A program made the position numbers and the translations under genes. Positions 1-37,286 of a stretch of DNA of 37,286 nucleotides are shown here, in pieces. The stretch's first letter is position 1. The number at the start of each line of letters is the position of its first letter. Source of the stretch: Bacillota bacterium (lineage in GTDB: Bacteria; Bacillota; Clostridia; Oscillospirales; Acutalibacteraceae); NCBI GenBank assembly GCA_029008595.1, contig JAQXJH010000132.1, forward strand, positions 1 to 37,286, read 5' to 3'. The notes below the pieces were generated by a model that did not search any database, had not been told where the DNA came from, and worked only from the letters and a program-made list of their open reading frames with translations.

Positions 1-7
1 CCGAAGC

Positions 8-850
8 TCAGTCGCGGGCCTTGTTCTGAAACAGATAGGTGACAAAAAAGACCGCCGAAGCCAGGATCACGATCATCGGGCCGGAAGGGATATTGGCATA
101 ATACGAAACGATCAGCCCTGTCAGACCGGAAAAGAACGAAAACAACAGCGAATACAGATGATATTCCCGCATGTTGGAAGAAATATTGCGGGAAGACGCC
201 GCCGGCAGGATCAGCATCGCGTTGATGATCAGCAGACCGACCCATTTGATCGAAATGGTGACGATCACGGCGATCAGCACGGCAAAAACGTTGTCCACCA
301 GATCGACCGGGATCCCGCGGGTTCTTGCCAGCGGACGGTTGATGCTGACCGCATGCAGCCGGTTGAAGCCCAAAAACCAGAACAGAACCGTAACGCACAG
401 GACGATCAGCAGCAGAAGCAGCTCCTGCGGGCGGATACTGAGAATATCGCCGACGAGCAAACCGGAATACTTTGAAAAATCTCCGCTGCCGGAAAGAACC
501 GCCAGACCGATCGCAACGCCGAGCGAGGCAAAGACGCTGATGATCGTGTCGGGCGACGAAATGCCTGAATGTTTGATCTTATTCAGGGCAAGCGCAAACA
601 GCACGGCAAACAGCACCATCGCCGGAGTGGTATCGGCGGCGCCGCAAAGAACGCCGATGGCGATCCCGCACAGGGCGGAATGCCCCAGCGCATCCGAAAA
701 AAAAGCCATGCCGTTGTTGACCACCATCGTGCCAAGCAGCCCGAACAGCGGCGCGATCATCAGGATCGCCAGCAGCGCATTTTTCATAAAGTCATAGGTG
801 ATCCAATCGGCCGGAATCAGGATTTCCAGAATATGATAAACAGCTTCCAT
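8..850 (-). CDS. znuB: Zinc/manganese-type ABC transporter permease ZnuB
   Basis: This is the membrane permease of a metal-ion ABC importer (ABC-3 family), 280 residues, the usual length. The protein is almost entirely hydrophobic, with about seven to eight membrane segments. It shows family motifs such as the NNGMAFFSDALGHSAL stretch near residues 45-60 and the conserved VGLLIINAMLILPAA segment near residues 205-220. It is the last gene of a three-gene operon after the binding protein and the ATPase, so it should form the channel through which zinc enters. A GGAAAGGATG ribosome site lies about 15 bases before the ATG, slightly far but usable. The substrate is assigned from the operon (histidine-bearing ZnuA and a Zur-like operator). 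Manganese cannot be excluded from the permease alone. Confidence 0.93.
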   Translation of the reverse strand: MEAVYHILEILIPADWITYDFMKNALLAILMIAPLFGLLGTMVVNNGMAFFSDALGHSALCGIAIGVLCGAADTTPAMVLFAVLFALALNKIKHSGISSPDTIISVFASLGVAIGLAVLSGSGDFSKYSGLLVGDILSIRPQELLLLLIVLCVTVLFWFLGFNRLHAVSINRPLARTRGIPVDLVDNVFAVLIAVIVTISIKWVGLLIINAMLILPAASSRNISSNMREYHLYSLLFSFFSGLTGLIVSYYANIPSGPMIVILASAVFFVTYLFQNKARD

Positions 851-901
851 CGCTTCGACAACTCATCCTTTCCTGATGTTCGAAAAAAACACAAACCGGC
901 C

Positions 902-1699
902 TCACCGGCAATTTTCCTGCACAGCAGGAACTTCAAAAACAAAGTTGCCGAAAATACTGCGGAATTCGCTGCTTGAAAAAACCTCGGCCGGTTTTCCGTG
1001 CGCGCGGACGGTCGTGTCCAGCAGAATCACTTGATCGGCGCAGCGGGCCACATAATTCAGATCGTGCGACACCAGAATGATCGCCATATCATACTGCTTT
1101 TTCAGCTGCTCTACGGTGGAATAAAACAGCTGCAGGCCGTTTTCGTCAATGCCGGAAACGGGTTCATCCAGAACGAGAAGGTCGGGAGTCGGGTAGGTTG
1201 CAACGGAAAGCATCACCCGCTGCAGCTCTCCGCCGGAAAGGCTGCCCACGCGGCGGTCCAGCAGTGATTCCGCCTGAAACACCGCAAGCTGGCGGCAGAT
1301 CTGCTCGCGCAGCCTTTTTCCGCCGCCCAGAAAAACCGGCCGGTCCGAAATCAGCGATGCAAACAGGTCGAACACGCTTGCCGGGGAGTTCCGGTCGATC
1401 CCGATGCTCTGCGGAACATAACCGATCCGCATGTTCCGGATCGCCCCATTTTCATGATCCCGGAATTCCACGGTTCCCGTGTGTGCGATCTCCCCGAGGA
1501 TCGCTTTGAGCAGCGTCGATTTTCCCGCGCCGTTCCGCCCGATCAGCACCGTCAGTTCCCCGCAGTGGCAATGCAGGCTCACATTCTGCAGCAGCGCCTT
1601 TCCGCCGGCCGCAACACCGATATTCTTCACGCGGATGCAGTGCAGGCCGCAGGGAGCGCGGTGTGCACCGGAATCCGGAGCCGTTTTTCTGTTCAGCAT
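902..1699 (-). CDS. znuC: Zinc ABC transporter ATP-binding protein ZnuC
   Basis: This is the ATPase subunit that powers the znu importer, 265 residues from the chosen start. Visible motifs are Walker A GRNGAGKST (about 54-62), a Q-loop near VPQ (about 95-97), the ABC signature LSGGELQ (154-160), Walker B LLVLDEP (174-180) and the switch histidine in SHD (212). The ATG at 1699 was chosen over one eight codons upstream because AAAGGAG sits seven bases before it. That ribosome site overlaps the last codons of znuA, leaving a four-base gap, which indicates translational coupling. The N-terminal 20 residues before the first conserved beta strand are extra. Function follows from the family and operon; metal specificity is inferred. 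Confidence 0.93.
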   Translation of the reverse strand: MLNRKTAPDSGAHRAPCGLHCIRVKNIGVAAGGKALLQNVSLHCHCGELTVLIGRNGAGKSTLLKAILGEIAHTGTVEFRDHENGAIRNMRIGYVPQSIGIDRNSPASVFDLFASLISDRPVFLGGGKRLREQICRQLAVFQAESLLDRRVGSLSGGELQRVMLSVATYPTPDLLVLDEPVSGIDENGLQLFYSTVEQLKKQYDMAIILVSHDLNYVARCADQVILLDTTVRAHGKPAEVFSSSEFRSIFGNFVFEVPAVQENCR

Positions 1700-1703
1700 C
1701 GTC

Positions 1704-2651
1704 TCACTCCTTTGCCGCGGCATTCTCCTGCAATGCCCGCTGCACCGTTTCCATATTCTTCCTCATCGCATTCAGATAAGCGTCCGGAGAATCCTCGCCG
1801 CTGACGCCGGTGTCCAGCAGATAGACCTTTGCTTCCGTTTCGCGCGCGATCGCGTCTGCAAGCTCGGTGGAATACTGTTCTTCGGCAAACAAAACGCGGA
1901 TACCGGTCGCTTTGATCTTTGCAACGATCTGGGCAATTTCTCCGGCGCTCAGCGCCGTATCCGCCTCAATGGGGATCGCTGCGGCGATTTCCATTCCGAA
2001 TTCCTCGGCAAAATAGGCAAACGAATCATGAAACAGAATGACGCGCATCCCCTTTGCGCCGGAAAGCGCTTCTGCCATCTCGCTGCGCAGCGCTTCCACC
2101 TTCGCAAGATATTTTTCGGTATTCTCTTCAAAAAGCGCCGCATCCTGCGGAAATTGTTCCGAAAGCCCCGCGCAGATATTCCTGACCTGCTGTTCATAGC
2201 GCCGTGGACTCATCCAGATATGTGCGTTCTCTTCTCCTTCCTCCTCATGCTCATCGCCGACGTGAAGCGATTCCTCCGTGTGCAGCAATGAGATCCCGCT
2301 GCTGCTGTCCGTCACCGGCAGCTCCGGCAGCGACTGCACCACATCCTCCAGAAAGCTTTCCATCCCGGCTCCGTTGGTCAGAAACAGCGACGCGCCCTCC
2401 AGCGTGATCATATCCTGCGGCCGCAGCGTAAAATCATGCAGACACCCCGTCTGCGGCTGCGTCAGGTTGACAACATTCACATCGGCGGCGCCCTCCGCCA
2501 CATTCATTGCGGCAATATAAACCGGGTAAAACGAAGCGACCGCCTGCTGCTTTTGCTGTTCGCTGCGTCTGCTCAGCCCGCGCGCGGCGCCGATCAGCAC
2601 CGTGGAGGCCAGCGCCAGCGAAACCACCACAACCGCCGTTTTATATTTCAT
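1704..2651 (-). CDS. znuA: Zinc ABC transporter substrate-binding protein ZnuA
   Basis: This cluster A-I solute-binding protein captures zinc outside the membrane and delivers it to ZnuB. It has about 315 residues from the ATG at 2651, which has AAAGGA about 11 bases upstream; an in-frame ATG at 2663 lies too close to that site. Expected metal-ligand stretches are present: a histidine in CLHDFTLRPQD, another in ENAHIWMSP, a third in LFHDSFAYFAEEF, and an acidic ligand near FAEEQYSTEL. A short acidic, histidine-containing loop (VGDEHEEEGEENAH) precedes the second ligand, as in zinc-type proteins. The N-terminus has one hydrophobic segment but no cysteine for lipidation, so it is probably tethered by an uncleaved or type I signal, which is unusual for a Gram-positive binding protein. 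Confidence 0.92.
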   Translation of the reverse strand: MKYKTAVVVVSLALASTVLIGAARGLSRRSEQQKQQAVASFYPVYIAAMNVAEGAADVNVVNLTQPQTGCLHDFTLRPQDMITLEGASLFLTNGAGMESFLEDVVQSLPELPVTDSSSGISLLHTEESLHVGDEHEEEGEENAHIWMSPRRYEQQVRNICAGLSEQFPQDAALFEENTEKYLAKVEALRSEMAEALSGAKGMRVILFHDSFAYFAEEFGMEIAAAIPIEADTALSAGEIAQIVAKIKATGIRVLFAEEQYSTELADAIARETEAKVYLLDTGVSGEDSPDAYLNAMRKNMETVQRALQENAAAKE

Positions 2652-2731
2652 CCTCTGAATCATCCTTTCGGCCTGTACAAATCCGTTCCCCGTCGGCAGA
2701 AAACCGCTTACGACGGATTTCCTGCCGCCCG

Positions 2732-2762
2732 TTTCTAAATGCAAATCGTTTGCATTTAGAAA
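2732..2762. promoter_or_regulatory. Zur-like operator, perfect 31-bp palindrome
   Basis: Two perfect 14-base inverted arms (TTTCTAAATGCAAA and its complement) flank a 3-base centre. The palindrome starts inside the -10 hexamer of the znuA promoter and covers the probable transcription start, so a bound repressor would block initiation. The AAATGCAAA-type half-site is the kind recognised by Fur-family regulators, and the downstream zinc operon points to Zur. No zur gene lies in the window, so the regulator is inferred. Confidence 0.82.
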
Positions 2763-2790
2763 GTATAACCCTGTTTCGCCCCGCTGTCAA
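2762..2790 (-). promoter_or_regulatory. SigA promoter of znuACB
   Basis: On the minus strand, TTGACA (2790-2785) is followed by a 17-base spacer and TATACT (2767-2762). The match to the housekeeping consensus is nearly perfect, which fits a strong promoter held down by the overlapping palindrome. Confidence 0.85.
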
Positions 2791-2830
2791 GAGAAAATCC
2801 GCCGGCAGACGCACACGCGCGCCAACAGGT

Positions 2831-2866
2831 ACAAAAATGCCCCAAAGGCAAGCCTTTGGGGCATTT
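2831..2866 (-). terminator. Rho-independent terminator after the zinc-ribbon gene
   Basis: A 15-bp perfect stem (AAATGCCCCAAAGGC with its complement) around a two-base loop is followed, in minus-strand direction, by a T-run ending at 2833. It lies 48 bases past the zinc-ribbon stop codon and separates that unit from the znu promoter. Confidence 0.85.
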
Positions 2867-2913
2867 CAGCACGATTCAACTTTTTTTCAAAGCAATGGAT
2901 CAGAGCTTGAACC

Positions 2914-3189
2914 TTATTCCTCTCTCATCTTTGCAAAGCACTCGCTGCAATAGACCGGACGATCCTCGCGCGGTTTGAAAGGAACCTTGGCTTCTTTGCC
3001 GCAGGAAGCGCAGATCGCTGTGTACATCTCGCGCTCCGGTCTGCCGGCGTTCTTGCGGGCGTCGCGGCAGGCTTTGCATCTCTGGGGCTCGTTTACAAAG
3101 CCCTTGGAAGCATAGAATTCCTGCTCGCCGGCGGTAAAGACGAATTCCTTGCCGCACTCTTTGCATGTGAGAGTTTTGTCTTCGTACAT
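2914..3189 (-). CDS. Small double zinc-ribbon protein (zf-Tbcl type)
   Basis: This 91-residue protein is built from two zinc-binding modules. The N-terminal half carries CKECG and CKAC pairs around a GEQEFYASKGF core, matching the small clostridial zinc-ribbon family I know as zf-Tbcl. The C-terminal half carries CASCG and CSEC pairs around VPFKPREDRPVYC. All eight cysteines are present. The ATG at 3189 has GAGG eight bases upstream; the longer frame reading back to 3384 has no such support and runs through the cloverleaf element. It sits 136 bases after the sigma-factor gene in the same direction and ends at a strong terminator, so the two may share a transcript. The function of this family is not established; nucleic-acid or zinc-store roles are guesses. 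Confidence 0.88.
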   Translation of the reverse strand: MYEDKTLTCKECGKEFVFTAGEQEFYASKGFVNEPQRCKACRDARKNAGRPEREMYTAICASCGKEAKVPFKPREDRPVYCSECFAKMREE

Positions 3190-3221
3190 TTGTTTTACCT
3201 CGCTTTGGTTAATAAGATATT

Positions 3222-3281
3222 TGCCCGCAGGCGGAATTGAACCGCCCTCATTGCTTTGAACAACGCTCGACCCGAGGGGCA
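3222..3281 (-). other. tRNA-like cloverleaf element, 60 nt
   Basis: Read on the minus strand, this stretch folds into four abutting helices: a 5-bp closing stem (TGCCC with GGGCA), a 4-bp arm with a 3-base loop, a 5-bp arm with the 7-base loop TTCAAAG, two bases, and a 5-bp arm with the 7-base loop TTCAATT. The last arm matches the tRNA T-arm consensus GGTTCRANTCC exactly, and the third arm has the conserved T33 position. The D-like arm is tiny, the acceptor is short, three bases (TGC) are unpaired and there is no CCA, so it is not a normal tRNA. It ends 32 bases before the zinc-ribbon start codon. Confidence 0.45.
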
Positions 3282-3325
3282 TATTTATTGCAAACGGCTT
3301 TTGCGCCGCCTGTCGACTGATAAAA

Positions 3326-3916
3326 TTATTCGGGCGAAACCGCACGGCCCAATTTGCGGCGGATCCGCTGCAGAGCGTTATCAACCGACTTTTCTGTCAG
3401 CCCCAAACGGGAAGCAACTTCCCGATAGGATCGGCCGCCAAGATAACCTTCCAGCACCTGCCGTTCCATCGGCGAAAGGTGCGTCTGCACTGCCTGCAGC
3501 ACATGCCGCAGCCGCTCACGCCCAAGGAACACATTCTCAGGGTCTGCAGAAGGGAACGCAGAAGAATCTTCGAGATCATCCAGCGGAACAGACTCGTTGA
3601 GCGGAAGATTTTTTTGCCGGCCCTGCGCGCGCAGCGCCGAAAGGATCCTGTGCTCAATACAAACCGAAGCATACGCCTGAAACGGCGTTCCGCTTGCGGG
3701 ATCATAATGCGCGACTGCATCCATCAAACCGATTGCGCCTTCCTGAAGCAGGTCGTCCCGATCGCCGTGCAGCCGGGGCGCCAGACGCGAAACCTTGCCG
3801 CCGATCAGCGGCAGCAGCGAAAGAAACAACTGGGCAAACGCGTCGCCGTCCCCCTGCCTGGCCAGTTCTGCCAGCCTGGCAGCATCAGAAAAAGATTCCT
3901 GTGCAGAACCGAGCAC
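3326..3916 (-). CDS. Sigma-70 family RNA polymerase sigma factor, SigH (Spo0H)-like
   Basis: This 196-residue protein has sigma regions 2 and 4 but lacks region 1.1 and a full region 3. Region 2 shows RDDLLQEGAIGLMDAVAHYDP and the stretch from FQAYASVCIEHRI to RQKNLPLNESVPLDD, closely resembling SigH of Bacillus. Region 4 shows LSPMERQVLEGYLGGRSY and the helix-turn-helix EVASRLGLTEKSVDNALQRI, including the KS(I/V)DNALQR signature of SigH. The start is GTG at 3916, with GAGGTGA seven bases upstream. It has its own consensus SigA promoter. SigH starts the sporulation programme, which fits the germination genes nearby. The gene is slightly short and is not beside rpmG/secE as is usual for sigH, so a SigH-like paralogue is possible. 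Confidence 0.85.
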   Translation of the reverse strand: MLGSAQESFSDAARLAELARQGDGDAFAQLFLSLLPLIGGKVSRLAPRLHGDRDDLLQEGAIGLMDAVAHYDPASGTPFQAYASVCIEHRILSALRAQGRQKNLPLNESVPLDDLEDSSAFPSADPENVFLGRERLRHVLQAVQTHLSPMERQVLEGYLGGRSYREVASRLGLTEKSVDNALQRIRRKLGRAVSPE

Positions 3917-3953
3917 CTGCCGATCACCTCAAACCAGTTCTGACTACTGTTCA

Positions 3954-3982
3954 ATCATACCTCACTGCTCAATACTTGTCAA
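3954..3982 (-). promoter_or_regulatory. SigA promoter of the SigH-like gene
   Basis: TTGACA (3982-3977), a 17-base spacer and TATGAT (3959-3954) on the minus strand. The DNA upstream (about 3990-4140) is strikingly AT-rich with runs of A and T, which may act as an UP element. I see no gene in that AT-rich stretch. Confidence 0.82.
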
Positions 3983-4150
3983 CCCGTTTTTATTCATTTT
4001 GTTAAAAAAATTTTTTGAATGTCGTCCCGCATTGAACAATTTGCAGAATATAGAATATTATTCATTAAAAAAATCAAAAAATCTCGATTTCAGGCGAAAT
4101 ATGCCGGTTATATATTCAAAAAAACGTATATTTCAGTCTGCAAAAACCAT

Positions 4151-4184
4151 AAAAAACACCGGCCCGCTTCAACGGCAGGCCGGC
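4151..4184 (-). terminator. Terminator of pfkA
   Basis: On the minus strand GCCGGCCTGC and GCGGGCCGGT pair (two wobble pairs) around a 7-base loop and are followed by GTTTTTTAT. It starts 16 bases after the pfkA stop codon. Confidence 0.88.
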
Positions 4185-4200
4185 GAACACGCTGAAAAGA

Positions 4201-5169
4201 TCAGATCGAAATCACACGGGCAATATTCAGCAGATTTTTATCCACCGTTTTTTTCATTGCAAGGCCCTCGGTAATATCGCAATCGTAGATACGGCCGTCC
4301 TTCATGCCGACAATGCGGTTGCTTTTGCCTTCTTTCAGCAGCTGCACCGCGTAATAGCCCATTTCGCTGGCCACAACACGGTCACGCAGCGAGGGAGAAC
4401 CGCCGCGCTGCACGTGGCCGAGAATGCAGCCGCGCGTTTCGACGCCGGTTTTTTTCTGAATTTCTGCAACGATCTCATCCACATGGCCGACGCCCTCGGC
4501 GACCACAATGATAAAATGCTGCTTTCCGGTCGCCTGGGAACGCTTCATCGGCTCGACGACTTCCCGATCCAGATCAAACGGCTCTTCCGGCACAAGGATC
4601 GCCGTCGCTCCGACCGCAATACCGACATTCAGCGCAATATGACCGGCATGACGGCCCATCACCTCGACTACCGTGCAGCGGTCGTGAGACTGGGAGGTAT
4701 CACGAATCTTATCGACCATCTCAACCGCGGTGTTCATTGCGGTATCATAGCCGATGGTATATTCCGTACTGGAAATATCGTTGTCGATCGTACCCGGCAG
4801 ACCGACGCAATGGATTCCTTCCGCGCAAAGATCGCGCGCGCCGCGGTAGGAACCGTCTCCGCCGATGACGACCAGGCCGTCGATCCCCAGTTCCCGGCAG
4901 TTTGCCGCGGCCTTCTTGACGCCCTCGGGCGTATTGAATTCCGGGCTGCGGGCAGTATAAAGCATGGTTCCGCCCAGCTGAATAATATTTGACACGCTGC
5001 GCAGATCCATTTTGACAACGTCCTTATGCAGCAAACCGTTGTATCCTCTGTATACGCCGAGCACCTCAATGCCGGCGGCGATCGCAGAACGGGTGACCGA
5101 ACGGATCGCGGCATTCATCCCCGGAGCATCTCCGCCGCTCGTCAGTACTCCGATTTTCTTCACTCCCAT
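4201..5169 (-). CDS. pfkA: ATP-dependent 6-phosphofructokinase
   Basis: This enzyme phosphorylates fructose 6-phosphate to fructose 1,6-bisphosphate, the committed step of glycolysis. At 322 residues it has the classic bacterial length. Motifs seen are VLTSGGDAPGMNAAIRSV near the start, YRGYNGLL, IGGDGSYRGA, LPGTIDNDI and the SQSHDRCTVVEVMGRHAGHIAL block. The glycines in GGDGS and PGTIDND are those of ATP-dependent enzymes; pyrophosphate-dependent ones carry Asp and Lys there. One small deviation is SSTE where GTD is common after TIDNDI. The ATG at 5169 follows AGGAGG by nine bases. It has its own promoter and terminator, and lies just downstream of dnaE as in many Clostridia. Confidence 0.96.
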   Translation of the reverse strand: MGVKKIGVLTSGGDAPGMNAAIRSVTRSAIAAGIEVLGVYRGYNGLLHKDVVKMDLRSVSNIIQLGGTMLYTARSPEFNTPEGVKKAAANCRELGIDGLVVIGGDGSYRGARDLCAEGIHCVGLPGTIDNDISSTEYTIGYDTAMNTAVEMVDKIRDTSQSHDRCTVVEVMGRHAGHIALNVGIAVGATAILVPEEPFDLDREVVEPMKRSQATGKQHFIIVVAEGVGHVDEIVAEIQKKTGVETRGCILGHVQRGGSPSLRDRVVASEMGYYAVQLLKEGKSNRIVGMKDGRIYDCDITEGLAMKKTVDKNLLNIARVISI

Positions 5170-5205
5170 GAGAACAAGCCTCCTGTTGTTAAATTCCCAA
5201 CAAAC

Positions 5206-5234
5206 ATTATAATGGCTATTCTGCGGCTTGGCAA
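5206..5234 (-). promoter_or_regulatory. SigA promoter of pfkA
   Basis: TTGCCA (5234-5229), a 17-base spacer and a perfect TATAAT (5211-5206) on the minus strand, ending about 37 bases before the start codon. I see no terminator between dnaE and this promoter, so read-through from dnaE may add to it. Confidence 0.83.
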
Positions 5235-5291
5235 GCAAGTTTCCGCAAAATCGCTCTTCTTTCTGTGAAATCGACAAAAGCAACAAAAATG

Positions 5292-8200
5292 CTAATCCTT
5301 TATGGCAACATTTTTTTCACCCAACACGCGTTTCAGTTCGGAGATCATTGGATCGTTCAGCATCACCCACAGCGTTCTCGGCGCCAGCACCAGCTTTTTT
5401 TGTCCGGTGAGGTAAAAATAAACCGGCGTCTGTCCGTCAAAAATCTCCAGCAAATTGCGGGCTTTCTCATATTGTTCCCCGTCGAGCGCCGAAATACGCA
5501 GATAAAGGCCGAACCGTTCACTGTGCGGCTGCGCTGCGGGCGGAACCGCCTGTGCCGGTCTCTCCTTTGCCGGAGCCGGCGGCGGATCGTATGCAACAAA
5601 ATTACCTGTCTGCGCAACATTTTTATCGGGTGGCGGAAGTACCTTTTCACACACGATCTTGGCATCCTCATCCTCGCGCAGACTCACCCTGCCCTGAATT
5701 TCGACCACGCGCGTTTCCTGCAGCAGCGCCGAGGATTCCTGCAGCGTTTTTGGAAAAACGAGCATTTCGATCGCGCCGGAAAGATCCTCCACCGTTACAA
5801 ACGCCATGGTCGCGCTGCTTTTGGTCACCTTTGTTTTCAGCGCCGACACAATACAGAGCAGCGTCACGCGGTCGCCGTCGTGATAGAGAGAATTTTCCTC
5901 CTTTGCGCTCTGCACGATCTCACCGATCGCCGCCGCGCCGATCTCTGCTGCCGCATCGCGGTATTCCATCATCGGATGGCCGGAAAGGTACATTCCCGTA
6001 ATATCCTTTTCCATGCCCAGCAGCTCCGGCATCGTGAATTCATTCACCTGCGGCATGACAAACGAATCCTTCTCCGGCTCGCCCCCCATACTCCCGAACA
6101 GGCTGATCTGCCCTTCCAGATTGCGCCGGCGGGCATCGTCCAGATCGTTGAGCACCGCGTCGGCCGCAGTCAGCATCTGCCGGCGGTTGCTGCCGAGACC
6201 GTCCAGCGCACCGCATTTGATCAGGCTTTCCAGCGCGCGGCGGTTCAGGTCTCCGCCGTACATCCGGCTGCAGAAATCATAAAACGAAGCAAACGGACGC
6301 TTTTTCCGTTCCTCCACGATCTGGCGGACAAAGCTTCTTCCCAGATTTTTTGCGGCCAGCAGCCCGAAGCGGATCTTTTCTCCGCTGACCGTAAAACCGG
6401 CGTCGCTTTCGTTCACATCCGGCGGAAGAACCGGGATCCCGAGGCGCTGGCATTCGGTGATATACTCCACCACCTTGTTGGTATCATCGAGCACGCTGGT
6501 CAGCAGCGCCGCCATGAATTCGCGCGGATAATGCACCTTCAGGTACGCCGTCTGGTACGAAACATAGGCGTAGGCCGCAGCATGCGGTTTATTGAACGCA
6601 TAGGAAGCGAAGTTTTCCATTTCCCCCACGATCTTCATGGCGCTTGCTTCATCCACGCCGCGCTTCAGGCAGCCTTCCACAACGGACCTTCCGTTTTCCT
6701 CCAGTCCGTGGACAAAAATGTACCGTTCGCGTTCCATTACGTCCTTTTTCTTTTTCGCCATTGCGCGCCTGACAATATCAGCCCGGCCGAGCGAATAGCC
6801 CGCCAGATCGCGGAAGATCTGCATAATCTGCTCCTGATAGACCATGCAGCCGTAGGTGACCTTCAGGATCGGTTCCAGCATGGGATGCAGATAAGTCACC
6901 ATTTCGGGATGATGCCGGTTCTGCACATAGCGCGGGATCGAATCCATCGGCCCGGGACGATACAGCGACACGACGGCGATCAGATCCTCCAAGCCCTCCG
7001 GTCCGAGCTGCATCAGCACATTGCGCATACCGGCCGATTCAAACTGGAAGACGCCTTCGGTGGTGCCTTCGGACATCATTTTGAAAACAGCCGGATCGTC
7101 TTCCGGAATTCTGTCCGCAGCAAAATCCGGTTCGCTGCGGCGGATCATGCGCTCGGCGTCGCTGATTACCGTCAGGGTGCGCAGACCGAGAAAATCCATC
7201 TTGAGCAGCCCCAACTCCTCCAGCGTCGTCATCGGGAACTGCGTCACAATGGATTCATCGTTCTTGGAAAGCGGCACATAGTCCATGACCGGCCGTTCGG
7301 TAATGACGACGCCGGCCGCGTGCTTGGAGGCGTGGCGCGGCATTCCTTCCAGCTTGCGTGCCATATCGATCAGCTCGCGGATCTCCGGATCGTTTCCGTA
7401 AAAGCTGCGCAGCTCGGCAGAAAGATCGAGCGCCTTCTGCAGCGTGATATTCAGCTCCATCGGCACCAGCTTTGCCACGGCGTCCACGCGCGCATACGGC
7501 ATCCCCAGCGCACGGCCCACGTCGCGGATGGCGCCTCTGGCCGCCATGGTGCCGAAGGTAATGATCTGTGCCACATGATCCGCACCGTATTTGCGCACCA
7601 CATAATCGATCACCTCCTGCCGCCGTTCATAGCAGAAGTCGACGTCAAAATCCGGCATACTGACGCGTTCCGGATTGAGAAACCGCTCAAACAGAAGATC
7701 GTATTTCATCGGATCGATTCCGGTGATGCCGATGCAGTATGCCGCGATGGAGGCCGCACCGGAGCCGCGCCCCGGCCCGACCGGGATCCCGACCGATTTT
7801 GCGTACGCCACATAGTCATGCACGATCAGGTAATAATCGACATAGCCCATGCGCTCTATGGTTTTCAGCTCGTATTCCAGCCGGTCGATATGGCTCTGCG
7901 GCGGATTCGGGCCGTAGATCCGGTAAAGCCCCGCATAACACTGTTCCCGGAAGTATTCGGCATGATCCTGCCCGTTCGGCACATCAAAATGCGGCAGCTT
8001 GATCCGGCCGAATTCAAACTCCACGTTGCAGCGCTCGGCAATTTTTACGGTATTGTCGGCTGCCTCCGGTACGGCGGGAAACAGTGCGCGCATCTCCTCT
8101 TCGCTTTTCAGATAGAATTCGTCCGACCCGAACTCCATGGTGTCGTCATCATTGACCGTGTGGTTAGTCTGGATACAGAGCAGCACATGGTGCATTTTGC

Positions 8201-8843
8201 TGTCCTCGCGTTCCAGATAATGCGCGTCATTGGTGACGACCAGCGGGATGCCCGTTTCCTGCGCAAGCTTCAGGATCAGCGGCGCGACGCGCTTCTGCTC
8301 CTCTATGCCGTGATCCTGCAGCTCAAGGAAAAAATTCTCTTTCCCGAAGATCTGCTGATAACGCAGCGCGGAACGCTTTGCTTCCTCATAATCGCCGCGC
8401 AGCAGCTCCTGCGGAATTCTGCCCGCCAGGCAGGCCGAAAGCGCGATCAGCCCTTCATGATACTGTTCCAGCAGCTCCCAGTCGACGCGCGGTTTGCCGT
8501 AAAATCCTTCCGTCCACGCCAGCGACACCATTTTGCACAGGTTTTCATAGCCCCTGTTGTTTTCACACAGCAGCACCAGATGGTTGTGTTCCCGGTCGGC
8601 GCCGCCGTCGCGGTCAAAACGGGTGCGCGCCGCGCAGTAAACCTCGCAGCCGATGATCGGTTTGATCCCGCACTTTTTTGCCGCGCGGTAAAAATCGATC
8701 ACGCCGTACATCACGCCGTGATCGGTGATCGCGCAGGCGGTCTGCCCGCGGGCAGCAGCGGTTTCCGCCAGCTTTGAGATCCGGCAGGCACCGTCAAGCA
8801 GGCTGTATTCACTGTGAACGTGCAGATGGACAAATCCGCTCAT
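5292..8843 (-). CDS. dnaE: DNA polymerase III alpha subunit DnaE
   Basis: This is a replicative-type DNA polymerase of family C, 1183 residues, close to the usual 1100-1180. The N-terminal PHP domain is intact (HLHVHSEYSLLDGA, ITDHGVMYG, IIGCEVYC). The palm domain carries the catalytic aspartates in MPDFDVDFCYERR near residues 395-403, preceded by GPGRGSGAASIAAYCIGIT. Later blocks include YQEQIMQIFRDLAGY and FNKPHAAAYAYVSYQTAYLK. Near the C-terminus there is an OB-fold (roughly residues 970-1050, with TLLCIVSALKTKVTKS and MAFVTVEDLSGAIEM). Firmicutes normally use PolC with DnaE, but PolC is not visible here. The ATG at 8843 has GGGAGGA about nine bases upstream. It follows whiA by 45 bases with no terminator. 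Confidence 0.96.
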   Translation of the reverse strand: MSGFVHLHVHSEYSLLDGACRISKLAETAAARGQTACAITDHGVMYGVIDFYRAAKKCGIKPIIGCEVYCAARTRFDRDGGADREHNHLVLLCENNRGYENLCKMVSLAWTEGFYGKPRVDWELLEQYHEGLIALSACLAGRIPQELLRGDYEEAKRSALRYQQIFGKENFFLELQDHGIEEQKRVAPLILKLAQETGIPLVVTNDAHYLEREDSKMHHVLLCIQTNHTVNDDDTMEFGSDEFYLKSEEEMRALFPAVPEAADNTVKIAERCNVEFEFGRIKLPHFDVPNGQDHAEYFREQCYAGLYRIYGPNPPQSHIDRLEYELKTIERMGYVDYYLIVHDYVAYAKSVGIPVGPGRGSGAASIAAYCIGITGIDPMKYDLLFERFLNPERVSMPDFDVDFCYERRQEVIDYVVRKYGADHVAQIITFGTMAARGAIRDVGRALGMPYARVDAVAKLVPMELNITLQKALDLSAELRSFYGNDPEIRELIDMARKLEGMPRHASKHAAGVVITERPVMDYVPLSKNDESIVTQFPMTTLEELGLLKMDFLGLRTLTVISDAERMIRRSEPDFAADRIPEDDPAVFKMMSEGTTEGVFQFESAGMRNVLMQLGPEGLEDLIAVVSLYRPGPMDSIPRYVQNRHHPEMVTYLHPMLEPILKVTYGCMVYQEQIMQIFRDLAGYSLGRADIVRRAMAKKKKDVMERERYIFVHGLEENGRSVVEGCLKRGVDEASAMKIVGEMENFASYAFNKPHAAAYAYVSYQTAYLKVHYPREFMAALLTSVLDDTNKVVEYITECQRLGIPVLPPDVNESDAGFTVSGEKIRFGLLAAKNLGRSFVRQIVEERKKRPFASFYDFCSRMYGGDLNRRALESLIKCGALDGLGSNRRQMLTAADAVLNDLDDARRRNLEGQISLFGSMGGEPEKDSFVMPQVNEFTMPELLGMEKDITGMYLSGHPMMEYRDAAAEIGAAAIGEIVQSAKEENSLYHDGDRVTLLCIVSALKTKVTKSSATMAFVTVEDLSGAIEMLVFPKTLQESSALLQETRVVEIQGRVSLREDEDAKIVCEKVLPPPDKNVAQTGNFVAYDPPPAPAKERPAQAVPPAAQPHSERFGLYLRISALDGEQYEKARNLLEIFDGQTPVYFYLTGQKKLVLAPRTLWVMLNDPMISELKRVLGEKNVAIKD

Positions 8844-8888
8844 GGTCAAAAATCCTCCCGTTCCTCCGAATGGCATCAGGCTTCTTAT

Positions 8889-9818
8889 TTATTCTCCGGC
8901 GCCGCCTGCATCCGTTCCTTCTTCTGCCAGCCTGATCAGCCGCGCCAGCCGGTGGTTGACGCCGGAGCGCGTCAGCGGCGGATGCAGCAGCCCGCCAAGC
9001 TCCCGCAGGGAAAGCTCCGGGTTTTCCACACGGATCGCCGCAAGCTCGCGCAGCTCTTCCGGCAGGGCGCCGAGCGCACCGCTTTCCTGCAGTCTGCGGA
9101 TCGCTTCGATCTGCTGCGTGGCGGCATTGACGGTCTTATCAATATTGGCGGTATCAAAATTGGTGCGCCGGTTGGCGTCGGCGCGAACTTCCTTGAGCAT
9201 TTTTGCCTGCATCAGCTTCATTGCGCTGTTCATCGCGCCCAGATAAGTAAGCAGATCGGCAATTTCCTCACTGTTTTTAAAGTAAACCACCGGAACCGTT
9301 CCCCTGTGCGAAAAACCGGGGTGCAGCCCAAACGGCAGCTGACGCAGCAGATCCTCCAGCGAACGCAGCAGATTGACCCGCGGAACGGAAAATTCCAGAT
9401 GATACCCCTTCAGCGGATCTGAAACGGTGCCGCAGGACAGAAACGCCCCGCGCAGAAACGCCGCGGTGCAGCAATCATTTTCGAGGTTGGCCAGATTGAT
9501 CTTCAGGCTGGATTCCCTGCCCGTATGCCCGAAATGCGCCAGCACCGACGGCTTAACCCCCTCATCGACCGTCACGGTATATACCCTGCCGTGGCCGCGC
9601 TGTGTCAGCGGCGCCCGCAGCTCGGCAAAGGTGCCTGTTTCCAGCGCAAGCAGCGAGGCTGCGCGCTGCGCCACCGTTCCGCTTTCTGTCTGGAGCGAAA
9701 TTCCGCCGATCGAAAACGACCGTCCGAACAGCAGCATCCAGTAGCATTCCGCTTTCCGGCAGCAGGCAGCGGATTCGATCGCGCAAAGCTCGCTGCGGAC
9801 ATCCGCAGAAAACGTCAT
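8889..9818 (-). CDS. whiA: DNA-binding protein WhiA
   Basis: WhiA is a conserved Gram-positive regulator, named for sporulation control in Streptomyces and linked to cell division and chromosome handling in Bacillus. The protein has 309 residues, typical for the family. It has a LAGLIDADG-like N-terminal part, with FLRGAFLSCGTVSDPLKGYHLEF near residues 115-140. A C-terminal helix-turn-helix covers ELSLRELGGLLHPPLTRSGVNHRLARL. The block RRTNFDTANIDKTVNAATQQI is diagnostic of WhiA. The start was set at ATG 9818, since AAAGGGG lies eight bases before it; the in-frame GTG at 9827 directly abuts that ribosome site. It sits between rapZ and dnaE. In many Firmicutes yvcK lies between rapZ and whiA, and it is missing here. 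Confidence 0.94.
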   Translation of the reverse strand: MTFSADVRSELCAIESAACCRKAECYWMLLFGRSFSIGGISLQTESGTVAQRAASLLALETGTFAELRAPLTQRGHGRVYTVTVDEGVKPSVLAHFGHTGRESSLKINLANLENDCCTAAFLRGAFLSCGTVSDPLKGYHLEFSVPRVNLLRSLEDLLRQLPFGLHPGFSHRGTVPVVYFKNSEEIADLLTYLGAMNSAMKLMQAKMLKEVRADANRRTNFDTANIDKTVNAATQQIEAIRRLQESGALGALPEELRELAAIRVENPELSLRELGGLLHPPLTRSGVNHRLARLIRLAEEGTDAGGAGE

Positions 9819-9866
9819 TTCAGACACCCCTTTCTTCCGGCTTGTCCGGAAATTGCTCCGTTTTTC

Positions 9867-10718
9867 TTATTTGGTAAGATCGCGGTGCGAAATGCTGACC
9901 CGCTCTCCCCGCTGCTGCAGATGTTCACACAAAAGCCGCGCAAATGTGACGGAACGGTGCTTTCCGCCCGTACAGCCAAGCGCTACCGTCAGGTGGCTTT
10001 TTCCTTCCTTCGTATAAAGCGGAAGCAGAAAATCGATCAGCCCGGTCAGCCTGTCCGCCAGCTCGCGCGAGGAGTCCCATTGCATGACATACTCGCGCAC
10101 TTCGCTGTCCAGCCCCGTTTTATGTTTCAGTTCCGGGATGTAATAGGGGTTCGGCAGGCAGCGCACGTCAAACACCAGATCCGCTTCCGGCGGCACGCCG
10201 TATTTATAGCCGAACGACATGCAGTGCACCGAAAGCGCCTTGCCTGCGTCCCCAAGGAACATCGCCGCCAGACGCTCCTTCAGTTGCGCACCGGAAAGCA
10301 GCGACGTATCGATCAGATAGTCCGCCCGCTCACGCAGAAAAAAAAGACGCCGGCGTTCCATTGCGATCGCCTGTTCCAGCGAACCGTTGGCCTCATCGAT
10401 CAGCGGATGGCGGCGGCGGGTAAAACGGTATCGGTTCAGCAGCACATCGTCGGCCGCATCCAGAAACAGGATGCGGCATTTCTGATCTCCCAGCTGCTCC
10501 AGCTCTCCGGAAAGCGTTTCAAAATCCTTTCCGCCGCGCACATCGATCACAACGGCGACCTTGCCGTGTTCTTCTCCGGCGTGGGTACATACGCCGTAAA
10601 ACGCGCCCAGCAGCGACGGCGGAATATTATCCACGCAATAAAAACCGATATCCTCCAACGCATGTGCCGCCTGCGTTTTTCCTGCGCCGGAAACCCCTGT
10701 AACAATTAAAAATTCCAT
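9867..10718 (-). CDS. rapZ: RNase adapter / nucleotide-binding protein RapZ (YvcJ)
   Basis: This 283-residue P-loop protein belongs to the RapZ/YvcJ family. In Enterobacteria RapZ directs decay of a small RNA controlling glucosamine-6-phosphate synthase; in Bacillus YvcJ hydrolyses nucleotides and affects competence. Walker A TGVSGAGKTQAAHALEDIGF lies at residues 7-26, followed by CVDNIPPSLL. A Walker B-like block is near ILFLDAADDVLLNRY. The C-terminal domain has SFGYKYGVPPEADLVFDVRCLPNPYY and ALGCTGGKHRSVTFA, the best-conserved family segments. The ATG at 10718 has AAGGA ten bases upstream. It follows murB by 44 bases and precedes whiA by 48 bases, all in one direction with no terminator between them. 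Confidence 0.94.
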   Translation of the reverse strand: MEFLIVTGVSGAGKTQAAHALEDIGFYCVDNIPPSLLGAFYGVCTHAGEEHGKVAVVIDVRGGKDFETLSGELEQLGDQKCRILFLDAADDVLLNRYRFTRRRHPLIDEANGSLEQAIAMERRRLFFLRERADYLIDTSLLSGAQLKERLAAMFLGDAGKALSVHCMSFGYKYGVPPEADLVFDVRCLPNPYYIPELKHKTGLDSEVREYVMQWDSSRELADRLTGLIDFLLPLYTKEGKSHLTVALGCTGGKHRSVTFARLLCEHLQQRGERVSISHRDLTK

Positions 10719-10762
10719 CCTGACTCATTCCTTCTGCAATGGCGCTTACGGGTCAAAGCCGT

Positions 10763-11680
10763 TTATCCTCCCAGCCGGCGGATTTCACATTCCAGCGAAA
10801 CGCCCGTTTCCCGCAGAACCGTCTGCTGAATTTTTTCCACCAGCGCGCATACGTCGGCGCAGGTTGCCCCTCCCCGGTTGATAATAAATCCCGCATGTTT
10901 TTCGCTGACCTGCGCCCCGCCGACCGAAACGCCCTTCAGCCCGCACTGTTCGATCAGCGCTCCGGCAAAATATCCTTCCGGCCGCTTGAAAACGCTGCCG
11001 GCGCTCGGATATTCCAGCGGCTGCTTGCTGCGCCGACGGCTGAGGTAATCGCGCATCCGTTCCTCCACAGCCTCCGGAGCGTCCGGACGCAGGGCAAAGC
11101 GCGCGGAAAGGACGATCCCGCCGTTTTCGGCAAAAACACTGGTGCGGTAACCGAACCGCAGCGATTCGCCTGCGATTGTCTGCACGGTTCCGTCCGGCAG
11201 CAGCGCGCGGCAGGACAAAATGACCTGTTTCATTTCGCCGCCGTAGGCTCCGGCGTTCATAAAGGCCGCGCCGCCCACCGAGCCGGGGATCCCATGGGCA
11301 AACTCCAGGCCGGAAAGCCCCTGTTCCCGGGCAAAGTCGGTCAGCGCTGCCAACCGCATCGCCGCACCGGCCGTGATCTCGCTGCCCTCACGCCTGCACT
11401 GCCAGAATTCCGGCGGCGCAAGGTGCAGCACAACGCCGTTGTAGCCCTCGTCGGCCGCCAGCAGGTTTGATCCGCTGCCGAGCACAAAAAAACCGGCATC
11501 CAGCTCACGGCAAAGCGCTGTCAGCCGAAACAGCGCCCGCTCTGTTCCCACCCTGAGGAACAGCCGCGCCGGGCCTCCGATCCGAAAGGTCGTATGGCGG
11601 CTCATCGGTTCGTTTTCCATCACCGCACAGTCTTCCTCGTTCGCGGCGGAAATGATCTGTTTCAACTGCCCGGAAGTCAT
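10763..11680 (-). CDS. murB: UDP-N-acetylenolpyruvoylglucosamine reductase MurB
   Basis: MurB uses FAD and NADPH to reduce UDP-N-acetylglucosamine enolpyruvate to UDP-N-acetylmuramate in the cytoplasmic phase of peptidoglycan synthesis. The 305-residue length fits the short type common in Firmicutes. Visible motifs are TTFRIGGPARLFLRV (30-45), the FAD-binding LGSGSNLLAADEGYNGVVLHL, GIPGSVGGAAFMNAGAYGGEM, and the catalytic serine region SAGSVFKRPEGYFAGALIE. AAGGAGG lies seven bases before the ATG at 11680. It is the first gene of the murB-rapZ-whiA-dnaE unit and has a recognisable promoter upstream. Confidence 0.95.
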   Translation of the reverse strand: MTSGQLKQIISAANEEDCAVMENEPMSRHTTFRIGGPARLFLRVGTERALFRLTALCRELDAGFFVLGSGSNLLAADEGYNGVVLHLAPPEFWQCRREGSEITAGAAMRLAALTDFAREQGLSGLEFAHGIPGSVGGAAFMNAGAYGGEMKQVILSCRALLPDGTVQTIAGESLRFGYRTSVFAENGGIVLSARFALRPDAPEAVEERMRDYLSRRRSKQPLEYPSAGSVFKRPEGYFAGALIEQCGLKGVSVGGAQVSEKHAGFIINRGGATCADVCALVEKIQQTVLRETGVSLECEIRRLGG

Positions 11681-11795
11681 GTAAGCTCCTCCTTTGCTGC
11701 GGTCAGGCTTAAATCCCGGGTCTGCAGAAGCAGACCGGACGCGAGCCGCGCCCGGCTTTTTCCTGCAGCGCCGGAATAATTATTATTACGCAGTA

Positions 11796-11824
11796 ATTAT
11801 ATCATAAATCCGTCCGGATGCCTA
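11796..11824 (-). promoter_or_regulatory. Probable promoter of murB-rapZ-whiA-dnaE
   Basis: On the minus strand TAGGCA (11824-11819, four of six matches) is followed by 17 bases and a perfect TATAAT (11801-11796). The transcript would carry a leader of about 110 bases. An AT-rich inverted repeat (ATTAC-TGC-GTAAT) lies just downstream of the -10, where a repressor could act. Confidence 0.6.
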
Positions 11825-11843
11825 TCTTCACAGAAAAATTGCC

Positions 11844-11879
11844 AAAAAAGCTGCCGCAAAGGATGACCCGCGGCAGCTT
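11844..11879 (-). terminator. Terminator after the glucokinase gene
   Basis: A perfect 10-bp stem (AAGCTGCCGC with GCGGCAGCTT) around a 12-base loop is followed by further Ts on the minus strand. It begins 22 bases after the glucokinase stop and closes the hprK-glcK unit. Confidence 0.9.
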
Positions 11880-11900
11880 CTGAAAATTCGGACGGAAATT

Positions 11901-12857
11901 TTACTGCATGGAACGGCCGAGGAAGGCAGCGCCGATGATGCCTGCGTCACGGCCGAGCTGCGCGGCAACGATCTCGGTCTGTCTGCCGCCGAAGCGCGCA
12001 TAGTCGAACTCCCGGATCAGCGGACGCATCGGAGCCAGCAGCGTTTCGCCCTCCTTGGAAATGCCGCCGCCGAAGACAAGCACCTCCGGCTGGAAAATGT
12101 TGATCACATTGGCCGCGCCGCAGGCGATGTACTCGATGTACTGATCGCAGACGGCCTTTGCCACCGGGTCGCCCTGGCGCATTGCGTCAAAAGCGGTGCG
12201 TCCGTTGACCTTCCGGATATCGCCCTCCACGATTTCCCACATAACAGAATCCGAATGATCGATCATCGCCGTTTTGGTCTGATGGATCAGGCCGGAAACC
12301 GAAGCGTAAGCTTCCCAGCAGCCCTTGCGGCCGCAGCTGCACTGGCGGCCGTCCTTCACGATCACCATATGCCCCAGCTCCGCGCCGAAGCTGTTCCAGC
12401 CGGAAAACACCTTGCCGTCGATGATGATCCCGCCGCCGACTCCGGTGCCGAGCGTGATGGTAACGGAAACCTGCGTGCCCTTTGCCGCGCCGGCAACCGC
12501 TTCGCCGTAAGCTGCCGCGTTCGCGTCATTTTCCATGTAAACGTCCTTGCCGGTCAGGCGCTTGAGCTCGCTGCCCATCGGCGCGTGGACATAAGCGAGG
12601 TTGTTGGCATAAACGATTTCGCCGTTTTTCGCGTCGATCGCTCCGGGCGAACCGATCCCGATCCATTGGATCTCGTCCATCGAAAGGCCGGCGTCCGCAA
12701 CCACCTTTTTGATCAGCGCCGCCATATCGGCGCAAAGCTCCTCACAGGGGCGCGGCGCATTCGTTTTGCCTTCTCCGCGGGCAATGATCTCGTAATTTTC
12801 ATTACAGATTCCGACCGCAAAATTGGTGCCTCCCAAATCGACTCCGATGTAATACAT
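11901..12857 (-). CDS. glcK: ROK family glucokinase
   Basis: This sugar kinase phosphorylates glucose to glucose 6-phosphate with ATP, feeding glycolysis. It has 318 residues, normal for ROK glucokinases. The N-terminal phosphate-binding motif is GVDLGGTNFAVGI. The catalytic aspartate lies in MENDANAAAYGE. The TLGTGVGGGIIIDG motif follows, then the ROK zinc motif CSCGRKGCWEAYAS with the preceding histidine in ELGHMVIV. The ATG at 12857 has AAAGGA about 13 bases upstream. It lies 54 bases downstream of hprK in the same direction with no terminator, so it is probably co-transcribed; both genes concern glucose use. Other sugars such as N-acetylmannosamine are possible ROK substrates, but the sequence best resembles Firmicutes GlcK. 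Confidence 0.92.
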   Translation of the reverse strand: MYYIGVDLGGTNFAVGICNENYEIIARGEGKTNAPRPCEELCADMAALIKKVVADAGLSMDEIQWIGIGSPGAIDAKNGEIVYANNLAYVHAPMGSELKRLTGKDVYMENDANAAAYGEAVAGAAKGTQVSVTITLGTGVGGGIIIDGKVFSGWNSFGAELGHMVIVKDGRQCSCGRKGCWEAYASVSGLIHQTKTAMIDHSDSVMWEIVEGDIRKVNGRTAFDAMRQGDPVAKAVCDQYIEYIACGAANVINIFQPEVLVFGGGISKEGETLLAPMRPLIREFDYARFGGRQTEIVAAQLGRDAGIIGAAFLGRSMQ

Positions 12858-12911
12858 AACAGTTGATTCATCCTTTCTCTTTTCTGTTCGGGATCCTCCG
12901 AATCAATGATT

Positions 12912-13892
12912 TCAGAATTTATGTCCGCCCCAATCCTTATGGACAACGCGCGGCTCTTGAGGCATTGCCTCGGCATCCATTCCAAGATTGGAGAGCAGTT
13001 CCTGCGCAGCATTATAACCCAGTTTTTTCTGGCGATTGTTCATTGCGGCAACCTCGATGATAATGGCAAGGTTGCGCCCCGGCTTGACCGGGATCGTGAT
13101 CAGCGGGATCTGGACGCCGAGAATATCGCCGTATTCGTTGGCCGTTCCCATGCGGTCGTATACCTTTGTGCTGTCCCAGTTTTCCAGCTGAACGATCATG
13201 TCCACCTTTTCCGTCTGTTTAACGGCGCCCATACCGAAGATCCTGCGAGCATTGATGATGCCGACGCCACGCAGCTCGATAAAATGGCGGATGTTCGGCG
13301 GAGCGCTTCCCACAAGCGTTTTGTCGGAAGCACGCTTCAGTTCCACGGCATCGTCAGCGATCAGCCGGTGGCCGCGCTTGACCAGTTCGATCGCCGTTTC
13401 GCTTTTGCCGACGCCGCTGTCTCCGGTCATCAGGATCCCCTCGCCGTAAACCTCGACCAGCACGCCGTGGCGAGTCACGCGCGGCGCAAGCTCTATATTC
13501 AGGAACGAGGTCAGGCGCATGATCGCGCTGGAGGTGACCTCCTGCGTACGCAGCAGCGGAACCGCGTATCTTTTTGAGCTGGAAAGCAGCACTTCCGGCG
13601 GCTCCTGTCCGCGCGTGATGAGTACCGCCGGCGCATGGCGCGAAAACAGCGCATCGATGATCTCATTGCGGCGCGCCGGCTCCATCTCCTGCAGGAACGC
13701 CATTTCGGAGCGGCCGAACACCACAATGCGCGTATTGTCGTAATAATCAAAAAAACCTGCCAGCTCCAGACCGGGACGGCTGAGTTCCATCGAAGTGACC
13801 ATCACCTCATCCGGATTCTGCGGCATATAGAGCGCCTCAAATCCAAGCTCCTTCAGGATCTCCGCAAGCGACACCTTGAATTCCGTCGGCAA
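12912..13892 (-). CDS. hprK: HPr kinase/phosphorylase
   Basis: HprK phosphorylates and dephosphorylates Ser46 of HPr, the switch that lets CcpA impose carbon catabolite repression in Firmicutes. The protein has 326 residues. An N-terminal domain precedes the catalytic histidine in TRHGVLVEVYGEG (about 140-152). Walker A MTGDSGVGKSE lies at about 155-165, followed by HRLIADDAVELKR. The family signature GVGIINARRIFGMGAV comes next. The start is TTG at 13892, supported by GGAGG seven bases upstream; no ATG fits as well. A promoter lies just upstream, and glucokinase follows. In many Clostridia hprK sits near murB and rapZ, as here. Confidence 0.95.
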   Translation of the reverse strand: MPTEFKVSLAEILKELGFEALYMPQNPDEVMVTSMELSRPGLELAGFFDYYDNTRIVVFGRSEMAFLQEMEPARRNEIIDALFSRHAPAVLITRGQEPPEVLLSSSKRYAVPLLRTQEVTSSAIMRLTSFLNIELAPRVTRHGVLVEVYGEGILMTGDSGVGKSETAIELVKRGHRLIADDAVELKRASDKTLVGSAPPNIRHFIELRGVGIINARRIFGMGAVKQTEKVDMIVQLENWDSTKVYDRMGTANEYGDILGVQIPLITIPVKPGRNLAIIIEVAAMNNRQKKLGYNAAQELLSNLGMDAEAMPQEPRVVHKDWGGHKF

Positions 13893-13927
13893 AACAAGCC
13901 CTCCCTCTGTTGAATATTTATTGTTTT

Positions 13928-13956
13928 ATTATACATGCTTTCAAAAAAACTTTAAA
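13928..13956 (-). promoter_or_regulatory. Probable promoter of hprK-glcK
   Basis: On the minus strand TTTAAA (13956-13951, four of six matches), a 17-base spacer and a perfect TATAAT (13933-13928). The DNA upstream is AT-rich. Confidence 0.7.
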
Positions 13957-13996
13957 GGGGATTCGAAAATTTTCTTTTAAAATTGCGAAAACTCCA

Positions 13997-15163
13997 TCAG
14001 TTTTTCCCTGTTGCCCCGGCGGACTGCATTTCGCCGGCCTTGATCCGGCAGCACACTTCGACGGTAAAATCACAGTCCGGCAGCAGCTTTTTCCAATCCT
14101 GACGGTGAGTGCGCCACCATTCCGGAGCCTGCCGGGCCAGACAGCGCCCAAAGCCGAACGGATCGCACCCGTGCTGCCGCGCGCAAACGCTGAGCGCTTC
14201 GCTGATCCGCTGCATCAGCTCCTGCTCACACGCCGTTTCCAGCGCTGCCGTTCCCGTTTCGTCCAAAACCGCCTGCGCGGCAAGGTTCCACTCCGTCGGC
14301 AGCGCGTCGCACCGAACCTGCAGCGCGATGCGCACCGAATCGTTTTCCGCGCTGCACCGGACTGCTGTCTGCAGGTTTTCCAGCGCCAGCTGCACTCCAT
14401 TGATGCGGCCTGTTTTCTCATCCGGAACTTCCGTCTTCAGGCTCATATTCTTTGCTGCTCCGGAAACGATCAGCACTCCCTGCGTCTGGCGCTCGTCCAG
14501 TGTTTCCACCATCTTTTCGCCCGAAAACAGCGCGGTTCCGCTCAGCGTGATCCGCGCTTCTCCGCCGCCGGTCTGCTCCAGACTCAGGATCGGAACGCAG
14601 AAGTCGCGTTCGCCGTCCGTCAGGCAGCGGGCCGCGGTAAACACCTCGGTATAAACTGCGCGCCCGGCCTGTTTTCCCGCCTCGCTCAGCGCTGCAAGCT
14701 CCCGCGCCGGGATGCTTCCGTTCTGCCCTGCGCCGCGCAGAAGCTCCTCTGCCGTATTCTGCGCCAGATAAAGCGCCGCCGTGCCTCTGCATTCGTAAAA
14801 TTCCGTAAAAAAGCTCAACGCTGCACCGATCCCCTTTTCTGCGGTCGCCTGCCCGATCACGACCGCCTGATTATGCGGGAAATACGGTTCTCTTCCTGTC
14901 GTCAGACTGATCCGGCCGGCTGCCTCCGTCACGGAAGCGCCGCTGCTGCAGAAAAAATCGCCGTTTGCGTTCTCCTGCGTTTTCATCTGCAGGCGGTCCG
15001 CCAGAAAAGCGTTCACCGAAAGCGTAAAAACGCCGCCCGATTCGTCCACCCCTGCGCTTTGGACGATCATCCGCCGGTTCAGCGGCAGCTCGCCGCTGCA
15101 GGCGGAAAAAAGCACGCACCCGGCCAGCAGCAGGCTGATCTCCGTCATCCGTTTTGTTTTCAT
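13997..15163 (-). CDS. Spore germination lipoprotein, Ger(x)C family (GerAC-like)
   Basis: This is the lipoprotein subunit of a germinant receptor, which sits on the spore inner membrane with the A and B subunits. It has 388 residues, typical for the family. The N-terminus MKTKRMTEISLLLAGCVLFSAC is a lipoprotein signal with the cysteine at residue 22. It is followed by ELPLNRRMIVQSAGVD, which aligns with the CW..RREL...GLGID start of GerC proteins. Other family-like stretches are GREPYFPHNQAVVIGQ and the C-terminal EALSVCARQHGCDPFGFGRCL and FTVEVCCRIK. AAAGGAG lies 11 bases before the ATG. It runs away from the gerA-gerB genes, behind a DUF421 gene, so this receptor is encoded by two divergent units. 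Expression is probably in the forespore. Confidence 0.88.
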   Translation of the reverse strand: MKTKRMTEISLLLAGCVLFSACSGELPLNRRMIVQSAGVDESGGVFTLSVNAFLADRLQMKTQENANGDFFCSSGASVTEAAGRISLTTGREPYFPHNQAVVIGQATAEKGIGAALSFFTEFYECRGTAALYLAQNTAEELLRGAGQNGSIPARELAALSEAGKQAGRAVYTEVFTAARCLTDGERDFCVPILSLEQTGGGEARITLSGTALFSGEKMVETLDERQTQGVLIVSGAAKNMSLKTEVPDEKTGRINGVQLALENLQTAVRCSAENDSVRIALQVRCDALPTEWNLAAQAVLDETGTAALETACEQELMQRISEALSVCARQHGCDPFGFGRCLARQAPEWWRTHRQDWKKLLPDCDFTVEVCCRIKAGEMQSAGATGKN

Positions 15164-15250
15164 GGTTGTTTTCGCTCCTTTCCGACACTTTCATTCAGAA
15201 CCGCCCTGTGTTCTCTGCCATCCGGCAGATTGACGGCATCTCAGCCGGCA

Positions 15251-15283
15251 AAACCGTAATATTTCCGTCGAATATTACGGTTT
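15251..15283. promoter_or_regulatory. Perfect AT-rich hairpin between DUF421 and gerC
   Basis: Two perfect 13-base arms (AAACCGTAATATT and complement) flank a 7-base loop, starting one base after the DUF421 stop codon. On the minus strand it is followed by only one T beyond the stem, so it is a weak terminator or a processing/attenuation signal before gerC. An operator role is also possible. Confidence 0.6.
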
Positions 15284-15284
15284 G

Positions 15285-15953
15285 TTATCGTTCCCTGCGG
15301 ATGATCCGATAGTTTTTTTCCGTATCGGCTGTCAGCAAGAACACCTCGTTCAGCGGACAGTTTTCTTTTTTCAGCACGCCCTCGATCCATTCCCGGTTGC
15401 ATCCGACCAGCCGGGCCGACTGCGCACAGAAGCTGCCGTCATCCACCACGACCGCCCAGAATTCCGTTTTTGCCGCAATGCCGAGTGTTTTTGCATCCGG
15501 CGGCTCGGCGGACGCATTTTTCAGAACGCTGAGCTGCCCGTTCGTTTCGATCAGCGCCACATCCACCGTCTGCGGGTCGAACACGCCCTGCAGACGCAGG
15601 GCTTCGGAAAGATCCTCCACCGTATAGCGCAGGCGGCTCATCTGCTTCTGATCCAGCCTGCCGCTGCGGATCAGAACGACCGGGCTGCCGCAGATCAGCC
15701 GGCGAAACCAGCGGCATTTCATCATCAGCACCGAAACCAGAATTTCGCATACCACCAGCGTCAGGATCGGAACGATCCCGCTCAGCAGCGGGATGCCTGT
15801 CTCCTGCATCGGGATCGCCGCCAGCTCGGAGATCAGCATGGTGATCACCAGTTCAGAGCTTTGCAGCTCGCCGACCTGTCGTTTGCCCATCAGCCGCACC
15901 GCCGCGGTGACGACGACATATAAAATAAGTGTTCGCAGCAGTGAAATCAGCAC
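15285..15953 (-). CDS. DUF421 (YetF/YrbG-like) membrane protein
   Basis: This 222-residue protein has two to three N-terminal membrane segments (LLRTLILYVVVTAAVRLMG, ELVITMLISELAAIPM and IPLLSGIVPILTLVVCEILVSVLMM), followed by a soluble DUF421 domain. The RLMGKRQVGELQSSELVITMLISE block is characteristic of the family. The molecular role is unknown, but DUF421 proteins are encoded beside spore-membrane and germination genes in several Firmicutes, and here the neighbour downstream is gerC. The start is GTG at 15953 with GGGAGG eight bases upstream. A forespore-type promoter is seen upstream, which would fit a spore-membrane protein. The C-terminal tail (EVFLLTADTEKNYRIIRRER) lies in the second part of the domain. 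Confidence 0.88.
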   Translation of the reverse strand: MLISLLRTLILYVVVTAAVRLMGKRQVGELQSSELVITMLISELAAIPMQETGIPLLSGIVPILTLVVCEILVSVLMMKCRWFRRLICGSPVVLIRSGRLDQKQMSRLRYTVEDLSEALRLQGVFDPQTVDVALIETNGQLSVLKNASAEPPDAKTLGIAAKTEFWAVVVDDGSFCAQSARLVGCNREWIEGVLKKENCPLNEVFLLTADTEKNYRIIRRER

Positions 15954-15985
15954 GCCGCCCGCCTCCCGTCCGATTTGATCAATCC

Positions 15986-16016
15986 TATTCTGGTCCGCAG
16001 CCCGCCGCGGTATGCA
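15986..16016 (-). promoter_or_regulatory. Possible SigF/SigG forespore promoter for DUF421-gerC
   Basis: On the minus strand TGCATA (16016-16011) and CAGAATA (15992-15986) are separated by 18 bases. This resembles the SigG pattern of GNATA and CATNNTA with one or two mismatches. The same GGTATGCA also reads as a -35 on the plus strand, with CGGAATA 17 bases further on, toward gerA; that match is weaker. Confidence 0.35.
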
Positions 16017-16130
16017 AAATCAGAGGAACTGCGGAATAAAATTCCGGTCAGACGGCAACAATGAAGCATAAGGCAAAGAATCAACAGAGTGTAAACCGAT
16101 ACACCTTTACATGTCAGGAAGTGTTAGAAC

Positions 16131-17666
16131 ATGCCGTTTCTGTTTTCCAATAAGCTCCGGGCCTTCCGCGCGCGCAGCCAGACCCCGCCGCAGCCTGCCG
16201 CGCCGCGGCTGATCAGCGCCAGCCTGACCGAAAACCTTGCTTACCTGCGCGGAGCATTTGCCGAAACCAGCGATCTTGTGGTGCGAAGGATCGTCATCGG
16301 CGGACGGGAGTGCGCGCTGATCAATATGGAAGGGCTGATCAGCCAGCAGGCCTATGCACAGGGCGTTCTGGATCCGATCATGAAAGGCGATTACGAAGGG
16401 CTGACTGCCGAAGAACAGTTTGAACGCATCCGGGACAGCATCGTTGCGCTTTCCGATCAGATGCAGCTGAACAACTTTGACGAGGTGTTCGGGCTGATCA
16501 TGTCCGGCTTTGCCGTGATCCTGCTCGACGGAGTGGCCTGCGGGCTTTCGGTCGGGATGCAGGGCTACAGCTTCCGCTCGGTTTCGGAACCTGCCACCGA
16601 GGCAATGCAGCGCGGCAGCCGCGAAGGCTTTGTGGAAGTGATCCGCATCAATCTTTCCATGGTGCGCCGGCGGATGAAAACACCGGACCTGCGCTTTGAA
16701 ATGATGCAGGTGGGAACCCGGAGCAAAACGGACGTCGCGCTCTGTTATCTGAACGGCGTTGTGTCGCAGGAGATCCTGCAGAAGGTGCGCGCCAGACTGC
16801 AGGCCTGCCCGCTGGAAACCGTGCTGGAAAGCGGATACCTGCAGCCGTTTCTGGACGACAGGCCCCTTTCTCTGTTTACCGGCGTGGGGCTGAGCGAACG
16901 GCCTGACACTGTCTGCGGAAAAATCACCGAGGGGCGCATCGCCGTTTTTGTGGACGGTACGCCGATGGTGCTGATCGTTCCTTATTTGTTTGTGGAAAAT
17001 TTTCAGAGCTTCGACGACTATGCCGACCGGCCGTATTTTGCGGCCTTCACCCGCTGGATGAAATACCTTGCTTTTTTGATTGCAACGCTGCTGCCCGGCC
17101 TGTTTGTCGCCATCGGCACCTTTCACCCGGCGCTGTTTCCTACGCCGATGCTCTATAACCTTGTATCTTCCGAAGCGTCACAGCCGTTTTCCCTGATGCT
17201 GGAGGCGCTGGTGATCCACTTTATTTACGAACTGATGCGGGAAGCCGGGCTGCGGCTGCCGAAACCGATCGGCCACGCGGTCGGGATCATCGGCGGGCTG
17301 GTCATCGGCGACGCGGCGGTGCAGGCCGGACTGATCGGCGCGCCGATGATCATGGTGGTGGCGCTGACGGCAATGAGCTCCTTCGTCATTCCGCAGCTTT
17401 ATGAACCTGTGGCCGTACTGCGTTTTGCGTTTATCGTGATCGGCGGATGCTTCACCTTTTTCGGGCTGGTGCTTGCTTTTGCTGCCGTTCTGGTAAACCT
17501 TTGCGCCGTCGGCCCCTACGGCGTGCCCTATACGGCGCCGCTTTCTCCCCTGAGGTGGCGTTCGCTGCGCGATGTGCTGGTGCGGCAGGGCTGGAAACGG
17601 CTCGGAAAACATTCCTCCCGCATTCAGAACATGCCCGGCAGCGAGGAACGCGATCCGGAAAAATAG
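16131..17666 (+). CDS. Spore germination protein, GerA family (GerAA-like)
   Basis: This is the A subunit of a nutrient-germinant receptor in the spore inner membrane. It has 511 residues, the normal size. A soluble N-terminal region (about 1-300) is followed by a membrane region with several segments: KYLAFLIATLLPGLFVAIGT, LMLEALVIHFIYELMREAG and a long hydrophobic stretch around VGIIGGLVIGDAAVQAGLIG. Family motifs include PDLRFEMMQVGTRSKTDVAL, GRIAVFVDGTPMVLIVPYLF, and ELMREAGLRLPKPIGHAVGI. The C-terminus is hydrophilic. The ATG at 16131 has a modest AGGAAG about 12 bases upstream. It heads a three-gene unit with the permease subunit and a DUF4363 protein, while the lipoprotein subunit lies on the other strand. 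Confidence 0.95.
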   Translation: MPFLFSNKLRAFRARSQTPPQPAAPRLISASLTENLAYLRGAFAETSDLVVRRIVIGGRECALINMEGLISQQAYAQGVLDPIMKGDYEGLTAEEQFERIRDSIVALSDQMQLNNFDEVFGLIMSGFAVILLDGVACGLSVGMQGYSFRSVSEPATEAMQRGSREGFVEVIRINLSMVRRRMKTPDLRFEMMQVGTRSKTDVALCYLNGVVSQEILQKVRARLQACPLETVLESGYLQPFLDDRPLSLFTGVGLSERPDTVCGKITEGRIAVFVDGTPMVLIVPYLFVENFQSFDDYADRPYFAAFTRWMKYLAFLIATLLPGLFVAIGTFHPALFPTPMLYNLVSSEASQPFSLMLEALVIHFIYELMREAGLRLPKPIGHAVGIIGGLVIGDAAVQAGLIGAPMIMVVALTAMSSFVIPQLYEPVAVLRFAFIVIGGCFTFFGLVLAFAAVLVNLCAVGPYGVPYTAPLSPLRWRSLRDVLVRQGWKRLGKHSSRIQNMPGSEERDPEK

Positions 17667-17683
17667 AAAGGGCGAAATATGCG

Positions 17684-18775
17684 ATGGAGAAAAAAAACAG
17701 TATCAGCGCCGGGCAGCTTGTTTGTCTGTTCTTTGCTGCACACAGCAGCTCCGTTCTCACCGGAACTCAGCTGCAGGGCGCCGGAAACCCGCAGGGACTG
17801 CTGCTGGCAGCGCCGTTTTCGCTTGTTCTCGGCGTTCTCGCTTTGCTGCCGCTGCTTCGGCTGCGCGTACGGCATGAAAATATGAGCGTTCCGGACTGCG
17901 CCCGTTTTCGTTTTTCGAACGCGGGCGGCGCCGTCTTCTGCATGCTCTACGGTCTTTATTTTTTATATACGCCTTCGCTTGCCGTTGCGCGCTATAACAT
18001 CTATGTCACTTCCACCATGCTGCCGCAGGCGCAGTTCTTTCCGCTTGCCTTTGCGGTTGCGGCCGCCGCCTGTTACGGCGCGTTTCTCGGGTTGGAAGCT
18101 CTGGCGCGCGCTTCCGGCTTTATTTTTGCCGCAATCGCGGCGGCGCTGGTGTTTTTATTCTGCGCGCTGATCCCGCGGCTTGACCTGCTGAATTTCACGC
18201 CGCCGGACTCCGCCGCATGGGACGATGCCGCGCGCAATGGACTTTCGGTTTTTTCGGGTATGGCAGAGCTTGCGCTGCCTGCTGTTCTGCTGCCGTTTTC
18301 CAGGGGAAAGCCCAGCGGAAAATTTTTGTTCTGGCTTGCCGGGGAAGCCGCACTCGTTGCGCTGACCGGCTTTTTCGTCACCGGAGTGCTCGGGTCCTAC
18401 GCGTCAACACAGCCGTTTCCGCTTTATACCGCTTCTACCTTTGCCGAAGTTGGCTCGCTGCAGCGGCTGGACGCCTTTTATGCGGCAGTCTGGACAGCCG
18501 GGTTGTTTGTGCGCGTTTCTGTATTTCTGATCGCTTTTTCGTTCTGTGTTTCCGGGCTTTGGGGAGAAAAGGCCGAAAAACTCAGCCTCTTTTTCGGCGC
18601 TTCGGTCATTTTTGCTACCGGCGCGGCGCTTTCCGGCTTCCCGCGGCTGCTGGAACAGCTTTCCGGTTCTGTTTCCACCGCGGCAGCCGTCGTATTCTTT
18701 ACCGTTCTGCCGCTGACCGTTCTGATTGCAGACCGGTTGGGCGATCATTTTTCCAAAAGGAGGGCTGCGCTGTGA
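17684..18775 (+). CDS. Spore germination permease, GerAB/APC family
   Basis: This 363-residue, roughly ten-helix membrane protein is the B subunit of a germinant receptor, the amino-acid-permease-like part thought to bind the germinant. The N-terminus SISAGQLVCLFFAAHSSSVL followed by LLLAAPFSLVLGVLALLPLL matches the family opening. A segment near the middle (LGLEALARASGFIFAAIAAAL) matches the GerAB region where the family has GLE..AR. The ATG at 17684 follows AAAGGGCG by about 14 bases; an open frame extends back into gerA but that part is gerA sequence in another phase. It begins 17 bases after gerA and overlaps the next gene by four bases, indicating one transcript. Confidence 0.92.
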   Translation: MEKKNSISAGQLVCLFFAAHSSSVLTGTQLQGAGNPQGLLLAAPFSLVLGVLALLPLLRLRVRHENMSVPDCARFRFSNAGGAVFCMLYGLYFLYTPSLAVARYNIYVTSTMLPQAQFFPLAFAVAAAACYGAFLGLEALARASGFIFAAIAAALVFLFCALIPRLDLLNFTPPDSAAWDDAARNGLSVFSGMAELALPAVLLPFSRGKPSGKFLFWLAGEAALVALTGFFVTGVLGSYASTQPFPLYTASTFAEVGSLQRLDAFYAAVWTAGLFVRVSVFLIAFSFCVSGLWGEKAEKLSLFFGASVIFATGAALSGFPRLLEQLSGSVSTAAAVVFFTVLPLTVLIADRLGDHFSKRRAAL

Positions 18776-19155
18776 TCCGCCGCCTTTGTTATGCCGCGCT
18801 GCTTACGGCGGCACTCGCTTTTTTATGCCTGTTCCCGCTCCGCAGCGTTGAAGAGCACTGCCATGTACTGGACCGGGAGCTTGCTCTTGCCGCGGAAACC
18901 GCCGCCCGGGGCGATCTGGCGCAGGCCGCTCCGCACGCCGAGGCGGCCGGAGAGCTTTGGGATCATTGGCAGCCGGCCGCGAACATGTACCTGCGCCACG
19001 CAGAGCTTGACCCGGTAAAGGAAGCCATCGGCGAAATGCTTGCGCGGCTGCAGACCGGGGAACCCGCGGAATTTTACGCAGCCTGCTGCCGGGCCCGCCT
19101 GCTGGTGCAGCACCTTTCCGAATCCGAGCGCGCCGGCGCGGGAAATATTCTGTAA
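18772..19155 (+). CDS. DUF4363 family protein in the germination operon
   Basis: This 127-residue protein has one N-terminal membrane segment (residues 5-25) and a helical remainder outside. The pattern (an alpha-helical stretch with EAAGELWDHWQPAANMYLRHAE, then LLVQHLSESERAGAGNIL at the C-terminus) matches what I know of DUF4363, small clostridial proteins often encoded beside germination or sporulation genes. The start is GTG at 18772, which overlaps the gerB stop codon (GTGA) and has AAGGAGG about eight bases upstream, a clear sign of translational coupling. Its function is unknown. Its position makes it a candidate accessory subunit of the receptor, which is inference. Confidence 0.78.
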   Translation: MIRRLCYAALLTAALAFLCLFPLRSVEEHCHVLDRELALAAETAARGDLAQAAPHAEAAGELWDHWQPAANMYLRHAELDPVKEAIGEMLARLQTGEPAEFYAACCRARLLVQHLSESERAGAGNIL

Positions 19156-19254
19156 GGCTCCGTGCATCTGTTCAAAACTGCATTCCACGCACCTTGACAT
19201 GCATCTTTTACCGCGCTGATTGCCGCGATTTTGTTCCGATCGGCCCTGCCGCTC

Positions 19255-19283
19255 TTGACAGAATCAGAATTGGTCTTTATAAT
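19255..19283 (+). promoter_or_regulatory. Consensus SigA promoter of greA
   Basis: Perfect TTGACA (19255-19260), a 17-base spacer and perfect TATAAT (19278-19283). The expected start is near 19290, leaving a leader of about 75 bases before greA. This is the closest match to consensus in the window. Confidence 0.92.
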
Positions 19284-19366
19284 TAATCTATTATGCACGA
19301 AAAGCTGCGCGCGCCAACGCCGCGTGATATATCCGCATAAAATCGGATCTGAAAGGATGGTTCCCG

Positions 19367-19840
19367 ATGGCAAAACAGGTCATGATGACCGAAGCAGGAT
19401 TAAAAAAACTGGAAGACGAGCTGGATGAACTCAAAAGCGTCAAACGCAGAGAAGTTTCTGAAAAAATCAAGGTTGCTCTGTCTTTTGGTGATCTTTCCGA
19501 AAACAGCGAATACGATGAAGCGAAAAACGAACAGGCTATCGTAGAATCCCGCATTCTGGAACTGGAGGAAATGCTGAAAAATGCTCAGGTGATCGACGCG
19601 AGCGAGCTTTCCGCCGATACGATCCACATCGGTTCCCGCGTAGTGGTTCACGATTCGGAATTCGACGAAGATGAGACCTACCAGATCGTCGGCTCAAAGG
19701 AAGCCAACCCGGTGGAAAACAAGATCTCTGACGAATCGCCGGTCGGCCGGGCTTTATTGGGGCACCACGCAGGCGACGCCGTCTCGGTGGAGACCCCGGG
19801 CGGCACCGTCACCTACAGGGTCGTTGAAATTACACAGTAA
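19367..19840 (+). CDS. greA: Transcription elongation factor GreA
   Basis: GreA enters the secondary channel of RNA polymerase and stimulates cleavage of backtracked RNA. The protein has 157 residues, the standard length. The N-terminal coiled coil (about 1-75) includes [16 protein letters not shown] and the tip motif [14 protein letters not shown] with the conserved acidic residues. The C-terminal globular domain includes [28 protein letters not shown] and [22 protein letters not shown] lies shortly before the ATG. It is the first gene after a consensus promoter and is followed by an intrinsic terminator and then lysS, a pairing common in Firmicutes. Confidence 0.97.
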
Positions 19841-19851
19841 CCAAGGCGGGC

Positions 19852-19887
19852 GGGCGGTTTTGTTTGAAAAGACTGTCCGCCCTTTTT
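19852..19887 (+). terminator. Terminator between greA and lysS
   Basis: GGGCGG (19852-19857) pairs with CCGCCC (19877-19882), with an inner TTTT/AAAA helix, and is followed by TTTTT. It starts 12 bases after the greA stop. I see no separate strong promoter before lysS, so the terminator is probably partial. Confidence 0.75.
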
Positions 19888-19936
19888 CCTGCAAAACAAA
19901 GACCGCGCCGTGCGGTTACGAAAGGATTGTTGAAAG

Positions 19937-21889
19937 ATGAGCGAAAACAAGGCCGCGGAATCGGTTCAGAAGGAACAGGATCTCAATGAGATTCTCCGAA
20001 TCCGCCGGGAAAAGCTTTCCGCCCTGCAGGCAGAGGGCAGCGACCCGTTCCAGATCACGAAATACGACGTGACGCACCACAGCACCGAAATCAAACGGGA
20101 TTTTGATGTACTGGACGGCAAAACCGTCTCCGTCGCCGGCCGGATGATGTCCAAACGCATTATGGGCAAGGCCTCTTTCTGCAACGTTCAGGATCTGCAG
20201 GGCAGCATTCAGTCCTACGTTGCACGCGACTGCATCGGCGAAGAGGCGTATGCTGCCTTCAAAAAGATGGATATCGGCGATATTGTCGGCATCCGCGGCA
20301 CCGTGTTCAGAACCAAAACCGGTGAGATCTCCATCCATGCAGAATCGGTCGTTCTTCTTTCCAAAAGCCTGCAGGTTCTTCCGGAAAAATTCCACGGCCT
20401 GACCAACACCGATATGCGCTACCGTCAGCGCTACATCGACCTGATCATGAATCAGGACGTCCGTGAGACCTTTGTCAAGCGTTCCAGGATCATCAGCACG
20501 GTCCGCCGCTATCTGGACGGTCAGGGCTTTATGGAAGTTGAAACGCCGATGCTCGTTTCCAATGCGGGCGGCGCTGCTGCCAGACCCTTTTCCACGCATT
20601 ACAACGCACTGGACGAAGACGTCAAACTGCGCATTTCGCTGGAGCTTTATCTGAAGCGCCTGATCGTAGGCGGCATGGAACGCGTGTATGAGATCGGCCG
20701 CGTGTTCCGCAACGAAGGGCTGGACACCCGCCATAATCCGGAATTCACGCTGATGGAGCTGTATCAGGCGTATACCGATTACCATGGCATGATGGATCTG
20801 ACCGAAAACCTGTACCGCTTCGTGGCGCAGGAGGTGCTCGGCACAACGACGATCACCTACAACGGCATCGAAATGGATCTCGGCAAGCCGTTTGAGCGCA
20901 TCACCATGGTAGACGCCGTTAAAAAATATTCCGGTGTGGACTTCAATGAGATCCATACGCTGGAAGAGGCGCAGGCCGCTGCCAGGGCGCACAACATCGC
21001 GTTCGAGCCGCGCCACAAGAAGGGCGACATCCTCAACCTGTTCTTTGAAGAATTCGTCGAAGACAAGCTGATCCAGCCCACCTTTGTGATGGATCACCCG
21101 ATCGAGATCTCTCCGCTGACCAAAAAGAAACCGGAGAACCCGGATTATGTGGAACGGTTCGAGTTCTTTATGAACGGCTGGGAAATGGCAAACGCCTATT
21201 CCGAACTGAACGATCCGATCGACCAGCGGGCGCGCTTTGCCGCGCAGGAAGAGCTGCTTGCACAGGGCGATGAAGAAGCCAACCACACCGACGAAGATTT
21301 TCTTTATGCTCTGGAGCTTGGCATGCCTCCCACAGGCGGCATTGGCTTCGGCATCGACCGTATGGTCATGCTGCTGACCGATTCCCCCGCGATCCGCGAT
21401 GTGCTGTTCTTCCCGACCATGAAGTCACTTGACGGCGGCGCCCGGAAAAACGCCGGGAACAATGAAGCGCAGGCCCAGGCTTCCGCCCCCGCTCCGGCTG
21501 CAACGGAAACGATCGATTTTTCCAATGTGCAGATCGAACCGCTGTTTGCGGATTATGTGGACTTTGAAACCTTTTCAAAATCGGATTTCCGCGCCGTGAA
21601 GGTCAAGGACTGCGTTGCCGTGAAGAAATCCAAAAAGCTTCTGCAGTTCACGCTGGACGACGGAACCGGCACCGACCGCACCATTCTGAGCGGGATCCAT
21701 GCATATTATGAGCCGGAAGAGCTGATCGGAAAAACCTGCATCGCTATTCTGAATCTGCCGCCCAGACCGATGATGGGCATCGATTCCTGCGGTATGCTGA
21801 TCTCCGCCGTGCATGAGGAAAACGGCGAAGAAAAGCTGCATCTCCTCATGGTGGATGACCATATTCCGGCAGGCGCAAAGCTGTACTGA
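19937..21889 (+). CDS. lysS: Lysyl-tRNA synthetase (class II) with C-terminal tRNA-binding domain
   Basis: This enzyme charges tRNA-Lys with lysine. Residues 1 to about 495 form the ordinary class II synthetase: an OB-fold anticodon domain (VAGRMMSKRIMGKASFCNVQ), motif 2 (YEIGRVFRNEGLDTRHNPEF) and motif 3 (GMPPTGGIGFGIDRMVMLL). An Ala/Pro/Gln-rich linker follows (about 496-525). Residues from about 535 to 650 form a second OB-fold like the C-terminal tRNA-binding domain of MetRS and Trbp111: FSKSDFRAVKVKDCVAVKKS, ILSGIHAYYEPEELIGKT, and MMGIDSCGMLISA. Bacillus LysRS ends near 500 residues, so this one is about 150 longer. AAAGGATTG lies upstream of the ATG. It follows greA. The added domain probably raises tRNA affinity, by analogy with MetRS. 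Confidence 0.95.
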   Translation: MSENKAAESVQKEQDLNEILRIRREKLSALQAEGSDPFQITKYDVTHHSTEIKRDFDVLDGKTVSVAGRMMSKRIMGKASFCNVQDLQGSIQSYVARDCIGEEAYAAFKKMDIGDIVGIRGTVFRTKTGEISIHAESVVLLSKSLQVLPEKFHGLTNTDMRYRQRYIDLIMNQDVRETFVKRSRIISTVRRYLDGQGFMEVETPMLVSNAGGAAARPFSTHYNALDEDVKLRISLELYLKRLIVGGMERVYEIGRVFRNEGLDTRHNPEFTLMELYQAYTDYHGMMDLTENLYRFVAQEVLGTTTITYNGIEMDLGKPFERITMVDAVKKYSGVDFNEIHTLEEAQAAARAHNIAFEPRHKKGDILNLFFEEFVEDKLIQPTFVMDHPIEISPLTKKKPENPDYVERFEFFMNGWEMANAYSELNDPIDQRARFAAQEELLAQGDEEANHTDEDFLYALELGMPPTGGIGFGIDRMVMLLTDSPAIRDVLFFPTMKSLDGGARKNAGNNEAQAQASAPAPAATETIDFSNVQIEPLFADYVDFETFSKSDFRAVKVKDCVAVKKSKKLLQFTLDDGTGTDRTILSGIHAYYEPEELIGKTCIAILNLPPRPMMGIDSCGMLISAVHEENGEEKLHLLMVDDHIPAGAKLY

Positions 21890-21936
21890 ACACCCCTCAG
21901 AAGGCGATTCTGCGATCTGTATTCTTTCTTGTCCGT

Positions 21937-21970
21937 CCGCCTGTCCGGGAATGCTTCGACAGACAGGCGG
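21937..21970. other. Hairpin in the lysS-MATE intergenic region
   Basis: CCGCCTGTC (21937-21945) pairs perfectly with GACAGGCGG (21962-21970) around a 16-base loop. No T-run follows, so it is not a normal terminator. It lies in the 192-base leader of the MATE gene. I do not recognise a known riboswitch class here. Confidence 0.35.
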
Positions 21971-22081
21971 CACAGACAGGATCCTGACAAGAGGCCTGTG
22001 GCTGAAAAGCTGCGGGTCTCTGCCTGTTTCCGGGCATTTGCTGCAGCTGCCCCTGTTAAGATCATGATCGGGAGTAAGAAA

Positions 22082-23440
22082 ATGAAAACGCTGAATCTGA
22101 CCGAGGGCTCCATTTTTCAAAAGCTGATCTTCTTCTCTCTGCCGATGATTGCGGGCAATCTGCTTCAGCAGGTTTACAACCTTGCCGATACGCTGATTGT
22201 GGGAAGATATATCGGTCCGGACGCGCTCGCATCCGTCGGCTCGGCCTATACGCTGATGATCTTTATCACATCCATTATTATCGGGCTTTGTATGGGGAGC
22301 GGAGCGTTTTTCTCCGCGGATCACGGAAAAAAAGACGAGGCACAGCTGAAAGAAGATATCCGGTATTCATTCTGGTTCATTCTGTCCGTTTCTGCTGTAA
22401 TTTATCTGATCATTTTTCCGGGCATGGAAATCATTCTGAAGCTGCTTCAAACCCCCGCAGAGCTGATGGATATGACCAGAGAATACGTCACTGTCGTATT
22501 CACCGGAATCATTTTTGTATTCCTCTATAACTTTTTTTCCTATCTGCTCCGGTCAACGGGAAACTCCGTTGTACCGCTGATCTTTCTGGCCGTGTCCGCT
22601 GCGATCAATATCATGCTGGATATCTGGTTTATTGCGGGACTGAAGCTCGGCGTCAGAGGCGCGGCGCTGGCTACGGTCATCGCACAGGCGGTATCCGGAG
22701 CGGGAATTTCCGTTTATTCCTTGATCCGGCTGCCCGTTTTAAGATTCCGCAAAGAAGACCTCAAATGGAACCCGCGCAGAATGAAAGAAATCATTCTGAA
22801 TGACGTCGCCACGGGAATGCAGCAATCGATCATGAATTTCGGTATTCTGTTGATTCAGGGGCTGGTCAACAGCTTTGGAACTGTTATCATGGCTTCCTTT
22901 GCCGCAGCGGTGAAGATCGACACGATTGCCTATATGCCCGCACAGGAATTCGGAAACGCCTATTCCCTGTTTATCTCACAGAATTACGGCGCAAAAAAAG
23001 AGAGCCGCATCCGGTCAGGAACAAAAATCGCCCTGCTCTCATCGGTCGCGTTCTGTGCTGCGGTCTCTGTGTTCGTTTTTGTATTTGCCGACCGGCTGAT
23101 GAATTTGTTTGTCTCTTCTTCCGAAACGCAGATCATTGCGGAGGGGGCAAAATATCTGCGGATCGAAGGCGCCATGTATCTCGGGATCGGCATTCTTTTT
23201 CTGTGGTACGGCTATTTCCGGGGAGTCAACCTGCCGCACATTTCCCTGATCCTTACCGTTATTTCTTTGGGGACACGGGTGATCCTCTCGTATGCCCTTG
23301 CGCCGCATACCGCTCTGGGAGCATCCGCAATCTGGTTATCGATCCCGATCGGCTGGGTTTTAGCCGATGCAGCCGGGTATCTTTTTTATCAAAAGAGCAA
23401 GGCAGCAAGTATCAAAGCCAATAATACAAAAAGATCCTGA
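22082..23440 (+). CDS. MATE family efflux transporter
   Basis: This is a multidrug and toxic compound extrusion transporter, an ion-coupled exporter in the cytoplasmic membrane. It has 452 residues and about twelve membrane segments, the family norm. The start region FFSLPMIAGNLLQQVYNLADTLIVGRYIGPDALASVG is a textbook MATE N-terminus. The second half begins with a matching repeat near ILNDVATGMQQSIMNFGILLIQG. The ATG at 22082 was chosen because GGGAG lies about nine bases before it; upstream in-frame sequence (from 21929) does not resemble the family. The stop codon lies within the stem of the shared terminator. Substrate unknown. Confidence 0.92.
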   Translation: MKTLNLTEGSIFQKLIFFSLPMIAGNLLQQVYNLADTLIVGRYIGPDALASVGSAYTLMIFITSIIIGLCMGSGAFFSADHGKKDEAQLKEDIRYSFWFILSVSAVIYLIIFPGMEIILKLLQTPAELMDMTREYVTVVFTGIIFVFLYNFFSYLLRSTGNSVVPLIFLAVSAAINIMLDIWFIAGLKLGVRGAALATVIAQAVSGAGISVYSLIRLPVLRFRKEDLKWNPRRMKEIILNDVATGMQQSIMNFGILLIQGLVNSFGTVIMASFAAAVKIDTIAYMPAQEFGNAYSLFISQNYGAKKESRIRSGTKIALLSSVAFCAAVSVFVFVFADRLMNLFVSSSETQIIAEGAKYLRIEGAMYLGIGILFLWYGYFRGVNLPHISLILTVISLGTRVILSYALAPHTALGASAIWLSIPIGWVLADAAGYLFYQKSKAASIKANNTKRS

Positions 23441-23465
23441 GGGTTCGCCGCCCTCGGGATCTTTT
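23429..23465. terminator. Bidirectional terminator between MATE and alpha-mannosidase
   Basis: A 15-bp stem (AAAAGATCCTGAGGG with its near complement, one T-G pair) around a 7-base loop. A-rich and T-rich ends serve both strands. The MATE stop codon (TGA) lies inside the left arm, and the mannosidase stop follows within seven bases. Confidence 0.85.
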
Positions 23466-23471
23466 GCCTTG

Positions 23472-25985
23472 TCATGATTTCAGGCCTGCATCAGACAATT
23501 TTTTCTTTCCCGGAAGAATGTCCTCCTCTTCCTCCGGCAGCTCGCACAGCAGCGGAAAACTGACGCTGCCGTCGGCGGCAAACCGGATCGTCTGTATCTC
23601 ATGCGGCGCAAAATGAACCGCCGCGCGGTGCTGCATAAAAGAAAGCTCCGCATCCGTTTCCCTTCCGTCCGTCTCATAGGCACGGATCAGAAGATCTTCG
23701 CTGTCCTCGGACTGCTTGACCACACGGATCAGAACGTTGCCTGCCGAGGAACGCGCCAGAGAATCGCTCAGCGGAAGATTCCCGTCGTGATAGGTCTCAT
23801 AAACCACCGCAGGCTGCTGCACCAGCTCCTGCGCGTTTCTGGTGGGTACCTCCGGCCGAAGCTCTCCGTCATGCGGAAGGATATGATATTCGAATTCGTG
23901 GATCCCGAGATCCATCGGTTCCGTAAAAGCATCCTTGATGCCGAAATGATCTGCATATCCGGCGCTGCGGACGGCAATGAACCGCCCCGTGTTTCCGTCC
24001 GCGCTGTAGCTGCCGGAACCATTTGTCACCACCGAAACGCCGCACGGACGGTCGCTTTCGTCCGTTCCCGAAATATCGAACCACAGCTGCCCGGCCTCTT
24101 CCATTCCGTTACACTCTTTTTCGATGCTGCCGTACGGAATCTCATACACCACCCGGGGATTCTGCACCGCCGCCGGGAACGCGAATTTCAGGATCCGGAA
24201 CGGCTCCTGCCAGTTGACCCGGACGGAAACGCGGATACACGGGTCATCCCGGAAGATCCTGAAATCCTGGATCAGGGTGGAACGGCGGAAGGATGACCGC
24301 GCCCGCAGCGTCAGGAACAGCGGGCCGCGGTCCAGCAGCTCGAGCGAAGCCTCTCCGAACCGGCCAACCACGGAATCCAGATATTCCTGCCCGTGCGCCC
24401 AGGTATCATTCTGAAAATCTTCCAGCACCTCGGCGACAGCCGCTTCTCCTGAAAAGACCTCACGCTGATGCCGCTTGTCAAACACCGAAGCAAGCGCACC
24501 GCTGGCGGGATCAAAGCGCAGCCGGAACCAGTCGTTTTCCAACAGCGCGCTGTTCCCCTTCAGCATCCGTTCGCTGACCGGGTTCACCTGCGGCAGATGG
24601 TGGTACAGATACACCGTCCGGTAGCCCATCGGCGGAAGCTGCAGCTGCAGCACTCCGACAAAATCATCCTTTCCGGAATTGCAGGTCTTGTCCGCCCGGA
24701 TTCGCTGGAATGCCACCGGAGCATCGTTCTCATCCAGCGCTCCGGTAATATCCTGCGTCAGTTTCACGGTAACGGCGGATTCCCATGCGTTCGGGTTAAA
24801 GATCACCACCGGGGAGCCGCCGATCTCATTTTCCCAGGTCTTCCAGTCAAAGTGGCGGTCGACCGCAAAATCCCGGTTCCGTTTGGTATTGATCTTCCAG
24901 GAGATCCGCTGCAGCGCATGATTCATCAGCTCGGAAGAGATCTTCAGCGCTTCTCCGTGAAATTCCCTTGCGTCCTCATACGCCTCTTTCAGGCAGCATC
25001 CGCCCAGAATATCGTGGAACTGATTGAACAGGACGTCCTCCCAGGCATGTTCCACCGCCTGCCGGTCGTATGCCATCCCGGCCAGCCGGCTTGCCGCTGT
25101 CATCCACTTTTCTGCCGCAAGCAGGCGGTTTTCGCTGCGTCGGTTGTTGCGCTTGATCTCGCTGTTGGCCGAATAGCACCCGATGGCATGGTGTTGCAGG
25201 TCTCCGGTCACCGTTTCGGCAATGCTCCCCGACGCATTCAGCCCGGCAAAAAAGCTTTCGGGAGAGGCGTAGCTCAGCTGTGGATCCTGCTTCATCAATT
25301 CCTGTATCCGGTTCAGCAGGGCTATCGTCGGCCCGCCGCCGTGGTTCCCGACGCCGTAAAACAGCATTTTCGGCTCCTGATCCTCTTCGGCGCGGCTGCG
25401 GATGACTTCACATTTCCACGCGACCGCATCATCCGACGCAGTCGCGTAGCCGGTGGGAATCCGATAGGTAAGAATTTTTGTGCCGTCGATCCCTTCCCAC
25501 AGAAACGTGTCCCGGTTCAGCTGTTTTTCCTTCTGTTCCGGGCGCATCATCACATAACCGGACATCCCGCTTTTCTTCAGCAGCTGCGGCAACGATGCAT
25601 TGTGCCCGAAGCTATCTACATTATAACCGAAAGCCGCGATTTTTCCAAATTTTTTATAAAAATATCTTTGCCCGTATAAGGCATGACGGGCAAAGGATTC
25701 CCCGCAGGGAAGATTGCAGTCCGGTTGCAGCCACCAGCCCCCGGCGATCGCCCAGCGCCCCTCGGCAACCCGGCGGCGGATCTCCTCAAACATTTCCGGC
25801 TCGTTTTCTTCCACCCATTTGTAATAGCACGCGCCGGCCGCCGTGAATACATAGCCGTCAAATTCCTTCATCCTGTCCAGCGCGGAACGGAAGGTTGCCT
25901 TGATCTCTGCAAAACCTTCCTGCCATTGCCACAGCCACGCCGGATCCAGATGAGCATTCCCGATCAGATAGATCCTCTGCTTCAT
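23472..25985 (-). CDS. Glycoside hydrolase family 38 alpha-mannosidase
   Basis: This enzyme is predicted to remove alpha-linked mannose from glycans such as N-glycan fragments. It has 837 residues from the ATG at 25985. The GH38 opening IYLIGNAHLDPAWLWQWQEG carries the metal-binding His12 and Asp14. The nucleophile region FGYNVDSFGHNASLPQLLKKSG lies near residue 124. Another conserved block is VLFNQFHDILGGCCLKEAYEDA. The C-terminal half is the beta-rich domain typical of the family. No signal peptide is present, so it acts in the cytoplasm on imported oligosaccharides. GAGGAG lies nine bases before the ATG; the open frame extends to 26156 but that part does not resemble the family. No sugar transporter is adjacent. 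Confidence 0.93.
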   Translation of the reverse strand: MKQRIYLIGNAHLDPAWLWQWQEGFAEIKATFRSALDRMKEFDGYVFTAAGACYYKWVEENEPEMFEEIRRRVAEGRWAIAGGWWLQPDCNLPCGESFARHALYGQRYFYKKFGKIAAFGYNVDSFGHNASLPQLLKKSGMSGYVMMRPEQKEKQLNRDTFLWEGIDGTKILTYRIPTGYATASDDAVAWKCEVIRSRAEEDQEPKMLFYGVGNHGGGPTIALLNRIQELMKQDPQLSYASPESFFAGLNASGSIAETVTGDLQHHAIGCYSANSEIKRNNRRSENRLLAAEKWMTAASRLAGMAYDRQAVEHAWEDVLFNQFHDILGGCCLKEAYEDAREFHGEALKISSELMNHALQRISWKINTKRNRDFAVDRHFDWKTWENEIGGSPVVIFNPNAWESAVTVKLTQDITGALDENDAPVAFQRIRADKTCNSGKDDFVGVLQLQLPPMGYRTVYLYHHLPQVNPVSERMLKGNSALLENDWFRLRFDPASGALASVFDKRHQREVFSGEAAVAEVLEDFQNDTWAHGQEYLDSVVGRFGEASLELLDRGPLFLTLRARSSFRRSTLIQDFRIFRDDPCIRVSVRVNWQEPFRILKFAFPAAVQNPRVVYEIPYGSIEKECNGMEEAGQLWFDISGTDESDRPCGVSVVTNGSGSYSADGNTGRFIAVRSAGYADHFGIKDAFTEPMDLGIHEFEYHILPHDGELRPEVPTRNAQELVQQPAVVYETYHDGNLPLSDSLARSSAGNVLIRVVKQSEDSEDLLIRAYETDGRETDAELSFMQHRAAVHFAPHEIQTIRFAADGSVSFPLLCELPEEEEDILPGKKKLSDAGLKS

Positions 25986-26508
25986 ATCCCGTCGCTCCTC
26001 TCTCCATCTTTTCACGCCCCGCTCCCGTTTCAGAATCCGCCGCGGAGCGTTTCCACCGTTCTGCCGGACTGCTTCATCTCTTTCCGCCTTCCGCGCAAAA
26101 CCTGTTTGCTTCTGCAGATACTGTATCATAACGCCCTGTGCGTTTTCAATGGACAAATTCTTGACCGCATTGATAAAATCGGACGTACGCCCGGTACGGC
26201 CGCCGCCTCCGCCGTACCGGCGCGGAACGTCTCCGGGGTTCGGCGCAGAACCGGCAATTCTGGAACAGAAATCCGCCGGAAAGCTCGAAAATCTGCAATT
26301 TCGTGATATAATAGAAGCGCAAAGTCCGTTCTGCGGGACAGATCATCGTGTAGAATCAGGGAAGAAAGATAAAACCGGATCACTGCAGCGCTCCGAAAAA
26401 GAAGCCCCTCGGCAAAATTGTGCTGTGCAATCAACCGGATTGATACGGCAAAGGCCTTTCCGGGTTATTTGATCCGGCCGGCAAATACAGAGGACAGGAT
26501 GTAAGATT
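25986..26508. other. 523-base divergent intergenic region
   Basis: This gap separates the mannosidase gene (minus) from the MoxR operon (plus). It holds an extended -10 promoter for the plus strand near 26304-26312 and a perfect 9-bp inverted repeat (26191-26199 with 26212-26220) around a 12-base GC-rich loop. On the minus strand a weak TTGAAA and TACAGT pair near 26110-26145 could serve the mannosidase. No convincing gene is seen in it. The MoxR leader would be about 190 bases long. Confidence 0.5.
26304..26312 (+). promoter_or_regulatory. Extended -10 promoter upstream of the MoxR operon
   Basis: TGATATAAT gives a perfect TATAAT preceded by TGN. The -35 region (CTCGAA at 17 bases) is poor, so it would depend on the extended -10 or an activator. 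Confidence 0.5.
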
Positions 26509-27597
26509 ATGAGCGAAATAGAATCGGGCTTATACGCCATCCATGTTGACCGCATGGTGGAGATGCTTTCAAAAGCATACATTTCTCTGGTCGAGACGAA
26601 AACGCCGTTTAAAAAGTTCCCCTCCGTTATGCTGTGGGGGCCTCCCGGCGTCGGAAAGTCTCAGGGTGTCAGAGAAATTGCGGAAACGATCGAAACGAGA
26701 ACAAGCAAAAGGGTCGCGATCACCGACGTTCGTCTGCTGCTGTTCAATCCTGTTGATTTGAGAGGGATCCCAACGGCAAACGAAGATAAAACGCTGGCGG
26801 TATGGTTAAAACCGAAAATTTTTCAGATGGACGACAGCGATCAGACGATCAACATCCTGTTTCTGGACGAGATCTCTGCCGCTCCGCCCTCCGTTCAATC
26901 CGCAGCGTATCAGATTGCCTTGGACAGAACGATCGGAGAACATAAGCTTCCGGATAATTGTATCGTCATTGCCGCGGGCAACCGCGTTACCGACAAGTCG
27001 GTCGCATATAATATGCCGAAAGCTCTGGCAAACCGCCTGTGTCATTTTGAAATCAGGGGAGATTCCGCCTCGTGGCATAACTGGGCTGTCAAAAACGGCG
27101 TACATGAATTCGTCGTCGGCTATCTGGAATACAATCCGTCTGCGCTGATGCGGTTTGACCCCACCGGCACCGGTCTGGCTTTCCCGACTCCGCGCTCCTG
27201 GGAAATGGTCAGCAATATTCTGAATACCGTCTCAGACGATCCGGAATCGGTCTATCCGATGATCGTGGGCTGTATCGGCCACAGCGCCGCAGGCAATTTC
27301 AGAACATGGACGGAGCTGTATCAGACCATGCCGCCGGTGGAAGATATTTTTGCCGGTAAAGAAACCGCCGTACCGAAAGCGCCGGAGCTGCTGATCGCGC
27401 TCCGCTCGGCAATGACAGCCTACGCCAGAAAGCACCCCGACAAGCGCCTGATCGACCATTCCGTTGATTATGCCTGCAAATTGCCCTGGGCCTTCCGCGG
27501 CAAACTCCTGCACGATTACTGCTGTATTCCCGAGGTCTGCCCGATCATCCGGGAAAACGATGTTTTCAAAACGGCTATGAGGAATGAGCAAAAATGA
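26509..27597 (+). CDS. MoxR-type AAA+ ATPase
   Basis: This 362-residue protein is a MoxR-like AAA+ ATPase, a class that acts as a chaperone or remodeller together with a VWA-domain partner. Walker A WGPPGVGKSQ lies at about 43-52, Walker B INILFLDEIS at 114-123 and the sensor 1 region CIVIAAGNRV at 151-160. The PVDLRGIPT segment (about 81-89) is typical of the subfamily in which the ATPase is paired with a DUF2201 protein. The C-terminal lid region begins near the arginine-rich ALANRLCHFEI. GGATG lies about ten bases before the ATG. Its stop codon overlaps the start of the VWA gene by four bases. The client of this machine is not known. Confidence 0.92.
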   Translation: MSEIESGLYAIHVDRMVEMLSKAYISLVETKTPFKKFPSVMLWGPPGVGKSQGVREIAETIETRTSKRVAITDVRLLLFNPVDLRGIPTANEDKTLAVWLKPKIFQMDDSDQTINILFLDEISAAPPSVQSAAYQIALDRTIGEHKLPDNCIVIAAGNRVTDKSVAYNMPKALANRLCHFEIRGDSASWHNWAVKNGVHEFVVGYLEYNPSALMRFDPTGTGLAFPTPRSWEMVSNILNTVSDDPESVYPMIVGCIGHSAAGNFRTWTELYQTMPPVEDIFAGKETAVPKAPELLIALRSAMTAYARKHPDKRLIDHSVDYACKLPWAFRGKLLHDYCCIPEVCPIIRENDVFKTAMRNEQK

Positions 27598-28955
27598 CGG
27601 AACAGCGAAAACAGCGCCTGAAAAGACAGCTGCAGGAGTCGCGGTACAGACTGGATCAGCTGGATGCAGCATTCGCCGCACCGCTCAGAAAAATGCTTTT
27701 TGCGGCGACAAAGGATGTCAAAAGAATTTCCACCAATGGCAGCTGCATTTATTTTGATCCCGATTGGCTGCAGAAGCTGGGACACACGGAGCTGGATTTT
27801 ATTCTCTCCCATCAACTGATGCACATTGCGCTGGGCCATATTGACCGGCCGAAATATTATTCCGGCGACCGTTTTCATCTGGCGTGCGATATTGTTGCAA
27901 ATTCGCATCTTGAGCTGCTCGGCTGGAACTACGATCTGCTGCCTCATATCGGAAGAATCTTTCACGAAACATTTTTTCCTGCGCAGCCGGGACGCCTTCT
28001 CACAGCACAGGAGGCTCTTCACTGCGTTCCTTTTGACCCTGCCGCAATGGAGCCGGGCGCCAGAAACAATTATATGATCGATGCGGAATCCTGGTGGGAT
28101 CGGAAGCAGGATCGCGGCGAGAACTGCGTGATCGTTCTTTGCCCCGGAGATGAAGACCCGGAGGATCTGCCCCGCGGGGAACGGACGGCCGGAGGCGGTC
28201 ACTGTTTTGTGAAAAAAGAATTCTTCCGCAAAGACGGAATGCGCATCACAAAAAATGAACTTCCCGAAAACAATCAGGCCCCTGCCTCCGGCAGTTGGGA
28301 TCAATGCGCTGCCAACGAGCTCAGGATCCTGAGAAGCGCCGTCAGAAAAGATGCCGGAACCGGCTTTGAAGAGGCTTCGGAAGAGCGGCTCTGGCAAAGG
28401 ACGGATCCGGCGGATCTTGATTGGAGAAAACTGCTGGACAGTTTCATTCAGGAGGAGGTCTGCGATTATTCCTTTACCCCTCCGGACAGAAGATTCCTGG
28501 ACTCCGGGTTCTTCCTCCCGGACTGCGGTATGCTTACGGAAAATCCGAAAAAAGTATTGTTTATGGCGGACACCTCAGGTTCCGTTGATACTGTTATGCT
28601 GTCGGCCGTTTACGGGGAAATATGCAGCGCGCTGACGCAATTCAACGGCGGGTTAGCCGGTATTCTGGGATTTTTCGATATGCAGGTGTATCCCCCGGTT
28701 CCTTTTTCCAATATCGGCGATCTGCTGCAGATCCGGCCGCGCGGCGGCGGAACAAGTTTCCATTGCGTCTTTGATTATATCAGAAGAAATATGTCGGATG
28801 ATCCGCCTGTGAATATTGTGATTTTCACGGATGGGCAGGCGGAATTTCCGGATGAGTCGGCCGCCGGTAACATCCCCGTTTTATGGCTGTTTTCAGACAG
28901 AAGGGTCGTTCCCCCCTGGGGGAAATATGCTTATGTCGGGAGCGCAGGGAAATGA
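27594..28955 (+). CDS. DUF2201 VWA-domain protein with metallopeptidase-like N-terminus
   Basis: This 453-residue protein is the expected partner of the upstream MoxR ATPase. The N-terminal part (about 1-150) resembles the putative metallopeptidase domain of DUF2201, with LSHQLMHIALGH at residues 71-82 and the conserved ACDIVAN at 97-103. The family pattern is HExxH; here it reads H73-Q-L-M-H77, so the catalytic glutamate is replaced by glutamine. A variable middle follows. The C-terminal VWA domain keeps a full MIDAS site: DTSGS (326-330), GGGTSF (about 384-389) and FTDG (about 411-414). It overlaps the ATPase gene by four bases (ATGA), so the two are translated together. The metal-binding VWA likely recognises the client or adaptor. 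Confidence 0.88.
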   Translation: MTEQRKQRLKRQLQESRYRLDQLDAAFAAPLRKMLFAATKDVKRISTNGSCIYFDPDWLQKLGHTELDFILSHQLMHIALGHIDRPKYYSGDRFHLACDIVANSHLELLGWNYDLLPHIGRIFHETFFPAQPGRLLTAQEALHCVPFDPAAMEPGARNNYMIDAESWWDRKQDRGENCVIVLCPGDEDPEDLPRGERTAGGGHCFVKKEFFRKDGMRITKNELPENNQAPASGSWDQCAANELRILRSAVRKDAGTGFEEASEERLWQRTDPADLDWRKLLDSFIQEEVCDYSFTPPDRRFLDSGFFLPDCGMLTENPKKVLFMADTSGSVDTVMLSAVYGEICSALTQFNGGLAGILGFFDMQVYPPVPFSNIGDLLQIRPRGGGTSFHCVFDYIRRNMSDDPPVNIVIFTDGQAEFPDESAAGNIPVLWLFSDRRVVPPWGKYAYVGSAGK

Positions 28956-29051
28956 CGCCGGTCTGCAAATATCGTATCCGCAAAACAGGCGGCTCCGACT
29001 CTGTCCGCCCGTTTCTGACACAACGCCTATGATTGAAACAGGAGGTCAATG

Positions 29052-29489
29052 ATGGAATTTGGATGGAACAATCTTTTCGGCGCGGCAATCGTCGTGATCA
29101 TGCTGATCCCGAATCTGATATTCGCACGGAAACATACAGACCAAAAAAATCTTTGCACCAACCGCGCCATGAACCTCATGGAGCAGATCGGACGCCGCGG
29201 CTGCCTCATCCTGATGTGGCTGCCGCTCGTTGTCGGGAAATTCGGCTTTGCCGGGATTCCGGCGTTTCTGATCTACGTGATTGGCAACGGCATTCTGCTT
29301 TTCGTTTATCTGATCCTCTGGGCGTTCTATTTCAAAAGCAGCAGCGTCAAAACGGCGATGGCGCTTGCCGTCGTTCCCGTCTGCATCTTCCTGCTGAGCG
29401 GGCTTCTGCTCCGCCATTGGCTTCTGAGTGCATCCGCGGTGCTGTTCGGGGTCGGTCATATCTATGTTACCAAAGCCAATCAGAAATAA
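29052..29489 (+). CDS. Small four-helix membrane protein, unknown function
   Basis: This 145-residue protein has about four membrane segments: LFGAAIVVIMLIPNLIFA, LILMWLPLVVGKFGF, FLIYVIGNGILLFVYLILWAF, and VVPVCIFLLSGLLLRHWLL. A charged loop (RKHTDQKNLCTNRAMNLMEQ) follows the first helix. I do not recognise a characterised family. The second of two tandem ATGs (29052) was chosen, since AGGAGG lies six bases before it. It follows the VWA gene by 96 bases in the same direction, with no terminator seen between, so it may belong to the MoxR/VWA unit and could be a membrane anchor or client. That link is inference from position only. Confidence 0.82.
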   Translation: MEFGWNNLFGAAIVVIMLIPNLIFARKHTDQKNLCTNRAMNLMEQIGRRGCLILMWLPLVVGKFGFAGIPAFLIYVIGNGILLFVYLILWAFYFKSSSVKTAMALAVVPVCIFLLSGLLLRHWLLSASAVLFGVGHIYVTKANQK

Positions 29490-29539
29490 TTTTTCCGCAC
29501 GCGGAAGCGGCAAAACATTTCTCCGCCTGCGCAAACGGC

Positions 29540-29582
29540 AAAAAAAACTCCGCTTTTGCGAACGGTTTCACAAAAGCGGAGT
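29540..29582 (-). terminator. Terminator of rny
   Basis: A perfect 12-bp stem (ACTCCGCTTTTG and complement) around a 12-base loop is followed, on the minus strand, by seven or more Ts (29546-29540). It lies just after the rny stop codon and may also slow plus-strand transcripts from the membrane-protein gene. Confidence 0.88.
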
Positions 29583-29588
29583 CTGATT

Positions 29589-31154
29589 TTATTTTGCGTA
29601 ATCGATTGCGCGGCTTTCCCGAATGATGTTTACCTTGATCTGGCCGGGATAATCGAGACTTTGCTCGATCTTCTGGCAGATATCGCGGGCAAGCAGCACC
29701 ATGTTATCATCCTTGATGATCTCCGGTTTGACCATGATGCGAACCTCGCGGCCGGCCTGGATCGCAAAGCTGCGTTCCACACCGGGGAACGAAGAAGAAA
29801 TTTCCTCAAGCTTTTCCAAACGCTTGATGTAATTTTCCAGATTTTCACGCCGTGCGCCGGGGCGTGCGGCAGAAATGGCATCTGCGGCCTGCACCAGACA
29901 TGCGACCACGGTTTTCGGCTCCACGTCTCCGTGATGCGCCTGGATCGCATGAATGACCGCTTCGCTTTCTTTGTACTTCCGCGCCACGTCGATACCGATC
30001 TCGACATGAGAACCTTCGATCTCGTGGTCGAGCGCTTTGCCGATATCATGCAGCAAACCTGCGCGGCGCGCCAGAGTCGGGTTGATACCCAGCTCGCTCG
30101 CCATGACTCCCGCCAGATAAGAAACCTCCAGCGAATGGTTGAGCACGTTCTGGCCGTAGCTTGTGCGGTAACGCAGCCGGCCGAGCAGCTTGACCAGCTC
30201 CGGATGGATGCCGTTGACGCCTGCTTCGATAACGGCGCGTTCGCCTTCCGCCTTGATGGTGGCATCCACCTCGCGGCGGGCCTTTTCCACCATTTCTTCA
30301 ATGCGCGTGGGATGAATCCGTCCGTCCGCGATCAACCGTTCCAGCGCAATGCGGGCCACCTCGCGGCGAACCGGCTCAAAGCTGGAAAGCGTGATCGTTT
30401 CCGGCGTATCATCAATGATCAGATCGACACCCGTCAGCGTTTCCAGCGTGCGGATGTTGCGGCCCTCGCGGCCAATGATGCGGCCCTTCATTTCATCGTT
30501 CGGCAGCGGAACGACCGAAACAGCCGCTTCGGAAACATGATCCGCGGCGCAGCGCTGGATCGCAAGCGAAATGATCTCACGCGCGCGTTTGTCGGACTCA
30601 TCCTTTGTCTGCTGTTCCACGTCCATGATCTTGACCGCTTTTTCATGCTGCAGTTCATTTTCAAGGTTTTTCAGCAGATAATCCTTTGCCTGATCAGCCG
30701 TAAAGCCGGAAATACGCTCCAGCATATCGAACTGACTTTTCTTGATCGTTTCTGTTTCTGCAAGCTTCTCTTCGATCTGTTTTGCCTTCGCGGCAACCGC
30801 GTCCTCTTTTTTCTCCAGATTCTCCAGCTTTTTGTCCAGAGTTTCCTCTTTCTGCTGGATCCTCCGTTCCTGACGCTGCACCTCTGCACGCCGCTCGCGC
30901 AGTTCTTTTTCCGATTCGTTGCGCAGTCTGTGAATTTCGTCCTTGCCCTCGAGAATGGATTCTTTTTTCTTCGCCTCAGCGGTCTTCAGCGCCTCGCTGA
31001 CGATTCTCTTTGCTTCCTGTTCCGCCGAGCCGATTTGAAGTTCAGCAACTTTTTTTCTATGAGAAACGCCCGCAAAAAAGGCGATAGCACCACTAACAAC
31101 CACACATCCCAAAAGGATGGCGATAAAGACAGCAATATGAAGATGAATAACCAA
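29589..31154 (-). CDS. rny: Ribonuclease Y
   Basis: RNase Y is the membrane-anchored endonuclease that starts mRNA decay in many Firmicutes. From the TTG at 31154 it has 522 residues, matching the usual length near 520. The start is set by AAGGAGGTG about ten bases upstream; the open frame extends further back but contains no family sequence. The order is an N-terminal membrane segment ([20 protein letters not shown]), a long charged coiled coil (about 30-200), a KH domain with [20 protein letters not shown] and [12 protein letters not shown], and an HD phosphohydrolase domain with [19 protein letters not shown] near residue 370. The C-terminal end [14 protein letters not shown] is typical. 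It diverges from the thrS unit. Confidence 0.96.
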
Positions 31155-31226
31155 TTTTCGATAGCACCTCCTTTTCTTCTGTTTTTGTTTCAGTCTAACA
31201 TCATAAACAGGGAAGATTTCTTCCCA

Positions 31227-31258
31227 ATTGCAATATTGCGGCAAATATATTGCAATAT
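31227..31258. repeat. Two ATTGCAATAT copies 22 bp apart in the rny leader
   Basis: ATTGCAATAT occurs at 31227-31236 and 31249-31258, two helical turns apart, within a region bounded by CAATTG on each side. GCAATATTGC (31230-31239) and TATTGCAATA (31248-31257) are each palindromic, and the two copies can also pair in RNA as a 10-bp hairpin. The block lies immediately downstream of the rny -10. Confidence 0.55.
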
Positions 31259-31260
31259 CA

Positions 31261-31290
31261 ATTGTATCGCTTTTTGCCTTGGTCTGTCAA
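31261..31290 (-). promoter_or_regulatory. SigA promoter of rny
   Basis: TTGACA (31290-31285), an 18-base spacer and TACAAT (31266-31261) on the minus strand. The leader would be about 100 bases and includes the paired ATTGCAATAT repeats. Confidence 0.8.
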
Positions 31291-31392
31291 GAAATTTCGG
31301 TATTTTCATCCGTAATTTCAAAACACGAATTTTAAACGATTTTTCCCCGCATCTTTTGCGCGCGATTTGTGCAAATTTTTTTTCGTTTTTTG

Positions 31393-31421
31393 TTGCATTT
31401 ATCAAAAAGCAGGTATATAAT
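31393..31421 (+). promoter_or_regulatory. SigA promoter of the thrS T-box transcript
   Basis: TTGCAT (31393-31398), a 17-base spacer and perfect TATAAT (31416-31421). Transcription should begin near 31428, just before the T-box leader. Confidence 0.8.
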
Positions 31422-31429
31422 TTGGATAG

Positions 31430-31687
31430 ATGAAAAGAAAGTAAACGCTTGGAAGGGGACGGCACAAAGCGCTCCCCCGGCGAAAGAGACCGCGCATCAT
31501 GGGCTGAAAGTGCGCGCCGCCGGTTGTTTTGTGCATACCACCCCGGAGCGGACTGTGATGGTTTGACCGTAAGCAGTGCGGGTCGGCTCCCTTACCGCCG
31601 GTAATGAGATAGGCTTTTGCCTGAATGCAGGGTGGAACCGCGAAGTTTCTGCTTCGCCCCTCGTGCTTTTGGGCGGGGCTTTTTTTA
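31430..31687 (+). promoter_or_regulatory. T-box riboswitch controlling thrS
   Basis: This leader senses uncharged tRNA-Thr and allows transcription of thrS when charging is low. The diagnostic T-box GGGTGGAACCGCG lies at 31630-31642. Before it is a long stem I region containing an AGAGA bulge and a probable specifier codon ACC (threonine) at 31537-31539, followed by A. After it comes a terminator stem with T-run, which competes with the antiterminator formed by the T-box. The threonine assignment is supported by the gene downstream; the specifier position is my reading of the fold, not a computed one. Confidence 0.92.
31651..31686 (+). terminator. Conditional terminator of the thrS T-box
   Basis: GCTTCGCCC (31651-31659) pairs with GGGCGGGGC (31671-31679) with two wobble pairs around an 11-base loop, followed by seven Ts. 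It lies nine bases after the T-box sequence. Confidence 0.88.
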
Positions 31688-31774
31688 TTTTCGTTTCTCC
31701 CCGCCGTCCGCAAATTCAAAAAAGGAAAATGGTTTTGCGCCGTTTTCCCCACCACCGTGAAAGGAAGGATTCAA

Positions 31775-33718
31775 ATGGTAAACGTTACACTGAAAGACGG
31801 CTCCGTACTGCAGGCGGCTCCCGGAACCACGGGGATCGAGCTTGCGCAGCAGATCAGCGCCGGTCTGGCCCGCGCAGCCTGCGCCGTCAAAATCGACGGC
31901 AAGGTCTGCGATCTTCGCACTCCGATCGTAAACGACTGCAGCGTTGAGCTGCTGACCTTTGATTCGCCGGAAGGCAAACGCGCCTATTGGCACACCGCCT
32001 CGCACATTCTTGCGCAGGCGGTCAAGCACCTGTTCCCGGACGCCGTTTTTGCCATCGGCCCTTCGATCGATTCCGGCTTCTATTACGATTTTGATCTGCC
32101 GCGCAATCTGTCGCAGGATGATTTTGCCGCGATCGAAGCAGAGATCAAAAAAATCATCAAGGAAGACCTGCCGATCGAGCGCTTTGAACTGGAACCGGCT
32201 GAAGCGGCGAAGCTGATGGAAGAGCTCGGCCAGCCCTATAAGATCGAACTGATTGCCGAGCACAGCGGCAAGGGCGAAAAAATCAGCTTCTACCGTCAGG
32301 GCGATTTCACCGACCTTTGCGCCGGGCCTCACCTGATGAGCACCGGCCGCGTCAAGGCAGTCCGCCTGACCAACTGCACCGGCGCTTACTGGCGCGGCGA
32401 TTCCACCAAAAAAATGCTGCAGCGCGTTTACGGGATCGCGTTCCCGAAGAGCAGCGAGCTGGAGGCCTACCTGACGCAGCAGGAAGAAGCCCGCAAACGC
32501 GACCACAACAAGATCGGCCGTGAGCTTGGCTATTTCACCACCAGCGACCTGATCGGTCAGGGTCTGCCGATCCTGCTGCCGAACGGCGCGCGCGTGATCC
32601 AGCAGCTGCAGCGCTTTGTGGAAGACGAGGAACAGAAGCGCGGCTGGCTGCTCACCAAAACTCCTTATATGGCGAAGAGCGACCTGTACAAGCTTTCCGG
32701 CCATTGGGATCATTATCAGGACGGCATGTTCGTGCTCGGCGATGAGGAAAAGGACGACGAAGTATTTGCGCTGCGCCCGATGACCTGCCCGTTCCAGTAT
32801 CAGGCGTATCTGAACAAGCCGCGTTCCTACCGCGACCTGCCGCTGCGCTACAACGAGACCTCGACGCTTTTCCGCAACGAGGCCTCCGGCGAAATGCACG
32901 GGCTGATCCGCGTGCGCCAGTTCACAATTTCCGAAGGCCACCTGATGTGCCGCCCCGACCAGCTGGAAGATGAGTTCCGCAACTGCCTGGAACTCGCGAT
33001 CTTCATGCTGAAAACGCTCGGTCTGTACGAGGATGTTTCCTACCGGTTCTCCCTGTGGGATCCGAACGACCGCGCCAAATATATCGGTACGCCGGAGCAG
33101 TGGGACGAAGCGCAGGGCATTATGCGCACGATCCTGACGGATCTGAAGATCCCGTTTGTGGAGGGCGTCGGCGAAGCCGCGTTCTACGGCCCGAAGCTCG
33201 ACATTCAGATCCGCAACGTTTACGGCAAGGAAGACACGCTGATCACCATCCAGATCGATCAGATGCTGGCCGAAAAATTCGGCATGGTCTACACCGACCG
33301 CGACGGCTCGAAGAAAAACCCCTATATCATCCACCGCACCTCGATCGGCTGCTACGAGCGTACGCTTGCCCTGCTGCTTGAAAAATACGCGGGCGCTCTG
33401 CCGACGTGGCTGATGCCGACGCAGGTGAAGGTGCTGCCGATTTCCGAACGCCAGCAGGAGCGCGCCAACGCCGTGCTCGAACAGTTGCAGGCTGCCGGGC
33501 TCCGCGCCGCAGCCGATCTTCGCAGCGAAAAGATCGGTTACCGGATCCGCGAGGCTCAGCTGGAAAAAACGCCTTATATGCTCATCATCGGCGACAAGGA
33601 AGTGGAAAGCGGCATGGTTTCTGTCCGTGCCCGCAAAGGCGAAGACCTCGGCGCCATGAGCGTGGAAGATTTCCTGGCACGCATTCTGGAGGAAATCCGC
33701 ACCAAAGCCCACGACTGA
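31775..33718 (+). CDS. thrS: Threonyl-tRNA synthetase
   Basis: ThrRS charges tRNA-Thr and edits misactivated serine. It has 647 residues, the usual bacterial length. The order is an N-terminal TGS domain (about 1-60), the editing domain (with HTASHILAQAVKHLFPDAV near residues 72-90 and CAGPHLMSTG), the class II catalytic core (FVLGDEEKDDEVFALRPMTC, FRNEASGEMHGLIRVRQFT, HRTSIGCYERTLALLLEKYA) and a C-terminal anticodon-binding domain (LPISERQQERANAVLEQLQ, DLRSEKIGYRIREAQLEKTPY). The ATG at 31775 has AAGGAAGG just upstream. The T-box leader controls it. The gene is single and followed by a hairpin terminator. Confidence 0.97.
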   Translation: MVNVTLKDGSVLQAAPGTTGIELAQQISAGLARAACAVKIDGKVCDLRTPIVNDCSVELLTFDSPEGKRAYWHTASHILAQAVKHLFPDAVFAIGPSIDSGFYYDFDLPRNLSQDDFAAIEAEIKKIIKEDLPIERFELEPAEAAKLMEELGQPYKIELIAEHSGKGEKISFYRQGDFTDLCAGPHLMSTGRVKAVRLTNCTGAYWRGDSTKKMLQRVYGIAFPKSSELEAYLTQQEEARKRDHNKIGRELGYFTTSDLIGQGLPILLPNGARVIQQLQRFVEDEEQKRGWLLTKTPYMAKSDLYKLSGHWDHYQDGMFVLGDEEKDDEVFALRPMTCPFQYQAYLNKPRSYRDLPLRYNETSTLFRNEASGEMHGLIRVRQFTISEGHLMCRPDQLEDEFRNCLELAIFMLKTLGLYEDVSYRFSLWDPNDRAKYIGTPEQWDEAQGIMRTILTDLKIPFVEGVGEAAFYGPKLDIQIRNVYGKEDTLITIQIDQMLAEKFGMVYTDRDGSKKNPYIIHRTSIGCYERTLALLLEKYAGALPTWLMPTQVKVLPISERQQERANAVLEQLQAAGLRAAADLRSEKIGYRIREAQLEKTPYMLIIGDKEVESGMVSVRARKGEDLGAMSVEDFLARILEEIRTKAHD

Positions 33719-33749
33719 CCTCCGTCTGTTTCAATTTTTTCGTCCGTAA

Positions 33750-33790
33750 GGCGGCTGCCGCAAAAGAAATTGCAGCAGCCGCCGTTTTGT
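33750..33790 (+). terminator. Probable terminator of thrS
   Basis: GGCGGCTGC (33750-33758) pairs perfectly with GCAGCCGCC (33775-33783) around a 16-base loop, followed by GTTTTGT. The T-run is short, so termination may be incomplete. Confidence 0.65.
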
Positions 33791-33866
33791 CTGCATTTTC
33801 AAGCCAAGCGCCGCCGCTCTTTTTTCGTTGGAAGGCATATCCTGTCTTATTCTCTGTGTTCTTCTG

Positions 33867-33875
33867 TGCTATAAT
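33867..33875 (+). promoter_or_regulatory. Extended -10 promoter before the GyrI-like remnant
   Basis: TGCTATAAT is an extended -10 with a perfect TATAAT. No good -35 is seen at 17 bases. It would now drive the truncated gene and the propeller gene behind it. Confidence 0.45.
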
Positions 33876-33934
33876 CAAAAAACGCAAAGCGCACCCGGAC
33901 AGGATAAGACCGGTAAAGGGGCGGAATATATGGC

Positions 33935-34636
33935 GGGGCCTATCAGCAGGCAGTCGGTGTATTATATGCCGTAGCTTATACCTTGAAAATGAGCTGCAAA
34001 ACCGATCACAAAATTGACGGATTCTTCGAGTATGTTGTGCCGCCGCTTGAGGGTTTCTGGTGGCAGGAGGGAGTCAATGGCACGGATTACGGAAACAAAG
34101 ACTCTTTTCATTGGATTTCTGTCATCCGGCTGCCGGGCTTTATCACTCCGCAGGATTTTGAATGGGCTGTGGCCGCTGCCGCCAGGAAGAAAGGAATCGA
34201 TTGTTCTTCCGCCGAATTCCTGACGGTAAAAGAGGGATTGTGCGTACAAATCATGCATTTCGGTTCTTATGACAATGAATCCGAAACGATTGCACAAATG
34301 GACGAATATCTTGCCCGGAACGGTTATGTCAATGACATCACGGATGTCAGACTGCACCATGGGATCTATCTGTCCGATCCGAGAAGATGTCAAACGGAAA
34401 AAAGGAAGACGGTAATTCGCCATCCTATTAAAAAAACAGCACAAAGGAATGATCACTGCCATGAAACTGACCCTGCGGGGGGAGCCCTGCCGAAATTTCT
34501 GTATTCTGAACAAAATCCTGATCCCAAAGGATCCGCGCGACGGCCGCGAAAAGCTGGTGCTCAGCAATTACGCTGCCGAGGCGGCCGGGTCGCTGATCAT
34601 TATCGATACCGAAACGCTGCAGAGCGAGCAGTATGA
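33935..34636 (+). pseudogene. Truncated GyrI-like small-molecule-binding domain protein with run-on C-terminus
   Basis: The translation DGFFEYVVPPLEGFWWQEG to KRKTVIRHPIKK is a clear match to the GyrI-like domain family (usually about 200 residues). Family-like sequence GAYQQAVGVLYAVAYTLKMS is readable from 33935, but a stop codon (TAA at 33914-33916) lies close upstream and the usual first 45-60 residues are absent. The first usable start in frame is TTG 33983 or ATG 33989, inside the domain. At the other end the family normally stops shortly after IRHPIKK; here the frame continues about 65 residues into the next gene, to 34636. A run of seven A (34430-34436) sits at the point of departure; one more A would give a stop within eight codons. 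I read this as a decaying gene, though a sequencing slip is possible at the 3' end. Confidence 0.68.
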
Positions 34637-36305
34637 GCTGCCGAACGATTCCGGCGCATGGGCGCTGCTCTGGCTGGAGGAGCGCGGCGAGCTGCTGGTG
34701 GGTACCTGCGACCACTTCGGCAGCCTGCACTGCTTTGTGATGGCGGAACGCCGCTTTCGGGAACCGCTGCGGCTGCAGGACGAAACCTACCTGTGGAATT
34801 TTACCCGGGGCGGCGACGGACTTGTTTACGCCAGCACTTACCCCGGCTGTTCTCTGGTGCAATATAATCCCGAAACCCGAAAAATGGTCAGCCTCGGGCA
34901 CGTCGGCCCCGAAAGCAAAAATCAATATTCGCGCCAGGTTCTTACCACCTCGATGGGGGATATCGCCGTCAGCGCAGGATATTATCACAACGAAGCATGG
35001 CTTTACCGCGTAAAAACCGGCGAATGGGTATCGCTCGGTGAAGAAGGCGACCGCGTGCAGGCCGTCGGAAACGGCTTTATTGCCGTCGGTCACAACGGAC
35101 AATACAAATTTTACGATCCGGAAACGCTGGAACAGCTCGGCGGCGTTTACCCGGAGAACGCCGGGCCGGAGCTGCTTGCCAGCTGCAGTGAGCCTGTTCG
35201 CGAATATCTGACCAAAACACTGCATCCCGAACCGATCCCCGGCCTTCCCGCAGGGCAGCGCGGCGTGAAAACCGCATCCGGCTGTGAAATCGGCGTGATA
35301 GGGCAGGAGCTTTTTCTGTGGAAGGACGGTCAGCTTCGTTTTGTCCGCATTCCGGCCGAAGCGCCCGTGACCGCGATCATGACCATTGCAGCAATGGACG
35401 GCGCGATCTGGGGTTCCTGCGAATTCGGCCAGACCATTTTCCGTTTTGACCCCAAAACCGGAACAAGCGAAAACAGCTGCGGCGTTACGAATGCCGGCGG
35501 CGAGGTTTACGGCATCGTCCCGCTGGACGGCAAGCTTTATCTTGCCTCCTATGCGGGCGGCGATCATATCGTTTACGACCCCGCGCAGCCGTGGGATCAG
35601 CATGGCAACATCAATCCGAAATCGCTGCGTTCCGTTGCCCCGCAGATGGTTCGTCCCCACGCCAAAAGCGTTGTCGGACCGGACGGCGCGGTCTGGACCG
35701 GCTGGTACGCAAGCTACGGTACCTTTGGCGGCGGATTGAGCCGAATCGATCCCGCAACGGAGGAGGTCACCTCCTGGTTCGGGCTGATCCCCGGGCAGGC
35801 AATGGAGCATCTGGCAGCCGACGACAGCTCGCTTTATGCCGTGACCAGCGGTTCCGCCAGCGGGATGGCCGACCGGGACGATCAGTTTCACCTGCTGAAA
35901 ATCGCTCCGGACGGCAGCATCACAAAACGGCATCAGTTTGAACCGGGTGTCAGCCCGCGCCGGCTCGCGGTCTTCGGTCACCGGATCTGCGTGATCCTCT
36001 GCGACAAAAACGCCATGGAAAGCCGCGTGGCGCTGTTTGATAAGGAATCCCTCGCGCTGCAGGGCAGCTTTCTGATCGGCGCGCTGAAAGAGGATTCCGA
36101 ACAGAATTTCCCCACCGATCTGATGTTTTTGGATCACGACCGGCTGCTGGTATTCACCGCAAGCGAGATCGCGGTATTTTCGCTTCCGGACGGCCGCCAT
36201 CTCGATTCTCTGCCCTCTCCCGGCTATGCGCAGACCTGTACGCGCGACGAAAACGGCCTGATCTGGTTTGCAAGCAAACGCCGCCTCTTCACGCTGGAGC
36301 TATGA
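34461..36305 (+). CDS. Large cytoplasmic beta-propeller protein, unknown function
   Basis: This 614-residue protein is made of repeated blade-like units with a G-x-hydrophobic-hydrophobic start and a YDPET/FDPKTG type turn. I count about twelve to thirteen: examples are GLVYASTYPGCSLVQYNPET, GFIAVGHNGQYKFYDPET, GAIWGSCEFGQTIFRFDP, GKLYLASYAGGDHIVYDP and GAVWTGWYASYGTFGGGLSR. That count suggests two propellers of six to seven blades. The style recalls streptogramin-lyase or quinoprotein-like propellers, but no catalytic signature was recognised. There is no signal peptide. The ATG at 34461 was preferred, with AAAGGA about 12 bases upstream; an in-frame ATG at 34449 directly abuts that site. 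It begins inside the run-on end of the GyrI-like remnant and ends at a strong terminator. Confidence 0.85.
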   Translation: MKLTLRGEPCRNFCILNKILIPKDPRDGREKLVLSNYAAEAAGSLIIIDTETLQSEQYELPNDSGAWALLWLEERGELLVGTCDHFGSLHCFVMAERRFREPLRLQDETYLWNFTRGGDGLVYASTYPGCSLVQYNPETRKMVSLGHVGPESKNQYSRQVLTTSMGDIAVSAGYYHNEAWLYRVKTGEWVSLGEEGDRVQAVGNGFIAVGHNGQYKFYDPETLEQLGGVYPENAGPELLASCSEPVREYLTKTLHPEPIPGLPAGQRGVKTASGCEIGVIGQELFLWKDGQLRFVRIPAEAPVTAIMTIAAMDGAIWGSCEFGQTIFRFDPKTGTSENSCGVTNAGGEVYGIVPLDGKLYLASYAGGDHIVYDPAQPWDQHGNINPKSLRSVAPQMVRPHAKSVVGPDGAVWTGWYASYGTFGGGLSRIDPATEEVTSWFGLIPGQAMEHLAADDSSLYAVTSGSASGMADRDDQFHLLKIAPDGSITKRHQFEPGVSPRRLAVFGHRICVILCDKNAMESRVALFDKESLALQGSFLIGALKEDSEQNFPTDLMFLDHDRLLVFTASEIAVFSLPDGRHLDSLPSPGYAQTCTRDENGLIWFASKRRLFTLEL

Positions 36306-36327
36306 GCTTCTGACGGCGCAACACATA

Positions 36328-36375
36328 ACCGCCTGCTGCAGTTTTTCCTGCGGCAGGCGGTGTTTTTTGTTTTTT
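36328..36375 (+). terminator. Terminator of the propeller gene
   Basis: A 14-bp stem (ACCGCCTGCTGCAG with its near complement, one T-G pair) around TTTTTC is followed by GTTTTTTG and a second T-run. It starts 23 bases after the stop codon. Confidence 0.9.
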
Positions 36376-36397
36376 TCGGTTTTCTTCCGGCAGCGTT

Positions 36398-37105
36398 TTA
36401 CTCGCCTTCTGCCATGCGGTATCCGACGCCCATTTCGGTAAAAATATAGTGCGGTTCCGCGGGATTCTTTTCAATTTTCCGGCGGATATTTGCCATATTG
36501 ACGCGCAGGATCTGGTTATCCTCTCCGGCGTTCGGGCCCCAGATGCTGTGGATCAGCAAGTCGTAGGTCAGCACCCTGCCGGCATAAGCGGCCAGCAGCG
36601 CCACGATTTTATATTCGTTTTGTGTCAGATGCACATCGTTTCCGTCCACGAAAACACGGCGGCGGTCAAAATCCACCGTCAGCCCGCCGCAGGTAAACCG
36701 GCCGGTCTGCAGGGCATCCTGCGCGCCGCTGTTGGTATGCATCCGGCGCAGCGCTGTCCGGACACGCGCCAGCAGCTCCGCCGTGCCGAACGGCTTGGTG
36801 ATGTAGTCGTCCGCGCCCAGATCCAGCGCTTCCACCTTGTCCCGCTCATGTGTCCGCGCCGAAACCACCAGGATCGGGATCTGCGACCAGCCCCGGACAG
36901 ACTGAATGATCTGTCCCCCGTCCATATCCGGCAGCCCGAGGTCGAGGATCATCAGATCCGGGCAATGCGACGTCACCATCATCATTGTTTCGGCGCCGTC
37001 CTTTGCGCGGATCACCTGATACCCGTTTGCTGTCAGAATCGTCGCCATAAAGCTTGCAATATTGTTTTCATCCTCTGCGATCAGAACGGTATACGGACAT
37101 TTCAT
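36398..37105 (-). CDS. kdpE: Two-component response regulator, KdpE-like (OmpR family)
   Basis: This 235-residue regulator has a receiver domain and a winged-helix DNA-binding domain. The receiver shows the acidic pair in LIAEDENN (11-12), the phospho-acceptor Asp55 in [13 protein letters not shown], and the conserved lysine in DYITKPFG. The C-terminal domain has [13 protein letters not shown] and the ending [20 protein letters not shown] followed by [12 protein letters not shown], which is the typical KdpE signature. In that family it activates the high-affinity potassium pump kdpFABC when KdpD signals low potassium or osmotic stress. No kdpFABC genes are in the window. AGGAGG lies upstream of the ATG, which overlaps the end of the kinase gene by four bases. 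Confidence 0.88.
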
Positions 37106-37286
37106 AACGCTTTCTCCTCCTTTGGCAGCGTAAAACGAAAAACTGCGCCGCCTTCTTTTCGATTGGACGCCGTGATCTCTCCGCCGTGTGCGCGGATGAT
37201 CGTGCGGCAGACGGAAAGGCCGATCCCCATGTTGCGCCGGTCGTCCGAATGGCTCTGTGCGCTGCGGACGCCTCCGTCGAACAGCC
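37102..37286 (-). CDS. kdpD: KdpD-like sensor histidine kinase, 3' end only
   Basis: Only the last 61 codons are inside the window; the gene continues past its right edge. The translation is the end of a histidine-kinase ATPase domain: an F-box start ([12 protein letters not shown]), the G2 box [20 protein letters not shown] and the final [19 protein letters not shown]. The stop codon overlaps the kdpE start (ATGA), so the pair is co-translated. The name is given by the partner regulator and the RRNMGIGL style of the G2 box; the KdpD sensor domains are not visible, so this is a provisional name. Confidence 0.78.

Follow-up and report, generated by a model that had tools for sequence, protein, structure and literature searches.

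The window, a stretch of 37,286 nucleotides from a Bacillota bacterium, encodes a MoxR-like AAA+ ATPase and a partner protein in which a VWA-like domain follows a metallopeptidase-like domain with an altered zinc motif. This pair belongs to a small clade without the large helicase gene that precedes its relatives in most other loci, and it is under strong purifying selection. We put the chances at about even that it works as an AAA+ remodelling pair without a DNA translocase, in which the protease domain has probably turned into a binding module, a function deduced from sequence comparison. Only a few of the many MoxR/VWA pairs have a known client. Comparison with relatives provides two handles that stay hidden in the window alone: the usual helicase partner, and a branch lacking the helicase and mostly also the catalytic Glu.

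The gene pair and its surroundings

The features discussed below are the following.

25986..26508, no strand: intergenic stretch, the site of an SNF2-like helicase gene in most relatives; helicase absent here
26509..27597, + strand: MoxR-like AAA+ ATPase gene (362 aa; AAA_3 match; phrog_1297; adjoins the VWA gene in relatives)
27594..28955, + strand: fused metallopeptidase-like/VWA-like gene (453 aa; PF13203 at residues 11-305, PF09967 at residues 323-446)
27594..27597, + strand: ATGA, the four-base overlap of the moxR and VWA genes, read from the sequence
27810..27824, + strand: HQLMH, altered HExxH zinc-peptidase motif (residues 73-77; Gln at 74)
28569..28583, + strand: MIDAS motif DTSGS (residues 326-330)
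29049..29489, + strand: membrane protein ORF (146 aa), judged to lie outside the conserved unit

The intergenic DNA before moxR spans 523 bp and is bounded upstream by a divergent gene with its start at 25985; the membrane protein ORF follows the pair on the same strand after 93 bp. The wider setting consists of ordinary chromosomal genes, among them rny and two that we take to be lysS and thrS. A preliminary description of this DNA had already noted the four-base overlap and the nearby membrane gene, and both are indeed present.

The ATPase matches AAA_3 in the Pfam profile search (37.2 bits, cut-off 27) and phrog_1297 (E 7.5e-86); its bpMoxR score of 14.3 bits falls below that profile's cut-off of 27, and a profile of the MoxR protein found no match among PDB sequences at E<=0.001. 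It shares 40-59% identity with the MoxR proteins of nine relatives. In the resulting 10-sequence alignment, the columns of Walker A (GPPGVGKS), of Walker B (LFLDE), and of the AAA+ motifs after them are mostly invariant, including G47, K50, S51, D120, and E121.

The partner had been described as a VWA protein. Its VWA domain with MIDAS motif stands (PF09967, 35.9 bits, cut-off 26.4; phrog_1314, E 2.5e-43), but it is not a plain VWA protein, as an N-terminal putative metallopeptidase domain (PF13203, DUF2201_N; 83 bits, cut-off 23.2) had been overlooked. For conservation we aligned 77 of 81 proteins, namely those of the window and of the best 80 of 182 confirmed relatives, with L110, L117, L073, and L076 excluded. 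The MIDAS residues D326, S328, S330, and D413 are identical in all 77, and so are His 73, 77, and 82. Position 74, the Glu of HExxH, is Glu in 75 proteins and Gln in two; in the window the motif reads HQLMH, with Gln in place of the catalytic Glu, so that the catalytic motif of PF13203 is not intact. The earlier statement that the nucleotide-binding and MIDAS motifs are intact is thus confirmed, whereas its corollary that the machine looks active holds for these motifs and not for the protease domain.

An AlphaFold model of the full-length protein is confident at approximately residues 1-160 and 321-450. Its VWA fold matches PDB VWA domains with Z up to 12.7, and its Foldseek matches include NorQD (9qhe). 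Since the VWA domain (residues 314-452) takes up the matches of the structure comparison and the N-terminal domain folded alone without an alignment reaches a pLDDT of only 38.6, the putative zincin assignment of that domain comes from two sources: the Pfam match, and a profile of the 77 proteins that matches the solved protein MJ1213 (4qhf) over the zinc-motif region (E 9.5e-4).

A helicase upstream in most relatives

Of 98 distinct loci, counting the window, 88 have a large SNF2/DarB-like helicase gene upstream of moxR and in the same orientation. Five further loci end at a contig edge, and five, among them the window, have no helicase. The count combines 82 of 90 loci (79 of 87 minus duplicates), in which the gaps range from -5 to 179 bp, with nine more distinct loci from a second set; L090, L099, and L139 are the same contigs as L044, L045, and L046, and L162 is the same as L085. 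The preliminary description had called the membrane gene the pair's only close neighbour. This holds for the window but is uninformative about the client; the conserved neighbour in relatives is the upstream helicase gene.

With no SNF2-like helicase directly upstream, the window is not one of the helicase-MoxR-VWA triads of Clostridia. A decayed helicase in the 523-bp gap was considered and rejected, because tblastn with 10 helicase ORFs from relatives gave no match there; the best hit to the window (E 0.017) falls inside moxR. The whole window genome holds no helicase match at E<=1, and the helicase is likewise absent from the genomes of the other four helicase-less loci (L061, L062, L161, and L170), with G296, G284, and G647 as positive controls.

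The helicase-less clade and its zinc motif

The five helicase-less pairs group together in a single clade (100/99) that spans several genera and families. Gln replaces the catalytic Glu in four of them (window, L061, L161, and L170), and L062 keeps Glu. All 88 helicase-bearing main copies have Glu, as do all six phage or plasmid homologues checked. The contrast between 4/5 and 0/88 is weaker than its p-value, because of shared ancestry, and the helicase-less loci are few. L062, without helicase but with HExxH kept, indicates that the two losses need not go together and that Gln either originated at least twice or changed back. The Gln codons of the window and L061 also differ (CAA and CAG).

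The branching order leaves room for another history of the helicase. In a FastTree tree of 81 rows (duplicate contigs L090, L099, and L139 and the cut gene of L049 dropped), the helicase-bearing row L053 falls outside the rest (0.95-0.97). An AU test on 32 of 34 picked rows did not reject a single clade of all helicase-bearing rows (p-AU 0.203); the window's branch may thus never have had the helicase. The tree of the helicase-less clade itself used 28 of 30 picked rows.

Apart from the pair, what the five helicase-less loci have in common is limited to ORFs that are short or antisense and to one pair of ORFs on the sense strand. The latter, window 21929-23440 and an L161 ORF that is presumably a MATE-type transporter (29.5% identity), was judged a coincidence.

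Proposed function and comparison with known systems

NorQ-NorD, RavA-ViaA, and CoxD-CoxE each combine a MoxR ATPase with a VWA partner, and the window pair presumably shares their remodelling principle. We know of no metallopeptidase domain in their VWA partners. No NCBIfam equivalog for these three systems matched the window proteins at E<=0.1 (models may not exist for each), and no respiratory or denitrification client lies nearby in the window.

Under the reading that we prefer, the MoxR protein would assemble into an AAA+ ring and, with the VWA adaptor, drive protein remodelling by ATP. The adaptor's N-terminal domain would descend from a zinc peptidase. In the usual form, a gene for a large SNF2-like helicase directly precedes the pair, which therefore probably acts on DNA or DNA-bound proteins, where the metallopeptidase would cut what the ATPase presents. 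In the window's lineage, by comparison, a client would be bound and remodelled without cutting and without DNA loading. Here peptidase activity has probably been lost, the relic of the zinc domain could serve as a substrate- or partner-binding part that still binds zinc or peptide, and the client is probably not encoded next door. The suggestion that this is a MoxR-type ATPase/VWA machine, intact and conserved, whose own operon encodes no obvious client is supported.

The closest described counterparts are found in group 2.2 jumbo phages, where a MoxR AAA+ protein and a vWA protein with N-terminal metallopeptidase are proposed to act in virion assembly (Viruses 2021, PMC7824862). These are the same two proteins as in the window, as phrog_1297, phrog_1314, and tblastn matches to phage loci indicate, and in S-TIM5 the two genes are adjacent. 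A comparison by peptide pattern found no close relatives on viral contigs. The window pair differs in being chromosomal and in carrying HQLMH where the six phage and plasmid versions checked have an intact HExxH. Section 17 of that paper makes no link to a helicase. The pair type has already been described in jumbo phages; we found no description in the literature of the helicase triad or of a pseudo-peptidase branch.

The VMAP/iSTAND ternary conflict systems likewise combine MoxR and vWA with a third component (eLife 2020, PMC7159879; NAR 2026, PMC12839542). Peptidase domains fused to vWA are reported to be often catalytically inactive there (approximately 70% of effector-position caspase domains), and metallopeptidases to be rare (PMC7159879). 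Unlike what is reported for those systems, the third component of the window's relatives is an SNF2-like helicase, and the window lacks it.

Finally, the triads resemble the combination of Wss1/SPRTN with Cdc48, in which a minigluzincin-type metalloprotease and an AAA+ segregase are reported to act on DNA-bound proteins (eLife 2015, PMC4559962); in sequence, a weak profile match to MJ1213 links them. The AAA+ family differs, and the window branch has neither DNA motor nor catalytic Glu. A doubtful and clearly speculative extension would make the widespread form a bacterial counterpart of Wss1/SPRTN-Cdc48: a DNA-translocating proteolytic machine of one operon (SNF2 motor, AAA+ unfoldase ring, and minigluzincin-like protease on a VWA adaptor) that clears or cuts DNA-bound proteins. 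The window branch would then have lost the motor and inactivated the protease to become a pure chaperone, with L062 as an intermediate or a reversion.

If true, this branch is a natural protease-to-chaperone conversion. The family comprises uncharacterised bacterial, phage, and plasmid machines, and its natural variants (helicase with Glu, no helicase with Glu, and no helicase with Gln) form a set for probing the VWA-linked metallopeptidase domain.

Alternative explanations

The zinc domain might still be a peptidase, with Gln leaving a weak or differently activated activity in a two-part protease machine like that proposed for the phage versions. The window, L061, and L161 retain all three His, which may still allow metal binding, and the PF13203 score is 83 bits. 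Against this, zincins use the Glu of HExxH as their general base, and in L170 the third His is changed as well (HIIHGD), as expected without selection for catalysis. We hold residual proteolysis to be unlikely.

Slightly less probable still is a role of the pair, and of the triad too, in defence against phages or plasmids. Its sparse spread would fit: the VWA protein or pair occurs in 3/60 and 23/394 genomes at E<=1e-3, and in 16/398 and 9/391 at E<=1e-20. WYL-domain regulators are the commonest family flanking the triads (12 of 126 flanking ORFs by Pfam, 25 of 90 loci by clustering), next to single AbiEii, retron-RT, and CARF-HEPN matches; these counts come without a control set of flanking genes, and the 126 ORFs are drawn from 135, nine being excluded mainly for size. 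On the other hand, the VWA protein has no PADLOC match and the ATPase has nothing beyond partial AAA matches, the best being DolB (E 8.6e-7 over 42 residues), and the genes around the window pair are ordinary chromosomal ones.

It is improbable that the pair is in decay, left over from a triad that lost its helicase. Helicase and catalytic Glu are both missing, and the clade has long stem branches (0.64 and 0.84 changes per column). However, both reading frames are intact, the AAA+ and MIDAS motifs are kept, several genera and families carry the pair, and between the window and L061 pS is 0.87-0.90 against a pN of 0.12-0.19, so the pair is kept by selection and is not decaying.

The membrane protein, proposed earlier as the pair's anchor or client, is very improbable in either role: its ORF has the same orientation, and the 93 bp that separate it from the pair contain no + strand terminator-like site, but none of the 89 + 12 other loci compared contains a relative of it. 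Among 60 related genomes, its relatives occur in 10 and the VWA protein in three; only the window genome and G015 have both, in G015 on different contigs (C10 and C11), and eight genomes have the membrane relative without the pair. The three genes thus do not stay together, the very outcome that the preliminary description had named beforehand as speaking against its proposal. By Pfam, the membrane protein has only a sub-threshold Vps55 match. Conditional expression, which had been read from the long leader and weak -35, is not borne out either: the leader contains no Rfam family at threshold and no RNA element, and its promoter-like sites number 4, compared with 2.8 +/- 1.7 in shuffles.

The pair and its neighborhood

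The MoxR-type gene pair of the window is of a known type, within which it falls in a small, maintained branch that has no helicase and, in most members, carries a probable pseudo-peptidase; its setting is as follows:

start at 25985, divergent from the pair: gene read as an alpha-mannosidase, beginning 523 bp before moxR
26509-27597, + strand: MoxR-like AAA+ ATPase, 362 residues (AAA_3, 37.2 bits, cut-off 27)
27594-28955, + strand: metallopeptidase-like and VWA-like fusion protein, 453 residues (PF13203, PF09967), hereafter the VWA protein
29049-29489, + strand: membrane ORF, 146 residues, 93 bp 3' of the pair
beyond the membrane ORF, strand opposite to the pair: RNase Y (rny)

The preliminary description rightly recognized a MoxR-VWA machine and the four-base overlap of its genes (which reads ATGA), but it took the second protein for a plain VWA protein and missed the fused putative metallopeptidase domain (PF13203, residues 11-305, 83 bits, cut-off 23.2) preceding the VWA-like domain (PF09967, residues 323-446, 35.9 bits, cut-off 26.4). 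The MIDAS residues (D326, S328, S330, and D413) are kept in 77/77 aligned proteins. Conditional expression, proposed from the leader and a weak -35, finds no backing in the promoter-like sites 5' of the pair, which number 4 versus 2.8 +/- 1.7 in shuffles and are thus not in excess.

The two proteins fall into the PHROGs families phrog_1297 (ATPase, E 7.5e-86) and phrog_1314 (VWA protein, E 2.5e-43). In PMC7824862, a MoxR and metallopeptidase-vWA pair is described from jumbo phages and a role in virion assembly is proposed. In cyanophage S-TIM5 (L142 2487-5122), genes for Hsp20, a MoxR-like ATPase, and a metallopeptidase-vWA protein are consecutive, and a virion structural gene comes shortly after them; the label 'HNH endonuclease' on the vWA gene is apparently a wrongly transferred name.

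The membrane protein had been put forward as the anchor or client of the pair, yet no relative of it was found in the 89 + 12 other pair loci. Among 60 related genomes, the VWA protein is present in 3 and a membrane-protein relative in 10; only the window genome and genome G015 hold both, the latter on separate contigs. Separation of the membrane gene from the pair, named beforehand as the refuting outcome, is therefore what is seen. The gap separating rny from the membrane ORF contains, close behind rny, a strong terminator-like hairpin of 18 pairs (- strand, 29545-29584).

A helicase partner absent from the window

When a genome collection was scanned with an alignment of nine VWA proteins, the best 80 of 182 confirmed relatives were retained; together with nine other loci and the window they make up the 90 loci compared. 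ORF clustering revealed a third gene directly 5' of moxR. Its complete copies encode 1,080-1,315 residues; the product combines SNF2-related and helicase C domains and has a match to phrog_10089 ('DarB-like antirestriction', E 3.4e-235). This helicase gene directly precedes moxR, in the same orientation, in 82/90 loci (gaps of -5 to 179 bp); in five, the contig ends inside moxR or no more than 80 bp from it, and in three (the window, L061, and L062) the helicase is absent. Family and class searches added 12 loci, ten with the helicase (about 890 bp away from the pair in L169) and two without (L161 and L170). After removal of four duplicates (e.g., L162, which duplicates L085), 98 distinct loci remain, of which 5 are cut and 5 lack the helicase. 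The other 88, including L088 with only a partial helicase match, make this gene, and not the membrane gene favored earlier, the conserved neighbor of the pair.

Neither the window genome (99.13% complete) nor the genomes of the other four helicase-less loci yielded a helicase when searched in full, whereas the controls G296, G284, and G647 gave E 0. None is annotated beside the pair in four phage and two plasmid neighborhoods, where many genes are unnamed.

In a MoxR and VWA tree of 28 rows, the five helicase-less pairs form one clade (support 100/99). The 200 bootstrap trees unite the helicase-bearing rows in 0% of cases, but the AU test does not reject a tree constrained to do so (p-AU 0.203). 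The helicase may have been lost in the helicase-less lineage, or this lineage may have branched before its acquisition. Directly 5' of the pair, L061 carries three genes in a row (3678-6891) for an AAA/STAND-like ATPase and proteins of 404 and 273 residues without clear family, and a SIMPL-domain gene follows the pair; neither was seen at the other helicase-less loci.

An altered zinc motif

The 77-protein alignment has His 73, 77, and 82 in every row; at position 74, the place of the catalytic Glu of HExxH, 75 proteins carry Glu, and the two from the window and L061 carry Gln. L161 and L170 also carry Gln, the latter having lost the third His as well, and helicase-less L062 keeps Glu. A pattern search found Glu in 86/90 loci, cut loci and L062 counted, and separate checks showed Glu in L068 and L140, which the pattern missed, and in the helicase-bearing loci added later. 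Since Glu occurs in every helicase-bearing main copy (88 loci) and in 6/6 phage and plasmid homologues, Gln is the derived state. It occupies 4/5 helicase-less versus 0/88 helicase-bearing loci, although the Fisher p of 1.7e-6 is a naive count that overstates the case, as the five loci share ancestry. Within their clade L170 is outermost and L062 (Glu) stands beside L161 (Gln), therefore requiring, by our count, at least two changes at this position.

The window proteins are 79% (MoxR) and 69% (VWA protein) identical to those of L061. Synonymous differences have reached saturation (pS 0.90 and 0.87), whereas pN stays at 0.12 and 0.19, and different codons, CAA and CAG, encode the Gln; the pair is therefore maintained rather than decaying.

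At L108 6395-7330 and L118 7070-8008, triads carry an additional gene, which separates moxR from the VWA gene. The metallopeptidase domain makes up the N-terminal half of its product and, from the translation, the C-terminal half resembles the MoxR end; the zinc motif reads HEMLH in L118 but HQMLH in L108, apparently a further Glu-to-Gln change.

Structure and proposed mechanism

The AlphaFold model of the VWA protein (mean pLDDT 78.7, pTM 0.56) is confident over approximately residues 1-160 and 321-450, with a poorly modeled stretch separating them. Its C-terminal part resembles VWA domains in structure comparison (Z up to 12.7 over 133 residues), and NorQD (9qhe) is among the Foldseek matches. 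The N-terminal domain modeled alone without an alignment gave no usable fold (pLDDT 38.6). With the profile of the family, the zinc-motif region finds MJ1213 (4qhf and others, E 9.5e-4) and, weakly, M48-type peptidases. MJ1213 is 'selecase', a relative of the minigluzincins.

MoxR ATPases and their VWA partners remodel other protein complexes, as described for NorQ-NorD and RavA-ViaA. What is observed here is the order of the genes, their domains and motifs, the clade, and the selection; beyond that, we infer that the MoxR ring would use the VWA protein as an adaptor. The helicase of the common triad points to DNA or DNA-bound proteins as the target, and its HExxH motif to cutting. As the window has neither available, the role of its pair is most likely remodeling or holding of a client, which would be encoded elsewhere. 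Wss1 with Cdc48 (PMC4559962) offers an analogy to the triads in function only. Two further papers describe MoxR-vWA conflict systems (PMC7159879) and a MoxR-vWA-iSTAND arrangement (PMC12839542). No description of the helicase triad or the inactive-peptidase branch was recognized, a weak negative given that most subscription papers fell outside the search.

Genes around the triads

There are hints that the surroundings of the triads may be rich in defense genes. Among flanking families, that of the WYL-domain regulators is the most frequent, a cluster of them (one member confirmed) occurring in 25/90 loci, duplicates not removed; among 126 flanking ORFs, Pfam finds 12 and PADLOC 13. AbiEii, a retron RT, and CARF-HEPN are single flanking matches. 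Also beside triads (loci L044-L053 and L063-L140) are LigA (DNA ligase) genes in 9 and SpoVK-like AAA genes in 12 of the 90 loci, duplicates again included.
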